64,000 nt of DNA. Origin: Vicinamibacterales bacterium (GTDB lineage: Bacteria; Acidobacteriota; Vicinamibacteria; Vicinamibacterales; Fen-181). How positions within the stretch are numbered: position 1 is the stretch's first letter; every line of letters begins with the position of its first letter. The stretch spans positions 248,001 through 312,000 of the forward strand of contig DASXVO010000035.1 in the NCBI GenBank assembly GCA_036504215.1. Reading direction: 5' to 3'. Positions 1 through 64,000 of the stretch are shown piece by piece. The position numbers and the translations under genes are program-made. The notes below the pieces were generated by a model. It was not told the origin of the DNA and did not search any database. It was given only the letters and a program-made list of their open reading frames with translations.

Positions 1-249
1 CGCGAAGAAGTCCCGGCACGTCGAACTGCACTCGTTCGCCAGACGGCCGAGCGTGCTCGGTGTCGTCTCCTTCGCCAGATCTTCACGGTACCGCTGGATC
101 CGCTGCCGGAATGCCGTCGTATTGAGCGTCTGGCTGTCGGCCGCCTCCTGGCCGATGAGCGCCAGCAGCTGGTCGACGAGCCGCGCCAGCGGGCTCACGG
201 TCGTGTCGATTGGGCGGGCGAGGCCGAGTTCGATGGGTCGATCGGTCAT
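1..249 (-). CDS. N-terminal part of a cytosolic protein, possibly a GGDEF-type signalling protein (runs off window)
   Basis: An open minus-strand frame starts at an ATG at 249 and is still open at base 1, giving the first 83 residues. It begins MTDRPIELGL and ends in a segment containing CSSTCRDFF. There is no signal peptide or membrane segment. It lies 80 bp downstream of the PgsW-like gene on the same strand and may be in that transcript. The helical N-terminus with a Cys-x3-Cys segment reminds me of the regions that precede GGDEF domains in some diguanylate cyclases, but no catalytic motif is inside the window. The frame is probably real; the function is a weak guess. Confidence 0.55.
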   Translation of the reverse strand, partial: MTDRPIELGLARPIDTTVSPLARLVDQLLALIGQEAADSQTLNTTAFRQRIQRYREDLAKETTPSTLGRLANECSSTCRDFFA

Positions 250-329
250 GTTCGGACACTGGCGAGGCGGCTGGTCTCAGGTTGGTAATCGGGCTTCGAC
301 GTGGGATCTTGAACGACGCCGGTCGGCAC

Positions 330-1355
330 TCACTGCCGGCCGGTCAGCGGCACGCCCCAACCTAGCGCCAGATCCCTGATGTTCAGCAGCATCAGGACCC
401 TGACACCCTGTTCCGCCATCCGCGCCGTGACGCCGCGATCCACCGAGCGGTCGAACGGGCCGGGCGGGATGAAGCCGCTTCTCAAGCGCAGGATTTCCGA
501 GGATCGGCCCAGGCTCGCCGATGCGCCGCCCACGTTCACGTAGAGCTTGACCGGGCGGCCGTTCGCGATGCGACGATAGGCGTCCATCCGCTGCCGGACG
601 GCGTCGGCGAAATCGCGTGGACGGAGCGTCGGGACGCCGAGGTGCCGGGCACTGTGCTCGAGCGTCTGCCACGCCATCGCCCGTCCGTCGGGCTCGAGGT
701 CGAGAGCCATGTCGGCCTCACCGCCTGCGGTCACCGCGATCGACGCACGGGAGATGACGCCCGCGTCGACGAGTCGCGCCTCCATCTCCGGCCACGTGAA
801 GCCGGGTTGCGTGGCGCCCCACGTGGAGGCCGTGACCGACGACACGGCCGCCAGATCGGCGCCGAGCGCCTTGCAGGCACATGCGACCGCGAGGTCGAGA
901 CCAGGAAACGATCCTGAGAAGCTGGCTGTCACGAGGTCGCCGCGGCCGACGCCGACGGCCGACAGCCGCTCGGTGAGCACGCGAGCCCAGGCGGGGTTGG
1001 TGGAGATCCGCTTGGCCTCGAGACTGCCGAGCGTGGTCATCAGCGGCGTCACCTCGCTGCCGATCAGCCCCGAGCGATCGATGCCCGCTTCGGCCTCGCT
1101 CTCGATGCGATCCCGCTGCTTGGCGGTCCGGATCACGTCCTCCGCCCGGCGCATCGTCTCTTCGGCGAACGCTGCCCGCCGAGCGAGATCGGCCGGAATG
1201 GTCGTGCGCCCGGTCGCGTCAGCGGCCGGTCCGGCGGGAATCGTCGCCGACCGGCCGGCCAGAAGCACCGAGAGTGCGAGGCCACACCCGATCCCGGCGA
1301 GGAGACGCGGAGGCACTCTGAATCGTCCGAGCGGCGGTTCGAATCGATCACACAT
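330..1355 (-). CDS. Poly-gamma-glutamate system protein (PgsW-like)
   Basis: This 341-residue protein has one N-terminal hydrophobic segment (about residues 18-35), so it is probably membrane anchored with the rest outside. The body resembles the poly-gamma-glutamate system protein family (PgsW type) found beside pgsB and pgsC. It has glycine- and serine-rich motifs such as TASFSGSFPG and VNVGGASASLG. The ATG overlaps the pgsC stop by 8 bp, so the two genes are translationally coupled. Its biochemical role is not established in the family; the neighbours imply synthesis or export of a gamma-linked amino-acid polymer. Confidence 0.75.
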   Translation of the reverse strand: MCDRFEPPLGRFRVPPRLLAGIGCGLALSVLLAGRSATIPAGPAADATGRTTIPADLARRAAFAEETMRRAEDVIRTAKQRDRIESEAEAGIDRSGLIGSEVTPLMTTLGSLEAKRISTNPAWARVLTERLSAVGVGRGDLVTASFSGSFPGLDLAVACACKALGADLAAVSSVTASTWGATQPGFTWPEMEARLVDAGVISRASIAVTAGGEADMALDLEPDGRAMAWQTLEHSARHLGVPTLRPRDFADAVRQRMDAYRRIANGRPVKLYVNVGGASASLGRSSEILRLRSGFIPPGPFDRSVDRGVTARMAEQGVRVLMLLNIRDLALGWGVPLTGRQ

Positions 1356-1785
1356 GCGCCAGCACCACCAGAATCACGCGTACGAGCGCGGCGACCAGCA
1401 GCGTGGATCCGAGTGTGACCCAGATTCCCTGCGTGAGCGCGGTGTTCGCGATCAGGCCGGGAACGATGTAGCCGATCGCGCGGAGGCCGCCGGCTTCGGC
1501 GGGAAACGTCAGTTGAAGCTGCGCGAACGCGGCGTTCAACAGGAAGCCGGTGAGGATCGTCACGCCGAATCGGCGCCGGCCGTACAGCACGACGAGCCGC
1601 GAGATTCCGAAACGGACGGCGAGCCACGTGACCAGCGCGACCAGGAGCGTCGCAGCGAGCCGGCCGGGCTGATCGAGGTAGAGCGCCAGGTAGCCGGGGA
1701 CGACGAGACCTGCCGAAGCAACACCGAACAACTCGGACATCAACAGGCTCAGCGTGAGGCCGATGCCGATTGCCAGTTCAACCAC
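1348..1785 (-). CDS. pgsC: PgsC/CapC family membrane protein
   Basis: The product is a 145-residue, almost wholly hydrophobic protein with about five membrane spans. This matches the size (about 150 residues) and character of PgsC/CapC, the membrane partner of the PgsB amide ligase. I chose the GTG at 1785 because a strong AGGAGG lies 9 bases upstream and the mature family begins at this point. The start lies inside the last codons of pgsB (8 bp overlap). The open frame extends further upstream, but that part is only the shadow of pgsB. A PgsA/CapA exporter subunit is not visible in the window. Confidence 0.85.
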   Translation of the reverse strand: MVELAIGIGLTLSLLMSELFGVASAGLVVPGYLALYLDQPGRLAATLLVALVTWLAVRFGISRLVVLYGRRRFGVTILTGFLLNAAFAQLQLTFPAEAGGLRAIGYIVPGLIANTALTQGIWVTLGSTLLVAALVRVILVVLAHV

Positions 1786-2920
1786 GTGAGGAGGCCTCCT
1801 CGAGGACGCGTGGCACATCGAGGCCGCGCGTATTGCCGCAGAAGACGAGTGAACATCCCGACGCTCTGGCGTGCAGCCAGTGGGCGAGTTGCCGCGGCGG
1901 GACGAAGTCCGGGGCACGACCTCCGCGGGCTGCGCTCAAGCGGCGCCACACGGTCCGCGGCGGTCGAGATCCCGTGATGATCAACAGGTCGGCATCGCGA
2001 AAGTCGCGGCTTTCTCGGGCGAAGCAATCGAGCCGTGGTGCGCGATCGGCCCGATGGTTGTAGATGAGGACCAGCGGCGGGCGCGGCGCCGAACCGCGCG
2101 GTTGGTCAGTTGCGGAGACGCCGTCCACGAGCACAGCCAGCGAGGTCGGATCGTTCGCGGCGGTCGCATTCAGCCAGTGCGACTCGCCATTCCGCAGGGA
2201 CAGGACGCCGTCCCGGGCGGTGCCCGGGTCGAGCGGCGCGCGTTGAAAACCGGTGCGCGCCACGTCATCGGCAATGCCCAGTTCCCGCGTGACGGCCAGC
2301 GCGGTGGCCACATCCTCCTCGAACCAGCCCTTGCCGCCGGCGAGCCCGGCCGCGGTCACGCGCGTACCGACCGCCGCCGCACGGGCACGAAACAACGGGT
2401 CGAACAGAGGCTCGCCATGGACGAGGACCGCGTGGACCGGAATGGTGTTGGCCAGCGTCGACGCGATCGTCTGCAGGTCATGCCCCATGAGTTCGGTGTG
2501 ATCGAGTCGTACGTTGGTAATGACGCCGATTGTCGCCCGAACGATCGCGCGCTCGGAAACGTATTGCAGTGTAGGGTCGAGGGCCATGCACTCGACGACG
2601 ACGGCGCGGGCGCCGTGATGTCGCGCCAGGCGGAGCAAGGCCAGTTGCTCGCGGATGCTGGCCGGACCGCGGCGTACGACGTCGCGCTCGGCGCCGTCGG
2701 GCAGGAGGAGACGAGCCGCTGTGCCGGTCGTCTTGCCGAGAGTCGGAACGCCCGCCTCGCGCAGGGCCGACCAGACCAGCCGGGTCACCGTGGATTTCCC
2801 ACGGGTTCCATTGACGTGGATGCGGATGGGAACGTCGCGCCAGGCCCGGTCGCGGGCCAAACGTTCGAACCCTCCAAGTGCCAGCAGCACGAGCAGGCAG
2901 AAGAGTAGCGGCGTGATCAC
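1778..2920 (-). CDS. pgsB: PgsB/CapB poly-gamma-glutamate synthase-type ligase
   Basis: PgsB is the ATP-dependent amide ligase that polymerises glutamate, related to Mur ligases. The 380-residue product has an N-terminal membrane span (residues 3-17). Next comes the P-loop HVNGTRGKSTVTRL, then GKTTGT, VVECMAL, NVRLDH and the C-terminal YNHRADR motif, all in family order. Length is close to the usual 390-400. The GTG at 2920 places the membrane span at the extreme N-terminus as in known PgsB. No Shine-Dalgarno precedes it, and a -10-like TATACT lies 5 bp upstream, so the message may be leaderless. The gene is divergent from tesA. Confidence 0.88.
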   Translation of the reverse strand: MITPLLFCLLVLLALGGFERLARDRAWRDVPIRIHVNGTRGKSTVTRLVWSALREAGVPTLGKTTGTAARLLLPDGAERDVVRRGPASIREQLALLRLARHHGARAVVVECMALDPTLQYVSERAIVRATIGVITNVRLDHTELMGHDLQTIASTLANTIPVHAVLVHGEPLFDPLFRARAAAVGTRVTAAGLAGGKGWFEEDVATALAVTRELGIADDVARTGFQRAPLDPGTARDGVLSLRNGESHWLNATAANDPTSLAVLVDGVSATDQPRGSAPRPPLVLIYNHRADRAPRLDCFARESRDFRDADLLIITGSRPPRTVWRRLSAARGGRAPDFVPPRQLAHWLHARASGCSLVFCGNTRGLDVPRVLEEASSRG

Positions 2921-2925
2921 GCGCC

Positions 2926-2933
2926 AGTATAAT
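2926..2933. promoter_or_regulatory. Overlapping divergent -10 elements for pgsB and tesA
   Basis: On the plus strand TATAAT lies at 2928-2933, 9 nt before the tesA GTG. On the minus strand TATACT lies at 2931-2926, 5 nt before the pgsB GTG. The two -10 boxes share four bases, so polymerase binding in one direction should exclude the other. No clear -35 is seen. Neither start codon has a Shine-Dalgarno sequence. Confidence 0.5.
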
Positions 2934-2942
2934 AGAACGACC

Positions 2943-3638
2943 GTGACCCCACGACCACGTCGCACGTCTTGTGCACTGTTCGTCGTCTTGGTGCTCCACG
3001 CCGCGGGATGTCAATGGCGCGAGCCGTCCCGCGACATCGTGCCGCCGCCCCCTGCGCCGGCGGCCGACGTCGCGCCACCACGTCCCCGTATTGTGGTGCT
3101 GGGCGACAGTCTGACCGCGGGGCTCGGGCTGTCGAAGGCTGATGCGTACCCCGCGCTCCTCCAGCAGCGGTTGGACCGCGTCGGACTGCGCTGGGAGGTG
3201 GTGAACGCGGGCGTGTCGGGCGACACCACCGCGGGCGGCCTCGCCAGGCTGGATTGGGCGCTCGACGGTGACGTGCGGATCCTCATCGTTGCGTTGGGGG
3301 GCAACGACGGGCTGCGCGGGCTCCCCGTCGCCGCCATGAGGCGTAACCTGAGCACGATCATCGAGCGCGCGCACCGCCGGAAGGTCGAAGTGCTGCTGAC
3401 CGGCATGGAAGTGCTCACGAACATGGGCCCGGAGTACCGGCAGCAGTTCCATGGGGCCTTTCCCGACCTTGCCGGGCAGCACCACGTCGCGTTCCTGCCG
3501 TTCCTGCTCGAAGGCGTGGCAGGACGGCCCGACCTGAACCAGAACGACGGCATACACCCGACCGCCGCCGGGGCGCGCATCATCGCCGACCACGTGTGGG
3601 CGGTGTTGCAGCCGATGCTGCCGGCGGTCGCACGATGA
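2943..3638 (+). CDS. tesA: Arylesterase / lysophospholipase L1-like (TesA type, SGNH hydrolase)
   Basis: This is a 231-residue exported SGNH hydrolase. The N-terminus is a lipoprotein-like signal (VVLVLHAAGC). Block I is VLGDSLTAGLG with the catalytic Ser, block III is GGNDGLRG, and block V is NDGIHPTAAG with the catalytic Asp and His. These enzymes cleave esters, thioesters and lysophospholipids in the periplasm. The stop overlaps the start of the next ABC ATPase gene (ATGA). The order TesA, ABC ATPase, FtsX-like permease matches the conserved tesA-ybbA-ybbP neighbourhood of E. coli, where tesA is divergent. The GTG start follows a TATAAT by only 9 nt. Confidence 0.88.
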   Translation: MTPRPRRTSCALFVVLVLHAAGCQWREPSRDIVPPPPAPAADVAPPRPRIVVLGDSLTAGLGLSKADAYPALLQQRLDRVGLRWEVVNAGVSGDTTAGGLARLDWALDGDVRILIVALGGNDGLRGLPVAAMRRNLSTIIERAHRRKVEVLLTGMEVLTNMGPEYRQQFHGAFPDLAGQHHVAFLPFLLEGVAGRPDLNQNDGIHPTAAGARIIADHVWAVLQPMLPAVAR

Positions 3639-4333
3639 CAATCGCCACACCGATGATCGAACTGCGCGGCGTTTCCAAGACCGTTGCCAGCGGAATCTCG
3701 TCGCTGACGATCCTGCATCCGCTCGACCTCGACGTACCGGCCGGGCGGTTCGTGGCGATTACCGGGCCGTCGGGCAGCGGCAAGTCCACGCTGCTCGGCC
3801 TGATCGCCGGACTCGACGGGCCGACGAGTGGCACCGTCGTGATCGACGGAACCGACATCACGCGCCTCGACGAGGACCGGCTGGCGCGCCTGCGCGGTCA
3901 GAAGATCGGCTTCGTCTTCCAGTTCTTCCATCTGATTCCCTCGCTCACCGCGTACGAGAACGTGATGGTGCCGATGGAGATTGCCGGCCGCGCGGACGCG
4001 GCGTCGCGCGCGTCGGTCTTGCTCGCCGAGGTCGGCCTGACGGACCGCGGACATCACTACCCGTCCCAGCTCTCGGGTGGTGAGCAACAGCGAATCGCGA
4101 TCGCCCGCGCACTGGCCAACGACCCGCTGATCCTGCTGGCCGACGAGCCGACGGGGAATCTCGACACGACGAACGGCCAGCACATCATGGACCTGCTTCG
4201 CGACGTGAACCAGCGCCACGGCACGACGCTGGTCCTGGCGACGCACGACGCGCAACTGGCCGCGATGGCGGACGAGCGGCTGGCATTGCGCGACGGCATG
4301 TGGGTTCCCGAGGGTCCGGAGTCGAGCGTCTAG
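3635..4333 (+). CDS. ybbA: ABC transporter ATP-binding protein (YbbA/LolD type)
   Basis: The 232-residue ATPase carries Walker [10 protein letters not shown], the Q-loop [10 protein letters not shown], signature [10 protein letters not shown] and Walker [12 protein letters not shown]. It belongs to the MacB/LolD/FtsE subgroup that partners FtsX-type permeases. I start at the ATG at 3635, which overlaps the tesA stop, because upstream codons in this frame are out-of-frame tesA sequence. It pairs with the following large permease to make a predicted inner-membrane mechanotransmission or efflux complex linked to TesA. The substrate is unknown. Confidence 0.88.
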
Positions 4334-4355
4334 GGTCGAGAGCCCAGAGCCCTTT

Positions 4356-6884
4356 ATGTCCTTTGTCCTGCGCATGGCCATTCGCGAGATCCGCGCGTCG
4401 TGGCGACGCCTGTTGCTGTTCTTCGTCTGCATCGCGCTCGGCGTGGGCGGGATCGTCCTGCTGCGGTCGGTTGTGCAGGACGTGCGGGCGACGATCGCGA
4501 GCGACGCGCGCGGGCTGATCGCGGCCGATGTGCTGATCACCACCGGACGTCCGTGGGACGCGAAGTCGAGAGAAAGCCTCGAGAAGGCGCTGGCCTCCGC
4601 GCCGGTCGCCGGTCGTGTCGAGGGTGTCGAGACGACGACGATGGTGCGGCCCGCAGATGAACGGCGCCCGATCGCCAAGATGGCCGAGGTACGGGGCGTG
4701 CAGGGAGGCTTCCCGCTCTACGGCCGGATCGAACTCCAGGACGGGCAGCGGTACTCGCATCGCCTGCTCGAGGGCCGGGGCGCGCTCGTCCGCCCCGAGC
4801 TGCTGTACCAGCTCGAGTCGAAGGTCGGGGAAGAGATTCTGATTGGCACCGACCGCTTCACGATTCGGGGCATCCTGGTCTCCGAGCCCGGCCGGCGGAT
4901 CGCGGGTTTCAGCTTCGGCCCGCGCGTGCTGGTGGACGCGGCGGATCTGGAGCGTTCGGGCCTGCTCGGGTTCGGCAGTCGGGCAACGCGCGAGGTGCTC
5001 CTGAAGCTGCCCGATGGCGCCGTGGCCCCGCTCGTCGCGAGACTGAAGGCGGATCTGAAGGGGCAGTTCGTCAACGTGCGCTCGTATCGCGGCACTGAGG
5101 ACCATGTCGGGGAAGACCTGTCGCGCGCCGAGAACTATCTGAGCCTCGTCGGTCTCGTGATTGTGATTCTGGGCGGCATCGGCGTCTCGAGCGTGACCCG
5201 CGTCTTCGTGCAGCAGAAGGTTCGGAGCATCGCGGTCCTCAAGTGCCTCGGCGCCACGAGCCGCCAAGTGTTCACGGCATACCTGGTGCAGGCACTGCTC
5301 CTCGGGGCGGCCGGCTGCGTCCTGGGCGTGGGACTCGCGGCTGCCGGGCTGGCGGCCATCCCGTGGATCTTCTCCAACCAGGCGCTGGCCGGTATCGCCC
5401 ACGATCTCACGCCGTCTGCCGTGGTCCAGGGCGTGGCTATCGGTCTGCTCGTGGCCGTGCTGTTTTCGGTGGTGCCGCTGCTCGATGTCCGACGTGTCAA
5501 GCCGTCGTTGCTGCTGCGCGATGCGATCCGTGCGAAGGAACGCGACTGGGTGCGATGGGCGGCCCTGGCCGTGCTGCTTGCCTCGCTGGTGCTCATCGCG
5601 AGCTGGCAGGCGGCGTCGCTGAGGATCGGGCTTGCCGTCTCGGTCGGTCTGGCAGCCGTTGCGCTCGTCCTGCATCTGGCGGGAATCGCGCTCGTGCGCG
5701 CGCTCCGCCCGCTGGCCGCATCACGCTCGGTGGCGCTGCGTCACGCGGTACTGCGCCTGAGCCGTCCCGGCAACCAGACGCGGGCGGTGCTGCTCGCCGT
5801 CGGCCTCGGGACCTTCTTCATCGTCGGCGTCCGGTCGCTGCAGGCGAACCTCCTCGATCAGTTCACGCTGACGATCGATGCGACATCGGCTGACATGTTT
5901 CTCATCGACGTGCAGCCGGACCAGGCGGCCGGCGTTTCCGCTCTGATCGCAGAGCGCACGAAGCGGACGCCGCCGCCGCCAATGCCCGTGCTTCGCGCCC
6001 GCGTGACGGCGGTGACCGGTCGCGAGGTGAACCTGAAGACCTACGACGAGGTCCGCCGGAATCACGGGCTGGGCCGCGAGTTCACCGTGACGTGGCGGGA
6101 CCGCCTCCAGCCGAATGAGCGCGTGATGGCCGGGCGGTTCTGGGGGGCGGGGCGCACGGAAGTGCCCGAGGTGTCGATTGAGCAGGGCCTCAGCGAGCGG
6201 TCGAAGATCCACGTCGGCGACACGATGCAGTTCGACGTGATGGGACGGGTCGTGTCGGCCAGGGTGACGAGTGTTCGGCAGGTGGACTGGCGCGACGCGC
6301 GACAGGGAGGGTTCATGTTCGTCTTCCGGCCCGGTCCTCTCGATCGGGCGCCGGCGACGTACGTGGCGACTGCCAGGGGGCCTGTCGACCCGTTGACCCG
6401 CGCGCGGCTGCAGCGGGATCTCGTGGACCGGTTCCCCAACGTGACCGTCATCGACCTGCGCGAGATCCTCCAGAACGTCGAGAAGGTGCTGTCGAAGGTG
6501 ACGCTCGGGGTGAGCGTCGTCGGCGGTCTGGTGCTGGTCGTCGGGGGGCTGATCCTCATCGGATCCGTTTCGATGACACGGTTCCAGCGCATCTACGAGG
6601 TGGCGATCTTCCGGACGCTCGGCGCCGGAACTCGACTCCTCACCGTGATGACGGCGTTCGAGTACGGCGTGCTCGGCCTCCTGGCCGGGGCTGTGGGGTC
6701 GACCGCCGCCATTGTGCTGACGTGGTACATCAGTCGGTATGCCCTCGACATCCGCTGGGCGCCGTATCCGCTCATCACGCTCGCGGGCATCGCGATCACG
6801 ACGGTGCTCGTGTGCGGCGTCGGCCTCGCCGCCAGTGCCGACATCCTGCGGCGGCGCCCGCTCGGGACGCTCCGTTCGGAATAG
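4356..6884 (+). CDS. ybbP: FtsX-like ABC transporter permease (YbbP type)
   Basis: This 842-residue permease has an N-terminal membrane span, a large periplasmic domain (about 45-260), a first FtsX-like membrane block (about 265-385), a second group of spans (about 400-500), another periplasmic domain and a C-terminal FtsX block (about 715-835). That duplicated layout is the YbbP type. It starts 22 bp after ybbA and forms the tesA-ybbA-ybbP unit. The KVRSIAVLKCLGATSRQ and RIYEVAIFRTLGAGTR segments are the cytoplasmic coupling helices typical of such permeases. Confidence 0.88.
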   Translation: MSFVLRMAIREIRASWRRLLLFFVCIALGVGGIVLLRSVVQDVRATIASDARGLIAADVLITTGRPWDAKSRESLEKALASAPVAGRVEGVETTTMVRPADERRPIAKMAEVRGVQGGFPLYGRIELQDGQRYSHRLLEGRGALVRPELLYQLESKVGEEILIGTDRFTIRGILVSEPGRRIAGFSFGPRVLVDAADLERSGLLGFGSRATREVLLKLPDGAVAPLVARLKADLKGQFVNVRSYRGTEDHVGEDLSRAENYLSLVGLVIVILGGIGVSSVTRVFVQQKVRSIAVLKCLGATSRQVFTAYLVQALLLGAAGCVLGVGLAAAGLAAIPWIFSNQALAGIAHDLTPSAVVQGVAIGLLVAVLFSVVPLLDVRRVKPSLLLRDAIRAKERDWVRWAALAVLLASLVLIASWQAASLRIGLAVSVGLAAVALVLHLAGIALVRALRPLAASRSVALRHAVLRLSRPGNQTRAVLLAVGLGTFFIVGVRSLQANLLDQFTLTIDATSADMFLIDVQPDQAAGVSALIAERTKRTPPPPMPVLRARVTAVTGREVNLKTYDEVRRNHGLGREFTVTWRDRLQPNERVMAGRFWGAGRTEVPEVSIEQGLSERSKIHVGDTMQFDVMGRVVSARVTSVRQVDWRDARQGGFMFVFRPGPLDRAPATYVATARGPVDPLTRARLQRDLVDRFPNVTVIDLREILQNVEKVLSKVTLGVSVVGGLVLVVGGLILIGSVSMTRFQRIYEVAIFRTLGAGTRLLTVMTAFEYGVLGLLAGAVGSTAAIVLTWYISRYALDIRWAPYPLITLAGIAITTVLVCGVGLAASADILRRRPLGTLRSE

Positions 6885-6992
6885 ACCGGCAGCCGCACGG
6901 CGTCTTTCCCTTGCCCCTTCCATTCTTGACCCTCCCCAACGATAATCTGACGAATCGTTGCCCTTCACACCCACGCCCGGCGGAGGCCTTGA

Positions 6993-9140
6993 ATGAACAG
7001 ACACCTGCTGGAGCTTGCGTCTCGAACGCTCGGAGATGCGGCCCGTCGCCAGGATCAGGACTCCCTCAGCATCGAGGGGCGACTGAGGGAGCTGTCGTTC
7101 AACCTGTGGTGGAACTGGCATCCACAGGTGCTCGAGATGTTCCGCGAGCTCGATCACGCCGGCTGGATTGAGACGAACCACAATCCGATTGCGCTGCTGA
7201 AGCGGTTCAAACCCGGCGAAGTGGCCCGGCGGGCGGCGGAGTTGTCGCTCGAAAACCGGATTAGCTTCCACTATCGCCGTCTGCAGGAGTATCTCGGGTC
7301 CGAGATCTCCTGGTGTTCGGTGCAGGCTGGAGCGCTGCGGGTCACGCCGATCGCCTATTTCTCGGCGGAGTTCGGCCTCCATGAATCCCTGCCGTTGTAT
7401 TCCGGCGGGTTGGGGGTCCTGGCCGGCGACTACCTGAAGAGCGCGTCGGACCTCGGGCTGCCGGTGGTGGGCATCGGTCTGTTCTACGCGAACGGCTATT
7501 TCCGGCAGCGGCTCGATCCCTCCGGCTGGCAACAGGAGGAATACGGGCTGACAGACGTCGAACGGTTGCCCATGCGGCGTCCCGTCGGGCCGGACGGCGC
7601 GCAGATCACCATCCAGGTGCCGTGCAACGGCGAGATGCTCCACGCAGGACTCTGGATTGCCCGGGTCGGCCGGGTGCTCCTGCTGCTGCTCGATTCCGAT
7701 GTCGACGCCAACCCGCCGCACCTGCGGGAACTGACGGCGCGCCTGTACGGTGGTGACCAAGTCACCCGTATCCGGCAGGAAATCCTGCTGGGTATCGGCG
7801 GTCTGCGCGCCCTGCGCGCGTTGGACATTCGACCGGCGGTCCTGCACCTCAACGAGGGCCACAGCGCCTTCGCGGTGTTCGAACGGTCGCGCGAGCGGGT
7901 CGAAGAGGACGGACTGTCGTTCGACGACGCCCTGCGGGAGACGGCGCTGCAGACGGTGTTCACGACGCACACGCCCGTCGCGGCCGGTCACGATCGATTC
8001 GACGCCGGACTGATGGATCGCGAACTCGGCTGGCTTCGCACCGCCCTTCGGATCGACAGCAACCGGTTCCTCGGGCTCGGTCGGGTGAACCCGGGCGACC
8101 ATGGCGAGACGTTCTGCATGACGGTGCTCGCGCTGCGTGGGTCCCGCCACCGTAACGGGGTCTCGAGCCTGCACGGGCACGTGGCCCGCCGCATGTGGCA
8201 ATGCGTCTGGCCGGCCCGCGACGAGGAGGCGGTGCCGATCGGCCACATCACCAACGGTGTCCACGTGCGGTCGTGGCTCGCGCTGTCGATGAACCGGCTC
8301 TACGATCGCTATCTCGGCGTGGACTGGCCCTCGCGGCAGAGCGAGTGCTCCACGTGGGCGGCGCTTGCGGGGATCGACGACACCGAACTGTGGGAGACGC
8401 ACTCCGTGCTTCGGCGGTATCTGATCGATTTCGTGTGCCGGCGCAGCGGCCGGCCCGACCTGCTCAATCCCTATGCGCTGACGATCGGGTGTGCGCGGCG
8501 TTTCGCGACGTACAAGCGTGGCACCATCGTGCTGACCGACCTCGAGCGGCTCGCGCGGATCGTCAGCAACGCCGCGGGCCCGGTCCAGATCGTGTTCGCC
8601 GGCAAGGCGCATCCCAAGGACGACCCTGGGAAGAGGCTGATCCAGCAGATCGTCCAGATTACCCGCGACAGCCGTTTCGCCGGCCGCATCGCCTTCGTCG
8701 AAGACTACGACATCAACGTGGCCCGATACCTCGTGCAGGGGGTCGACGTCTGGCTGAACACGCCGCTACGACCTCTCGAAGCGTGCGGCACGAGCGGTCA
8801 GAAGGTCGTGCTGAACGGCGGCCTCAACTTGTCGGTGCTCGACGGATGGTGGGCGGAGGCCTACGACGGCCACAATGGGTTTGCGATTGGTACCGGCAAC
8901 GTCCATGCGAACCCCGACGTGCAGTGGCGGCGTGACGCGACGTCGCTCTACGACACGATCGAGCAGGACCTCGTGCCGCTGTTCTTCGATCGCGACCCCT
9001 CTGGCGTTCCGCACCGCTGGGTCACGTACATGAAGCGATCGATCATGAGTCTGGCGTGGCGGTACAACGCCGATCGGATGGTGACCGACTACGTGAATCA
9101 GAGCTACGTTCCGGCGGCTGGCGGCCTGTGTTCGGAGTGA
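6993..9140 (+). CDS. glgP: Alpha-glucan phosphorylase (GlgP family)
   Basis: Releases glucose-1-phosphate from glycogen or maltodextrin in the cytosol. The 715-residue protein starts with the DUF3417 segment (LRELSFNLWWNWHP) and continues with the GT35 phosphorylase core. The core includes YFSAEFGLHESLPLYSGGLG and the C-terminal NTPLRPLEACGTSGQK block, where Lys604 is the predicted pyridoxal-phosphate lysine. That block more often reads EASGTSGMK, so the Cys and Gln are variants beside the cofactor. An AGGAGG-like GGAGG lies 8 bp before the ATG. The gene stands alone between ybbP and the dksA-like gene; no other glycogen gene is nearby. Confidence 0.9.
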   Translation: MNRHLLELASRTLGDAARRQDQDSLSIEGRLRELSFNLWWNWHPQVLEMFRELDHAGWIETNHNPIALLKRFKPGEVARRAAELSLENRISFHYRRLQEYLGSEISWCSVQAGALRVTPIAYFSAEFGLHESLPLYSGGLGVLAGDYLKSASDLGLPVVGIGLFYANGYFRQRLDPSGWQQEEYGLTDVERLPMRRPVGPDGAQITIQVPCNGEMLHAGLWIARVGRVLLLLLDSDVDANPPHLRELTARLYGGDQVTRIRQEILLGIGGLRALRALDIRPAVLHLNEGHSAFAVFERSRERVEEDGLSFDDALRETALQTVFTTHTPVAAGHDRFDAGLMDRELGWLRTALRIDSNRFLGLGRVNPGDHGETFCMTVLALRGSRHRNGVSSLHGHVARRMWQCVWPARDEEAVPIGHITNGVHVRSWLALSMNRLYDRYLGVDWPSRQSECSTWAALAGIDDTELWETHSVLRRYLIDFVCRRSGRPDLLNPYALTIGCARRFATYKRGTIVLTDLERLARIVSNAAGPVQIVFAGKAHPKDDPGKRLIQQIVQITRDSRFAGRIAFVEDYDINVARYLVQGVDVWLNTPLRPLEACGTSGQKVVLNGGLNLSVLDGWWAEAYDGHNGFAIGTGNVHANPDVQWRRDATSLYDTIEQDLVPLFFDRDPSGVPHRWVTYMKRSIMSLAWRYNADRMVTDYVNQSYVPAAGGLCSE

Positions 9141-9170
9141 TTCGGACGGGCGTTCAGGGCCGGACTCTCG

Positions 9171-9179
9171 TGCTATGAT
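9171..9179 (+). promoter_or_regulatory. Extended -10 promoter for the dksA-like gene
   Basis: TGC followed by TATGAT (9174-9179) is a good extended -10 element. It sits between glgP and the zinc-finger gene and predicts a leader of about 25 nt before the ATG at 9211. No convincing -35 is seen. Confidence 0.5.
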
Positions 9180-9210
9180 TGGGGTTTATCGGAGCTCCGA
9201 GGAGACGGGA

Positions 9211-9540
9211 ATGGACATCCAGCACTACAAGGACGCACTGGTCAGAAAGCGCACGGAGATTCTGGCGACCGGCGGGATCAAGCCGCTTCAGAACGACAAC
9301 AACAGCCGTCAGGGTGACCTCGCCGATCAGGCCAGCGGGAACAACGAAGTCCATATCCAGCTCAGGCTGAAGCAGACGGATGCCAAGATTCTGCAGGCGA
9401 TCGACGAGGCGCTGCTGCGCATCGACAAGTCCACGTACGGCGTCTGTCGCGATTGTGGCCAGCCCATCGCGTCCGCCCGGCTCGAGGCGATTCCGTGGAC
9501 CCGCGTGTGCAAGACCTGCAAGGAGAAGCAGAACGCGTGA
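9211..9540 (+). CDS. TraR/DksA family zinc-finger protein
   Basis: This 109-residue protein has an N-terminal coiled-coil and a C4 zinc finger with Cys79, Cys82, Cys100 and Cys103. DksA/TraR proteins insert into the RNA polymerase secondary channel and modulate initiation, often with ppGpp. It lacks the length of E. coli DksA (151 residues), so it is the short TraR/YteA-like kind. The ATG at 9211 follows GAGGAG with good spacing. An earlier in-frame ATG at 9175 lies inside the -10 element and is unlikely. The stop overlaps the next gene's GTG. Confidence 0.82.
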   Translation: MDIQHYKDALVRKRTEILATGGIKPLQNDNNSRQGDLADQASGNNEVHIQLRLKQTDAKILQAIDEALLRIDKSTYGVCRDCGQPIASARLEAIPWTRVCKTCKEKQNA

Positions 9541-10025
9541 CGCCTGCCGAAACCCTCGAGTGCCTCGTGCAGTTCTATCGCGAGAAAGGGGCCCTCGAGC
9601 GCCGTCACGAAGCGGTCGCCCGGACGGTCGGCCAGTACGATCGCAACAACGCCTATCAGTACATCATCGCGCGCGAGCAGCAGCACCTGAGCTGGGTGGC
9701 GGATGCCATCGGTGAGACGGGAACGACAGTCACCGATCTTCCGCCGGTCGAGAACCTGTCGCGCCAGAAGCAGGACGAGGACGCGCTCGCCGTCGTCGCC
9801 GCCGACGCGCGGGCGCTCGAGTCGCTCGTCGCCGGCTGGCGCGATCGGGTGACGCGGATGACCAACGCGCGGCATCGCCTGATGCTGCAACTCGTGCTCG
9901 GCGAATCCCTCGAGCACACGCGCCTGCTCCGGCAGGCGGCCGAGGGACGGATCGATCTGCTCGGCCGCCGCACCGGCGGCGAACGAACGGCCGGGTCGGT
10001 GCTGTCCACCCGCTGGGTGGAGTAA
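9537..10025 (+). CDS. Helical protein of unknown function, ferritin-like candidate
   Basis: The 162-residue product is predicted to be all alpha-helical with no signal peptide. It contains an E...E..H-like first helix (YREKGALERRHEA), IIAREQQHLSW in the second, and a late ESLEHTRLLR helix. Spaced Glu/His pairs of this kind occur in rubrerythrin- or ferritin-like four-helix bundles, so a di-iron or scaffold protein is possible. I cannot prove this by eye. It starts with a GTG overlapping the dksA-like stop and ends on the folK ATG (TAATG), so the three genes form a coupled operon. Confidence 0.6.
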   Translation: MTPAETLECLVQFYREKGALERRHEAVARTVGQYDRNNAYQYIIAREQQHLSWVADAIGETGTTVTDLPPVENLSRQKQDEDALAVVAADARALESLVAGWRDRVTRMTNARHRLMLQLVLGESLEHTRLLRQAAEGRIDLLGRRTGGERTAGSVLSTRWVE

Positions 10026-10495
10026 TGGCGGCATCGATCGCGATCGCGCTTGGAAGCAATCTTGGTGACCGTTGCGCGCATCTCGATTTTGCCGTCTCTC
10101 GGCTGCGCGGTCTGACCGACGACCTGATCGTCTCCACCTATCACCAAACCGACCCGGTTGACGTCGTGGGATCACAGGCGCTGTTCCTCAACGCGGCCGC
10201 TGTGGGCACGTATCGGGGCACGGCGCGGCAGTTGCTCCAGACACTGCTCGCCATCGAAGCCGAATGTGGACGACAGCGGCCGCACCGAGGCGCAGCCCGC
10301 ACGCTCGACCTCGATCTCATCCTGTTCGGCAGATCGGTGATTGACGAGCCTGGCCTGCAGGTGCCGCATCCGCGGTTCCGCGCCCGTCCGTTCGTGCTGG
10401 CGCCGCTGGCGGAAGTGGGGCCGGACCTGATCGATCCGGTAACCGGACAGACCGTCGCACAGTTGCTGGCGGCAATGGTCCGCGGTCCGCGTTGA
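10025..10495 (+). CDS. folK: 2-amino-4-hydroxy-6-hydroxymethyldihydropteridine pyrophosphokinase
   Basis: FolK transfers pyrophosphate from ATP to 6-hydroxymethyl-dihydropterin in folate synthesis. The 156-residue protein shows IALGSNLGDR near the N-terminus, ECGRQRPHRGAARTLDLDLILFG (the ATP and metal-binding signature, including DLD) and VPHPRFRARPFVLAPLAEV, all diagnostic. Its length is normal. The start codon overlaps the stop of the previous gene. It is the last gene of the dksA-like operon and is followed by a strong hairpin. Confidence 0.93.
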   Translation: MAASIAIALGSNLGDRCAHLDFAVSRLRGLTDDLIVSTYHQTDPVDVVGSQALFLNAAAVGTYRGTARQLLQTLLAIEAECGRQRPHRGAARTLDLDLILFGRSVIDEPGLQVPHPRFRARPFVLAPLAEVGPDLIDPVTGQTVAQLLAAMVRGPR

Positions 10496-10598
10496 TCACC
10501 GACGCTGCCGCCGCCCCGCGTCACGCCACCTGTTCGGGGCGCATCGAGCTGCTCCCCTACAGGGTTGCTTCTCGCTCCTGACTCCTGACGTGTACGCG

Positions 10599-10639
10599 CC
10601 AAGGGCCGCGCCAGCGTGTCCGCCGGGCGCGGCCCTTGG
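10599..10639. terminator. Perfect 14-bp inverted repeat between convergent genes (terminator-like)
   Basis: The arms at 10599-10612 (CCAAGGGCCGCGCC) and 10626-10639 are perfect reverse complements with a 13-nt loop. It lies between the 3' ends of folK and the minus-strand secreted-protein gene, so it could act in both directions. There is no T-tract on either side, so termination may be weak or Rho-assisted. Confidence 0.6.
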
Positions 10640-10656
10640 TTCCGACCTGGCCCCAG

Positions 10657-11112
10657 CTACTGCTTCGTGTAGACGGTCTTGCGCTCGCCGCGCGGACTGG
10701 CGCTGACCACGGTCAGTTCCTTGCCGTCGGCGCTGAGCGACCAGGTCTCGGTGGATTCCATGGTGCCGTTCGGCGTTTCGCGGACGGTCTTGATGACGAG
10801 CTTCGCTCCGTCGATCTTCGCGGTGCTCTTCACCTCACCCATCGGCCCCTTGTTGACGCTTTCCGTGCCGTCGAGCTTGTATGTGGTCGCCATCGTCTGC
10901 TCGCCACGCTTCATCTCGCGGGTGAGTTCCGTGGCCGTCTGCTTGACGGTCATCGGCGCGGGCGGACCGCCCGGTCCGCGGCCGCCGCTCGGCTGATCAC
11001 TCTTCGCCGTGTCTGGCGCCCACGTGCCGGAGAAATCCGGCTTCGCCTGTGCCATCACCATGGCCGCCACGGCCAGCACCATCACGAACGTCAGCAATGC
11101 CACTCTTTTCAT
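10657..11112 (-). CDS. Small secreted protein of unknown function
   Basis: The 151-residue product has a Sec signal peptide (MKRVALLTFVMVLAVAAMVMAQA) and a mature part of beta-rich, polar sequence starting DFSGTWAPDTAKSD. The DFSGTW opening recurs in small secreted lipocalin-like proteins of Acidobacteriota and relatives. I chose the ATG at 11112, which has a GGAGG 5 bp upstream, rather than an in-frame ATG ten codons earlier. It follows the MacB-type permease gene by 35 bp and is probably the last gene of the efflux operon. Confidence 0.7.
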   Translation of the reverse strand: MKRVALLTFVMVLAVAAMVMAQAKPDFSGTWAPDTAKSDQPSGGRGPGGPPAPMTVKQTATELTREMKRGEQTMATTYKLDGTESVNKGPMGEVKSTAKIDGAKLVIKTVRETPNGTMESTETWSLSADGKELTVVSASPRGERKTVYTKQ

Positions 11113-11147
11113 CGTGCCTCCACTGAACGGGATTGTCCGCATCGAGC

Positions 11148-12368
11148 CTACTCGTATCTCAGCGCCTCAATCGGGTCGAGGGCCGAGGCCTTCCGCGCCG
11201 GATAGAACCCGAAGAAGATGCCGGTGGCCGCGGCGAATCCGAACGCGACGGCCACGGCGTCGGGCGAGACATAGGTCGGCCACTGGAGGAACTGGGTCAG
11301 GCTCCGCGAGAGACCGTAACCCAGGCCGATGCCAATCAACCCGCCCAGCAGGCTCAGGACAACGGCCTCCACGAGAAACTGCATCAGCACGTCGCGCCCA
11401 CGGGCGCCGATGGCGAGCCGGAGTCCGATTTCGCGTGTTCGCTCGGTGACCGACACCAGCATGATGTTCATGATGCCGATGCCGCCGACGAGCAGCGACA
11501 CGCCCGCAATCGACGCGAGCAGCGCCGTCATCGTCTTGGTGGCCTCGGTGCGGACCGCGGCAATGTCCTCGAGTGTGCGGACCATGAAGTCGTCGTTGTC
11601 GCCCGGCTGGATCTTGTGGCGAACGCGCAGCAGGGCGCTGATGTCTTCGGCGACCTTCTTGATGTTGTCCGCCGACGCCGCCGACACCGTCATGTTCTGG
11701 ATGTAGGTGATGCCGCGCATCTTCTTCTGCACCGTGGTGTAGGGCGCGAAGATCGTGTCGTCCTGGTCCTGCCCCATCGCCGACTGGCCCTTGCTGGCCA
11801 TCACGCCGATCACCTTGAAAGGCTGGTTGCGAATTCTGATGATCTGGCCAATCGGGTCGACGCCTTCACCGAATAGCATGTTGCGGACCGTCGCGCCGAG
11901 AACGGCCACCTTCGCCGAGCTGTTGACGTCAGCCGGCGTGAAGAACACCCCGGTTTCCACCAGCCACGATCGAATCATCGGCAGGTCGACGTCGGTGCCC
12001 TGTACCTGGCTGAACCAATTCTGGTTGCCGGCCACGATTTGCGCGCCCTGCGACACGCCTGCGGCCAGGTACTGGATGCCCTGGATCTCGTTGCGGATCG
12101 CGGTGGCATCCTCCGGCGTGAGCGTGTTCGACTGGCCCTGGCCCTGGCGCACGCCGCCGACGGTCCAGTTGCCGGCGTTCACCATGACGACGTTGGTACC
12201 TGCCGACTGAATCTGCTGTTCGATCGATTGCTGGGCGCCGTTGCCGAGCGCTACCATCGTGATGACGGCGCCAACGCCGATGATCATGCCCAGCATCGTG
12301 AGCGCCGTGCGCATCTTGTTCCGGTTGAGCGCCTTCAGGGCGATCCGGAACGTCATCAGTATCGACAT
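11148..12368 (-). CDS. MacB-type ABC transporter permease
   Basis: The 406-residue permease has one N-terminal span, a periplasmic MacB_PCD domain (about residues 45-245) and three C-terminal spans of the FtsX fold. The [19 protein letters not shown] coupling motif lies before the last spans. MacB systems use ATP to drive export through a TolC channel. In E. coli, MacB fuses ATPase and permease; here they are separate genes 7 bp apart. It works with the adaptor and TolC genes upstream. Confidence 0.88.
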
Positions 12369-12375
12369 GGCTCTC

Positions 12376-13119
<744 letters not shown>

Positions 13120-13171
13120 AGAGCGTCGACCGACCTGTTGTGCGTGCTGGTGTCCAGTGGGCGACGACGTG

Positions 13172-13193
13172 GGGGCGCAGCACCCTGCGCCCC
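13172..13193 (-). other. Perfect 9-bp stem-loop inside the efflux operon
   Basis: GGGGCGCAG at 13172-13180 and CTGCGCCCC at 13185-13193 pair perfectly around a 4-nt loop. The hairpin sits between the adaptor stop and the ATPase start. There is no T-tract in the minus direction, so an RNA-stability or partial-attenuation role is more likely than full termination. Confidence 0.5.
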
Positions 13194-13200
13194 GTCCGTT

Positions 13201-14970
13201 CTAGTGAGGCCCGCCGCCCGGCCGTCCCATCGGTCCGCGCTGCTGCATGAGCGGCGAGGAGGTATTGGACGCGCCCGGTCTGTTCGCACTCTCATTGCCG
13301 ATGACAATGCCGGTCACCAGTTCCTGGCCCGGCTGGAGTTCGCCTTCTAGCAGTTCCGTGTACTGACCGTCGGTGATGCCCAGGCGCAGGCGGACGGACT
13401 TCAGTTGCTTGGTTCCAGCGGTCCACGTCCAGGCGCGGCCGGACGAGATCCGCGGAGGCAGCGGTCCGAAGAGCGAGTCGATGGTCTGGGCGCCCTTGGT
13501 GTTCATTGGTGCCGCGTCCGCGGCCTTCTTCGCGGTTGGCGTCGCGGTGGCGCCCGCCTGCTGGAAGGCCGACACGTCCATGCCGCGTTCCTTCATCCGC
13601 GCGAGCATCTGCTGGCGTTCGTCGGGCGACATCGACTGCAGCCGCTCCATGAACCGTGCCCGCCGCTCGGGATCCATCGGGCCGCCTCCGCCCCCGGGTC
13701 CGCGCGCGCCGTCGCCTCGCGGGCGGTCGGCGCCCTGCGGCCGATCGCCGCCGCCGCGTTCGATCGGGTGTGCGGGCGTTCCGGCGACCGGCGCCTGACT
13801 GGGCGTCGGTAGGGGCGCGGCGGCCGTTGCCGGCTGTGCGGACCGGGCGTTCTGGCCGCGGGCCGGGTTGGTGCCAGGCTGCGCTGCCGGACCGGAGCCC
13901 GTGGCGCCGGCAGTGGTCTGGTTGGGGCCGCCGGACGTCGCGCCGGGGCCACCGGCCAGGCGACCCGCGCCGCGCAGCAGTTCCGGTGGCACCTCCTGGT
14001 TCAGCGCCTGGAACACGTCGGTGGTCGGACGGAACCTGATGGCCGCGTTCGGCACGCGCACGACGTCCGTCTTCTTCGCGATCTCAATCTGCACGTTCGC
14101 GGTCATACCCGGCTTCAGCTTCAAATCCGGGTTGGGGACCTCGATCACCGTCCCGTACGTGACGACGTTCTGCACGACGATCGGCTGGAGCCGCACCTGC
14201 ACGACCGTGCCGCCGAACTCCTCGTTCGCGTACGCATCCACGCGGAAGTGGACGTGCTGACCGGGACGTATCCGGCCGACGTCCGACTCATCGATGTTCG
14301 CCGTGCACTTCATCTTCGTGAGGTCGGCGGCGATGATGAACAGCGTCGGCGACTGGAAGTTGGCCTGCACCGTCTGCCCGACGTCGACCGCACGCTGAAC
14401 CACGATCCCGTCAATCGGCGCCAGGATGACCGTATGTGCCAGGTTCACGTCCTGCTGGTTGAGCTGCGCCTGGGCCTGCTGCAGTGAGGCCTGCGACGAT
14501 CGCATCTGCGCCTCCGCCGACTTCAGGTTGACATCGGCCGTGTCGAGGTCGCTCTGCGTTACCAGGTTCTTCGCGAACAGTTCCTTCGTACGCTTCAGCT
14601 TCACCCGCGCGTCGTCCACCGACACCTTCAGCCGTTCGACATCGGCCTGCGCCCGCGTCAGGTTGGCCTTCGACTGTTCGATCTGGGTCTGGATGGCGTC
14701 CGGGTCGATCCGAAGGATGACCTGGCCCTTCTTCACGATCGAGTTGAAATCCGCCCCCAGCTCCTTGATGATTCCAGACACCTGGGAACCCACGTTCACC
14801 GATGTCACCGCGTCGAGGGTCCCCGTCGCGCCAACGCTCTCGATGATGTCCCCCTTGCTGACCGCCGCAGTGGAAATCTTCGGCTCGGGGCCCGGTCGCG
14901 TGTAGTAGTACCCCCCCACGCTGGCGGCAATCGCCGCAATCACAACCAGGGTGATGATTGTCTTTTTCAT
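13201..14970 (-). CDS. MacA/HlyD-type periplasmic adaptor with a long low-complexity insert
   Basis: The first 320 residues are a standard efflux adaptor: N-terminal anchor, lipoyl-like domain with a coiled-coil hairpin (about 80-170), and beta-barrel with VVQRAVDVGQTVQA. Then comes an insert of about 160 residues rich in Gly, Pro, Ala and Arg, followed by a final membrane-proximal domain. The insert includes MDPERRARFMERL and MSPDERQQMLARMKERGMD, which resemble Spy/CpxP-type helices. The 589-residue length compares with about 370-400 in the family. It lies 27 bp after tolC and probably links the MacB pair to TolC. Confidence 0.85.
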   Translation of the reverse strand: MKKTIITLVVIAAIAASVGGYYYTRPGPEPKISTAAVSKGDIIESVGATGTLDAVTSVNVGSQVSGIIKELGADFNSIVKKGQVILRIDPDAIQTQIEQSKANLTRAQADVERLKVSVDDARVKLKRTKELFAKNLVTQSDLDTADVNLKSAEAQMRSSQASLQQAQAQLNQQDVNLAHTVILAPIDGIVVQRAVDVGQTVQANFQSPTLFIIAADLTKMKCTANIDESDVGRIRPGQHVHFRVDAYANEEFGGTVVQVRLQPIVVQNVVTYGTVIEVPNPDLKLKPGMTANVQIEIAKKTDVVRVPNAAIRFRPTTDVFQALNQEVPPELLRGAGRLAGGPGATSGGPNQTTAGATGSGPAAQPGTNPARGQNARSAQPATAAAPLPTPSQAPVAGTPAHPIERGGGDRPQGADRPRGDGARGPGGGGGPMDPERRARFMERLQSMSPDERQQMLARMKERGMDVSAFQQAGATATPTAKKAADAAPMNTKGAQTIDSLFGPLPPRISSGRAWTWTAGTKQLKSVRLRLGITDGQYTELLEGELQPGQELVTGIVIGNESANRPGASNTSSPLMQQRGPMGRPGGGPH

Positions 14971-14997
14971 AAGAACCTTCGGGCGTTCCTGACTGGC

Positions 14998-16740
14998 CTA
15001 GAGTCCACCGGTGCTCGAGCCGGAACCGCCGGTCCTCGAGCCGCTGCTGCCACTCGTCGTCGTGGTGCCGCCGCCGGTGCTGATGCCGCTGGCGCCGGAG
15101 CCACGCGAGGACGACGACGTTTCCTGCACGCGCTGGTAGTCGACGAGCGACTTGCGATAGTTGAGGATGGCGCGCAGTTCGCTGTTCTGCGAATCCGACA
15201 GGTCGCGCTGGGCCTGCACGACGAAGTAGTTCGTCGACATGCCGACCTCGAACTTGCTCTGCTCGGCCTCGAGCTTCTTCTGCGCGAGCTCGCGCGCCGC
15301 GCCGGCCGCTTGCACCTGCTGGTAGTTGCTCTGCACCGTCAGCGCCGCATTCGTCACGTCGGTGGCCACCTGGAGTTCGAGCGAGCGGAGCTGCGCCTGG
15401 GCCTGCGAGTACTGCACCTTCGCCCGCGCATAGCTCACATCCGCCGAACTGCGGCCGATCGGGTACGAGAAGGTCAACTGGACGTTCCAGTTCGGGAAGC
15501 TGTTCTTGCCGAGGAATGACAGGGCGTCGGTGTAGCCGCCGGGGACCGTGTTCACGACCTGGCCGCCGAGTTGCGAATTCCTGATGAGCTGTGTGCCGCC
15601 CGTGCCGGATGCCCCGTACGTGGCGGTCAGATCCAGCCCGGGCAGCATCTGGTTGCGCAGGTACCGGATGCTGATGTCGTTGCTCTGGAGGCTCTTGCGC
15701 GCCACGATCAGGTCCGTCCGCTTCTCGAGCGCCGTCCTCACGGCGCCTTCGAGGTCGACCTTCTCGCCGGCCCCGGTCGCCGGTCGGTCCGTCGGGTTGA
15801 GCAGGACATTCCAGAGGGCATCGCTCGTGCCACCCACGATCAGGCGCTTGAGCGCGAGTTCCGCCGTCTGGCGGTTCGCCTCGACCTGCACGAGCGCCTG
15901 ACGCCTCGTTGCCGCCTCGGCCTGCGCCGACACGACGTCGATTGGCGCCATCGTCCCGATCTCGACCCGGGTCTTGTTGTCCTCGACGAGCTTCTCGGCC
16001 AGTCGCAGCGAGGTTCTCGCCACGTCGACCGCCTGGATGGCGTAGACCAGATCCCAGTAGGCATTCCGCGTGTTGGCGACGGTATTGATGACGAGCGCCC
16101 GCAGGTTGACGTCCGCGTTCTCGCGGCTGATCGTCGTCGTCGCCAACTGCTGCCGCGTGTTGTCGATCTTGAAATTCCGCATGAACGGCTGGGTGAGCGA
16201 CGCCGTCAGCCCTGTCCGGTACTGGGGATTGATGGTGGCGTTGTTGCTCGTCGACTCCGTGCGCGTGTTCGTCCACCCGAGGCTGACCGCGCTGCCGAAC
16301 CACGGGAGGCTCTGCTGGACGCTCGCGTTGTAGAGGTAGTTGCCGACTTCGATGTTCTGCCCGCCGCTCAACTGTGAGGTTCCCTGCGACCGGTTCCAGT
16401 TGTCGCCAAAGGTCCCGTTGAGCGTCGGACGGTAGGCGCCGAGCACCTGCGCAAGCGCGAGATCCTGCAGTTGTGGGTTCAGCCGTTCGACCACGAGATC
16501 GATGTTCTGGTCGAGGGCGCGCTTGACCGCCTCTTCCATCGTGAGGGGAAACGCACGGGCTTCCGCGGCGGACATCTGCGCGGGCGTCCGCTGCTGCGCC
16601 ATCACCTGCGCCTTGGCTTGGGCGATGAGTTCCTGCACCCTCGCCTCAGGGACCGCCTGGGCGCGCGCCGCGCCGATCGCAGCCAGCACGGCCATCGACG
16701 CCAAGCACACAGTTCTGATCGGGCTGAACAACGTCTTCAC
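14998..16740 (-). CDS. TolC-family outer membrane efflux protein
   Basis: The 580-residue protein has a signal peptide ending near GAARAQA and two OEP repeats of long amphipathic helices (for example about 270-330 and 480-550), typical of TolC-type trimeric channels. The GTG at 16740 follows GGGAGG with 6-7 bp spacing and puts the signal peptide at the N-terminus; the open frame continues upstream without sense. The C-terminal 35 residues are a Ser/Gly/Thr-rich tail that is unusual for the family. Confidence 0.88.
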   Translation of the reverse strand: MKTLFSPIRTVCLASMAVLAAIGAARAQAVPEARVQELIAQAKAQVMAQQRTPAQMSAAEARAFPLTMEEAVKRALDQNIDLVVERLNPQLQDLALAQVLGAYRPTLNGTFGDNWNRSQGTSQLSGGQNIEVGNYLYNASVQQSLPWFGSAVSLGWTNTRTESTSNNATINPQYRTGLTASLTQPFMRNFKIDNTRQQLATTTISRENADVNLRALVINTVANTRNAYWDLVYAIQAVDVARTSLRLAEKLVEDNKTRVEIGTMAPIDVVSAQAEAATRRQALVQVEANRQTAELALKRLIVGGTSDALWNVLLNPTDRPATGAGEKVDLEGAVRTALEKRTDLIVARKSLQSNDISIRYLRNQMLPGLDLTATYGASGTGGTQLIRNSQLGGQVVNTVPGGYTDALSFLGKNSFPNWNVQLTFSYPIGRSSADVSYARAKVQYSQAQAQLRSLELQVATDVTNAALTVQSNYQQVQAAGAARELAQKKLEAEQSKFEVGMSTNYFVVQAQRDLSDSQNSELRAILNYRKSLVDYQRVQETSSSSRGSGASGISTGGGTTTTSGSSGSRTGGSGSSTGGL

Positions 16741-16792
16741 GGATCTGCCTCCCACGTTCGGGAATGACTGGGGATGAATGGCTGGTCGTTCG

Positions 16793-17299
16793 TTATCGTC
16801 GGCCGTCTCGTTCCGACGATCGCTGGCGCTCATCTTCTTTCTGCATCTTCAACAGTCTCTGCCGCTGGTCCGGCGACAGGACACGCCGCATCCGGTAGAG
16901 CATCAGGATACGGGCCTTGCCGAGCGACGCGCGCACGGCCTCCAGTTGGTCCGCCTGCTTGATGACTTCCGCCTCGGTGACATCCTGGCCGGCGATCAGG
17001 TTGGAGAGTTGCTCTTCCCGGCGGCTGAAATCCTTGAAGAGATCTTCCTGCTTGGGGTAGGACGACTGGAAGACTTCCTCGATCCGTGCGGATTGGTCTG
17101 CGGTGAGACGAAGCTCGCTCTTGTAGCGCTCGTCCTGCCACCACTTCATCCGCGGACCCCGGTGCGCCGGCAGCTGCGGGTCGCGTTGACCCGCCTGTTG
17201 CGGTCGCTGGAAGTCGTGCCGCGGCAACCCCGCAGCCGACGCCGCCGACGCCGTCGCCAGCAGGATCATCAGGAACACTGTTCTCGTTGCCCTCATCAC
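16793..17299 (-). CDS. Spy/CpxP-like periplasmic protein
   Basis: The protein of about 168 residues has a signal peptide (VFLMILLATASAASA) and then a helical body with ELRLTADQSARIEEVF and RRVLSPDQRQRLLKM. These are two LTxxQ-type motifs typical of Spy, CpxP and ZraP, periplasmic chaperones or stress sensors. The first ATG (17308) touches the GGAGGT, so I prefer the GTG at 17299, 10 nt from it; an ATG at 17296 is also possible. It is the first gene of the efflux operon and lies behind an ECF-type promoter motif shared with the nearby sigma factor. Confidence 0.75.
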   Translation of the reverse strand: MMRATRTVFLMILLATASAASAAGLPRHDFQRPQQAGQRDPQLPAHRGPRMKWWQDERYKSELRLTADQSARIEEVFQSSYPKQEDLFKDFSRREEQLSNLIAGQDVTEAEVIKQADQLEAVRASLGKARILMLYRMRRVLSPDQRQRLLKMQKEDERQRSSERDGRR

Positions 17300-17325
17300 G
17301 GTCGACATACCTCCGCGCCTATCAG

Positions 17326-17357
17326 TGAATTACGACAGTCCCGGACGGGGCGTTTAC
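17326..17357 (-). promoter_or_regulatory. Candidate ECF-sigma promoter of the Spy/efflux operon
   Basis: Read on the minus strand, GTAAAC (17357-17352) and CGTAATTCA (17334-17326) are separated by 17 bp. The same two blocks, 16 bp apart, precede the ECF sigma gene (19988-19958). The -35/-10 spacing and the CGT-containing -10 are typical of ECF-sigma promoters. The predicted start is 15-25 nt before the gene. Confidence 0.6.
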
Positions 17358-17395
17358 CGGGGGGTGCGCGGCGAAGTACCACAAGGGCAAGGGTT

Positions 17396-18586
17396 TCAGA
17401 CCTCTGTCGGGCCGTTGGCGAGTGCTGCCAGACGCTCGATGGCCTGCCCGACGATGTTGTCTGGCGTCGATGCACCGGCAGTGACACCGACAACAACGGG
17501 GCCGGAGGCTGGCAGCCACCCGTCCTCGTCGATTTCGGTCGTTCCGCCTACGCGCCGGTGCCGAATCCTGGCCGCGGACACCAGGCAGTTCACCTCCGCG
17601 ATGTGGAAGGTGGGAAGGCGATTCGCGCAGATGCGCGCCAGGTTGCAGGTGTTGCTGCTGTTGTAGCCGCCAATGACCAGCATGAGATCGAGCGGTTGTT
17701 GGTCGAGAAGGGCAACGACCGCGTCCTGCCGGTCCTGCGTGGCGCTGCAAATCGTCTCGAAGGCTCGAAATCGTTCCTGCACGCACGCCTCGCCGTACCG
17801 GTCGCGCATCGCGTGGCGGAACATCTCCGCGATCTCGAGCGATTCGGACATCAGCATCGTCGTCTGGTTGGCGAGGCCAATGTGCCCGAGATCCCGGTCT
17901 GGATCGAATGCCTCGGACGCCGCACTGCCGAAGCGAGCCAGGAACGCCGCCGAATCGTCCGGGTTTCGAATGAAGTTGCAGACCTCCAAGGCTTCCGCGC
18001 GATTGAGGACGACCAGATAGCGACCATCGGGGTGCTGCAGCGCCTGCGAGGCGGTCGCCTGGGTCTCCTCGTGATGGATCTTCCCGTGGATGACTGCTGT
18101 GTAGCCGTCACGGGCGTACTGACGGACGTTCTTCCAGACGTTCAACACGGACCCGCATGTCGTGTCCACCAGCGTGCAGCCCTGCCGCTGCATCTGCTCG
18201 AGCGTCCGCACCGTGACGCCGAAGGCCGGGATGATGACGACGTCTTCCGCGCCGAGGCGACTGACGTCCTGCCCCGCGTCGGACAGGAAGCGGATGCCGA
18301 GGGAACGCAGCTTGTCGTTGACGTGGGGGTTGTGGATGATCTCGCCCGTCAGATAGACCGTCTGGTCCGGGAAACGCCGCCGCGCCTGGTAGGCGTAGTC
18401 CACCGCCCGGTCCACGCCGTAGCAGAATCCGAACTCGCGGGCCAGGTGCACGATGATGCGCCCTTGGCGGTAGCTGAAGCTGCCGTCCTTGATCTGCTGG
18501 ATGAGCGTGCTGTGGTAGTCGGCGTCGAGGGCGCCGGCAACGGCCTGCTCGAGGGCAAAGCCCTTGCGGTAGATGAGTTGGGGCAT
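17396..18586 (-). CDS. ispH: 4-hydroxy-3-methylbut-2-enyl diphosphate reductase, long form
   Basis: IspH is the last enzyme of the MEP isoprenoid pathway and makes IPP and DMAPP with an Fe-S cluster. The three cluster cysteines are Cys55 (FGFCYGVDRA), Cys144 (DTTCGSV) and Cys314 (SNTCNL). At 396 residues it is the long form known from cyanobacteria and plastids, with an N-terminal extension of about 40 residues, rather than the common form of about 310-320. An extended -10 element lies 10 nt upstream of the ATG and there is no Shine-Dalgarno. It lies between the ECF module and the efflux operon. Confidence 0.92.
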   Translation of the reverse strand: MPQLIYRKGFALEQAVAGALDADYHSTLIQQIKDGSFSYRQGRIIVHLAREFGFCYGVDRAVDYAYQARRRFPDQTVYLTGEIIHNPHVNDKLRSLGIRFLSDAGQDVSRLGAEDVVIIPAFGVTVRTLEQMQRQGCTLVDTTCGSVLNVWKNVRQYARDGYTAVIHGKIHHEETQATASQALQHPDGRYLVVLNRAEALEVCNFIRNPDDSAAFLARFGSAASEAFDPDRDLGHIGLANQTTMLMSESLEIAEMFRHAMRDRYGEACVQERFRAFETICSATQDRQDAVVALLDQQPLDLMLVIGGYNSSNTCNLARICANRLPTFHIAEVNCLVSAARIRHRRVGGTTEIDEDGWLPASGPVVVGVTAGASTPDNIVGQAIERLAALANGPTEV

Positions 18587-18596
18587 GGATGCCCAA

Positions 18597-18605
18597 ATTA
18601 TACCA
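18597..18605 (-). promoter_or_regulatory. Extended -10 promoter of ispH
   Basis: On the minus strand TGG then TATAAT (18602-18597) is a consensus extended -10. It ends 10 nt before the ispH ATG at 18586, so the leader would be only about 3-4 nt. Confidence 0.55.
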
Positions 18606-18607
18606 GT

Positions 18608-19246
18608 CTACCGGCGCGCCATGACGGCTTCACGCACGTGCGGGGTGAGATCGTCGATCACCGAGAGCGCGGAAATGCGGTGACGGGTCAGCGCCAGATC
18701 GACTGCGGTAAGGAACGCCTCGTCACCGGTTTCGCTGATGACGGCCGCGTTGTCCGCCTGCGGGCTGACCCGGGCGGTCGTCGGCACGGGCGGCCGCGTG
18801 GCGGCGACCTCTGCGACGGTCCACGAGGGGACGGGCCCCGTGTTGAGGAACCGTCCGGCCGCGACACCGAGCAGCAGACCCGCCGCGGCCGCGGCGGCGA
18901 TCCAACGGGCGACGGGCCGGTGGACGCCCATCCGGTCGAGGCGGGCCGTCGAGGCGGGGAAGGGGATGACGCGCGGCGAGGCCGCTTCGTGGTCGAGTCT
19001 GGCGAGGATCGAGTCGCGCTGCGCGTCGAGCCGCGCCGGCGTGAACACTTCGTCGGCCTCGCTGGCGGCGTCGTGCCGCAGGCGCTGCAGCGGCGCCGTC
19101 AACTCGGTGTAGCGCCACGTGCAGGTTTCGCAGCCGAGCAGGTGCTGACGCAGCGCGTTGCCCTGTTCGTCGGCCGTCGCCTCGTCGCCGAAGTAGAGCG
19201 CGATCAGCCGGTCGTCGCCGGGGTGATGACGATCCAGCGGTTTCAC
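18608..19246 (-). CDS. Zinc-type (ZAS) anti-sigma factor
   Basis: The 212-residue protein has an N-terminal cytosolic domain with His35, Cys39 and Cys42 in the H-x3-C-x2-C arrangement of zinc anti-sigma domains. A single membrane span follows at about residues 110-128, then a periplasmic tail of about 80 residues. It should hold the sigma factor at the membrane until a cell-envelope signal arrives. The GTG at 19246 overlaps the sigma-factor stop by 4 bp, the usual sigma/anti-sigma coupling. Confidence 0.85.
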   Translation of the reverse strand: MKPLDRHHPGDDRLIALYFGDEATADEQGNALRQHLLGCETCTWRYTELTAPLQRLRHDAASEADEVFTPARLDAQRDSILARLDHEAASPRVIPFPASTARLDRMGVHRPVARWIAAAAAAGLLLGVAAGRFLNTGPVPSWTVAEVAATRPPVPTTARVSPQADNAAVISETGDEAFLTAVDLALTRHRISALSVIDDLTPHVREAVMARR

Positions 19247-19932
19247 AGGTTTCCTCCGAGTAGCGCACGCAGTTTGCGAACCGCACGGAACAGATGCACC
19301 CGCACGGTGGATTCGTTGAGCCCGGTAATCGTGCTGACCTCCTTCGACGAACATCCCTCGTAGTGACACAGGAGGAAGATGGTCCGTTGACGGTCGGGCA
19401 GCCGGCTCACTGCCGATGCAATCTGCGTGCGGCGTTCCCGCAACAGCAACCGTTCCTCGGGCGACGGGCCCAGGCCGGGTGTGGAATCGATCCGGGACCG
19501 CTCGCCCATGTCGCCGTCGATCGACGACACGATCCATCGCAACCGGCGCTGTCGGGCCTTCTGACGATCGAGGCATCCGTTGATCAGGATGCGGGTGAAC
19601 CACACCTCGAACGGCAACTCCTCCCGAAACGACTCGATGTGCGAGAATACCTTGAAAAAGGCGTCCTGCACCGCTTCGTCCGCGTCGGCCGCGTCGCGCA
19701 GGAAATGGTAGGCGATACGGGATGCCCGACGCTGCTGCCGCGCCACGAGTGCCGCGAACCGTTCGCGCGCGGCCCCGAATTCGGCACGCCCGACGAGCGC
19801 CTTGACCTCAGCGGCAATCCGCGAGTCCTCATCGGGCCTGGCGAGTTCGGGCAGCGACACCTGCAGTTCGTCGGTCGGACCGTCCTGCCGTTCGGCGTCG
19901 CGAGCGAACTGGAGCATCCGGACGTCTGGCAT
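19243..19932 (-). CDS. ECF-family RNA polymerase sigma factor
   Basis: The 229-residue protein has region 2 (YHFLRDAADADEAVQDAFFKVF, then WFTRILINGCLDRQKARQRR) and region 4 (LPDRQRTIFLLCHYEGCSSKEVS...ESTVRVHLFRA). The N-terminal extension of about 45 residues is longer than usual. I start at the ATG at 19932; an ATG at 19980 is in frame but lies upstream of the predicted promoter -10. The gene is followed by its anti-sigma factor, and a motif shared with the Spy/efflux operon precedes it, which suggests autoregulation. Confidence 0.9.
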   Translation of the reverse strand: MPDVRMLQFARDAERQDGPTDELQVSLPELARPDEDSRIAAEVKALVGRAEFGAARERFAALVARQQRRASRIAYHFLRDAADADEAVQDAFFKVFSHIESFREELPFEVWFTRILINGCLDRQKARQRRLRWIVSSIDGDMGERSRIDSTPGLGPSPEERLLLRERRTQIASAVSRLPDRQRTIFLLCHYEGCSSKEVSTITGLNESTVRVHLFRAVRKLRALLGGNL

Positions 19933-19957
19933 CACCGAACCGCTCACCTGTCTGCTA

Positions 19958-19988
19958 TGAATTACGCTTCGTGACGGCAAATGTTTAC
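19958..19988 (-). promoter_or_regulatory. Candidate autoregulated ECF promoter of the sigma gene
   Basis: On the minus strand GTAAAC (19988-19983), a 16-bp spacer and CGTAATTCA (19966-19958) precede the sigma gene start at 19932. The match to the element at 17357-17326 covers 15 bases in two blocks, far more than expected by chance in GC-rich spacers. Confidence 0.6.
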
Positions 19989-20068
19989 AGGGACATTCTA
20001 CCGCGGCCGGAGACCGGCGAACGATGACGCGCCGCCCGACGATTGCGGGGCTGACGGCCGGGAGGAGG

Positions 20069-20410
20069 TCAGACCTTCAGCGAGGCCAGTGTTGCCTCGA
20101 GCACAGCCACCGCAGCGTGGAGGGGTTCGACCGGCGGCAGCGGCGTGCCGGCGGCCGCGAGGATCCTGGCCTGGGTCTCGACTTCGCCGCCGGCGTCGGT
20201 GAGCGAAGGAAAACCAAATGTCGCCCCGCCACCTTTGAGCGTATGCGCCTCACGGATGAGCGTGGTGAGCCCTGGGATCGGCTCTGCCGCGATTGCCAGC
20301 CGGTCCGCTTCGGCGCGGATGGTGGCCACCCGGTCGGTCGCCGTCTCCAGGAATTCGACCCGCATCGAGGCCAGTAGCGCGGCCATCTCGTCGTCGGGTT
20401 CTGGCATCAT
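20069..20410 (-). CDS. Hpt (histidine phosphotransfer) domain protein
   Basis: The 113-residue protein is a stand-alone Hpt domain with the phosphoacceptor His56 in REAHTLKGGGATFG. Such domains shuttle phosphate between receiver domains. It starts 9 bp after the ATPase-receiver gene and ends the four-gene phosphorelay operon. Adjacent ATG codons at 20410 and 20407 are both possible starts. Confidence 0.85.
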   Translation of the reverse strand: MMPEPDDEMAALLASMRVEFLETATDRVATIRAEADRLAIAAEPIPGLTTLIREAHTLKGGGATFGFPSLTDAGGEVETQARILAAAGTPLPPVEPLHAAVAVLEATLASLKV

Positions 20411-20419
20411 GCGTGGATC

Positions 20420-22567
20420 CTACGCCGAAGACCGGTTGGCGCGCCTGAACGCCGCGCGAACGCGCGAGATCAGGACGCCTGGTTCGAACGGCTTGATCAG
20501 ATAGTCGTCGGCACCGAGCTCGAGGACCCGCCGCTCGGTGTCCGGCCCGCTCTCGGCCGTCAGCACGATCACGGGGAGCGTCGCCAGCGTCAACTCACGA
20601 CGGAGCCGGTCGATGGCCTGGAACCCGTCCATCTCCGGCATCATCAAATCGAGAACAAGCAGGTCGGGCCGTTCACGACGTGACAACTCCACCGCGTGAA
20701 GGCCGTTCTCGCCCTCGAGGACCTCGTAGCCCTCTTTCTCGAGGAGCAGCTTGACGAGCATGCGGATCATGCGGTCGTCGTCCACGATCAACACACGCTG
20801 TCTGGTGCGCGTCTGGACGCGCGCCGTGTCGTCGTCGGCCAGGACGCGGTTCACTTCCTCGATCGACGTGATGCCCTGCGCCACGGCGTCCAGGGCCACG
20901 TCGCGCATCGAACGGAAACCCGCCTGACGCATGGCCGCCCGCAGATCGACCGCCGACGCGGAGTCGCGGATCATTCGCCGCATGGCATCGTCTGGTACGA
21001 GTGCCTCGGCGACCGGCATCCGGCTGAGATACCCGGTTTGCCGGCAGCGATCGCAGCCGGAACCCGGGCGGGCCACCACGGCCTTGATGCCATGGGCCTC
21101 GCCGAGTCGCCGGGCCTCATCCGCCGGGATTGTCGCGCGGCAGTCGGGGCAGAGTCGTCGCAAAAGGCGCTGGGCGAATACCGCGTTCAGGATTTCCGAG
21201 ACGCGGAACGGTTCGAGGCCGAGGTTGAGCAGCCGGCCCACGGCCGATGGTGCGTCGATGGTGTGCAGCGAGCTGAGGACCAGGTGGCCCGTGTACGCGG
21301 CTTGCCCGGCAATCGACGCCACTTCGGAATCGCGAATCTCGCCGATCATGATGACGTTCGGGTCCTGCCGCAACACCGATCGGAGGACCTGGGTGAAACC
21401 GGTACCCGATTCCTTGTGAACGGGGATCTGGTTGATGCCCTCGAGGTATCGCTCGACGGGATCCTCGACCGTCACGATGTTCGTGCGGCCGTTCTGCAGA
21501 AGCTGAAGGCTCGCATAGAGCCCCGTCGTCTTGCCCGAAGCGGTCGGGCCCGTGAAGAGGATCAGGCCGTCCGGCCGCTTCAGCGCGCGCTTCAGTCGTT
21601 CGGACGTGGCGGCGTCGTATCCGAGATTGTCGATCGACTGGAGTTCGCTCGTGCCGTCCACGATCCGCATGACGATCTTCTCGCCATGCACGGTGGGCAA
21701 CGTCGAGAGGCGCACGTCCACGGCCCGGCCGCTCACGCGCACACGGAACGCCCCGTCCTGCGGACGGTGCTTCACGGCGATATTCGTCTTCGCCAGGATC
21801 TTGAAGCGGTTCGTGATGTGCGGCCGCGCCTCCTTCGGCAGCTCGATGACCTGCTCGAGGATGCCGCTGATGCGGTAGCGCACGGTAGCCGATCCGGCAA
21901 ACGGTTCGATGTGGATGTCGCTCGCGTGAGATTGCACGGCGCCGGCCAGGATGTGGTTGCACAGCTCGATGACCGGCGAGGCATTGACTGCGGACTGGGC
22001 GGCTTCCAGCGACTCGACCGGTGCTTCCGACTTCAGCCGGACGATCAAACGCTCGACCTCGCCCATCTTCGGGTAGTGGCGGTCGATCGCCTCGAGCACC
22101 TGGCTTCGTGCCGCGAGGAATTCTCGAGTGGTGCGGCCTGCGGCAAAACCGACGTCGCGGTCGGCTTCCATGTCGTGCGGGCGGGTGACGGCAAAGGTGA
22201 TGGTCCGGTTGTCTTCGTGGAGCGGAAGCACCGTGTGCTTTCTGGCAATCTTCTCAGGCACGAGGCGCACGGCCAGTTCGCTGACCCGCACGTCGCCGAG
22301 ATCGATCAATGGCACCCCCGTGACCTTCGACAACGCCGCGTAGCTGTCGGCCTCCGCCACGAGTCCCATTGAGACGACAACGTCCTGCAGTGCCTGCTTC
22401 TTCGCGGTGGCCTGCTCGATGGCCTGTACCAGCGCCTCACGGGTCAGCATGCGGGAGGACAGCAACTGATCGGCGAACGCCCGGACGCCACTGGGGACTC
22501 CGATGCCCAGGTCGCGTTCCAGCCGTCGCTCGGCAGGTGGTTCCGCATGCGGTTCACGGGGTGTCAT
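20420..22567 (-). CDS. PilB/GspE-type secretion ATPase fused to a C-terminal receiver domain
   Basis: The 715-residue protein has a GspE_N/MshEN domain (about 25-175), the hexameric ATPase core with Walker A GPTASGKTT (about 337-345), the Asp box VTVEDPVE, and Walker B and His boxes (VIMIGEIRD, SSLHT). A C4 zinc motif follows (CPDC about 474, CDRC about 504). A REC domain then occupies residues 590-712 with phosphoacceptor Asp near 640 and KPF at the end. ATPases of this family power type IV pili or type II secretion, but no pilin or secretin gene is nearby. An AGGAAG lies 8 bp before the ATG. Confidence 0.9.
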   Translation of the reverse strand: MTPREPHAEPPAERRLERDLGIGVPSGVRAFADQLLSSRMLTREALVQAIEQATAKKQALQDVVVSMGLVAEADSYAALSKVTGVPLIDLGDVRVSELAVRLVPEKIARKHTVLPLHEDNRTITFAVTRPHDMEADRDVGFAAGRTTREFLAARSQVLEAIDRHYPKMGEVERLIVRLKSEAPVESLEAAQSAVNASPVIELCNHILAGAVQSHASDIHIEPFAGSATVRYRISGILEQVIELPKEARPHITNRFKILAKTNIAVKHRPQDGAFRVRVSGRAVDVRLSTLPTVHGEKIVMRIVDGTSELQSIDNLGYDAATSERLKRALKRPDGLILFTGPTASGKTTGLYASLQLLQNGRTNIVTVEDPVERYLEGINQIPVHKESGTGFTQVLRSVLRQDPNVIMIGEIRDSEVASIAGQAAYTGHLVLSSLHTIDAPSAVGRLLNLGLEPFRVSEILNAVFAQRLLRRLCPDCRATIPADEARRLGEAHGIKAVVARPGSGCDRCRQTGYLSRMPVAEALVPDDAMRRMIRDSASAVDLRAAMRQAGFRSMRDVALDAVAQGITSIEEVNRVLADDDTARVQTRTRQRVLIVDDDRMIRMLVKLLLEKEGYEVLEGENGLHAVELSRRERPDLLVLDLMMPEMDGFQAIDRLRRELTLATLPVIVLTAESGPDTERRVLELGADDYLIKPFEPGVLISRVRAAFRRANRSSA

Positions 22568-22588
22568 GATGGCTTCCTGGAGCGCGGG

Positions 22589-23701
22589 TCACGACCGCAC
22601 CCTCACACGGGTGGCGGGTGCGGGGGGAATGACGAACGCAAATCGACAACCGGTCGGCGCCGAGGGCTCCACCCAGATCCGCCCGCCGTGCTGGTCCACG
22701 ATGGCACGCGAGATCGCGAGACCGAGACCGGTTCCGCCAGTGACCTGGCGGTCTTCGACGCCGACGCGGGAAAAGGGTTTGAACAGCCGGTCCACGTGTT
22801 CGCTGGGCACGCCCGGGCCGCAATCTGTCACCGAGAACTCGATGCCGTCCGGCGTCCGCGCCGCCGTCGCGCGAATTGTCGATCCGCGGGGTGAGTAGGT
22901 GATGGCATTGGAGAGCAGGTTCACGAGGACGCGAGCGAGATCATCGTGGCACCCGTGCAGCTTCGGCAGTCGGTCGTCCGAAGAGACTTCCAGCCGAACC
23001 TGCCGGTCCACCGCCTGCACCTGCATCGCCTTCACCGTCTCGTGCAGCAGTTCGGCGGGGTCCACGAGACCCGGCACCATTGTCCGCGCACCGGCCTCGA
23101 TTCTCGACAGATCCAGCAACTGGTTGACGAGCCGCACCATGCGCTCGGTGCTCTTGAGGGAGATTTCGAGCATCTCCCGGTCCTCGGCCTCGAGACGCTC
23201 GGCCGACCCGGCGAGCGCGAGCTGCAGCGCGCCGTGGATGGAGGTGAGCGGTGTGCGCAGCTCGTGGCTGGCCATCGAGACGAACTCGGTCTTGATCCGG
23301 TCGACGTCGGCCTCGGTCGTCATGTCGGTGTAGGTGAACACGCGGCCGGCAGGACGCCCGTTGGTCAGGACGGGACGGGACGACCGGCGGATCACGCGAC
23401 GCCGGGGCCTGAGGATGACGAGCCGATCCTGGTGCACGCGGTCGCCGGCGATGAAATGCGCATCGAGCCGGGCGTAGTAGGTTTCGGGGTGCTCGGAGCG
23501 CGCTGCGATGTCGAGCTGGAGCATGCCAGCCCCTTCTTCGACGAGATCTCGATGGCCGAGGCCCAGCAGGTCGGCCACGGCGGTGTTGGCCGCCGTGATC
23601 TGGCGCGACTCGTCGTACAGGAGCAAGCCGTCGCTGCTCGCGTTGAAAATCGCGGCGAGCAGGTCTCGCTGCCGCTCGGCGTCCACCTCTGTTGAGACCA
23701 C
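22589..23701 (-). CDS. PAS-domain sensor histidine kinase
   Basis: The 370-residue kinase has an N-terminal PAS domain (about 12-125), a HisKA domain with SMASHELRTPLTSI (phosphoacceptor His), and a HATPase domain with N box NLLSNAITYSP, DCGPGVP and GTGLGLAI. No membrane span or signal peptide is present, so it senses an internal signal. It begins with a GTG preceded by AGGGG, 15 bp after the response regulator. It is a likely phosphate source for the receivers in this operon. Confidence 0.9.
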   Translation of the reverse strand: MVSTEVDAERQRDLLAAIFNASSDGLLLYDESRQITAANTAVADLLGLGHRDLVEEGAGMLQLDIAARSEHPETYYARLDAHFIAGDRVHQDRLVILRPRRRVIRRSSRPVLTNGRPAGRVFTYTDMTTEADVDRIKTEFVSMASHELRTPLTSIHGALQLALAGSAERLEAEDREMLEISLKSTERMVRLVNQLLDLSRIEAGARTMVPGLVDPAELLHETVKAMQVQAVDRQVRLEVSSDDRLPKLHGCHDDLARVLVNLLSNAITYSPRGSTIRATAARTPDGIEFSVTDCGPGVPSEHVDRLFKPFSRVGVEDRQVTGGTGLGLAISRAIVDQHGGRIWVEPSAPTGCRFAFVIPPAPATRVRVRS

Positions 23702-23716
23702 GACTGTATCCCCTAC

Positions 23717-24100
23717 CTACGCGGCGACCAGACGGGAGCAGATATCACGGACCTGCTGACCCAGCGTCAGGGCGTCGAACGGCTTTTTGATGTAGCCGGC
23801 CGCACCGGCGGCAAAGCCCTCGTCCTGGTCCGACGCCTGCGTGCGCGCGCTCAGCATGATGACCGGGATGTCGGAGGTCCTCGGATTCGCCTTCAGCCGC
23901 CGGCACGCTTCGAGACCATCCATCTTCGGCATCAGACCATCGAGGATGACGAGGTCCACGAGGCCATCTTCGAGCAACTGCAGCGCCTCAGATCCGTCGC
24001 CAACCGACCGCACGGCGAAGCCCGAGCGCTTGAGGGATACCTCCGACACGCGTCGAATGAAGGGGTCGTCTTCGGCCAGCAAGATCGTTTTGACATCCAT
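23717..24100 (-). CDS. Single-domain response regulator
   Basis: The 127-residue protein is only a receiver domain, with acidic pair EDD near residue 10, phosphoacceptor Asp54 (VILDGLMPKMDG) and the KKPF lysine near 105. It has no output domain, so it should act by protein contact or as a phosphorelay intermediate, as CheY and Spo0F do. The longer open frame upstream is not supported. It is the first gene of the operon with the kinase, ATPase-receiver and Hpt genes. Confidence 0.88.
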   Translation of the reverse strand: MDVKTILLAEDDPFIRRVSEVSLKRSGFAVRSVGDGSEALQLLEDGLVDLVILDGLMPKMDGLEACRRLKANPRTSDIPVIMLSARTQASDQDEGFAAGAAGYIKKPFDALTLGQQVRDICSRLVAA

Positions 24101-24314
24101 TGCCGCATCCTTGGTCGTCGGTTGTGAGACGCCGGATCGAGACCCGTCGCTACAGCGACAAATCGGCGCGCGGTGCGGGAACTTGAACTGAGCGGTGTGC
24201 ACGTGCGGGCGGAAGGCGCACAGTCGCCCCTCGACGCTGCTCGGGGCGGCCCTGCGCTCGCCGAAGGGGCGGATCGGCGCCGCCGGCCAACTGGGCGGCA
24301 GACGCCGGTCCTGC
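24101..24314. other. 214-bp spacer upstream of the phosphorelay operon
   Basis: The spacer lies between the spoIID-like stop and the response-regulator start, both on the minus strand. Near the operon start it holds a small inverted repeat (GTCGC-TGTA-GCGAC on the minus strand, at about 24150). I see no consensus promoter and no riboswitch-like core. Confidence 0.3.
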
Positions 24315-25304
24315 TCAGCGGCCGACTGGCGAAATAGGGCCTCCGGCCCCGTGGGAAATGGAGGTGCCCGGATAGTAGTGCGCGAGGATGGCGGCCGCCG
24401 AGTCGCCTCGGGCCGCTCTCGAGGTCGCGCCTGCCTGGCAGAGGCCCACGCCATGGCCGTTGCCTCGGCCGGCGAAGGTGAAGGAGTTGCCCTGGCGGAC
24501 GAGCGAGAACAACGTGCTGCGGAGCGACTGCGGGCCGAGCGCCGCCAGCACGGCCATCCGGAAGTCGTTCCCGCGAACGATGCGGGGGCGATCCCCAACC
24601 AGACGGAGCGTCATGGCCCGGCCGGCCTCGTCCTTCCCGGCGATCTCCACCTCGCGCAGCCGGCCTTCGACCGCGAGGCGGGAATCGTCGCGCAGGATCG
24701 CCTCCAGGCGCGCGAGTGGCAGCGTCAGTTGCCACCCGGGACGTCGCGCGCAGACGGGTTCCGCCTGCGCGACGAGATACGAGTCGCCGGGGCTTCCCCA
24801 CACCTCCTCGGCCGAACTCGTGTGTCCGCCGCAGTCGGCGTGATAGACGGGTCGAACGACGGCGCCACCGGCCCGCAGGATCTGGCCCGTGGTGCGGGCG
24901 GCCGCCCGGCGCGCCAGGCGGCCGATCGCCGTTGCTGGCACGCGCTGGAATACCTGGCAGTGCGTCGCGGCGCACACATCGAAGCCCTCTGAGGCATGAC
25001 GGCCCAGGCTGGCGACCGCGAAGCTGCGGCAGATGATGGCCTGCACGTCGCGGATCTGGACGGCCGCCTCCACCGACACCGCCACCGAACCGAGTTCAGC
25101 CACCACGCAGCCGGCGACGTACTCGTCGAGCTCGATCGTCTCGATCTCGCCATCGAGCCGCACACGAAGTGTGTCGATGGGGAACGGGTGTACGGGCGGA
25201 GCCACGCGTGGCCGCCCGGGTGCGCGGGATGCGCACGCCGCGAGAAGCACGACAGCCGCCATGACCATCACCAGGGCGGGGACCAGATCGCGTCTTTTGC
25301 TCAA
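24315..25304 (-). CDS. SpoIID/LytB-domain lipoprotein
   Basis: The 329-residue protein starts with a lipoprotein signal ending VLLAAC (lipobox Cys24). The SpoIID domain then shows LDEYVAGCVVAEL, QIRDVQAIICRSFAVASLGRHASEGFDVCAATHCQVF, GHTSSAEEVWG and the terminal GRGNGHGVGLCQAGA. Homologous SpoIID proteins are lytic transglycosylases acting on stem-peptide-free glycan; in non-sporulating bacteria they are thought to remodel peptidoglycan. The only start that fits the signal peptide is a TTG at 25304. It is divergent from the NtrC-type activator. Confidence 0.82.
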   Translation of the reverse strand: MSKRRDLVPALVMVMAAVVLLAACASRAPGRPRVAPPVHPFPIDTLRVRLDGEIETIELDEYVAGCVVAELGSVAVSVEAAVQIRDVQAIICRSFAVASLGRHASEGFDVCAATHCQVFQRVPATAIGRLARRAAARTTGQILRAGGAVVRPVYHADCGGHTSSAEEVWGSPGDSYLVAQAEPVCARRPGWQLTLPLARLEAILRDDSRLAVEGRLREVEIAGKDEAGRAMTLRLVGDRPRIVRGNDFRMAVLAALGPQSLRSTLFSLVRQGNSFTFAGRGNGHGVGLCQAGATSRAARGDSAAAILAHYYPGTSISHGAGGPISPVGR

Positions 25305-25398
25305 GATTTCAGTGCCCAGGCCGATTTCCTGTTTGGTGAGTGGTCTAGCCGTTTGTCTGTGCGACGCCGCGCACACCGGCGTGCGCCTTGGAGACTCA

Positions 25399-26859
25399 AT
25401 GACTTCCCAGCATCCGATCCTGCTCCTCGTGGACGACGACGAACGGATTCTCGACGTCGTGGCCCGCTTCGCCCGACGCGCCGGCTTCGACGTCATCACC
25501 TGCGCGGGCGGCAAACAGGCGATCGACGAGCTGCGCCGTCAACCGGCCGACCTCGCCATGGTGGATCTGCGGATGCCAGACGTCAACGGTCTCGATGTCC
25601 TTCGCGCCATTCGCGAGACGGTCCCCGGGTGCGCGGTCATCCTGATGACCGGCTACGCGGGCATCGACAGCGCCGTCGAGGCGATCAAGCTGGGCGCGGT
25701 GGACTACCTCACCAAACCGTTCGACTTCGAGCGCCTGGCGCACGTGCTGGAAACGGTCCGGGACGAGGCCGAGCGGCGGCGGGGCCTGCTCGCGGCCGAA
25801 GGCGAGGTGGCACGCCGCCTGGAGTTCTGCGAGATGATCGGCCGGAGCGCGATCATGCAGGAGATCTTCAGTCTGATCCGGCGGCTCGCTCCGCACGTCC
25901 GGACGGCGTTGGTCACGGGCGAGACCGGCACGGGGAAGGAGCTCGCGGCCCGCGCGCTCCATCGGATGGGGCCGCGCCGCGACCGGCGATTTGTGGCGGT
26001 GAACTGCTCGGCGGTCGTCGAGACGCTGTTCGAGAGCGAGCTCTTCGGTCACGTCCGGGGTGCATTCACGGGGGCGACCGACACCAAGCAGGGCCTCTTC
26101 GAGCTGGCGGACGGCGGCACGCTGTTCCTCGATGAGATCGGGGAGCTGCCGTTGACCGTCCAGGCGAAGCTGCTGCGCGTGCTCGAGACGGGCGAAGTCC
26201 AGCGGGTCGGATCGCTCGAGACCCGGCGGATCGATGCTCACGTCTTCGCATCCACCAACCGCGATCTTCGCGCCGAGGTGGCCGGCAACCGCTTCCGCAG
26301 CGATCTGTTCTACCGGCTGAACGTGGTCGAACTCAGGCTGCCGCCCTTGCGGCGGCGGCCTGAGGACATTCCCTATCTCACGGCCGCCTTCGTCCGCGAG
26401 TGCTCGGGCCGATTGCACAAGCCGCTCGTCGGCTTGAGCGCGGCGGCCGAGCGCCTCCTGGCGTCTGCGCCCTGGGAGGGCAACGTCCGCGAGTTGCGGA
26501 ACGTCGTCGAGCGGGCGTGCATCCTTGCGGAAGGGGACCTCATCACCGAGAAGGATCTCGCCGTGAACGTGCCGGCGGCGGGCGACCCGCCCGTCGCGCT
26601 GGCGCCGCCGACGTTCGCCGAGGCGCTGGTCCAGGTGTCGGCCGCCGAGCGCGTGCCGGCAGATGACGATCAGGAATCGCTCGCCAGCATCGAACGCGAC
26701 CACATCATGCGCACGTTGCGGCGCGTTGGCGGCAACAAGAAGGCGGCCGCCAAGATGCTCGGTCTGAGTCGCCGCGCCCTGTACCGACGGCTCGAGCGCC
26801 ATCAACTCGACGAGACGATCACGCGCCGCAAGGGGCACGACATGGTCACCGCGGAGTAG
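25399..26859 (+). CDS. NtrC-family sigma-54-dependent response regulator
   Basis: The 486-residue protein has a receiver (Asp56), an AAA+ domain with Walker A GETGTGKE, the sigma-54 contact loop GAFTGA near residue 222 and Walker [12 protein letters not shown], and a C-terminal Fis-type HTH ([20 protein letters not shown]). It should activate sigma-54 promoters when phosphorylated. No kinase is adjacent. A sigma-54-type promoter lies 125 bp downstream of its stop, in front of the HD-GYP gene, which is an obvious target. The ATG follows TTGGAG. Confidence 0.92.
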
Positions 26860-26983
26860 GAGCGCGTGCCCTCGCGTCACAGGCCACGCTGGTGACGGTG
26901 TGCGATCCCGCACGGCTTGACGGCCCGGCACTGGCTGGTCGTCGAGAATCGGCCCGAAAGGGCTGACGCCCCGACGTCCGAGG

Positions 26984-26999
26984 TGGCAGACCGGTTGCA
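26984..26999 (+). promoter_or_regulatory. Sigma-54 (-24/-12) promoter
   Basis: TGGCAG-ACCGG-TTGCA matches the -24/-12 consensus, with invariant GG (26985-26986) and GC (26997-26998) exactly 12 bp apart. The predicted start near 27010 gives a 40-nt leader to the receiver/HD-GYP gene. The NtrC-type activator is encoded just upstream. Confidence 0.7.
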
Positions 27000-27049
27000 A
27001 TCGTCGATCCCACGCGTGCTAATCCGCACTGGGCAGTCTGGGAGGCCGC

Positions 27050-28078
27050 ATGGACCGCGTGCTCGTCGTCGACGATGAAACTGGAATTAGGGGGCTGGTG
27101 ACGCAGTGGGTGGAGTCGCTGGGCTGCACGCCAGCCGAGGCCGCGTCCGCAGAACAGGCCGTCGAAGCGATGTCGCAGACCCCATGCGACGTCGCGATCT
27201 GTGACGTCAACCTTCCCGGGCACGACGGTCTCTGGCTCGCGCGCCACATCCGGCAGTTCCACCCGGACACGGCCGTTGTTCTCGCGACTGGTATCCAGGA
27301 TATCGAATCCGCCGTTGGCGGCCTCCGGGCCGGCATCGTCGATTACCTCCTCAAGCCGTTTGGGCGCGAGCGGTTCCGCGAAGCGATGGATCGGGCGCGG
27401 CAGTGGCATCGCGCGGCGGCTGACACCCTGAGATGGCGGCAGTCGGTGGAACTCGAACTCCAAACGAGACGACGGCAGCTCAGCGATGCCGTGCTGCGGC
27501 TCGACCTGAGCAGCGACGCCGCCATTCGGGGCGCGTTGGGGCTGCTCACGATTCGAGATCGGCCGATGTTCGAACACGCGCTTCGCGTCGCGGCGATGGC
27601 GGTTGAGATCGCGAACGAAGCGAGGCTCTCGCCAACCGAGACGGCGGATCTCGAACGCGCGGCGATCGTGCACGAAGTGGCGCGGACGGTGATTCCGGAG
27701 ACGATCCTCTGGAAGCCGGGCGAACTGTCGGTGGAGGAGTGGACGATCCTCCGGCGCGAGCCGGATCTCGGGTACGAGCTGTTCTCGGGGATTCCGGCGC
27801 TCGCTTCGGCTGCCTTGGTTGTCCGCAGCATGCGGGAACGCTACGACGGCACCGGCTATCCGCAGGGGCTGGCAGGCCTCGACATCCCTGTCGGTGCGCG
27901 AATCCTGGCGCTGGCCGATTCGTATGACACGATGATCCGGCCGCGAGGACATCGCGAGCCGCTGACCCCGTCGGACGCCGCAACCGAGATTGCCGAGGGC
28001 CGTGGCACGCAGTTCGATCCGCGCGTGGCCGCCGTGCTGCTTCAGATTCTCGGCCACGCCGGTTTCGACGCTTCATGA
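27050..28078 (+). CDS. Response regulator with a degenerate HD-GYP domain
   Basis: The 342-residue protein has a receiver (Asp52, Lys102), a linker helix (about 120-150) and an HD-GYP-like domain (about 165-335). HD-GYP enzymes hydrolyse cyclic di-GMP with metal ions held by HD and HHE motifs. Here HD is His208-Glu209 (VHEVAR instead of LHDIGK), the usual K-x-HP is RREP, and HHE is MRE (261-263). DGTGYP (266-271) and ADSYD are kept. It is therefore probably inactive or altered as a phosphodiesterase and may bind partners or ligand. Transcription is probably sigma-54 dependent. Confidence 0.85.
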   Translation: MDRVLVVDDETGIRGLVTQWVESLGCTPAEAASAEQAVEAMSQTPCDVAICDVNLPGHDGLWLARHIRQFHPDTAVVLATGIQDIESAVGGLRAGIVDYLLKPFGRERFREAMDRARQWHRAAADTLRWRQSVELELQTRRRQLSDAVLRLDLSSDAAIRGALGLLTIRDRPMFEHALRVAAMAVEIANEARLSPTETADLERAAIVHEVARTVIPETILWKPGELSVEEWTILRREPDLGYELFSGIPALASAALVVRSMRERYDGTGYPQGLAGLDIPVGARILALADSYDTMIRPRGHREPLTPSDAATEIAEGRGTQFDPRVAAVLLQILGHAGFDAS

Positions 28079-28131
28079 CGAGTGCCGGCCGAACGGCCGG
28101 CTCTGAGCGAAGGTCAACGGAGGCCGGCCTC

Positions 28132-28140
28132 TGCTACCAT
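28132..28140 (+). promoter_or_regulatory. Extended -10 promoter of gatB
   Basis: TGC plus TACCAT (28135-28140) is an extended -10 element ending 6 nt before the gatB ATG at 28147, which has no Shine-Dalgarno. A GC-rich inverted repeat (28084-28090 with 28095-28101) lies upstream, after the HD-GYP stop. Confidence 0.45.
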
Positions 28141-28146
28141 ACGCGC

Positions 28147-29586
28147 ATGCACTGGGAGCCGGTGATCGGCCTCGAGATTCATGCCCAACTGGCCACGGCC
28201 AGCAAGATCTTCTGCGGGTGTGCGGTCCGTGCGGGAGCAGCGCCGAACACGCTGGTGTGCCCTGTATGCCTCGGGCTCCCCGGTGCGCTGCCGGTCCTCA
28301 ACGATCGCGTCGTGGACGACGCCATCCTCGCGGCCCTCGCGCTGGGGTGTGCGATCCAGCCTGTATCGGTCTTCGCGAGGAAGAACTACTTCTATCCCGA
28401 CCTCCCGAAGGGCTACCAGATCTCTCAGTACGATCGGCCGCTCGCGCTCGACGGGCACCTGGAGTGGGGGAGCGGCGGCCGGGTCACGCGCGTCGGCATC
28501 ACGCGCGTGCACCTGGAAGAGGATGCCGGGAAGTCGCTCCACGAAGGATTCCCGGATTCGGCGTCCCGGGCCTACATCGACTTCAACCGAAGCGGAGTGC
28601 CGTTGATCGAAATCGTCAGCCGGCCGGATTTGCGGGCGGCGGCCGATGCCGCCGCGTTCTTCCAGCGCGTGCGCGACATCCTCGTCGAGATTGGGGTCAA
28701 CGGCGGCAGCCTCGAGGAAGGGCAGCTCCGTTGCGACGCCAATATCTCGCTGCGGCGGGCCGGTGAGGCGCTGGGGACGGCTGTCGAGGTGAAGAACCTC
28801 AATTCGTTTCGGTTCCTTCACAAGGCGCTGGACCACGAGATCGAGCGACAGCGCGAGGCGCTCGAACGTGGCGAGCGTGTTCAGCACGAGACGCGTCTCT
28901 GGGACGTCGCCGGCGGCCGCACGGTGGTGATGCGCAGCAAGGAAGAGGCCCAGGACTATCGCTACTTCCCTGAGCCCGACCTGCCACCACTGGCCGTCGG
29001 GCCGGAGCGGATCGCGCGGCAACGGCAGCGTCTGCCGGAGCTGCCTGACGCTCGCCGGCTCCGTCTCGCGGAGCGGTTCGGCCTCTCGGAGTACGACGCC
29101 GCGCACGTCGGCGCGTCGAAGGCGGTGACCGACTTCTTCGAGTCCATGATCGCGGCGGGCGCGCAGCCGAAGGAGGCCGCCAACTGGATCAGCGGCGAGG
29201 TCACGCGGAGGGTGAACGAGGGGAGTTGCGGCATCAAGGCCGCGGGCGTCGCACCTGCGGCCCTCGTCGAGTTGATCCAGCTCGTCGGCCAGGGAACGAT
29301 CAGCGGCAGCGTCGCGAAGGACGTGTTCGAGAAGATGTGGGGGAGCGGCCGTCGCGCGTCGGAGATCGTGGCCAGCGACGGGCTGTCACAGATCGATGAC
29401 CGCGACGCGTTGGCGGAAATCGTCCGGCAGGTGGTCGCGGGCAATCCGGCGCCGGTCGCGCAGTACAAGGCCGGAAAGAAACTGGTATTCGGGTTCTTCG
29501 TGGGGCAGGTGATGAAGGCGACGGGCGGGAAGGCGAATCCGACGATCGTGACGGCGCTCGTCGAACGCGAACTGGAGCGGACATGA
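28147..29586 (+). CDS. gatB: Asp-tRNA(Asn)/Glu-tRNA(Gln) amidotransferase subunit B
   Basis: GatB, with GatA and GatC, converts mischarged Glu-tRNA(Gln) or Asp-tRNA(Asn) to the correct amide. The 479-residue protein begins WEPVIGLEIHAQLATASKIFCGC and contains the CPVCLGLPG zinc/ammonia-channel motif, YFYPDLPKGYQISQYDRP and the C-terminal YqeY-like tail (KATGGKANPTIVTALVERELE). All are diagnostic. gatA and gatC are not in the window, so they are encoded elsewhere. The stop overlaps the start of the next gene (ATGA). Confidence 0.95.
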   Translation: MHWEPVIGLEIHAQLATASKIFCGCAVRAGAAPNTLVCPVCLGLPGALPVLNDRVVDDAILAALALGCAIQPVSVFARKNYFYPDLPKGYQISQYDRPLALDGHLEWGSGGRVTRVGITRVHLEEDAGKSLHEGFPDSASRAYIDFNRSGVPLIEIVSRPDLRAAADAAAFFQRVRDILVEIGVNGGSLEEGQLRCDANISLRRAGEALGTAVEVKNLNSFRFLHKALDHEIERQREALERGERVQHETRLWDVAGGRTVVMRSKEEAQDYRYFPEPDLPPLAVGPERIARQRQRLPELPDARRLRLAERFGLSEYDAAHVGASKAVTDFFESMIAAGAQPKEAANWISGEVTRRVNEGSCGIKAAGVAPAALVELIQLVGQGTISGSVAKDVFEKMWGSGRRASEIVASDGLSQIDDRDALAEIVRQVVAGNPAPVAQYKAGKKLVFGFFVGQVMKATGGKANPTIVTALVERELERT

Positions 29587-32018
29587 GCGACGGGCGGGCC
29601 GGGACAGCGGCGCCGGCAACCGAAACCGCGACGCCGCCGGACGCCGCCGGGTGGACATGGCGCGAAGCGTCCGGTGTCACCCTGATCGCAGTCGTGGCGG
29701 CGGTCATTGGCACATGGCCGCTCGTGGCCCATCCGTTCTCGCGACTGATGGCACCGGTCGGCCCGGGCGATCCCTATCTGAATCTCTGGATCCTCGGTTG
29801 GGATCTGCGGACGCTCACCGAGACGCCGGTGGCATGGCTCACCGGCCGAGTGTTCGACGCGAACATCTTCTTTCCCGCCGAACGGACGCTCGCGTACTCC
29901 GACCACCTCCTCCTGCAGTCCCTCGCCGTGTGGCCGCTGTATGCGATCACGCGGAACCTGACGGTCTGCTACAACGCGCTCCTCTTCGGCTCGGTCGCCG
30001 GCTGCGTGCTGGCGATGTACGCGTTCGTCCGGGCGGTGACCGGCTCGCGGGCCGGTGCCCTCGTCGCCGGAGTGGCCTGGGGCCTGATGCCGTTCCACTT
30101 CGCGCACCTCCTGCACCTGCAGTTGCAGGCGCTGTACTTCTTGCCGCTCGCATTCCTGTTCCTCCACCGCGTCATGGCGGGCCGTCGCCGCCGCGACGCC
30201 GCGTGGCTCGGCGTCATGGCCGCGCTGTCCGCGGTGTCGAGCGTGTACTGGGGCGTGATCGGAACCGTTGCGCTCGTGCTGGGTGCGGCGACGCTCGCTG
30301 TCGGCGTCGGCCGGTGGCGAAGCGCGGTGATCGCGCGCCGGCTGCTGCAGGCGTTCGCCGTGGGTGCCCTGCTCATTGCGCCCGTCATGTGGCCGTACTG
30401 GCAGGTGCAGCGGCGCGAGGGCTTCACGCGCAACCTCTACGAGGCATCGCAGCACGAGGCGAAGCCGATCAGCTACCTCCGCGTCCCGCCGGGCAACCTG
30501 CTCTACGGGAGGACGGGATGGCTGCGTCCGCCCGCCGCCAGCCCTGCGAACCCGGCGAAGCACGAGGGTCCGGAACAGGAACTGTTCCCTGGCTTCGTGC
30601 TCCTCGCGCTGGCCGGGTATGGCGCGTGGAAGGGCTGGCGGTCTGATGCGCGGCCGTTCGTGTTGACGATGGGTGCCGTGGCACTCGGCGGGTTCGTGCT
30701 GTCGCTCGGTCCGGACGGCGTGCGCGTCCTGTACGCCGCGTGCCACCGGTTCATCTTCGGATTCCAGGCCGTCCGCGCTCCCGCGCGATTCGGCGTGCTC
30801 GTGGGTTTCGGCCTGGCGGGCCTCGCGGCCCTTGGCGTGCGCGAGTGGGGAGGGCGCCGCAGCAGCGGCGAACGGACATCGTGGCCGTACCCGCTGGCGT
30901 TCGTCCTGCTCGTGGGTCTCGAGTTCATCAACGTGCCCCTGCCGTCCGTGCCGGCGCCACCGCGATCGACGCCCGCCGGAGCCTGGCTCCGGGCGGCGCC
31001 GCAACCCGGCGCCGTCCTCTACCTTCCGCTGTCGAGCGACCTGGAGAACACACCGGCGATGGTGGCGTCCCTCGAACACGGCCGGCCGATCGCGAACGGC
31101 TACAGCGGTCAGCGGCCCGCGTTCTTCATGGGCCTGGTCGACACGCTGAACCGGCTGCCGGCGGCCGACGCGCTGTGGACGCTCCGCGACCTCAACGTCC
31201 GGTTCGTCGTCGCTTCCGAGGCGCTGGCCACAGGGTTGGCGCCAGGCCCGCTCGTCGAGCGCGCGCGCTTCGACGACGCGATCATCTACGAAGTGGTCTG
31301 GACGCCGGCGCTGGAAGCCGCGATTCCGCGGCCGGAGTTGCCGCCCCCGCCGGTTCCGGGTGCCTTGCCGTTTGCCGTCAGCGAACGGTCGGTGTACCGG
31401 ATCGTCTGGCTGACCGGGGGATCGATGAGCGTCGCCGCCGGGACGGCCACCTTCACAGCGGACGTGTCCACCCACCATTTCGCCGTGGACGTGGAGACGG
31501 CGCCGTGGGTGGCACGGTTCTTCGAGGCGCGGGACCGGTTCGAATCCTGGACGGACGATCAATTGCTGCCCCTCCGCCAGGAGCAGCACCTGCGCGAGGG
31601 GCGCCGCGTCATCGATCGGACGACCCGGTTCGACCATGTCAGCCGGACCGTCACGACCGGCGACGGGCCCTCGCTGCCGTTGCCCAGCGGCGGGCGCGAT
31701 GGGCTGACCGCGTTCTTCTTCGCGCGAACGCTGCCAATGGTGCCGGGGTATCGCACGCGATTCCCGGTCACCGAGGGCGGCCGCAGCTATCTGGTCGATC
31801 TCGACGTCCAGCAGATCGAGGCGGTGAGCGTGAACGGAAAGCCGGTGGAGGCGTTCCGCGTCGTGCCGCGGTTCGAGTCGGCCGGGAACGCGCGCCAGCG
31901 GGGGATCCAGGCGACGCTGTGGCTGAGCCGTGACGCGCAGCGCATTCCCCTCCGGTTCGACATCGAGGCGCCGTTCGGCGCGTTCCGCATCGAACTCGAA
32001 CGACGCGACGCGCGGTAG
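29583..32018 (+). CDS. Large multi-spanning membrane protein fused to a DUF3108 domain
   Basis: The 811-residue protein has an N-terminal half with about 10-12 membrane spans (residues 30-460) and a GPGDPYLNLWILGWDL loop. This recalls GT-C-type glycosyltransferase or YfhO-like membrane proteins. A soluble region follows. The last 200 residues match the DUF3108 pattern (FEARDRFESWTDDQLLPLRQ, then YLVDLDVQQIEAVSVNGK, then LSRDAQRIPLRFDIEAPFG). DUF3108 proteins are normally separate periplasmic proteins. The ATG overlaps the gatB stop. A role in lipid-linked sugar transfer or envelope assembly is inference. Confidence 0.7.
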   Translation: MSDGRAGTAAPATETATPPDAAGWTWREASGVTLIAVVAAVIGTWPLVAHPFSRLMAPVGPGDPYLNLWILGWDLRTLTETPVAWLTGRVFDANIFFPAERTLAYSDHLLLQSLAVWPLYAITRNLTVCYNALLFGSVAGCVLAMYAFVRAVTGSRAGALVAGVAWGLMPFHFAHLLHLQLQALYFLPLAFLFLHRVMAGRRRRDAAWLGVMAALSAVSSVYWGVIGTVALVLGAATLAVGVGRWRSAVIARRLLQAFAVGALLIAPVMWPYWQVQRREGFTRNLYEASQHEAKPISYLRVPPGNLLYGRTGWLRPPAASPANPAKHEGPEQELFPGFVLLALAGYGAWKGWRSDARPFVLTMGAVALGGFVLSLGPDGVRVLYAACHRFIFGFQAVRAPARFGVLVGFGLAGLAALGVREWGGRRSSGERTSWPYPLAFVLLVGLEFINVPLPSVPAPPRSTPAGAWLRAAPQPGAVLYLPLSSDLENTPAMVASLEHGRPIANGYSGQRPAFFMGLVDTLNRLPAADALWTLRDLNVRFVVASEALATGLAPGPLVERARFDDAIIYEVVWTPALEAAIPRPELPPPPVPGALPFAVSERSVYRIVWLTGGSMSVAAGTATFTADVSTHHFAVDVETAPWVARFFEARDRFESWTDDQLLPLRQEQHLREGRRVIDRTTRFDHVSRTVTTGDGPSLPLPSGGRDGLTAFFFARTLPMVPGYRTRFPVTEGGRSYLVDLDVQQIEAVSVNGKPVEAFRVVPRFESAGNARQRGIQATLWLSRDAQRIPLRFDIEAPFGAFRIELERRDAR

Positions 32019-32039
32019 CCCGGGCGGCGCGTCTGCACG

Positions 32040-32048
32040 TGCTATACT
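32040..32048 (+). promoter_or_regulatory. Extended -10 promoter of ftsEX
   Basis: TGC plus TATACT (32043-32048) lies 58 nt before the ftsE GTG and 21 nt after the upstream stop. No clear -35 is seen, as expected for an extended -10 promoter. Confidence 0.5.
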
Positions 32049-32106
32049 CGCGGTCGCCTTCGAGGACGGCCACGCACTTGCCTGTTGCCTGCACGGACGA
32101 GCCACT

Positions 32107-32766
32107 GTGATCGAGATCGAAGGGCTGTCCAAGCTCTACGCTCGCGATGTGTTCGCGCTCGACGACGTCACGCTGACCGTGGCAAGGGGAGAGTTCGCCT
32201 TTCTCACGGGGGCCAGCGGCGCGGGCAAGACCACGCTCCTTCGAATCCTCCTGAGACAGGAATGCCCCACCGGTGGGAGAGTTGCGGTGGACGGCCGTGA
32301 CTTGGCGAGCCTGAGTTCGGCCCAGGTGCAGGCCTACCGCCGCACGGTGGGATTCGTCTTCCAGGACTTCAAGCTGATTCCCCGCAAGACGGTCTTCGAA
32401 AACGTCATCTTCGCCCTTCGGATTCTCGGCGTGCCGGACGTCCAGCAGCGGCGGCGCACGTTCCAGGTGCTGAAGTGGGTCGGCCTGCAGCACCGCGCCA
32501 ATGCATACCCGGTGGAATTGTCCGGGGGCGAGCAGCAGCGCATCGCCATCGCCCGGGCGCTCGTGAACGAGCCGATGCTGGTGTTGGCCGATGAGCCGAC
32601 CGGGAATCTCGATCCTGACCTCGCCCTCGAGATCATGACGCTGTTCCGCGAGATCAACGCGACCGGGACGACCGTGATCGTCGCGACGCACGACCGCGAG
32701 TTGATCCGCCGGGTCGGCCGTCGCGCGATTACCCTCGACCGCGGGCGGGTGGTGAAGGCGGGATGA
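32107..32766 (+). CDS. ftsE: Cell division ATP-binding protein FtsE
   Basis: FtsE and FtsX form a divisome complex that controls peptidoglycan hydrolases at the septum. The 219-residue protein starts IEIEGLSKLYARDVFALDDV and has Walker A GASGAGKTT, the FtsE-typical VFQDFKLIPRKTVFENV, signature [10 protein letters not shown] and Walker [13 protein letters not shown] use the GTG at 32107, where the family sequence begins. It is followed by ftsX after 16 bp. Confidence 0.93.
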   Translation: MIEIEGLSKLYARDVFALDDVTLTVARGEFAFLTGASGAGKTTLLRILLRQECPTGGRVAVDGRDLASLSSAQVQAYRRTVGFVFQDFKLIPRKTVFENVIFALRILGVPDVQQRRRTFQVLKWVGLQHRANAYPVELSGGEQQRIAIARALVNEPMLVLADEPTGNLDPDLALEIMTLFREINATGTTVIVATHDRELIRRVGRRAITLDRGRVVKAG

Positions 32767-32782
32767 CGCCGGGAGCCCACGC

Positions 32783-33673
32783 ATGATCGGCGCGCTGAAA
32801 CATTTCATCGTCGAGGCGGCGACGAGCGTCTGGCGCGGCCGACGATCCAGCGCGTTGTCCATCCTCACGATTGCCATCGCGCTCTTCATGCTCGGCCTGT
32901 TTCTGCTCGTCACGGCGAACCTCGAGCGATTGGTCGACCGCTGGAGCCGCTCCGCGGAGTTCTCCGTGTACCTGCGAGACGACGCCACGACGGAGGAGCG
33001 GGGCACGATTGCGCAGGCCCTGAAGGCAGATCGGGCCATCGCGTCGGTCGAGTTCGTGTCGAAGGATGCCGCGCTCGCGCGCTTCCGTCGCGATTTCCCG
33101 GACCTCGCCCCGGCAACGCAGGGTGCCCCTCAGAATCCCTTCCCCGCATCGTTCGAAGCGCGGCTCGGGTCGGCGATGGCCGACGCCGCGGGTCTCGCGC
33201 AGCTCGCATCGCGTGTCGCCAGTATGCCTGGTGTGGCCGACGTTCGGTACGACCGGCGCTGGCTCGACCGGCTCGCGTCGCTGACCGTGTTCACCCGCTG
33301 GGCCGGGTTCGCGCTGGCCGCCGTGCTCGTCCTCGCGGCGGCGCTGACGGTCACGACGGTGATCCGCCTCGCGCTGTATGCGCGCCGCGACGAGGTCGAG
33401 ATCATGGAACTGGTGGGCGCACCGATGGCGTTCATCCGCGGGCCATTCGTGTTCGAGGGAGTACTCCAGGGCGGCCTCGGCGCGTTGCTGGCGCTCGTCT
33501 CGTTGCGCATCGGTCTCGCTGTCGCCCGGGTCCGGCTCGCGTCGATGGCGTCCGGGATCGTTGACCCGGCGAGCATCGAGTTCCTGTCGACCGGTACGGT
33601 GCTGCTCGTCCTCGTTGGTGGGATGCTGGTCGGCTGTGTCGGCGGGTTCGTCGCGGCGCGACGGCTGCGCTGA
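32783..33673 (+). CDS. ftsX: Cell division protein FtsX
   Basis: The 296-residue permease has the FtsX layout: a first span (about 25-47), a periplasmic domain (about 50-165; FSVYLRDDATTEERGTIAQ), and three further spans ending VGGFVAARRLR. It couples ATP hydrolysis by FtsE to activation of periplasmic amidase or endopeptidase regulators. It is adjacent to ftsE with the same orientation and no internal promoter is seen. Confidence 0.92.
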   Translation: MIGALKHFIVEAATSVWRGRRSSALSILTIAIALFMLGLFLLVTANLERLVDRWSRSAEFSVYLRDDATTEERGTIAQALKADRAIASVEFVSKDAALARFRRDFPDLAPATQGAPQNPFPASFEARLGSAMADAAGLAQLASRVASMPGVADVRYDRRWLDRLASLTVFTRWAGFALAAVLVLAAALTVTTVIRLALYARRDEVEIMELVGAPMAFIRGPFVFEGVLQGGLGALLALVSLRIGLAVARVRLASMASGIVDPASIEFLSTGTVLLVLVGGMLVGCVGGFVAARRLR

Positions 33674-33700
33674 GTTCAGATCGGAGCGTTTTGGTCGCCG

Positions 33701-33729
33701 TTGACAGCCGTGCGAGCCCTCACTAGACT
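33701..33729 (+). promoter_or_regulatory. Near-consensus sigma-70-type promoter
   Basis: TTGACA (33701-33706), a 17-bp spacer and TAGACT (33724-33729) make one of the best housekeeping-type promoters in the window. It drives the small gene at 33772 with a leader of about 36 nt. Confidence 0.75.
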
Positions 33730-33771
33730 GGGAATTGCCTACCGCTTCTTCCTGCTTGGCTAAGGAGTCGC

Positions 33772-34062
33772 ATGCATCGTGTCCTGTTCGACCCGCGGCC
33801 ATTGAGTGCGCATCGTCCGGGAATCCTCTTCGAGTTCTACCGCGAGGAATTGATCAAGCATCAGCGCTGTCTGCAGCGGCAGCGGGAGTATTATTCCGAA
33901 CGCGCGTACGCGAGCGCGGAGAAGGCGCTGAGCCGCCTGCTCGCGCAACTCGACCAGCTGTGTCGATCGAAGAACGCGGACCAGGTGATGTGCCGTCTGC
34001 TGCGGCAATTCGACGTGGTCACCAATCTGTCGGCATGGTCCGACCCCAACAAAGTGAACTAG
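33772..34062 (+). CDS. Small conserved-looking protein of unknown function
   Basis: The 96-residue product is soluble, helical and charged, with a likely coiled-coil through EELIKHQRCLQRQREYYSE to about residue 75. Four Cys/His-containing positions are present but no clear metal motif. It has its own near-consensus promoter and an AAGGAG 5 bp before the ATG, so I regard it as a real, well-expressed gene. I do not recognise a family. It lies between ftsX and a glycerate kinase-type gene, neither obviously related. Confidence 0.7.
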   Translation: MHRVLFDPRPLSAHRPGILFEFYREELIKHQRCLQRQREYYSERAYASAEKALSRLLAQLDQLCRSKNADQVMCRLLRQFDVVTNLSAWSDPNKVN

Positions 34063-34096
34063 GTCCATCCTTCCACGCTTTCGCCGCGATCTTCTC

Positions 34097-35371
34097 GTGC
34101 TCTTCCGAGCGGCTGTCGAGGCGGTCAGTACGCCGCGGCTGCTCGAGGTCGCTCTGGCTCTCCCGGAAATCCAATCGGTCCTCGACGCCGGCTCGGTCCG
34201 CGTACTCTCCGCAGGCAAGGCGTCCGCGCACATGGCGGTGGCCTACGCCAGTGCCGGAGCACCCGCCGTGGCCGGTGTCGTCGTCGGCACGCATGCCTCC
34301 AGCGCGCTGCCGGCGCCATTCGAGTGGATTCCCGGCAGTCATCCCGTGCCCGATGCCCGTAGCGTCGCCGCCGGCGCCCGCAGCCTGGAGCTCGCGCGCG
34401 GCGTTCCGGCCAACGGCGCGCTGGTGGTGCTGCTGTCAGGTGGGGCGTCCTCCCTGCTGGCGCTGCCCCGAGCGGGAATCACGCTCGCGGACAAGCAGAG
34501 CACCACGCGTCGGCTGTTGCTGGCAGGCGCGGACATCGATGCGCTGAACACCGTGCGAAAGCACCTGTCGGCCATCAAGGGTGGCCAGCTGGCGGCCGCC
34601 GTGGCGGGGCGGACAGTGGCTCTCGCCGTCTCGGACGTCGTCACCAACGACACGAGCGTGATTGGGTCCGGTCCGACAGTGCCGGATCCGACGACATTTG
34701 CCGACGCGTGGCGGATGCTCGAGCGACTAGGCGGCGTGGGGTCATATCCCGCCGCGGTGGTCGATCTGCTGCGGCGTGGAACCGCCGGGGAGGAACCGGA
34801 AACGCCCAAGCCTGGCGACCCCCGGCTGGATCGCGTGCTCACGCGAGTGATTGGAACTCGCATGGACGCGGTTGCTGGCGCCCGCCGTGCCGCGGAGGCG
34901 CTGGGGTACGCCACCATCGTCCTCGACGAGCCCGTGGTCGGGGAGGCGCGCGAGGCAGGGCCGGCGCTTGTCGCAATGGTACGTCACCGGACCCGGGATG
35001 TGCGTGGGCCCGCTTGCGTGATCGCGGCGGGCGAGACCACTGTCCACGTCACCGGCCGCGGGCGCGGCGGCCGCAATCAGGAACTCGTCCTGTCGGCGGC
35101 CCGCGCGATCGCCGCGCTCGGCGGTCCGGCGGCGATGCTCAGTGGCGGGACAGATGGGATTGATGGTCCGACCGATGCGGCAGGTGGCATCGCGGACGGC
35201 ACCACGCTCGTCCGTACCGAGCAGGCTGGACTCGGGACTCCGGAGGCGTTTCTGGCCGACAACAACGCCTATCCGCTGCTCCACGCTCTGGGTGATCTCG
35301 TCGTCATCGGGCCCACCGACACCAACGTCGGGGACGTGCAGATCGTGCTGCTCCAGTGCGCGCCCGTGTAG
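34097..35371 (+). CDS. Glycerate 2-kinase-type enzyme (MOFRL family, GckA/TtuD)
   Basis: The 424-residue protein has the GckA/TtuD layout. The N-terminal domain contains VRVLSAGKASAHMA, LLSGGASSLLALP and NTVRKHLSAIKGGQLA. The C-terminal MOFRL domain contains SGGTDGIDGPTDAAGG and LADNNAYPLLHALGDLV. These enzymes phosphorylate D-glycerate to 2-phosphoglycerate, joining glycolate, tartrate or serine catabolism to glycolysis. The GTG start at 34097 is where the family begins (LFRAAVEAV); no strong ribosome site precedes it. An inverted repeat follows the stop. Confidence 0.85.
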   Translation: MLFRAAVEAVSTPRLLEVALALPEIQSVLDAGSVRVLSAGKASAHMAVAYASAGAPAVAGVVVGTHASSALPAPFEWIPGSHPVPDARSVAAGARSLELARGVPANGALVVLLSGGASSLLALPRAGITLADKQSTTRRLLLAGADIDALNTVRKHLSAIKGGQLAAAVAGRTVALAVSDVVTNDTSVIGSGPTVPDPTTFADAWRMLERLGGVGSYPAAVVDLLRRGTAGEEPETPKPGDPRLDRVLTRVIGTRMDAVAGARRAAEALGYATIVLDEPVVGEAREAGPALVAMVRHRTRDVRGPACVIAAGETTVHVTGRGRGGRNQELVLSAARAIAALGGPAAMLSGGTDGIDGPTDAAGGIADGTTLVRTEQAGLGTPEAFLADNNAYPLLHALGDLVVIGPTDTNVGDVQIVLLQCAPV

Positions 35372-35388
35372 CTCTCCCTCGCTACTCG

Positions 35389-35407
35389 GCGAACCGTCGC
35401 GGTTCGC
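35389..35407 (+). other. Stem-loop after the glycerate kinase gene
   Basis: GCGAACC (35389-35395) and GGTTCGC (35401-35407) form a 7-bp stem with a 5-nt loop. There is no T-tract, so it is only a possible weak terminator or processing site. Confidence 0.35.
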
Positions 35408-35448
35408 GAGTGATTCTGTCAGACTACGCGGAACAAGGAAGGCACGAG

Positions 35449-35853
35449 ATGAGCAAACTGAAGATTGGCGGTGCGGTGCTCGTCGCCCTGCTCGTCACGC
35501 TCGGCCTCGGATGGTTCTGGGGCGCGAGCGGGCGGTGGGCCGTCGAGCGGCAGGCGCGCGACGCCGAGGTGCGACTGCAGGTCACCGAGGCACGCGCCGC
35601 GTTGGCTGCGGCCCGCGTCGACGTATTCGAGCTCAACTTCGGGCGGGCGAGTCGGAACCTGGAGCGCGCGAAGAAGGCGCTGGCCGACGTCGGTGCCCGC
35701 ATGGAGAAGGACGGGCCCGCCGACTCCGCAGCCGCCGTGCGCGAGGCGGCGGCCAAGGCTGCTGAGGCGCAGCAACTCGCCGGCAACGTCGATCAGACCG
35801 CGAACGCTCGGGCCGCTGAAGCCCTGAACGTTCTCGATCGCGTCAAGGATTGA
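35449..35853 (+). CDS. Small membrane-anchored helical protein of unknown function
   Basis: The 134-residue product has one N-terminal membrane span (IGGAVLVALLVTLGLGWFW) followed by an Ala-, Glu- and Arg-rich helical region, probably a coiled-coil outside the membrane. I chose the ATG at 35449, which follows AAGGAAGG; the longer frame runs back into the previous gene. It is 4 bp before the rnr gene and may be co-transcribed with it. No family recognised. Confidence 0.65.
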   Translation: MSKLKIGGAVLVALLVTLGLGWFWGASGRWAVERQARDAEVRLQVTEARAALAAARVDVFELNFGRASRNLERAKKALADVGARMEKDGPADSAAAVREAAAKAAEAQQLAGNVDQTANARAAEALNVLDRVKD

Positions 35854-35857
35854 TCCC

Positions 35858-38134
35858 ATGCTGACCCGCGACGACGTTCTGCGGCTCGTTCGCCAACGTG
35901 CTCAACACCCTGCCTCGGCGCGCGAACTGATGCACCTCCTCCAGATTCCGCGGGAGGAGCGCGCGACCTTCCGGCGGTACTTGAAGGCCCTGACCGCCGA
36001 CGGCGATCTGGTCGAGGTTCGCGGGAAGCGATACGGTCTGGCCGAGAAGATGGATCTCGTCGTTGGACGCCTGCAGGCCAACGCAGGCGGCTTCGGATTC
36101 GTGATCGCCGAGCGGCCGCAGGAACCCGGCGAACGCGACGTGTTCATCCCGGCACCGCACATGAAGGAAGCGATGCACGGCGACCGCGTGGTCGCGCGGA
36201 TAGAACGCTATCGCGATGGGGATCGGCCGGAGGGCCGGATCATCAAGATCCTGACGCGGGCGAACGCGGTAGTCGTTGGGCGGTTCGATTTCGACGAGGC
36301 GGGTCTCGGGTTCGTCACCCCGTTCGATCAGCGGCTGATCACCGATGTCGCGGTGCCTGCCAACGACGCGGGTGGGGCCAGGCCGGGACAGATGGTCGCC
36401 GTCGAGATCGCGCGTTGGCCGACGGCCACCCGTGGTCCCATCGGCCGCGTGACCGAGGTGCTCGGCAGCATCGATGATCTCGGTGTCGACACGAAGATCA
36501 TCATCCGGAAATACGGCCTGCCGGATGCACACGGAGACGCTGCGATCGTGGAGGCGCGGCGCCTCCTCGACGGACGCGGGACGCCCCGCACGATGCACGC
36601 GCGTCAACAGGATCTGGCCGATCGGACCGACTTCCGGAATCTCGACATCGTGACGATCGACGGCGAGCACGCGCGCGACTTCGACGACGCCATCTCGGTC
36701 GAGCGGCTGCCGAACGGACACTTCTGGCTGGGCGTTCACATCGCCGACGTGTCGCACTATGTCCGCGAGGGTAGCGCACTCGACACCGAGGCCTATGAGC
36801 GGGCGACATCGGTCTATTTCCCCGAGCGTGCGCTGCACATGTTTCCCGAGGATCTGGCCACCGGTCTGTGCAGCCTGAACCCGCAGGTCGATCGCCTCGT
36901 GCAGTCGTGCCTGATGGAGGTGGACCGCCGGGGACAGGTGCTTCGCCACGAGTTCCACGACGGGATCATCCGCACGCGCGCCCGGATGACCTACACCGAC
37001 GTGAACGCGATCCTGACCGGCACATCGCCCGAGACGACGGCCCACCACGGAGAACTCGTGCCGCTCTTCGAGCGGATGCGAGAGCTGTTCGAGATCCTGA
37101 ATGCGCGCCGCCATCGTCTCGGGTCGATCGACTTCGATTTCGACGAGGCGGAGGTCGTGTTGGACGAGGCGGGGCAAGTCGACGCGATCATCGCGTCCGA
37201 GCGGAACATCGCCCACCGAATCATCGAGGAGTTCATGCTCCTCGCCAACGAGACGGTGGCTGAGTTCCTGGATACGAGCGGTGTGCCGGGCCTGTATCGC
37301 GTGCACGAGTCGCCGGACCCGCTCAAGGTGGTCAGATTCGAGGAATTCGTCTCGAGCCTCGGCCACAGCCTGTCCGTGCCACCGCAGGCGGTGCGGCCAC
37401 GGCACTTCCAGGCGCTGCTCCAGAAGATTCAAGGCACACCCGAGGAGCGGCCGATTGCCGTGCTCATGCTGCGGACGATGCAGAAGGCGCGCTATGCGGC
37501 GGCCAACCTCGGTCACTTCGGTCTCGCCTTCACCAGTTACACGCACTTCACGTCCCCGATTCGCCGTTACCCCGATCTGGTCGTCCACCGCCTGCTTCGG
37601 CTCGCGCGGCGTGGCGCGATGGTTGAAGCCGAACGGGAGGCGCTCGAGAAGGATCTGCCCGAGATCGCCCGGCACACCTCGGACCGCGAGCGCCGTGCCG
37701 ACGAAGCCGAGCGGGAACTCGTGCAGTGGAAGAAGGTCCGCTTCATGAGCGACAAGGTCGGAGAGGAGTTCGACGGCTACATCACGGGCGTCGCTTCGTT
37801 CGGCGTCTTCGTGGAACTGACCGAGCACCTCGTCGAGGGTATGGTGCACGTCTCGACCATGGCCGACGACTACTACCGCTTCGTGGAGACCGCTCACACG
37901 CTGCGCGGGGAGAACACCCGCAAGGTGTATCGCCTCGGTGACCGTGTGCGGGTCCGGGTCGTCCGCGTCGATCTGGACAAGCGGCAAATCGAGTTGGGGC
38001 TCGTCGACATCCTCGATGCCGTGCGGAAGAATGGACGAGCGCATGGCGGCCGCCGCAAGGCCTCGCCGGCACGTGAGACGCTGCGCAAGCGCCCGTCCCA
38101 CGCGCGCGGATCGCGACGAGGATCGAGGCACTGA
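35858..38134 (+). CDS. rnr: Ribonuclease R
   Basis: RNase R is a 3'-5' exoribonuclease that digests structured RNA. The 758-residue protein has an N-terminal winged helix (about 1-65), cold-shock domains (about 65-220), the RNB catalytic domain with HARDFDDAISVE (catalytic Asp cluster) and HFTSPIRRYPDLVVHR, and an S1 domain near 640-725 (EEFDGYITGVASFGVFVEL). A basic tail of about 30 residues ends the protein. It is 4 bp after the small membrane protein and 32 bp before selB. Confidence 0.94.
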   Translation: MLTRDDVLRLVRQRAQHPASARELMHLLQIPREERATFRRYLKALTADGDLVEVRGKRYGLAEKMDLVVGRLQANAGGFGFVIAERPQEPGERDVFIPAPHMKEAMHGDRVVARIERYRDGDRPEGRIIKILTRANAVVVGRFDFDEAGLGFVTPFDQRLITDVAVPANDAGGARPGQMVAVEIARWPTATRGPIGRVTEVLGSIDDLGVDTKIIIRKYGLPDAHGDAAIVEARRLLDGRGTPRTMHARQQDLADRTDFRNLDIVTIDGEHARDFDDAISVERLPNGHFWLGVHIADVSHYVREGSALDTEAYERATSVYFPERALHMFPEDLATGLCSLNPQVDRLVQSCLMEVDRRGQVLRHEFHDGIIRTRARMTYTDVNAILTGTSPETTAHHGELVPLFERMRELFEILNARRHRLGSIDFDFDEAEVVLDEAGQVDAIIASERNIAHRIIEEFMLLANETVAEFLDTSGVPGLYRVHESPDPLKVVRFEEFVSSLGHSLSVPPQAVRPRHFQALLQKIQGTPEERPIAVLMLRTMQKARYAAANLGHFGLAFTSYTHFTSPIRRYPDLVVHRLLRLARRGAMVEAEREALEKDLPEIARHTSDRERRADEAERELVQWKKVRFMSDKVGEEFDGYITGVASFGVFVELTEHLVEGMVHVSTMADDYYRFVETAHTLRGENTRKVYRLGDRVRVRVVRVDLDKRQIELGLVDILDAVRKNGRAHGGRRKASPARETLRKRPSHARGSRRGSRH

Positions 38135-38166
38135 TGGGGACGCCTCCGTCGGTAGCTGGATAGGCC

Positions 38167-40122
38167 ATGCGACACATCATCGTCGGTACGGCCGGGCACA
38201 TCGATCACGGGAAGAGCGCCCTCGTGAGAGCGCTGACCGGGACCGATCCGGACCGGCTGAAGGAAGAGAAGGCGCGGGGCATCACCATCGATCTCGGATT
38301 CGCCCACTGGTCGAGCGGCGACTTCACCTTTTCGTTCGTGGATGTGCCCGGCCACGAGCGGTTCGTCAAGAACATGCTGGCCGGCGTCGGCGGCTTCGAC
38401 GCCGTCGTGCTCGTCGTGGCCGCTGACGAATCCGTGATGCCGCAGACGCGTGAGCACTTCGAGATTTGTCGGCTCCTGCAGGTGCCGAGCGGACTGATCG
38501 CCATCACCAAGTCAGATCTGGCCGACGCGGAAACGATCGAATTGGTGCGCATGGAGGTTCGTGAACTGACGGCCGGATCCTTCCTGGCGGACGCCCCCGT
38601 CGTCGCGGTGTCGTCGAAGACAGGTGACGGCTTGGACCGGTTCGAACGAGCGTTGATCGAACTTGCGCGTCGGGTCCCGCCGCGTGGGCGTGGTGGCGCG
38701 GTACGGATCCCGATCGACCGGGCGTTCTCGGTGAAGGGGTTCGGTACCGTCGTGACCGGCACGCTGCAGTCGGGCCAGATCCGTGTGGACGAGGAACTGC
38801 AGTTGCTGCCGCCGGCCCGACCTGTGAAGGTGCGCGGTGTGCAGGTACACGGTGAGGCGGAAAGTGCGGCCACAGCCGGCCAGCGCGTCGCCGTCAACCT
38901 GGCCGGGATCGACCTCGGCGAGGTCGGCCGCGGCGATTCGCTCGTGACGCCTGGCGTGCTCGAGCCGACCCGCGTGATCGACGCCCGCGTGGCCGTCGTG
39001 GTGACGGCGCATGCCATTCGTCACGGCGCACGGGTTCGCGTTCACCAGGGGACGAGCGAGATCCTTGGCCGCGTGGCGCTCGCCGCGGTGCTCGACCGGG
39101 TGGCGGAGCCGGGGCCTGCCCGCACGGGCGAGACGGCGGAGATTCCGCCCGGACGCGAGGCCTACGTGCGGATCCGGCTCGAACGTCCCGCAGTACTGTC
39201 GCGCGGTGATCGGTTCATCCTGCGCGCCTATTCACCGCCGACGACCATCGCCGGCGGTCTCGTTCTCGATCCGCACCCGTTACGGGGACCGATCCGCACC
39301 GCTGCGGCGCGAGCGCGGTTCCTGGCGCTCGATCCAGAGGGGCGACCCGCCGAGGAGGCCACCGACCAGGCCGTGGCCTCGATGGTGACCGAGCGGGGAA
39401 TCGCCGGACTGGCGGTGTCGAGTCTGACAAGCCGCGCGGGCGTGGCACCACAGCAGGTGGCCGAGACGATTGCCCGTCTGGTCCATTCAGGGACCGCCGT
39501 ACGCGCTGCCGACGTGCTGGTCGCGCCGGCCGTGCTCGAGGCGCTCTCCCGCCAGGTGATGGCGATGCTCGGCGAGTATCATCGCACCGAACCGCTTTCC
39601 GAGGGCATGCCGCGTGAAGAAGTGCGCGAACGGGCCTTTGCCCGCGCCGGCCTTGGCGTCTTCGAGCACGTCGTGGGCGCCCTCCAGGACGCACGGCGGG
39701 TCGCTGGGCGCGACCGCCTGTCACTCGCGTCGCACCGCGTGGCGCTGTCAGGCGAAGAGGAGAGAGGACGCCAGGTGATCGAGCGGGCGATCCTGGATGG
39801 CGCTTTGAAACCACCTGACCCGCAGGCGGTTGCCGCGTCCGGCGGGATACCGCCCGACGTGCTCGACCGTGTGGTCAAGTTGCTCGTCCGTCAGAAGGTG
39901 CTCGTCAAGCTCGACACGCTGGTGTTCCACGATGATGCGCTGAAACAACTCAAGCGCGAGATCGCCGCGCTGAAGGCGGCATCCGGCGGCGAGACGCGGA
40001 TTGACGTGGCGACGTTCAAGGAGCGCTACGGCATCTCGCGGAAGTTCGCGATCCCTCTCTTGGAGTATCTCGACCGAGAGCGGGTCACACGGAGGGTGGG
40101 CGATTCGAGGGTCTTGATCTGA
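38167..40122 (+). CDS. selB: Selenocysteine-specific elongation factor SelB
   Basis: SelB delivers Sec-tRNA to UGA codons marked by a SECIS element. The 651-residue protein has G1 GHIDHGKS (10-17), the selB-specific [21 protein letters not shown]3 DVPGHE and G4 TKSD. Beta-barrel domains follow, then winged helices ending with [24 protein letters not shown], the SECIS-binding end. selA, selD and tRNA-Sec are not visible here, so the rest of the pathway must lie elsewhere. The stop abuts the stop of the convergent tatA gene with no spacer. Confidence 0.94.
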
Positions 40123-40296
40123 CTAGTGAGGTCGGTCGCCGGGGGGCGGGGCGTCGTGATGGTCCCGCGACGCGTCCTTGAACCCACGGATCGCCTTGCC
40201 GAGGCCGCGGCCAAGGTCGGGCAGGCGATTCGCACCGAAGACGAGCGCGAGGATCGCGAGGATCAGGATCAGTTCCGGCAAGCCCAGGCTACCCAT
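40123..40296 (-). CDS. tatA: Twin-arginine translocase subunit TatA/TatE
   Basis: The 57-residue protein has the TatA pattern: short periplasmic start, one membrane helix (LPELILILAILALVFGANRLP), and the amphipathic helix LGRGLGKAIRGFKDA with the FGxxxLP and F-K motif. TatA oligomers form the Tat protein-export pore. It stands alone, without tatB or tatC. The ATG at 40296 has no Shine-Dalgarno; a TACAAT ends 6 nt upstream. It converges with selB without any spacer. Confidence 0.88.
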   Translation of the reverse strand: MGSLGLPELILILAILALVFGANRLPDLGRGLGKAIRGFKDASRDHHDAPPPGDRPH

Positions 40297-40302
40297 GGCG
40301 CC

Positions 40303-40311
40303 ATTGTACCA
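40303..40311 (-). promoter_or_regulatory. Extended -10 promoter of tatA
   Basis: On the minus strand TGG then TACAAT (40308-40303) precedes the tatA ATG at 40296 by 6 nt. The message should be leaderless. Confidence 0.5.
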
Positions 40312-40616
40312 CTCTCGGATCACTGCACGAGGCCTTCGACCTGGAGCCTCAGCGGCCGCCTGTGTGCCCGGCCTGGGCTCGCCTCGAACCGCGCGACCAC
40401 GATTGCGACGAGGATGTGGCTCACGGGCGGGCTTGAAGCCGGCCCTCATCAAGCTTACAGTAAGGTCATGCCGCGTCAGGTGCGATTGGGGCAGTATCGG
40501 CGCGCCGCGCGGTCCGGCCGGTGACGGCCGTTCCGGGCGTGCTCGAGGAAACGGGCGCCGCCGATCGGGCGCTCTCACGGTGGGGTTGACGGTTTCGGTC
40601 TATCGATGAGGTGCTG
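40312..40616. other. 305-bp intergenic region with a palindromic element
   Basis: The region separates the divergent tatA and the gene at 40617. It contains GGCTTGAAGCC (40430-40440), a palindrome inside GC-rich flanks, of the kind seen in dispersed intergenic repeats. A TTGACG at about 40586 lacks a matching -10. I find no small gene, tRNA or riboswitch in it. Confidence 0.35.
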
Positions 40617-41075
40617 ATGGCTGCCGTTGAAACGGGTCGATACACGATTGGCGTCTTCAAGGACGTGGCCTCGGCTGAACGAGGGGTCGATGCCCTCAAG
40701 CGCCAGGGATTCTCAGCCGAGGCGTTGACGCTGCTGGCGAAGGACGGGGCCGACACGGCCGGCCTGCTTCAGAAGGTCTTCGGCAGGACGCCCGACAAGC
40801 TCGACCTGCACGGCGTCGGATCGGTCGTTGCGGTCGGAAGCCTCCTGTCGGCGCTCGACGACAAGGCGGGCGACCTGGCCAGGACAGGACTGGCGGCGAC
40901 ACTGGCGCGGGTCGGATTCCAGCCGCACGACGGCCGCATCTTCGAGACGTTGACCGTGCGCGGTGGGGTGCTCGTGGCCGTCCGAAGCGAACCTCGCGCG
41001 GCCGATGCGCTGTCCACGCTGCACTGCTACGGTGGCGGGAATGCCGCCATCGGCGCCTGGACCGGCCGGTTGTAG
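40617..41075 (+). CDS. Stress-protein-like soluble protein (YflT/GSP17M-like)
   Basis: The 152-residue protein opens RYTIGVFKDVASAERGVDALKRQGFSAEALTLLAKD. This resembles the N-terminal domain of GSP17M/YflT and related general-stress proteins. The middle is helical with the VGSVVAVGSLLSAL glycine/hydrophobic stretch. The C-terminus is an alpha/beta segment (GRIFETLTVRGGVLVAVRS). No signal peptide. I start at the ATG at 40617, 5 bp after GAGG, rather than the GTG two codons earlier. Function unproven. Confidence 0.65.
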   Translation: MAAVETGRYTIGVFKDVASAERGVDALKRQGFSAEALTLLAKDGADTAGLLQKVFGRTPDKLDLHGVGSVVAVGSLLSALDDKAGDLARTGLAATLARVGFQPHDGRIFETLTVRGGVLVAVRSEPRAADALSTLHCYGGGNAAIGAWTGRL

Positions 41076-41309
41076 GGCGGATCCCGGGCGGGACACAGCG
41101 GCCGTGAGCCATGACGCGGCACGTGAGATTTGGGTTGCGGTCGTGACGTTCCGGTCTGCTCGGGCAAATCCCATGTGAGGCGCTTCGACGTCGTCCGGCG
41201 GAGACGCCGGGTGGGCGCTGTCCTGTGGAGGCGTCACTGATTTACGCGCCGCGGTCCCGTCGAGTTGTCGGCACCCTCGAAAGTCGGTGGGTTTACGGCA
41301 AACCTCGAC

Positions 41310-41325
41310 GGGCATTCGATTTGCA
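41310..41325 (+). promoter_or_regulatory. Possible sigma-54 promoter of tonB
   Basis: GGGCATTCGATTTGCA keeps GG (41311-41312), CA, TTGCA and the 12-bp GG-to-GC spacing but lacks the leading T and the C of TGGCAC. The predicted start near 41336 would give a leader of about 45 nt. Confidence 0.4.
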
Positions 41326-41380
41326 GTTGCTCGAAGAGACGGGCTGCGCGATCATAGAAAAGTGAGCGGCCCCAGTGCCC

Positions 41381-42301
41381 ATGTCTGACACTTCGACGAC
41401 CACCCGCGACCTGAGCGCCCCGGTTGGGCACCTGTCGGTCCATCTCGGCGACCGTCCTGGCACCGAATTGCCTTTTCTTTTCGAGCAACCCCGCAAGGAA
41501 CGCGTGGCGTCGGCGGCGATGGTGTCGTTGCTCGCCCACGTCGGCATCACCGTGCTGGTGTTCCTCATCGCGCGGTACGCGCCCGGCGGCTTCACGGGCC
41601 AGCCGATGGACCAGATTCCGCTGCACGACATCATCTGGACCAACGAACCGGGGCCCGGCGGTGGCGGCGGCGGCGGCGGCAACCGGATGCAGGCGCCTCC
41701 ACGGAAGGCCGAACTGCCCGGGAAGCAGAAGATCAGCGTTCCGGTCGAGAAGCCGCCAGAAGTCAAGCCGGTTGCGCAAGTGCAGCCGAAGGACCAGCCG
41801 GTTCCCGAGCAGCAGCTCAACATCCCCGCGATGATGATTGGCGCGTCCACGCAGACCCTGCCTGGCACGCTCGACGGCGTATCGACCTCGTCGCTCTCTC
41901 TCGGCCCGGGGAGCGGGGGCGGCGCGGGCACGGGGACCGGTACAGGCATCGGCCCAGGCACCGGCTCGGGCCTCGGCCCTGGTTACGGCGGCGGGACGGG
42001 CGGCGGCGCGTATCGACCGGGCAGTGGGGTCGAGAACCCGGTGCTGATCCGCGAGGTCAAGCCGCAATACACGGCTGACGCCATGCGCGCCAAGATCCAG
42101 GGAACCGTCATCGTCCAGTGCGTCGTCCTGCCGGACGGAACGGTGACCGACGTGCAGGTCGTCAAGTCACTCGACCCGGTGTTCGGGCTCGATCAGGAAG
42201 CCGTCAAGGCCGCCAAGCAGTGGCGGTTCATGCCGGGCAAGAAACAGGGCCAGCCGGTTCCCGTCATCATCTCCATCGAACTTGCATTCACGCTGCGGTA
42301 G
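41381..42301 (+). CDS. Energy-transducing TonB-family protein
   Basis: TonB proteins pass proton-motive energy from ExbBD to outer-membrane receptors. The 306-residue protein has a cytosolic N-terminus of about 45 residues, longer than usual, and one span (VSLLAHVGITVLVFLIA). A Pro- and Gly-rich periplasmic linker with poly-Gly and GTGTGTG runs follows, then a C-terminal TonB domain (VKPQYTADAMRAKIQGTVIVQ...). exbB and exbD are not adjacent. An in-frame GTG two codons upstream is an alternative start. Confidence 0.87.
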   Translation: MSDTSTTTRDLSAPVGHLSVHLGDRPGTELPFLFEQPRKERVASAAMVSLLAHVGITVLVFLIARYAPGGFTGQPMDQIPLHDIIWTNEPGPGGGGGGGGNRMQAPPRKAELPGKQKISVPVEKPPEVKPVAQVQPKDQPVPEQQLNIPAMMIGASTQTLPGTLDGVSTSSLSLGPGSGGGAGTGTGTGIGPGTGSGLGPGYGGGTGGGAYRPGSGVENPVLIREVKPQYTADAMRAKIQGTVIVQCVVLPDGTVTDVQVVKSLDPVFGLDQEAVKAAKQWRFMPGKKQGQPVPVIISIELAFTLR

Positions 42302-42303
42302 GT

Positions 42304-42341
42304 AAGAAAAAGGCCCGGCAGGCGTGACCGCCCACCGGGCC
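42304..42341 (-). terminator. Rho-independent terminator of groESL
   Basis: On the minus strand GGCCCGG...CCGGGCC forms a 7-bp outer stem with a nested 4-bp GGCG/CGCC stem, followed by TTTTTCTT. This is the canonical intrinsic terminator for the groEL message. It lies only 3 bp from the tonB stop and may also serve that gene weakly. Confidence 0.85.
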
Positions 42342-42402
42342 CACTGACTATCGAGATGCACCGACTGGCGCGCGTCATCGACTGACGCGCATCATCGACT
42401 TC

Positions 42403-44049
<1,647 letters not shown>

Positions 44050-44077
44050 TCAGGATTGGGTGAATTGCAGGGATCGA

Positions 44078-44365
44078 CTACTCGAGAATCGCCAGCACTT
44101 CCTCTTCGCGCATGATCAGGAAATCTTCGCCATCGAGCTTGATTTCCTGGCCCGAGTACTTCCCGAAGAGGATCGTGTCGCCGGCCTTGACGTCGAGCGC
44201 GATGCGTCCGCCGTCGTCCTTCACCTTGCCGGCTCCAACGGCGACAACCTTGCCCTGCTGCGGCTTTTCCTTGGCGGAATCCGGGATGATGATGCCGCCG
44301 ATCTTCTGTTCACCCTCTTCGATGCGCTTGACGAGAATTCGGTCGTGTAGCGGTCTGGCTTTCAT
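44078..44365 (-). CDS. groS: Co-chaperonin GroES
   Basis: The 95-residue protein starts [17 protein letters not shown] and has the mobile loop [18 protein letters not shown]. It caps GroEL. The ATG at 44365 is preceded by a G-rich Shine-Dalgarno (GGGGGTAA). The leader is about 120 nt and carries a CIRCE operator at its 5' end. Confidence 0.97.
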
Positions 44366-44421
44366 CGATGTTACCCCCACTGAATCTGCGGTTGCACGGC
44401 CCGGCGGCGCGCCGGGGCGGT

Positions 44422-44453
44422 TTGGCACTCGCGGGGTGCCGGAGTTAGCACCC
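44422..44453 (-). promoter_or_regulatory. Degenerate CIRCE-like half-sites in the groES leader
   Basis: TTGGCACTC (44422-44430) and TTAGCACCC (44445-44453) each match a CIRCE half-site at 8 of 9 bases but are in the same orientation and not arranged as an inverted repeat. They may extend HrcA binding or be relics. Confidence 0.35.
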
Positions 44454-44466
44454 GAACGCGATACTG

Positions 44467-44493
44467 TTAGCACTCGATATGCTCGAGTGCCAA
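44467..44493. promoter_or_regulatory. CIRCE operator (HrcA binding site)
   Basis: TTAGCACTC, 9 bp, GAGTGCCAA matches the CIRCE consensus at 17 of 18 positions. It overlaps the last base of the groE -10 and extends into the transcribed leader. HrcA bound here represses groESL until heat shock. hrcA is not in the window. Confidence 0.93.
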
Positions 44494-44520
44494 TTATAGC
44501 CCCTCTGTGAGCGCTGTCAA
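44493..44520 (-). promoter_or_regulatory. Consensus promoter of groESL
   Basis: On the minus strand TTGACA (44520-44515), a 16-bp spacer and TATAAT (44498-44493) match the housekeeping sigma consensus at all 12 positions. The start is near 44486 inside CIRCE, so HrcA should block initiation. Confidence 0.9.
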
Positions 44521-44689
44521 GGGGCGTGGGGCAGTCGAGACGCTTCTCGGTTTTGCGTGGGCTGTCGTGCGAGGCCGGCAACCCGGAGCTGCGCGGTGCT
44601 CGGGCGTGACCCTCCAGCGCGAGAGCGGCAGTCACGGCGAAGAGGCATGAGTGCAAACACGCGGTGGCAGGGGATGTCGAGGATCGACG

Positions 44690-44893
44690 CTAGCGTCGCA
44701 GCTTCTGTTCCGCCCGTTTGCGGCTGAGGGTGTTCCGGTGGATGCGCAGCTCGCGAGCCGCGGACGACAAATTGCCCTCGTGGCGCTCCAGCACGCGATC
44801 GATGAACGCGCGTTCGAAGGCCGACACCGCGTCCTCGAACAGGATGCCCCGGTCCACCATCTCCGCGATCAGGCGTTCGAGCCGCTCGCGCAC
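44690..44893 (-). CDS. Small Fis-type helix-turn-helix protein
   Basis: The 67-residue protein is almost only a Fis-type HTH: ERAFIDRVLERHEGNLSSAARELRIHRNTLSRK. This resembles the DNA-binding end of NtrC-family activators. It has no receiver or AAA+ part and is shorter than E. coli Fis (98). The GTG start lies 1 bp after the purC stop (44895), so it is coupled to purC. It may be a true nucleoid or regulatory protein or a relic of an activator gene. Confidence 0.75.
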   Translation of the reverse strand: MRERLERLIAEMVDRGILFEDAVSAFERAFIDRVLERHEGNLSSAARELRIHRNTLSRKRAEQKLRR

Positions 44894-44894
44894 A

Positions 44895-45815
44895 TCAACT
44901 CCGGGCGTCCAGTTCGTGGCCGGCCAGCCGACGCAGCGCTTCGAGGTACTTGTCGCGCGTCTTCGCCACGACCTCGTAGGGAAGCGACGGCACGGGCGGC
45001 TGCTTGTTCCACTTGATCTGTTCGAGGTAGTCGCGGACGAACTGCTTGTCGAAGCTGGGCTGGCCCCCCCCGGGGCAATAGCCGTCGGCGGGCCAGAAGC
45101 GGGACGAGTCGGGCGTGAGGACCTCGTCGATCAGCAGCACCTCGTCGCCGTCTGCCGAATCGGCCGCCAGCCCGAACTCGAACTTCGTGTCGGCGACGAT
45201 GATGCCGCGGGTTTCGGCATGCGCGGCGCCCATCGCGTACACCTTCAGCGAGAGCGCCTTCAACCGGCCAATCAGGCCGCGTCCAACCAACTCGCCGGCC
45301 TCTTCCTCGCTGATGTTCTCGTCGTGTCCGCTCTCGGCCTTGGTCGAAGGTGTGAAGATCGGTTCGGGCAGGCGGTCTGCTTCCCGCAGGCCGGCCGGGA
45401 GTGCGATGCCGCACACCGTTCCGCTCTTGCGATACTCGGCCCAGCCCGACCCAACCAGGTATCCTCGGACGACGCACTCGATCGGGACCGGTCGGCTGCG
45501 GCGCACGAGCATCGAGCGGCCGCGCAGCACGTCCGCGTGGGGCCGCAGCGGCGCCGGGAACTCCGCCGGATCCGTCGACCGGACGTGGTTCGGCACCACC
45601 GACGCCGTCAGATCGAACCAGAAGGCCGACAGTTGCGTCAGGACCTTCCCCTTGTCCGGGATACCGGAGCCGAGCACGTAGTCGAACGCCGAAATGCGGT
45701 CGGTGGCGACGATGACGAGGTCGTCGCCGACCTCGTAGAGGTCACGAACCTTGCCGCATCGGCTTGGCGAAATCTCGGGAAACCTCGTCGTGAGCAGCGG
45801 GGCCGGCAGCGCCAT
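44895..45815 (-). CDS. purC: Phosphoribosylaminoimidazole-succinocarboxamide synthase
   Basis: PurC joins CAIR and aspartate in purine synthesis. The 306-residue protein has GKVRDLYEVGDDLVIVATDRISAFDYVL, PIECVVRGYLVGSGWAEY, DTKFEFG and DEVLTPDSSRFWP. It is the long class (about 300 residues) rather than the bacterial short form of about 240. I start at the ATG at 45815, where the family begins. It is divergent from the UPF0104 gene and coupled to the small Fis-type gene. Confidence 0.94.
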   Translation of the reverse strand: MALPAPLLTTRFPEISPSRCGKVRDLYEVGDDLVIVATDRISAFDYVLGSGIPDKGKVLTQLSAFWFDLTASVVPNHVRSTDPAEFPAPLRPHADVLRGRSMLVRRSRPVPIECVVRGYLVGSGWAEYRKSGTVCGIALPAGLREADRLPEPIFTPSTKAESGHDENISEEEAGELVGRGLIGRLKALSLKVYAMGAAHAETRGIIVADTKFEFGLAADSADGDEVLLIDEVLTPDSSRFWPADGYCPGGGQPSFDKQFVRDYLEQIKWNKQPPVPSLPYEVVAKTRDKYLEALRRLAGHELDARS

Positions 45816-45867
45816 CGGAGAACCTCGCGTCTGGCACACGTCACGTCGGGAACAGGCGAAGGCCGCC

Positions 45868-45897
45868 ATGATACCGGGCGGTGCCCGATCACCGCAA
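45868..45897 (-). promoter_or_regulatory. Promoter of purC
   Basis: On the minus strand TTGCGG (45897-45892), an 18-bp spacer and TATCAT (45873-45868) form a plausible sigma-70-type promoter 52 nt before the purC ATG. I see no purine-riboswitch core in the leader. Confidence 0.45.
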
Positions 45898-45944
45898 GGG
45901 CAGGATTATGGGCGGCCCAGGCGCCGTAGACCTGAGTGGGTTCT

Positions 45945-45950
45945 TATAGT
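45945..45950 (+). promoter_or_regulatory. -10 element for the UPF0104 gene
   Basis: TATAGT lies 18 nt before the ATG at 45969 and back-to-back with the purC promoter region. No TGn extension or clear -35 is present. Confidence 0.4.
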
Positions 45951-45968
45951 AGAGTGCCATCGCGCCGC

Positions 45969-47003
45969 ATGCGTGCCCACCTGCGAACCATCGTCGTCTT
46001 CGTCCTGGCTGTCGCCCTGCTTGCGTGGTTTCTCCGTCACGCGAATCTGGCCGGCGTCTGGGCGGAGATCCGTCGAGGCGACATCGGTCTGGTGCTCGTC
46101 GCGGTCGTGATGACGATGACGACCTATGCCAGCCGGTCGATCCGGTGGCAGTACCTGCTCCAGGGACTCGGTCCGACCCGGTTCTTGAACGTATTTCGAG
46201 CGACGGTGATGGGATTCGCTGCCAGCTTCTTGCTCCCGGCGCGCGCCGGCGAGTTTCTGCGCCCGTATGTCCTGGCGAGGCGCGAGGGCCTGAGCGCGAC
46301 CGCCACGTTTGCCACGGTGATCCTGGAGCGAGTGTTCGACATGGTGACCGTGCTGGCGTTGTTCGCGGTGTTCCTGCTGCTCGACGATCCGGCGGTCGTT
46401 GACGCCGACCCGCGGGTGTTCAACGCCGTGAAGCTCAGTGGTCTCGTGGTTGCCGCGGTGACAGTGGCCGTGCTGGTGGTGTTCTTCGTGCTCGCTGGTC
46501 GGCCCGAGACCGTGGGCCGGCTGTCCGCGCGGGTCGAGCGTGTGCTGCCCGCGCGGTTGGCGCGTCTGGTGGACGGCATGGCGCGGACCTTCGCGGAGGG
46601 GTTGTCGGCGGTCCGCCGGCCGCAGCAACTGGTGATGGTGTTCGTCTGGTCGTTCCCGTTGTGGCTCTCGATTGCGGCGGGCGCGTGGCTCGTCACCCAT
46701 GCGTTCCACATCGAGATGTCGTATGTCGGATCGTTCCTGCTCACCACCGTGCTGGTGGCCGGTGTGCTGGTTCCGACGCCGGGGGCGGTGGGCGGGTTTC
46801 ATGAGGCATACCGGATTGCGGTGACGTCGTTCTTTCACGCGCCGAACGACCGGGCGGTTGGGGCGGCGATCGTCCTGCACGCCATCTCGTTCGTGCCGGT
46901 GACGCTTCTCGGCATCGTCTTCATGGCCCAGGAAGGTCTGACCCTGGGCCGCATGCGGCGTCTGGCCGATTCGGCCACGGCGGAGGAGGAGGGAGCCAGA
47001 TGA
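45969..47003 (+). CDS. Flippase-like membrane protein (UPF0104 / lysylphosphatidylglycerol synthase TM region)
   Basis: The 344-residue protein has eight or so membrane spans and the family motifs [41 protein letters not shown] and the late [13 protein letters not shown]. The family includes the MprF membrane domain and AglD-like proteins, which move or modify lipid-linked molecules. No catalytic soluble domain is attached. The ATG at 45969 follows the -10 by 18 nt; a GTG five codons earlier is possible. Its stop overlaps the nrdR start. Confidence 0.82.
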
Positions 47004-47458
47004 AATGCCCGTACTGCGGCCACTTGGGCGACAAGGTGGTGGACTCGCGGGAGAGCAAGGAAGGCGAGGTCATCCGACGGCGACGGGAGTGCCTCGACTG
47101 CGGCCGCCGGTTCACGAGCTATGAACGGATCGACGAGATTCCGTACATGGTGGTGAAGAAGGACGGGAGCCGCGAGCGCTTCGAGCGCCAGAAGCTCATT
47201 GGCGGTATGCTGAAGGCGTGTGAGAAGCGCCCGGTGAGCGTCTCGACGCTCGAGAAGGTGGCGGACCGCGTTGAAGCGACGCTCCAGGAGCGGCCGGAGA
47301 AGGAGATTGCCACGGCGGAAGTCGGGCAGTTCGTGATGCAGGCGCTGAAGGATCTCGACGAGGTTGCCTACGTGCGGTTCGCGTCGGTGTATCGCAACTT
47401 CCGCGATGTCGGGGAATTCAGGAAGCAGCTCGAGGAACTGCTGAACGCGGGCGAATGA
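47000..47458 (+). CDS. nrdR: Transcriptional repressor NrdR
   Basis: NrdR represses ribonucleotide reductase genes when dATP is high. The 152-residue protein has the zinc ribbon (CPYC at 3-6, CLDC at 31-34) and the ATP-cone ([24 protein letters not shown]). Length is typical. It overlaps the gene on each side (ATGA at both ends), so it is translated with the UPF0104 and DUF4390 proteins. Confidence 0.95.
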
Positions 47459-48030
47459 CACGGAGATTCCTGACGGGAACGCTCCTGACGGTCCTTCTGG
47501 TGGGCGCCTCCGCCTGGCGGGCGTGGCCGGCCGCACCGGTGCTGGCCGCGGGCACTGAAGGGCTCCAGGTGGTGACGCTGGCCAAGGACGGCCGGATCCT
47601 GGTGTCGTTCACCCTCTCGAACGGGTTCACGGACGAGTTGCGCGAGGCGATCCGCAGCGGTCTGCCCGCGACGATTACCTACGAGATCGATTTGCGGCGC
47701 GATGGGCTGCTCTGGTTCGACCGCACGATCGCCTCGTCCACCGTCACCGCCAGCGTCCGGTTCGACAATCTCACACGGCAGCACCGGCTCGCCCGCACCG
47801 TGGATGGTCGCGGCGAGGAGCCGCGCCTCACCGAGGACGAATCGCTCGTGCGCGAGTGGCTGACGGTCTTCAAGCAACTGCCGCTGTTCAGCACGGCACA
47901 GCTCGAGGGCAATGTCGAGTACTACGTGCGCGTTCGGGCGATCACCCGGCCGCGCGTCAACTGGCTCCTGTTCTGGCCGTGGGAGCAAGGGGCCACCACC
48001 GGTTACGTGCGCTTCACCGTCATCCAGTAG
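47455..48030 (+). CDS. Secreted DUF4390 protein
   Basis: The 191-residue protein has a signal peptide ([22 protein letters not shown]) and a beta-rich mature part ([27 protein letters not shown]...) that matches the DUF4390 pattern. DUF4390 genes often sit just upstream of ntrY-like kinases, as here, so it may be an extracytoplasmic partner of that kinase. It abuts the kinase ATG without spacing. Confidence 0.8.
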
Positions 48031-50310
48031 ATGCTCAGCCTGCGGGATACCGCTCCGGCGCCACGATCCGCTCCGCCCCGGCGGAGTGCGCAGGGGCGTC
48101 GTCCGTTTCGCGACAACCCGATCCTGATTGTCGCCAGCATTGCCCTGTTGATCGCTGCGCTCGGTGCGACGCTGACGTTCGCCAGCCGCTCGTCGCGCCT
48201 CTCGCCGGACTTCCTCACGGAGTTCGTCCTCTACGCGTTGTCGGCCGCCGACCTGGCGATGATTCTGGCCCTCGTCTTCGTGCTCGCGCGGAACATCGTG
48301 AAGATGATGGTCGAGCGGCGGCGTGGCCTGCCGTTCGCCCGGTTCCGCTCGAAGCTCGTCGCGGTCCTGCTGGCGCTGACGCTGATCCCGTCGATGCTGG
48401 TGCTGTTCGTCGGGAGCGAGCTGATTCGCAGCAGCCTCGACCGATGGTTCAACGCGCCGATGGAAGAGATCGTCGCGTCGGCGAACCGGACGGCGGCGGA
48501 CTACTACCGCGAACGCCAGAAGCTGGTGTCCGATACCTCTCGAAGGATCGGCCGGGTGCTGTCGCCGCTCGGCTTTCCCGACGCCGACGTGACGAAGGTG
48601 TTCGAGTTGATCTCTCCCGAGGTCGCGCAACAGCGCATCGGGATGGTGGAGGTCTACCGCGTGTCGCCGGGGCGCGGCCCGCGGCCCGACGTGCTGCCGG
48701 TGGCCGAAGTCCGCTCGCCGTCGCTGCCGCCGGACTACAACCGCGCGTCGGCCGACCGCCTGGCCGAACGGGTGGTGGCGGAGAACACGGAGACGCACGC
48801 CATCGAGCCGCTCGGGAGCGGCGGCGAACTCGTGCGGGCCGCGTCGCCCGTTCGCGGCAACGACGGTGCGCCTGCCGCGGTCATCGTCGCCTCCGATTTC
48901 CTCACGGGTGAAATGTCCACGCGCGCGCGTCGGATGACCGAGTCGTTCGAGCAGTACAACCAATTGCGCGTCCTCAGGAACCCTCTGATCGGCGTCTACA
49001 TCTCGTTCTTCCTGATGGTGACGCTGATGATCCTCGTGAGCGCCACGTGGATGGGGCTCTACCTCGCCAAGCGAATCACGCGGCCGATCCAGCGGCTGGC
49101 GGCCGCGGCCCGCGAGATCGGCGCCGGGCATCTCGACCACCGGCTCGAACCGGAGACGAGCGACGAGTTCGGTGCGCTCGTCGAGGCGTTCAACACGATG
49201 GCCGGCGAGTTGTGGCGCAGCCGCCGCGATCTCGAGCGCTCGGCCGGCGATCAGCAGCGGCAGCATCAGGAGGTCGAGGCGCGTCGACGGTACATCGAGA
49301 CGATTCTCGAGCGGATCACCACGGGGGTCATCTCGCTGGACGCATCGGGACATGTCACGACGATCAACTCCGCGGCCGCTCGGCTGCTCGCCCTCGACGG
49401 GCAGGTGGCGACGGGACGTCCGGCCGTCGAACTGCTCAGCCGCCCCGACCTGCAGCCGCTGGTCGCCCTGGTCGAGGGGGCGCGCCAGGAGGGACAGGAC
49501 CCGCCGCCTCAGGAAATCGGCCTCGCGCACGACGGTCGGGAACTGCACCTGGCCGCGGCCGCGACCGCGCTGCACGGCGAGGGCGGCGCCATCGAGGGCA
49601 CGGTCCTGGTCTTCGACGACATCACACCACTCATCCGTGCGCAGAAGGTCGCGGCGTGGCGGGAAGTGGCCCGCCGCCTGGCCCATGAGATCAAGAATCC
49701 GCTCACGCCGATTCAGCTCTGCGCGGAACGGCTCGGACGTCACTTCCAGACGGCCCCTCCGCCCACGCGTGCGCTGGTCGAGGAGTGCACGAAGACGATT
49801 GTCGGCGAGGTCGAGTCGCTCAAGGCGCTGGTGGACGAGTTCTCGCAGTTCGCGCGCATGCCGGCACCGCGGCGGATTCCGACCGATCTCGCGGGCCTGC
49901 TCGCCGACACGCTGTCGCTCTACGTCGGCCTGTTCCGGGAGGTGAAGATCGAGAGTACGGCGCCGCCCGGGATGCCGATGGTCCGGGTGGATCCTGAACA
50001 GATTCGCCGGGTGGTCATCAACCTGGTGGACAACGCGATCGAGGCGATGGATCGGCACGGGCACGTCGCCATCGAGGTCCAGTACGCCGCCACCGAGCGC
50101 GTGGCGCGCGTCGTCGTGGCTGACAATGGCCCTGGCATTCCGGCCAGCGAGCGCGAGAAGCTGTTCCTGCCGTACTACTCGACCAAGCGGCGGGGGAGCG
50201 GACTCGGCCTGGCGATCGTGCGGCGGATCATCGCGGAGCACGGCGGTACGATTGACGTGGCCGACAATGCGCCGACGGGTACGCGCTTCACCATCGAGCT
50301 GCCCGCGTAG
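48031..50310 (+). CDS. ntrY: NtrY-type sensor histidine kinase
   Basis: The 759-residue kinase has several N-terminal spans (about 30-130), an extracytoplasmic domain, a span near 325-345, HAMP (about 345-400), PAS (about 420-540), HisKA with RRLAHEIKNPLTPIQ (phosphoacceptor His near 551) and HATPase with NLVDNAIEAMD, DNGPGIP and GSGLGLAI. The order NtrY then NtrX is conserved. It senses an envelope or redox-linked signal and should phosphorylate the next protein. Confidence 0.92.
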   Translation: MLSLRDTAPAPRSAPPRRSAQGRRPFRDNPILIVASIALLIAALGATLTFASRSSRLSPDFLTEFVLYALSAADLAMILALVFVLARNIVKMMVERRRGLPFARFRSKLVAVLLALTLIPSMLVLFVGSELIRSSLDRWFNAPMEEIVASANRTAADYYRERQKLVSDTSRRIGRVLSPLGFPDADVTKVFELISPEVAQQRIGMVEVYRVSPGRGPRPDVLPVAEVRSPSLPPDYNRASADRLAERVVAENTETHAIEPLGSGGELVRAASPVRGNDGAPAAVIVASDFLTGEMSTRARRMTESFEQYNQLRVLRNPLIGVYISFFLMVTLMILVSATWMGLYLAKRITRPIQRLAAAAREIGAGHLDHRLEPETSDEFGALVEAFNTMAGELWRSRRDLERSAGDQQRQHQEVEARRRYIETILERITTGVISLDASGHVTTINSAAARLLALDGQVATGRPAVELLSRPDLQPLVALVEGARQEGQDPPPQEIGLAHDGRELHLAAAATALHGEGGAIEGTVLVFDDITPLIRAQKVAAWREVARRLAHEIKNPLTPIQLCAERLGRHFQTAPPPTRALVEECTKTIVGEVESLKALVDEFSQFARMPAPRRIPTDLAGLLADTLSLYVGLFREVKIESTAPPGMPMVRVDPEQIRRVVINLVDNAIEAMDRHGHVAIEVQYAATERVARVVVADNGPGIPASEREKLFLPYYSTKRRGSGLGLAIVRRIIAEHGGTIDVADNAPTGTRFTIELPA

Positions 50311-50345
50311 CGTGGCTCCTGACTCCTGTTTCCTGAGAGTGTCTC

Positions 50346-51740
<1,395 letters not shown>

Positions 51741-51755
51741 GGCACCGGGCACTTT

Positions 51756-51764
51756 TGATATAAT
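51756..51764 (+). promoter_or_regulatory. Extended -10 promoter of the TPR-like gene
   Basis: TGA followed by TATAAT (51759-51764) is a consensus extended -10, 27 nt before the ATG at 51792. Confidence 0.55.
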
Positions 51765-51791
51765 CCCCTCGCGTCCACCTTCCGTTCGGCT

Positions 51792-52655
51792 ATGCCCGAC
51801 CCAGCTCGCACCGATCCGTCACTCAGCCCGGATGGTCTCACGGCGACCGAACGCGACAGCCGTGTCGAACAGCTCCTGCTGACGGGGCTCGACCAGTATT
51901 TCGCCGGCGAGTACGACCGGGCGATTAGTGCGTGGACGCGCGTGCTGTTCTTCGACCGCGGGCACGCCCGCGCCAAGGCCTACATCGACCGTGCCCGCAG
52001 CGCCATCGGCGAGCGCCAACGTGAGTCGGACGAACTGCTGCACCGCGGTGTCGACGCGTTCAATCGGGGCGAGACCGACGATGCCCGGCGCCTGCTCACC
52101 GCGGCGGTGGACCGCGGCGGTCCGCACGAGGTGGCGCTGGCGTTCCTGGATCGGCTCGCGCGACTCGACCGACCGGGTTCGCTCGGTGATGCGCGCCCGG
52201 GTCGCCGCGCCGAGCGGCGTCGACCCAGGCGCGACCCGGCCGTCGGGAATCGCTTTCGGCGTCGGACCTGGGTGGTGCCCGCCTTGGTGCTATCGGTCGG
52301 GGCGCTCGTGTTTCTGTATCTTCAGGGGTCCCTCGATCGGAGCACCTCGCCGTTCTTCCTGCTGGACTGGCGTGGGTCCTACGCGGGGACCACCGTGCGT
52401 CCCACCGAGGACCCGCTTCCGGTGCCGCGCCCGGCCGAGATCGATCTCGAGCGCGCGCGGGCTCTCCTGGCCTCGGGCCACGCCCGGGAAGCCCTGCGTC
52501 TCGTCGAGGGGATACCCGCCGGTGACAGCCTGCGGTCGGAGGCAGCTCGCGTCCGCGAGGACATCCAGCGCGCGTTGCTTGCCGACGAGGGAAAGGGTGT
52601 GCTGCCTGGTCCGCCGTCGCTCACCCCCGCGACTCCTCCGGTCAGGGAACCATGA
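51792..52655 (+). CDS. TPR-like protein with one membrane span
   Basis: The 287-residue protein has two TPR-like helix pairs (about 25-60, GLDQYFAGEYDRAISAWTRVLFFDRGHARAKAY, and 80-115), a basic linker, one membrane span (about 160-178) and a C-terminal helical part with another repeat. It probably acts as a scaffold. It overlaps the start of the next gene. No specific family is recognised. Confidence 0.65.
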   Translation: MPDPARTDPSLSPDGLTATERDSRVEQLLLTGLDQYFAGEYDRAISAWTRVLFFDRGHARAKAYIDRARSAIGERQRESDELLHRGVDAFNRGETDDARRLLTAAVDRGGPHEVALAFLDRLARLDRPGSLGDARPGRRAERRRPRRDPAVGNRFRRRTWVVPALVLSVGALVFLYLQGSLDRSTSPFFLLDWRGSYAGTTVRPTEDPLPVPRPAEIDLERARALLASGHAREALRLVEGIPAGDSLRSEAARVREDIQRALLADEGKGVLPGPPSLTPATPPVREP

Positions 52656-53569
52656 AGTGCCCCAAGTGCGGCTACATCGGGTTCGAGCCGGCCGAACGCT
52701 GCAGGAACTGCGGGTACGATTTCTCGCTGTCTTCGTCGAACCCGCCCGCGTCCGACCTCTCGCTCCGACCGGATCAGGCGATTGGTCCGCTGGCCGATTT
52801 CGACCTAGGTGAGGCGAAGAGGCCGCCTCGTCCGACGCCGGCCACCAGGACAGCGCGCCGTCGTCAGGACCCCACCCTCGATCCGGGAATACCGTCGGGC
52901 GAAGCCGTGGGGCCTGCAGACCTGCCACTGTTCGGCGAGCTCGACGAGACGCCGCTCGTAAAGCCTGGGAGCGCGCCGACACCGCCTCTGTCGGTTCGTC
53001 GGTCCACACCTGTGGCGCGAACGCGCCCGAACCCCGCGCGCCTGTCGGATCCGCAGCGCGATCTCGGCTTGCTCCCCGAGGCCGACCTCGCTTCGCACGA
53101 GCCCATGGCGAACTCGTCGGACGCAGCCGCGGTGGAGGCGGGCCCGCATGCGGCGCCGGGTGCCGAGCGTCGGCTGGCGGCGTCGCTGCTCGATGTTGTG
53201 TTGCTGGTCGCTCTCGACGTCGCTGTCCTGTATTTCACGTTGCGGATGTGCCGCCTGGCGACGGCCGAACTGGGCATCTTGCCGGTGTGGCCGACCCTGG
53301 CGTTCCTCCTCCTGATGAACGGCGGGTACATGGTGCTGCTGACGGCGGCAAGCGGCCAGACGCTTGGCAAGATGGCCTTCGGTCTGAAGGTCGTGTCGCG
53401 CGACGAAGGGCCCGTGTCGATCGGGCAAACGCTCATTCGGACGCTTGTCGGGTTCCTTGGCCTTCTGCCCGTTGGACTGGGTTTGCTGCCGGCGGCGTTC
53501 GATCACGGCTGTCGCGGGTTGCACGACCGGATGGCGAACACTCGTGTCATTCGGGCCGTCGCCTCCTGA
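52652..53569 (+). CDS. RDD-family membrane protein with an N-terminal zinc ribbon
   Basis: The 305-residue protein starts with a zinc ribbon (CPKC at 3-6, CRNC at 17-20), followed by a disordered Pro/Arg/Asp-rich stretch of about 130 residues and a C-terminal RDD domain with three spans (RRLAASLLDVVLLVALD, GQTLGKMAFGLKVVS). RDD proteins are membrane proteins of mostly unknown function. It is coupled to the TPR-like gene upstream. Confidence 0.8.
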   Translation: MKCPKCGYIGFEPAERCRNCGYDFSLSSSNPPASDLSLRPDQAIGPLADFDLGEAKRPPRPTPATRTARRRQDPTLDPGIPSGEAVGPADLPLFGELDETPLVKPGSAPTPPLSVRRSTPVARTRPNPARLSDPQRDLGLLPEADLASHEPMANSSDAAAVEAGPHAAPGAERRLAASLLDVVLLVALDVAVLYFTLRMCRLATAELGILPVWPTLAFLLLMNGGYMVLLTAASGQTLGKMAFGLKVVSRDEGPVSIGQTLIRTLVGFLGLLPVGLGLLPAAFDHGCRGLHDRMANTRVIRAVAS

Positions 53570-53593
53570 TCCACCCACGTTTCCCATGTGGTC

Positions 53594-54058
53594 ATGAAGA
53601 GTCGACTCGCCATCCTTCTCGCGACGTTCGGCTATGTGGGGCACTTCCCGATCGCACCCGGGACGGCCGGGTCGGCCGCAGCGATTCCCCTCTATCTCCT
53701 CCTGCGGTGGGCTGGCATGCCTGCGCTCGACGTGGCCGTCATCGTCGTCCTGTTCGCGGCCGGGTGTTGGGCGGGCTCGGAGGCGGAGGCCCACTACGGC
53801 CGGACGGACCCCGGTCAGGTCGTTCTCGATGAAGTGATCGGCATGCTGCTCACACTGCTGTTCCTGCCGGTCAGCTGGATCGGTGTGCTGTTGGGCTTTC
53901 TGCTCTTCCGCCTCTTCGACGTGTTCAAACCGTTCCCGGCCCGGCAGTGCGAGCGTCTGCCTGGCGGGCTTGGAATCATGGCCGACGACGCCGTGGCGGG
54001 GATCTACGGGAACATGGCGCTCCGGCTGATCATCTGGCTCGTGCCAGCGCTGCGGTAA
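53594..54058 (+). CDS. pgpA: Phosphatidylglycerophosphatase A
   Basis: PgpA removes phosphate from phosphatidylglycerol phosphate. The 154-residue membrane protein has GYVGHFPIAPGTAGSAAAIPLY, the catalytic VVLDEVIGML, and FRLFDVFKPFPARQCERLPGGLGIMADDAVAGIYGN, all family signatures. I start at the ATG at 53594 rather than the GTG two codons earlier. It is 17 bp before cinA. Confidence 0.92.
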   Translation: MKSRLAILLATFGYVGHFPIAPGTAGSAAAIPLYLLLRWAGMPALDVAVIVVLFAAGCWAGSEAEAHYGRTDPGQVVLDEVIGMLLTLLFLPVSWIGVLLGFLLFRLFDVFKPFPARQCERLPGGLGIMADDAVAGIYGNMALRLIIWLVPALR

Positions 54059-54075
54059 CGCGTGACACCAGAGTC

Positions 54076-55356
54076 ATGAAGCGAGCGATCATCATCGCCG
54101 TCGGCAGTGAACTGCTGACACCGTTTCGGTCCGACACCAACTCCCTGTTCATCACGTCGAAGCTGAACGACATCGGCATCCAGGTCCTGGCCAAACTGAT
54201 CGTCGGCGATCGGCGCGCCGAACTGGCGGCGGTGATTGCCGGCGCGTTGTCGCGGACCGATCTCCTCGTCCTCACCGGTGGCCTCGGGCCAACCGAGGAC
54301 GATGTGACGAGGCTGGCGGTGGCGGACGCGACCGGTGCGGCGATCGAAGAGGACCCGGCCATTCTGGAGCGGATCCGCCAGCGCTTCGCGAAGCGGGGAC
54401 TCGACATGCCCGCGGTCAACCGCACGCAGGCGCAGGTCCTCTGCGGCGCGACCGTGCTCCCGAACCCGAACGGTACCGCGCCCGGGCAGTGGCTGGAGCA
54501 CGAGGGCACCGCGATCGTGCTGCTCCCCGGTCCGCCGCGCGAGATGCGTCCGATGTTCGACGCCGTTGTCGCCGAACGGCTCGCGCCTCTGACGTCCGGC
54601 GCCCGCCTCTACCGCCGTGTGCTGAAGATTGCCGGGCGCTCGGAATCGGCGATCGAAGAACTGGCGCAGCCGGTGTATTCGACCTGGACCGAGTGGCAGC
54701 CGCCGGTCTCGACCAGCATCCTCGCCGTCCCGGGGCAGATCGAACTGCACTTCTCGGTATCCGCCAGCAGCGTCGCGGAGGGCAACACGACGCTGGCGCG
54801 TGCGACCGACGAGATGCTGGCCGTCCTTGGCGACGACGTGTACAGCACTGACGGACGTCCGCTCGAGCAGGTTGTCGGCGATCGGCTTCGGGAACACGGA
54901 TGGCGCGTGGCAACGGCAGAGTCCTGCACGGGAGGCCTGGTCGCGTCGCGGCTGACGGACGTGGCGGGCAGCTCGGACTATGTCGATCGCGGGGTCGTCT
55001 GCTACAGCAACCGCGCAAAGACGGAACTGCTCGGTGTGCCGGCGGAGCTGATTTCGGCCCACGGTGCGGTGAGCGAGGCGGTCGGCGTGGCGATGGCCCA
55101 CGGGATCCGCGAACGGGCCGGCGTGGAGGTGGCCGTCGGCATCACCGGTGTGGCGGGGCCCGGTGGAGGCAGCGCCGAGAAGCCGGTCGGCACGGTGGTG
55201 ATTGCGGTTGTCTGGCCCGGCGGAGACGCGGTGCACCGGTTCCAGTTCCTGGGCGGGCGGGAGTCGGTGAAGTTCCAGGCATCGCAGGCGGCGCTGAACC
55301 TCTTGCGACACCTGGCGGGCGGCGGGTCTTCCCATGCGCCTCTTCATCGCGGTTGA
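54076..55356 (+). CDS. cinA: CinA-family protein (ADP-ribose pyrophosphatase / nicotinamide-nucleotide amidase)
   Basis: The 426-residue protein has an N-terminal MoCF-type domain (GSELLTPFRSDTNS, TGGLGPTEDDVTR) and a C-terminal CinA/PncC amidase domain (ATAESCTGGLVASRLTDV, YSNRAKTELLGV, GITGVAGPGGGSAEKPVGTV). It recycles NMN and ADP-ribose in NAD metabolism. It is the full two-domain form. Its 3' end overlaps thpR by 23 bp. Confidence 0.94.
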   Translation: MKRAIIIAVGSELLTPFRSDTNSLFITSKLNDIGIQVLAKLIVGDRRAELAAVIAGALSRTDLLVLTGGLGPTEDDVTRLAVADATGAAIEEDPAILERIRQRFAKRGLDMPAVNRTQAQVLCGATVLPNPNGTAPGQWLEHEGTAIVLLPGPPREMRPMFDAVVAERLAPLTSGARLYRRVLKIAGRSESAIEELAQPVYSTWTEWQPPVSTSILAVPGQIELHFSVSASSVAEGNTTLARATDEMLAVLGDDVYSTDGRPLEQVVGDRLREHGWRVATAESCTGGLVASRLTDVAGSSDYVDRGVVCYSNRAKTELLGVPAELISAHGAVSEAVGVAMAHGIRERAGVEVAVGITGVAGPGGGSAEKPVGTVVIAVVWPGGDAVHRFQFLGGRESVKFQASQAALNLLRHLAGGGSSHAPLHRG

Positions 55357-55906
55357 ACTCGACGACGTGGTGCGACGGAGCGCGGCGGCGGTCGCCGAGC
55401 GCCTGGACCAGGAATTTCGGCGGGGAAACGCACGCCGCAGCGTGACGTGGGTGGCGCAGCAGAACCTCCATCTGACCCTGCGGTTCCTCGGTGAGGTCGA
55501 TGCCTCCCGGGCGAACGGTGTGATCGCCCGCCTCACACCGCCGTTTGCCACGTCACGCTTCGACATTGCGGTCGCCGGTGTCGGCGCATTCCCGCCGTCG
55601 GGGCCGCCGCGGGTGATCTGGATGGGCGTCACCGACGGTGCGCGCGCGCTGGTCGCCCTTCACCATGAGGTCGAGACCCGACTCGATGGCCTCGGTTTCG
55701 AGCGGGAGGATCGGCCGTTCCGCGCGCATCTGACGATCGGCCGCGTCAAGGCGCCCCTCGGTTCGCGCGCCCAGGGCGTCCTGTCCAGCCTCCCGCCGAC
55801 CGAGGTCGGCCGCTGCCAGGTCGGCCACGTCACGCTGTTCGAGAGCCGCCTCTCGCCGAAGGGCCCCACGTACTCCGCGGTGATGACCTCGGTGCTGGCG
55901 CGTTGA
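55334..55906 (+). CDS. thpR: RNA 2',3'-cyclic phosphodiesterase (LigT/2H family)
   Basis: The 190-residue protein has both 2H motifs, HLTLRFLG and HLTIGRVK, in the arrangement of bacterial ThpR. The enzyme opens 2',3'-cyclic phosphate RNA ends. The ATG lies inside cinA. Co-location of cinA and thpR is common in bacteria. Confidence 0.92.
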   Translation: MRLFIAVELDDVVRRSAAAVAERLDQEFRRGNARRSVTWVAQQNLHLTLRFLGEVDASRANGVIARLTPPFATSRFDIAVAGVGAFPPSGPPRVIWMGVTDGARALVALHHEVETRLDGLGFEREDRPFRAHLTIGRVKAPLGSRAQGVLSSLPPTEVGRCQVGHVTLFESRLSPKGPTYSAVMTSVLAR

Positions 55907-55947
55907 GCCAGGAGGGCCTGCCTTGCCGGCCGGGCCGTGGTTTCGAG

Positions 55948-55953
55948 TATCAT
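55948..55953 (+). promoter_or_regulatory. -10 element of gpsA
   Basis: TATCAT ends 8 nt before the gpsA ATG at 55962, with no Shine-Dalgarno between. The message is predicted to be leaderless. Confidence 0.4.
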
Positions 55954-55961
55954 CACTCCCA

Positions 55962-56966
55962 ATGAAGGACATCGGAGTACTCGGAGCGGGCAGTTGGGGC
56001 ACCGCGCTGGCGGCGCACCTGACTCGAAACGGGCACAGCGTCCGACTGTGGGCCCGCGAGGCGGAAGTTGTCGCCGATATCCGAGAGCGCCGGGAGAACA
56101 GCCTGTTCCTGCCCGGGATCGAGCTGCCCGACTCGTTGCGTCCGTGCGAGGGTCTCGAAGACGCGTTGCGCGGTGTCGAGATCGTGCTCGTCGTCACGCC
56201 GTCGCACGGCACGCGTGGCGTCCTGAAGGCCGCCGCGCCGTTCATCCATCCGAAGGCGACCATCGTCAGCGCGACCAAGGGACTCGAGGTCGACACGATG
56301 CTGCGTGCCTCGGAGGTCATCGCGCAGGAACTTGGCCCCGACCGCCCCGTGGTCGTGCTGTCCGGCCCCAGTTTCGCACGCGAGGTCGCGCTCGGACTGC
56401 TGACCGCGGTCTGCGCCGCGTCGGCCAATCAGGCCGCTGCCGAACTCGTGCAGGCGGAGTTCCGGGGCCGCCTGTTCCGCATCTACACGACCGACGATGT
56501 CATGGGCGTGGAGATCGGGGCCGCGCTCAAGAACGTGATTGCCATTGCCGCGGGCGTTGTCGAAGGCCTCGGCCTCGGGCACAACGCGATGGCCGGTCTG
56601 ATCACCCGCGGGCTCGCGGAGATCTCCCGGTTGGCGCACGCGCTCGGCGGGCGCCGCGAGACGCTGGCAGGTCTGTCGGGGCTGGGCGATCTCGTGCTGA
56701 CCTGCACGGGGGACCTCTCGCGAAACCGCCAGTTCGGCATCGAACTCGGACGGGGCCGATCCGTATCCGAGGTGCTCGGCGGCATGCGGATGGTCGCCGA
56801 GGGTGTGCGGACGACCGGAGCGGCATTGGCGCTCGGGAGGCGCCACGGCGTCGAGCTGCCCATCGCAGCGCAGATGGCCGAGGTACTCGAAGGAAGAAAG
56901 AACCCCCGGCTCGCGGCTGAGGAACTCATGCTGCGTCCGCAGCGGGTCGAGGTCGATCGCCGGTGA
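55962..56966 (+). CDS. gpsA: Glycerol-3-phosphate dehydrogenase [NAD(P)+]
   Basis: GpsA makes sn-glycerol-3-phosphate for phospholipids. The 334-residue protein has the nucleotide site GVLGAGSWGTALA, VVLSGPSFAREVALG, catalytic LKNVIAIAAGV and GLSGLGDLVLTCTG. I chose the ATG at 55962, just at the Rossmann strand. Its stop codon TGA is also the extended-10 TGn of the ftsY promoter. Confidence 0.95.
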   Translation: MKDIGVLGAGSWGTALAAHLTRNGHSVRLWAREAEVVADIRERRENSLFLPGIELPDSLRPCEGLEDALRGVEIVLVVTPSHGTRGVLKAAAPFIHPKATIVSATKGLEVDTMLRASEVIAQELGPDRPVVVLSGPSFAREVALGLLTAVCAASANQAAAELVQAEFRGRLFRIYTTDDVMGVEIGAALKNVIAIAAGVVEGLGLGHNAMAGLITRGLAEISRLAHALGGRRETLAGLSGLGDLVLTCTGDLSRNRQFGIELGRGRSVSEVLGGMRMVAEGVRTTGAALALGRRHGVELPIAAQMAEVLEGRKNPRLAAEELMLRPQRVEVDRR

Positions 56967-56972
56967 TAGAAT
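56964..56972 (+). promoter_or_regulatory. Extended -10 promoter of ftsY
   Basis: TGA followed by TAGAAT (56967-56972) ends 6 nt before the ftsY ATG at 56979. The TGA doubles as the gpsA stop codon, so the promoter begins within the last codon of the upstream gene. Confidence 0.5.
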
Positions 56973-56978
56973 CGCTGG

Positions 56979-57926
56979 ATGGGCTTTTTCGATCGGCTTC
57001 GTGACGGCCTCTCCCGCACCAAACAGCAGCTCGTCGAGCGCTTCGAGGATATCGTCAAGCGCGCGGATGCGCCCGAACGGCGCAGCCAGCCTGTCGATGT
57101 CGAGACCGTCGAGGCCCTCGAAGAACTCCTGATTTCCGCCGATGTCGGCGTTGCCGCAACCGAACGGATCGTGTCCGCCGTCAAGACCCGCGTGCGCCGC
57201 GGCGAGAGCCTTCGCGACCTGGTCAAGCAGGAAATCCACACCATCTTCGACGCGGCGGAGGAGCACGCTGCGGCCCAGGTCGCTGCGAGCGAGGCGGCCG
57301 CGTCGACGCCGACAGTCGTCCTCATCGTGGGCGTGAACGGCACGGGCAAGACGACAACCGTCGGGAAGCTGGCATATCTCCTGAGATCCAACGGAGCGTT
57401 CCCCCTCATCTGTGCGGCCGACACGTTCCGCGCGGCTGCCGTCGAGCAACTCGAGATCTGGGCGAAGCGTGCCGGTGTCGACATCGTGCGGGCGCACGAG
57501 GGCGCCGATCCGGCCGCCGTGGTCTACGATGCGATTGCGTCGGCCAAGGCGCGCGGTCGCAGCCCCATCCTGGTGGACACGGCCGGCCGCATTCACACGC
57601 GCGTCAACCTGATGCACGAGCTCGAGAAGATTCGGCGCATCGCCTCGCGCGATGTGCCCGGGGCGCCCCAGCAGGTCCTGCTGGTGCTCGACGCCACCGT
57701 GGGGCAGAACGGGCTCGCGCAGGCTCGCGAGTTCATGGGTGTCGCCGGCGTGAATGGCATCGTTCTCGCCAAACTCGACGGCACGGCCAAGGGCGGAGTG
57801 GCCGTCGCCATTGCGAACGACCTCAAGCTGCCGATCCGCTACGTCGGCGTCGGCGAATCGATCGACGACCTGATCCCGTTTTCGGCGGATGAATACGTGG
57901 ACGCGCTGTTCGAAGAGCAGTGGTAG
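56979..57926 (+). CDS. ftsY: Signal recognition particle receptor FtsY
   Basis: The 315-residue GTPase has the N domain (about 1-90) and G domain with G1 GVNGTGKTTT, DTFRAAAVEQL, DTAGRIHTRVNLMHEL, TKLD-equivalent AKLDGTAKGG and the closing DLIPFSADEYVDALFEEQW. It lacks the long acidic A region of E. coli FtsY. It docks ribosome-SRP at the membrane; its partner ffh lies 0.6 kb downstream. No Shine-Dalgarno precedes the ATG. Confidence 0.95.
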   Translation: MGFFDRLRDGLSRTKQQLVERFEDIVKRADAPERRSQPVDVETVEALEELLISADVGVAATERIVSAVKTRVRRGESLRDLVKQEIHTIFDAAEEHAAAQVAASEAAASTPTVVLIVGVNGTGKTTTVGKLAYLLRSNGAFPLICAADTFRAAAVEQLEIWAKRAGVDIVRAHEGADPAAVVYDAIASAKARGRSPILVDTAGRIHTRVNLMHELEKIRRIASRDVPGAPQQVLLVLDATVGQNGLAQAREFMGVAGVNGIVLAKLDGTAKGGVAVAIANDLKLPIRYVGVGESIDDLIPFSADEYVDALFEEQW

Positions 57927-57940
57927 CGGGGTTCGACCGT

Positions 57941-58309
57941 TCAGACCGCGTCGGAGAAGGGCAGCTTCACCTCGACCACGCGCTGCCGGCCGCCGCGGCG
58001 CTTCTGACGTTCGGAGAGTTCCTGCATCACGGCGGACGAGACGGCCGAGGACAGTTCTCGCAGGACGGCACTGACGACTCGATCGCGCTTCAGGCTGGCT
58101 TCCCGGCCGTCAACGGGTGCGCCGAACAACTCGCCGAGATCGACATCAAGGGCGGCGGCGATCTTCTCGAGGGTTTCAGTGGAGCAATGGCCGCCATGCA
58201 CGACGTGGCTCACCGTTTCGGGGTGAACGCCGGCCAGTCGCGCGAGTTCCGTCTGCGTCATGCCCTGCTCGTCGAGCAGGGCGATCACCGCATCGCTCCA
58301 TCGGGTCAT
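57941..58309 (-). CDS. XRE-family transcriptional regulator
   Basis: The 122-residue protein has an N-terminal HTH_3 domain (VIALLDEQGMTQTELARLAGVHPETVSHVVHGG, about 8-65) and a C-terminal helical part with a basic stretch (ERQKRRGGRQRVVEVK). The ATG at 58309 follows GGAG; the open frame extends 20 codons further upstream. It sits antisense between ftsY and ffh, with its own promoter. Its target is unknown. Confidence 0.8.
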   Translation of the reverse strand: MTRWSDAVIALLDEQGMTQTELARLAGVHPETVSHVVHGGHCSTETLEKIAAALDVDLGELFGAPVDGREASLKRDRVVSAVLRELSSAVSSAVMQELSERQKRRGGRQRVVEVKLPFSDAV

Positions 58310-58340
58310 AGGATGCGCTCCGGGTGCCGGCTCAGCTCGC

Positions 58341-58369
58341 ATGCTACGCAGGACCGGGGCTCCGGGCAA
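58341..58369 (-). promoter_or_regulatory. Promoter of the XRE regulator
   Basis: On the minus strand TTGCCC (58369-58364), a 17-bp spacer and TAGCAT (58346-58341) form a moderate sigma-70-type promoter 32 nt before the ATG. Confidence 0.4.
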
Positions 58370-58421
58370 GTAGATTGTCGGATCGTCGGGGAATCCCGGC
58401 GGGTGGACTCGCGCAGCGAGA

Positions 58422-58451
58422 TTGACATTGCTGCTCTCACCCGGCTACGAT
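58422..58451 (+). promoter_or_regulatory. Promoter of ffh
   Basis: TTGACA (58422-58427), an 18-bp spacer and TACGAT (58446-58451) give a good promoter. The start near 58458 implies an 84-nt leader before the ffh ATG, long for this window. Confidence 0.65.
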
Positions 58452-58541
58452 AAGGGTTTGCCCGACATGGGGTTAGGGCAGGATCTGCGCGCCCGCGCGT
58501 TGCAGGCCGCCTCGGACCCCGGTCGGACGTGCGGCCGGCGT

Positions 58542-59891
58542 ATGTTCGATACCCTCAGTAACCGCCTGCAGGACGTGTTCCGCTCGCTCCGCGGAGAGGC
58601 ACGTCTCACGGAAGCGACCGTCGAGTCGGCGCTCCGCGAGATCCGCATGGCGTTGCTCGAGGCCGACGTCAATTTCAAGGTCGTCAAGGCGTTCGTGGAC
58701 CGCGTGCGCGACCGCGCGATGGGGCAGGACGTGCTCCGCAGCCTCACGCCCGCTCAGCAGGTGGTCCGCATCGTCCGCGACGAGATGCTGGCGCTGTTCG
58801 GCGATGCCGGCGGCGGCCTCCAGCAAACCTCGAAGTCGCCGCGCGTCGTCCTGCTGCTCGGCCTGCAGGGGTCTGGCAAGACGACGACCGCGGGCAAGCT
58901 GGGAACGTGGCTGGCGCGCCAGGGCCGGCATCCGATGCTGGTGTCGACCGACGTGCGGCGTCCGGCCGCCATCCAGCAGTTGAACGTGCTCGGTCAGAAG
59001 GCTCAGCTCCGGGTGTTCGATCCGCCGGGCCAGATGGACCCGGTGCGGCGCGCGGCTGACGCGCTGGCCGATGCGCGGAACCTGGGCTTCGACGTGGTCA
59101 TCGTCGACACGGCGGGCCGGCTGCACATCGACGACGAGTTGATGGGGGAACTGCAGGCCATCAAGGCCGCGGTATCGCCGTCGGATCTCATCTACGTCGC
59201 CGATGCGATGACCGGGCAGGACGCGATCAAGAGCGCCGGCGAGTTCAACCGTCGCGTCGGCGTCACGGGCGTGATGCTCAGCAAGCTCGATGGCGACGCG
59301 CGCGGTGGAGCCGCGTTGTCGGTCGTGGCGGTCGTCGGCGTGCCGATTGCATTTGTCGGGAGCGGGGAAGGCCTCGAGGACATCGAGCCGTTCCACGCCG
59401 ACCGGCTGGTATCGCGGCTGCTCGGGATGGGTGACGTGCTGTCGCTCATCGAGAAAGCCGAGCAGGTCATCGACCGGGACGACGCCCAGCGGCTCGAGCA
59501 GAAGCTCCGGACCGACGACTTCACGCTCGAGGATTTTCGTGACCAGCTGCGGACGATCCGCAAGATGGGACCGCTCGAGAGCATCATCGGGATGATCCCG
59601 GGCATGGGGAACTTGAAACAGCTGGCGGAGAACAAGCCGGACGAGAAGCAGTTGTCCCGTGTCGAGGCGATCATCAACTCGATGACGCCGGCCGAGCGGA
59701 CCGACTACCGGGTAATCAACGGCAGCTGCCGGAAGCGGATCGCGCGCGGCAGCGGGACGTCGGTGGAGGAGATCAACCGCCTGTTGAAGCAGTTTCAGCA
59801 GATGCGGAAGATGTTGAAGTCGCTGGGCGGTCTCTCTGGCGGCGGCAAGGGTGCGCTCAAGAAGTTGCGCCGCATGGGGAAGTTCCACTGA
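58542..59891 (+). CDS. ffh: Signal recognition particle protein Ffh
   Basis: The 449-residue protein starts MFDTLSNRLQDVFRSLRGEA and has the G domain with G1 GLQGSGKTTT, DTAGRLHIDD and LSKLDGDARGG, followed by the methionine-rich M domain (about 320-449; KMGPLESIIGMIPGM, GSGTSVEEINRLLKQFQQMRKM) for signal-peptide and 4.5S RNA binding. It begins the conserved ffh-rpsP-khpA-rimM-trmD-rplS cluster. Confidence 0.97.
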   Translation: MFDTLSNRLQDVFRSLRGEARLTEATVESALREIRMALLEADVNFKVVKAFVDRVRDRAMGQDVLRSLTPAQQVVRIVRDEMLALFGDAGGGLQQTSKSPRVVLLLGLQGSGKTTTAGKLGTWLARQGRHPMLVSTDVRRPAAIQQLNVLGQKAQLRVFDPPGQMDPVRRAADALADARNLGFDVVIVDTAGRLHIDDELMGELQAIKAAVSPSDLIYVADAMTGQDAIKSAGEFNRRVGVTGVMLSKLDGDARGGAALSVVAVVGVPIAFVGSGEGLEDIEPFHADRLVSRLLGMGDVLSLIEKAEQVIDRDDAQRLEQKLRTDDFTLEDFRDQLRTIRKMGPLESIIGMIPGMGNLKQLAENKPDEKQLSRVEAIINSMTPAERTDYRVINGSCRKRIARGSGTSVEEINRLLKQFQQMRKMLKSLGGLSGGGKGALKKLRRMGKFH

Positions 59892-59956
59892 GGCCATGGC
59901 CGGCCGCTGCAAGGCCGGTCCGAACGTAGAACGTCGAAGGATTGAAAGGGTGTTCG

Positions 59957-60238
59957 ATGCTGGCGATTCGTCTGAGCAGGATCGGTTCGAAGAAGCAGGC
60001 GCATTACCGTCTGGTGGTGTGTGAATCCAAGCAGGCCACGGGGAGCCGCGTCGTGGAGATCGTGGGCCACTACAACCCACGGACCGTCCCGGCGACCGTC
60101 AACGTCGAGCACGATCGCATCGCGCACTGGCTGAAGATGGGCGCGCGCCCGTCCGAGACGGTTCGCACGCTGCTCGCCGGGCACGTCACCAACAAGCCCG
60201 AGGCGGTTGCGGCCGCACCGGCGGTGAGCGCCCAGTGA
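59957..60238 (+). CDS. rpsP: 30S ribosomal protein S16
   Basis: The 93-residue protein starts MLAIRLSRIGSKKQAHYRLVVCESK and has YNPRT and WLKMGARPSETV, all S16 signatures. It has an AAAGGG ribosome site. The stop overlaps the khpA start. Confidence 0.97.
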   Translation: MLAIRLSRIGSKKQAHYRLVVCESKQATGSRVVEIVGHYNPRTVPATVNVEHDRIAHWLKMGARPSETVRTLLAGHVTNKPEAVAAAPAVSAQ

Positions 60239-60486
60239 GCGAGGCGCGAGACGTGGTCGAGATCGTGGCCCGAGCCCTGGTGGACGACCAGGACACCGTG
60301 CGCGTGACCGAGGCCGACCATCGCGGCATGTCCGTGGTGGAACTGTTTGTCGCGCCCGACGATCTCGGGCGGGTGATCGGACGCCAGGGGCGCACGGCGT
60401 CGGCGCTGCGCACGCTGGTGGCGGTCGCCGCCGAGTATCACGACTACGACGCCACGCTCGAAATCCGGGAGCCGGACGGGCGCTAG
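60235..60486 (+). CDS. khpA: KH-domain RNA-binding protein KhpA
   Basis: The 83-residue protein is a single KH domain with the GRVIGRQGRTASALR loop (GxxG). KhpA, often with KhpB, binds RNA in cell-size and translation control. The GTG start overlaps rpsP, and the stop overlaps the rimM start by 1 bp. Confidence 0.92.
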   Translation: MSEARDVVEIVARALVDDQDTVRVTEADHRGMSVVELFVAPDDLGRVIGRQGRTASALRTLVAVAAEYHDYDATLEIREPDGR

Positions 60487-61019
60487 TGGACGACTGGGAC
60501 GACTACGCGGTCGTCGGGCGGATCGCGCGCGCCCACGGCAATCGGGGCCAGGTCATCGTCAACCCGGAGACCGACTTCGTCGAGGAGCGGTTTCGGCCGG
60601 GGGCGGTGCTGCACGCCTTGCGGGGCGGGCGCGTCGAGCGTCTGCGGATCGCGAGCATGCGCGTGCACCTCGGGCGCCCGATCGTCGGGATTGACGGCGT
60701 CGTGACGATGAACGACGCCGAGGCGCTGGCGGGTGTCGAGCTTCGGGTCCCGATGGCGGACCTCGCACCTTTGCCGCCCGCCATGTACTATCGTCACGAC
60801 CTCGTGGGTTGTGCGGTCGAAACGACGCGGGGCGACCGGGTGGGTGAGGTGACCAAGGTCGAAGGCGACATGGGGACCAGTCGACTGGTGGTGAGCGGAC
60901 CTGGAGGCGAGGTGTTGATCCCGATCGCCCAGGCCATCTGCGTCGTCATCGACGTGGCCGCCCGGCGGATCGTGGTCGATCCGCCCGAAGGGCTGCTGGA
61001 AGTGAATCGCCGCCCGTGA
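60486..61019 (+). CDS. rimM: Ribosome maturation factor RimM
   Basis: The 177-residue protein has the RimM N domain ([23 protein letters not shown]) and a C-terminal PRC-barrel ([55 protein letters not shown]). It helps 30S assembly near S19. GTG start; overlaps trmD by 4 bp. Confidence 0.95.
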
Positions 61020-61843
61020 AGTTCGATATCGTCACGATCTTTCCCCGGATGTTCGAGGGGCCGACGCGCGAGGGCATCCTGGGGCGGGCGATCGATCGCG
61101 GCCTCGTGGACTTGACGGTCCTCGATCTTCGCGAGTTCACCGAGGATCGCCATCGCACGGTCGATGACGTGGCCTATGGTGGCGGCCCCGGGATGGTGCT
61201 GAAGCCGGCGCCGCTGTTTCTCGCGGTCGAACGGATCCGCGAGACGCGCGGTCAGGCCGCCGCGATCATCCTGACGTCGCCGCAGGGCCGGCCGTTCTGC
61301 CAGGCCGATGCCGTCCGGTTGAGTGCGCTCGACCACGTGGTGGTGCTGTGCGGCCGCTACGAGGGCGTGGACGAGCGGGTGCGCGAGCAGGTGGCGACCG
61401 AGGAACTCTCGATTGGCGACTACGTGCTGACCGGCGGCGAACTGCCGGCGCTGGTCGTGCTCGACGCCGTGACGCGGCTGCTGCCCGGTGCGGTCGGTGA
61501 CGAACAGTCGGTTGTGCTCGAGTCGTTCACGCGCGGGTTGCTCGACTACCCGCACTATACGCGCCCGGCGGATTTCCGCGGCTTCACGGTTCCCGACGTG
61601 CTCTTGTCGGGGCACCACGCCCAGGTCCGGCGGTGGCGGAAGCAACAGGCGGTCGAACGAACCCTGGCGAGACGGCCAGAACTGCTGGCCGCCGCCGAGT
61701 TGGACGAGGAAGAACGCGAGATCCTGCGCGAATTGAAGCTACACCGTGGGGACGACCGGCCGGCCGCCCCCGCACGACCTGGCAGGGCCGACCGGGAGGT
61801 TGCCCCTGTGCGACGGGAGGATACGAACGATGGGCGCGATTGA
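61016..61843 (+). CDS. trmD: tRNA (guanine(37)-N1)-methyltransferase
   Basis: The 275-residue protein has the SPOUT knot residues: [42 protein letters not shown] and [17 protein letters not shown]. It adds m1G37 to prevent frameshifting. A C-terminal tail of about 25 disordered basic residues ([17 protein letters not shown]) is longer than usual and overlaps the rplS start by 14 bp. Confidence 0.96.
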
Positions 61844-62177
61844 AGCGGTGGAGGGCGGGCAGCTCAAGCAGCGGCCCCAGATGAAGTCGGGAGACACGGT
61901 CCGCGTACACGTGAAGGTCCGTGAAGGCGACAAGGAACGGATCCAGGTGTTCGAGGGGATCGTGATCGGCATGCACCGCGGCGGTGCGCGCGCCACGTTC
62001 ACCGTGCGCAAGGTCTCGTTCGGTCAGGGCGTGGAGCGCATTTTTCCGCTGCACTCGCCGATCATCGACCACGTGGACATCGTCCGGTCCGCACGCGTGC
62101 GCCGCGCGAAGCTCTACTTCCTGCGCGAGTTGAAGGGCAAGGCCGCGCGCATGAAGGAAACCAAGCGCACGGCGTGA
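61830..62177 (+). CDS. rplS: 50S ribosomal protein L19
   Basis: The 115-residue protein has [55 protein letters not shown] and [18 protein letters not shown], all L19. The ATG at 61830 follows GGGAGG at 9 bp. It closes the ffh cluster and is followed by CTCCTG-type spacer repeats. Confidence 0.97.
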
Positions 62178-62179
62178 CT

Positions 62180-62247
62180 CGGGAGCCAGCAGCCAGGAGC
62201 CAGGAGCCAGCCCCTGACCCCTGAATCCTGTTTGCTGCTTCCGTGTT
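62180..62247. repeat. CTCCTG-type short spacer repeats
   Basis: The rplS-rnhB spacer holds three near-copies of AGCCAGG/AGCCAGC on one side and CCCTGA/TCCTGTT units on the other, so the two sides are partly inverted. The same CTCCTGACTCCTG unit occurs after folK (10574-10587) and between ntrY and ntrX (50314-50332). Confidence 0.45.
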
Positions 62248-62256
62248 GGTCCACCA

Positions 62257-62928
62257 ATGAGCCGCCCACGGGCCGCCCGCACGGTCGAAAACTCGCTGCG
62301 CCGGTTCGGATTCGTCAGAATCGCCGGCGTGGACGAGGTCGGGCGCGGGTGCCTGGCCGGCCCCGTGATGGCGGGGGCCGTCGTCCTCGATCCCGACCAT
62401 CACATTCCGGGACTTCGCGACTCGAAGCTCCTGCCTCCTGCGGAGCGGGAACGCCTTCACGACGAGATTACGCGGCACGCGCTGGCGTGGGCCGTGGCCT
62501 CGATCGAACCGGAAGAGATCGATCGTCTGAACATTCATCGGGCCTCGCTCCGCGCAATGCGGAACGCCGTGCTGGCGCTCAATCCGCTGCCGGATTTCGT
62601 CCTGGTCGATGCGTTCCGCATCCCGGATTTGATGGTCGCCCAGCGGGGCATTGTCCACGGTGATGCGCGGTGCGCGGCGATTGCTGCCGCATCGATCGTG
62701 GCGAAGGTCGTGCGGGATCGATTCATGTGCCGGCTGCACGAGGCCGACCCCCGCTACGGCTTCAACCGGCACAAGGGGTACGGGACGGCCGAACACCTCG
62801 AGGCACTCGGCCGATGCGGCTATTCGGCGAACCACAGACGGTCGTTCCGCCCGCCGTCGCTCTTTGATACGATCGACGAGACGATCGGCACCAGGGATAC
62901 TGGGGAAGGCCCGGCCTTCGACCGATAG
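62257..62928 (+). CDS. rnhB: Ribonuclease HII
   Basis: RNase HII removes ribonucleotides from DNA and RNA primers. The 223-residue protein has GVDEVGRGCLAGP (catalytic Asp and Glu), VDAFRIPDL, AASIVAKVVRDRFM, and YGFNRHKGYGTAEHLEAL. It follows rplS as in many bacteria. ATG start at 62257; no strong ribosome site is seen. Confidence 0.95.
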   Translation: MSRPRAARTVENSLRRFGFVRIAGVDEVGRGCLAGPVMAGAVVLDPDHHIPGLRDSKLLPPAERERLHDEITRHALAWAVASIEPEEIDRLNIHRASLRAMRNAVLALNPLPDFVLVDAFRIPDLMVAQRGIVHGDARCAAIAAASIVAKVVRDRFMCRLHEADPRYGFNRHKGYGTAEHLEALGRCGYSANHRRSFRPPSLFDTIDETIGTRDTGEGPAFDR

Positions 62929-62990
62929 TCTTCAGCGGGAGAGGTTTGCGGTCGGTTCGTCCACAAACTGCTGTTGAGGTGAGAGGCGCG

Positions 62991-64000
62991 GTGGCCATCG
63001 ATCGCGACGCCACACTCCGAAAGGCCGAGAAGTTCCTTCGCCAGGGCCGGCTGGACCAGGCGATTGCGGAGTACCTGCACGTCATTGCGGAACAGCCGCG
63101 TGACTGGAGCACGGTCAACGCGGTGGGCGACCTGCTGGTGCGTGCCGGCCAGGTCGAGAGCGCGATCGAACACTACACCCGCATCGCGGACCACTTCTTC
63201 GAGGAGGGGTTCCTGCCTCGGGCGGCTGCGGTCTACAAGAAGATCCTCAAGCTGAAACCGGACGAGGAGCACGCGGCGCTGCGCGCGGCGGAGATTGCCG
63301 AGCGGCAGGGTCTGATGGCGGACGCCAAGGCCACGCTGGCCAACGTCGCCGACCGGCGGCTGAAGAGGGGCGACAAGCGTGGCGCGGCCGAGATCCAACT
63401 GCGCATCGGCGCGCTGGACCCGAACGACCTCAACGCCGGGATCACGGCGGCGAAGGCCGCGTACGAACTGGGAGACGTCGCCGGCGCACTCCAGCGTCTC
63501 ATCCAGTTGTCCGCCGACTTCCAGCAGCGCGGGCGCATGCCGGAGAGCCTCCGGGCGCTCGAAGAAGCCCTCAGTGTTGCCCCGGACAACGTCGAAGTCC
63601 GTTCGGCGCTCGTGGAGCGGTGCCTGGCGGCCGGTGAGATCGAGCGGGCCATCACCTACGCCACCGCCGCACGCGAGTTCAAGGCGATCGCCGCCGAGCT
63701 GTATGCCCGGGGTCAGGCCAATGAGGCCCTCGTGGCGCTCGAGCGCGCGCTCCAGGAGGACCCGGAGGACAACGACACGCGAGGCCAGCTCGCCCGCAGC
63801 TACATCGCGAGCGGAGACCTCGAGAAGGCCCGTGCCTGCCTGTCGGGCGACATCGTCGATCCGGAACTGCTGTTGAGCCTGGCGGAGGTCGACTTGCGAG
63901 GCGGGCGCCTGGACGATGGCCGTGCGCTGGCCGCGAAGGTCCTGGAGCGCGATCCGACGCGCCGCGAGGAAGTCGTCCTGTTGGGATGCCGGCTCTGCGA
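62991..64000 (+). CDS. Tetratricopeptide-repeat protein, N-terminal part (runs off window)
   Basis: The frame is open from the GTG at 62991 to the window end, 336 residues so far. It contains successive TPR helix pairs, for example LRKAEKFLRQGRLDQAIAEYLHVIAEQP, VGDLLVRAGQVESAIEHYTRIADHF and AAAVYKKILKLKPDEE, repeated through the visible part. There is no signal peptide. A GAGAGG lies 4-5 nt before the GTG. The function is unknown; such proteins are scaffolds. Confidence 0.75.
   Translation, partial: MAIDRDATLRKAEKFLRQGRLDQAIAEYLHVIAEQPRDWSTVNAVGDLLVRAGQVESAIEHYTRIADHFFEEGFLPRAAAVYKKILKLKPDEEHAALRAAEIAERQGLMADAKATLANVADRRLKRGDKRGAAEIQLRIGALDPNDLNAGITAAKAAYELGDVAGALQRLIQLSADFQQRGRMPESLRALEEALSVAPDNVEVRSALVERCLAAGEIERAITYATAAREFKAIAAELYARGQANEALVALERALQEDPEDNDTRGQLARSYIASGDLEKARACLSGDIVDPELLLSLAEVDLRGGRLDDGRALAAKVLERDPTRREEVVLLGCRLC

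Follow-up and report, generated by a model that had tools for sequence, protein, structure and literature searches.

A pilus-type ATPase fused to a receiver domain and encoded with phosphorelay proteins in Acidobacteriota and other phyla

Introduction

Spo0-type phosphorelays comprise a kinase without a receiver, the single receiver Spo0F, the phosphotransferase Spo0B and a final receiver, Spo0A, that carries the output. Receiver proteins have also been connected to pilus extension ATPases. The Xanthomonas response regulator EmvR represses the ATPase of PilB, to which it binds (PMC11973254), PixE of Synechocystis is proposed to bind PilB1 (PMC7690835), and phosphorylation of Pseudomonas PilG is needed for PilB localisation, though the route from two-component and chemosensory systems to pilus motor ATPases is still under study (PMC12632253). 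Combinations of MshEN and receiver (REC) domains, including the MshEN-containing response regulator Bd2402, were noted by Wang et al. 2016, whose main text does not describe a T2SSE-REC fusion with Hpt or kinase neighbours (PMC5013675). No description of such a fusion with a phosphorelay was found in the open-access papers searched. An MshEN domain joined to a receiver in one protein is thus already known, as is trans action of a receiver on PilB; the in-cis, Hpt-linked form appears new within that literature.

Here we analyze a 64,000-nucleotide stretch (the window) of a 5.9-Mb Vicinamibacterales genome that encodes a PilB/GspE-type ATPase with a C-terminal receiver, hereafter GspE-REC. The likeness to EmvR, PixE and PilG is that a receiver would control a pilus extension ATPase; in those systems, however, the receiver is a separate protein, whereas in GspE-REC it lies within the motor polypeptide and is tied to an Hpt relay. 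The locus likewise recalls Spo0-type relays in its receiver-less kinase, single receiver, phosphotransferase and output-bearing final receiver, but the output is an ATPase instead of a DNA-binding domain and an Hpt protein takes the place of Spo0B.

Results

A four-gene operon contains the parts of a phosphorelay

Four complete genes on the minus strand (24100-20069), separated by gaps of 15, 21 and 9 bases, encode the following proteins and domains:

23717-24100, minus strand: stand-alone REC, Spo0F/CheY-like, 127 aa (Pfam Response_reg 2e-27)
22589-23701, minus strand: PAS-HisKA-HATPase kinase, 370 aa, GTG start (Pfam HisKA 8.6e-21, HATPase_c 2.1e-27, PAS_8/PAS_4)
20420-22567, minus strand: GspE-REC (MshEN-T2SSE-REC, PilB/GspE-type ATPase), 715 aa (Pfam T2SSE 1.4e-115, Response_reg 5.7e-31, MshEN 1.8e-20)
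20846-21985, minus strand: T2SSE ATPase domain of GspE-REC, residues 195-574 (Pfam)
20456-20794, minus strand: C-terminal receiver of GspE-REC, residues 592-704 (Pfam), phosphoacceptor Asp640
20069-20410, minus strand: Hpt phosphotransferase, 113 aa (Pfam Hpt 2.5e-10), histidine motif AHTLKGGG

An earlier note had described this operon from the DNA alone, and its coordinates and domain calls hold. Its further statements, that every phosphorelay part is present, that the apparent output is a motor-type ATPase and that no platform or secretin gene is near, are borne out as well: kinase, receiver, Hpt and terminal receiver all retain their catalytic and phosphorylatable residues, the strong T2SSE match is fused to a C-terminal Response_reg domain, and the window contains no T2SSF platform or secretin match, the nearest secretin match lying ~55 kb away on the same contig.

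The kinase carries an H-box (SHELRTPL), an N-box and a G box (GTGLGLAI), has no receiver of its own, and shows no apparent transmembrane segment; all four operon proteins are apparently soluble. The stand-alone REC, with its acidic pair, Asp, Ser and Lys all in place, is likely the intermediate phosphoacceptor, and it is 48-52% identical to the REC proteins that adjoin a histidine kinase (HK) and GspE-REC at loci L050, L053 and L054. The receiver of GspE-REC has an intact acidic pair, phosphoacceptor Asp, Thr and Lys, of which Asp, Thr and Lys are also found in its orthologues.

GspE-REC retains the motifs of extension ATPases

GspE-REC shares the fold and motifs of the PilB/GspE/MshE extension ATPases (PF00437 with PF05157). 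It contains an MshEN/N1 domain, a Walker A motif (GPTASGKT, 340-347), an Asp box (EDP, 368-370), the Walker B Glu E410, the His box (H428/H435) and the N2 arginines R286/R301, along with an invariant tetracysteine zinc motif (C473, C476, C505, C508). Aligned to PilB from the same genome, all catalytic residues are invariant except a variable Walker A Ala, and the catalytic motifs are conserved across the whole GspE-REC family. By homology, GspE-REC would be hexameric and is probably active as an ATPase. It differs from other extension ATPases in its extra C-terminal receiver, in the degenerate c-di-GMP motif of a subgroup and in its location outside a pil or gsp operon.

Among solved structures, those of Geobacter PilB are the closest (6olj, 5tsg; E 1e-118 over residues 32-580), and none of the 60 best PDB matches spans both ATPase and receiver. 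An AlphaFold model (mean pLDDT 79, pTM 0.47) has GspE, PilF and PilB as its best fold matches. The modeled receiver is confident (high pLDDT) and follows a flexible linker (577-588), but its placement relative to the ATPase is uncertain and, at this pTM, not reliable.

We scored the 12 ligand positions of the MshEN c-di-GMP motif (two RLG...L...L..Q motifs; PMC5013675, PMC7288161) by taking the best match at any place in the N-terminal region, such that values of 4-6 mean no recognizable motif. The window protein is degenerate at 4/12, whereas PilB of the same genome scores 11/12, and the median is 6 for fused and 11 for unfused proteins. A blanket rule that fusion entails loss of c-di-GMP binding is ruled out, as Desulfobacterota fusions and L019/L020 keep 10-11/12; the Desulfobacterota values indicate that loss of the motif is lineage-specific.

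The fusion is patchily distributed across phyla

Searching 149 genomes of the class revealed five further genomes with GspE-REC orthologues (L042-L046, 53-59% identity), and a confamilial genome (L167) encodes one at 55%, which gives six orthologues within the same order at 53-60% identity. Four genomes of the same genus lack the gene; two of these are rather incomplete. More distant fusions occur across Acidobacteriota and, GTDB-wide, C-terminally fused proteins are found in Gemmatimonadota, in Desulfobacterota/Myxococcota MAGs and in one Mariprofundaceae MAG; most of these relatives are MAGs. A plasmid search returned no match covering 80% of the query.

In a quick tree built on the ATPase core, 5 changes account for the 30 fused rows, compared with 27 after shuffling. 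A tree in which all fused proteins except the Mariprofundaceae one were held together beat the free tree (AU p=0.82), and these proteins are thus compatible with a single clade. Change counts and AU result together fit, rather than prove, one old origin with at least one probable second fusion (Mariprofundaceae).

Several variants of the architecture were observed. A sub-clade (L050, L051, L053, L054, L057) carries a zinc-ribbon-like insertion (CxxC) that separates the ATPase from the receiver and matches Pfam DZR in L050. Two proteins are longer: L055:3837-7385, encoded by a MAG, combines the ATPase with a degenerate receiver without Asp and TPR repeats, and L092:7752-10463 is an ATPase-receiver-GAF protein. 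An MshEN-REC protein without an ATPase (L051:1964-2944) is encoded near GspE-REC, a double-Hpt protein and an HD-domain response regulator.

Hpt genes recur beside GspE-REC

Gene neighborhoods outside the window were called with a simple codon-usage caller and checked against Pfam. They are arranged as follows:

Window: REC, HK, GspE-REC, Hpt
L044, L046: Hpt gene divergent to GspE-REC
L167 (same family): GspE-REC, REC, YfiR-like, CHASE8-HK-REC-Hpt
L168 (same phylum): GspE-REC, unknown, PAS-HK-REC-REC-Hpt
L042, L045: YfiR-like, TonB-dependent receptor, CHASE8-HK-REC-REC-Hpt
L047: Hpt protein
L051: Hpt-Hpt
L057: Hpt
L058: REC-Hpt
L053, with L054 alike: Hpt-REC
L075: PAS-HK, Hpt, GspE-REC
L079: Hpt, GspE-REC
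L072 (deltaproteobacterial MAG): GspE-REC heads CheW, CheW, MCP, CheA (two Hpt, REC), CheB
L069: start as in L072
L077: CheW next to GspE-REC

An Hpt domain lies within 4 kb at 13 of 29 fused loci versus 0 of 71 unfused loci (Fisher 1e-8, for loci that are related and not independent). Some of the sequences behind the Hpt profile came from fused loci, all of which were still detected in a leave-one-out test. Hpt domains number just 2-8 per genome in nine Acidobacteriota genomes, picked after an Hpt had been seen there, and each genome has one at its GspE-REC gene. From this rarity and the contrast between fused and unfused loci, we reject chance co-location of Hpt with GspE-REC. Sensors vary among loci while Hpt recurs, and the gene content suggests that most neighbors could supply phosphate via Hpt.

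No Hpt was found within 4 kb at L048, L049, L050 or L055, nor at any Gemmatimonadota locus (0/6). The Gemmatimonadota genes sit isolated among biosynthesis genes with no two-component neighbor, which counts against the relay reading; placement in a pilMNO operon is ruled out, the neighbors being histidine-biosynthesis and other genes. The earlier note had named a fusion not conserved in relatives as grounds for rejecting its reading, and had proposed checking the neighboring genes. The fusion is kept across phyla, albeit patchily; the neighbors are conserved in part, in that Hpt-bearing genes recur but sensor types differ and the Gemmatimonadota loci lack Hpt.

The L072 cluster resembles Pil-Chp systems but has no stand-alone PilG/PilH-like gene within the cluster and carries its receiver on the ATPase. 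CheA, CheW and MCP genes are absent beside the window locus and present at L072 and, in part, at L069 and L077.

Pilus and secretion genes lie elsewhere in the genome

The pilC/pilM-type genes that the earlier note had left to be located are on other contigs. Contig C30 has a set of type IVa pilus genes (pilB, pilT, pilC, a PilS-like kinase, an NtrC-type regulator and two pilin-like genes) and contig C28 a GspE/GspF/PilM/PilN/secretin set. A second orphan PilB/MshE-type ATPase, unfused and with an intact c-di-GMP motif (11/12), is encoded on contig C86 (G000; L171:6345-8333). PilC and GspF are the only two T2SSF platform proteins found in the genome and each adjoins its own ATPase, so that GspE-REC, if a motor, must borrow a platform.

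A T2SSF (PilC/GspF) platform is present in 22/22 GspE-REC genomes tested. In the Gemmatimonadota genome G466, a MAG that may be incomplete, a single platform gene lies near PilB and PilT, and PilB and GspE-REC are the only full-length extension-type ATPases; on this evidence, GspE-REC presumably serves the type IVa pilus. In three Patescibacteria MAGs (L081:9771-10154, L106:9783-10154, L134:9726-10133), a stand-alone receiver gene directly follows pilB and precedes pilT/pilC in the pilus operon, an arrangement that, judged by gene order, is apparently the unfused counterpart of GspE-REC.

Genes flanking the operon

An NtrC-type regulator is encoded upstream:

25399-26859, plus strand: NtrC-type regulator (REC-sigma54 AAA-HTH), with orthologues beside GspE-REC in L042 and L044

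It is 58.6% and 55.8% identical to the proteins in L042 and L044, respectively, versus 41% to the PilR-like regulator of its own genome, and may relay the same signal to transcription. A REC-HD_5 (RpfG-like) regulator (27050-28078, plus strand) has a sigma54-like TGGC-N7-TTGC site (26984-26998) just upstream, a motif no more frequent in the window than expected by chance. A SpoIID-domain protein (24315-25163, minus strand) is encoded on the operon's strand, ~210 bases upstream; no relative of it was found near the other GspE-REC loci examined.

Discussion

We lean slightly towards a reading in which a second pilus-type ATPase is the end point of a phosphorelay and is gated by it. The relay would run in four steps, from the PAS kinase to the stand-alone receiver, to the Hpt protein and on to the receiver of GspE-REC, with the PilB/GspE-type ATPase as terminal output. 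Held on a short flexible tether, the C-terminal receiver would, through its phosphorylation state, control either the hydrolysis of ATP or the docking of GspE-REC at a shared platform of the type IV pilus (or of a type II-like system), and a cytoplasmic signal would thereby switch the motor post-translationally. Both the order of phosphotransfer and the sign of its control over the ATPase are ones that we infer. That the receiver marks the end of a dedicated phosphorelay appears well supported by comparison, because the fusion crosses phyla, Hpt neighbors recur and one lineage has a chemosensory cluster; direct control of motor activity by phosphorylation is plausible by analogy. Gating is favored because of the platform data, the G466 genome and the precedents of receivers acting on PilB in trans. 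Counting against it are the lack of any pilus or secretion gene linked to the window operon, the L055 receiver without Asp and the gene's absence from four congeners.

The main rival, which we consider somewhat unlikely, is that GspE-REC is a signaling subunit and not a motor: a paralogue of PilB that would sense the state of the nucleotide or of the platform and, together with its receiver, report to or compete with PilB. PilB is able to signal independently of assembly, in the exopolysaccharide regulation of Myxococcus xanthus (PMC5544727), and it would suit this role that the fused genes stand as orphans apart from platform genes, that both platform proteins of the host genome are paired with other ATPases and that MshEN-REC exists without an ATPase, as at L051. 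A non-hydrolyzing reporter would not, however, need the catalytic motifs that are kept family-wide. We also find it improbable that the receiver serves as a regulatory tether or a phosphate sink, localizing the ATPase, as PilG and FimX do for PilB, or draining phosphate, while leaving ATPase activity unaltered. The predicted flexible linker, the report that the FimX REC domain acts in localization without Asp (PMC11656802) and the control of PilB localization by PilG phosphorylation (PMC12632253) speak for such a function, but a pure tether would have no need of Asp, Thr and Lys, which the window protein and its orthologues all retain, and EmvR shows that a receiver can influence the ATPase activity of PilB directly (PMC11973254). 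Given the tight gene spacing and the recurrent linkage of the rare Hpt to GspE-REC in unrelated arrangements, we find it very improbable that the four genes are merely co-located in a signaling-rich region and that kinase, REC and Hpt serve another output such as the adjacent NtrC-type regulator, even with orthologues of that regulator beside GspE-REC in L042 and L044 and two further response regulators upstream on the opposite strand.

Beyond gating at this locus, it is possible, if rather doubtful, that GspE-REC represents a family of pilus motors under two-component control that is old and spans several phyla. It would be a second extension ATPase, swapping with PilB at the platform according to receiver phosphorylation. 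On this view, most Acidobacteriota and the Gemmatimonadota branches would have lost c-di-GMP sensing and the Desulfobacterota branch would have retained it, with a change of input around an unchanged motor.

With signal and motor in one polypeptide and a compact relay adjoining, the link between them is testable using the four apparently soluble proteins. If phosphorylation does gate GspE-REC, phosphorelay outputs would come to include a motor ATPase, and the orphan pilB/gspE genes of several phyla would gain a role. The occurrence of the fusion beside relay or chemotaxis genes in several phyla thus offers a direct test of how signaling proteins switch a pilus motor.
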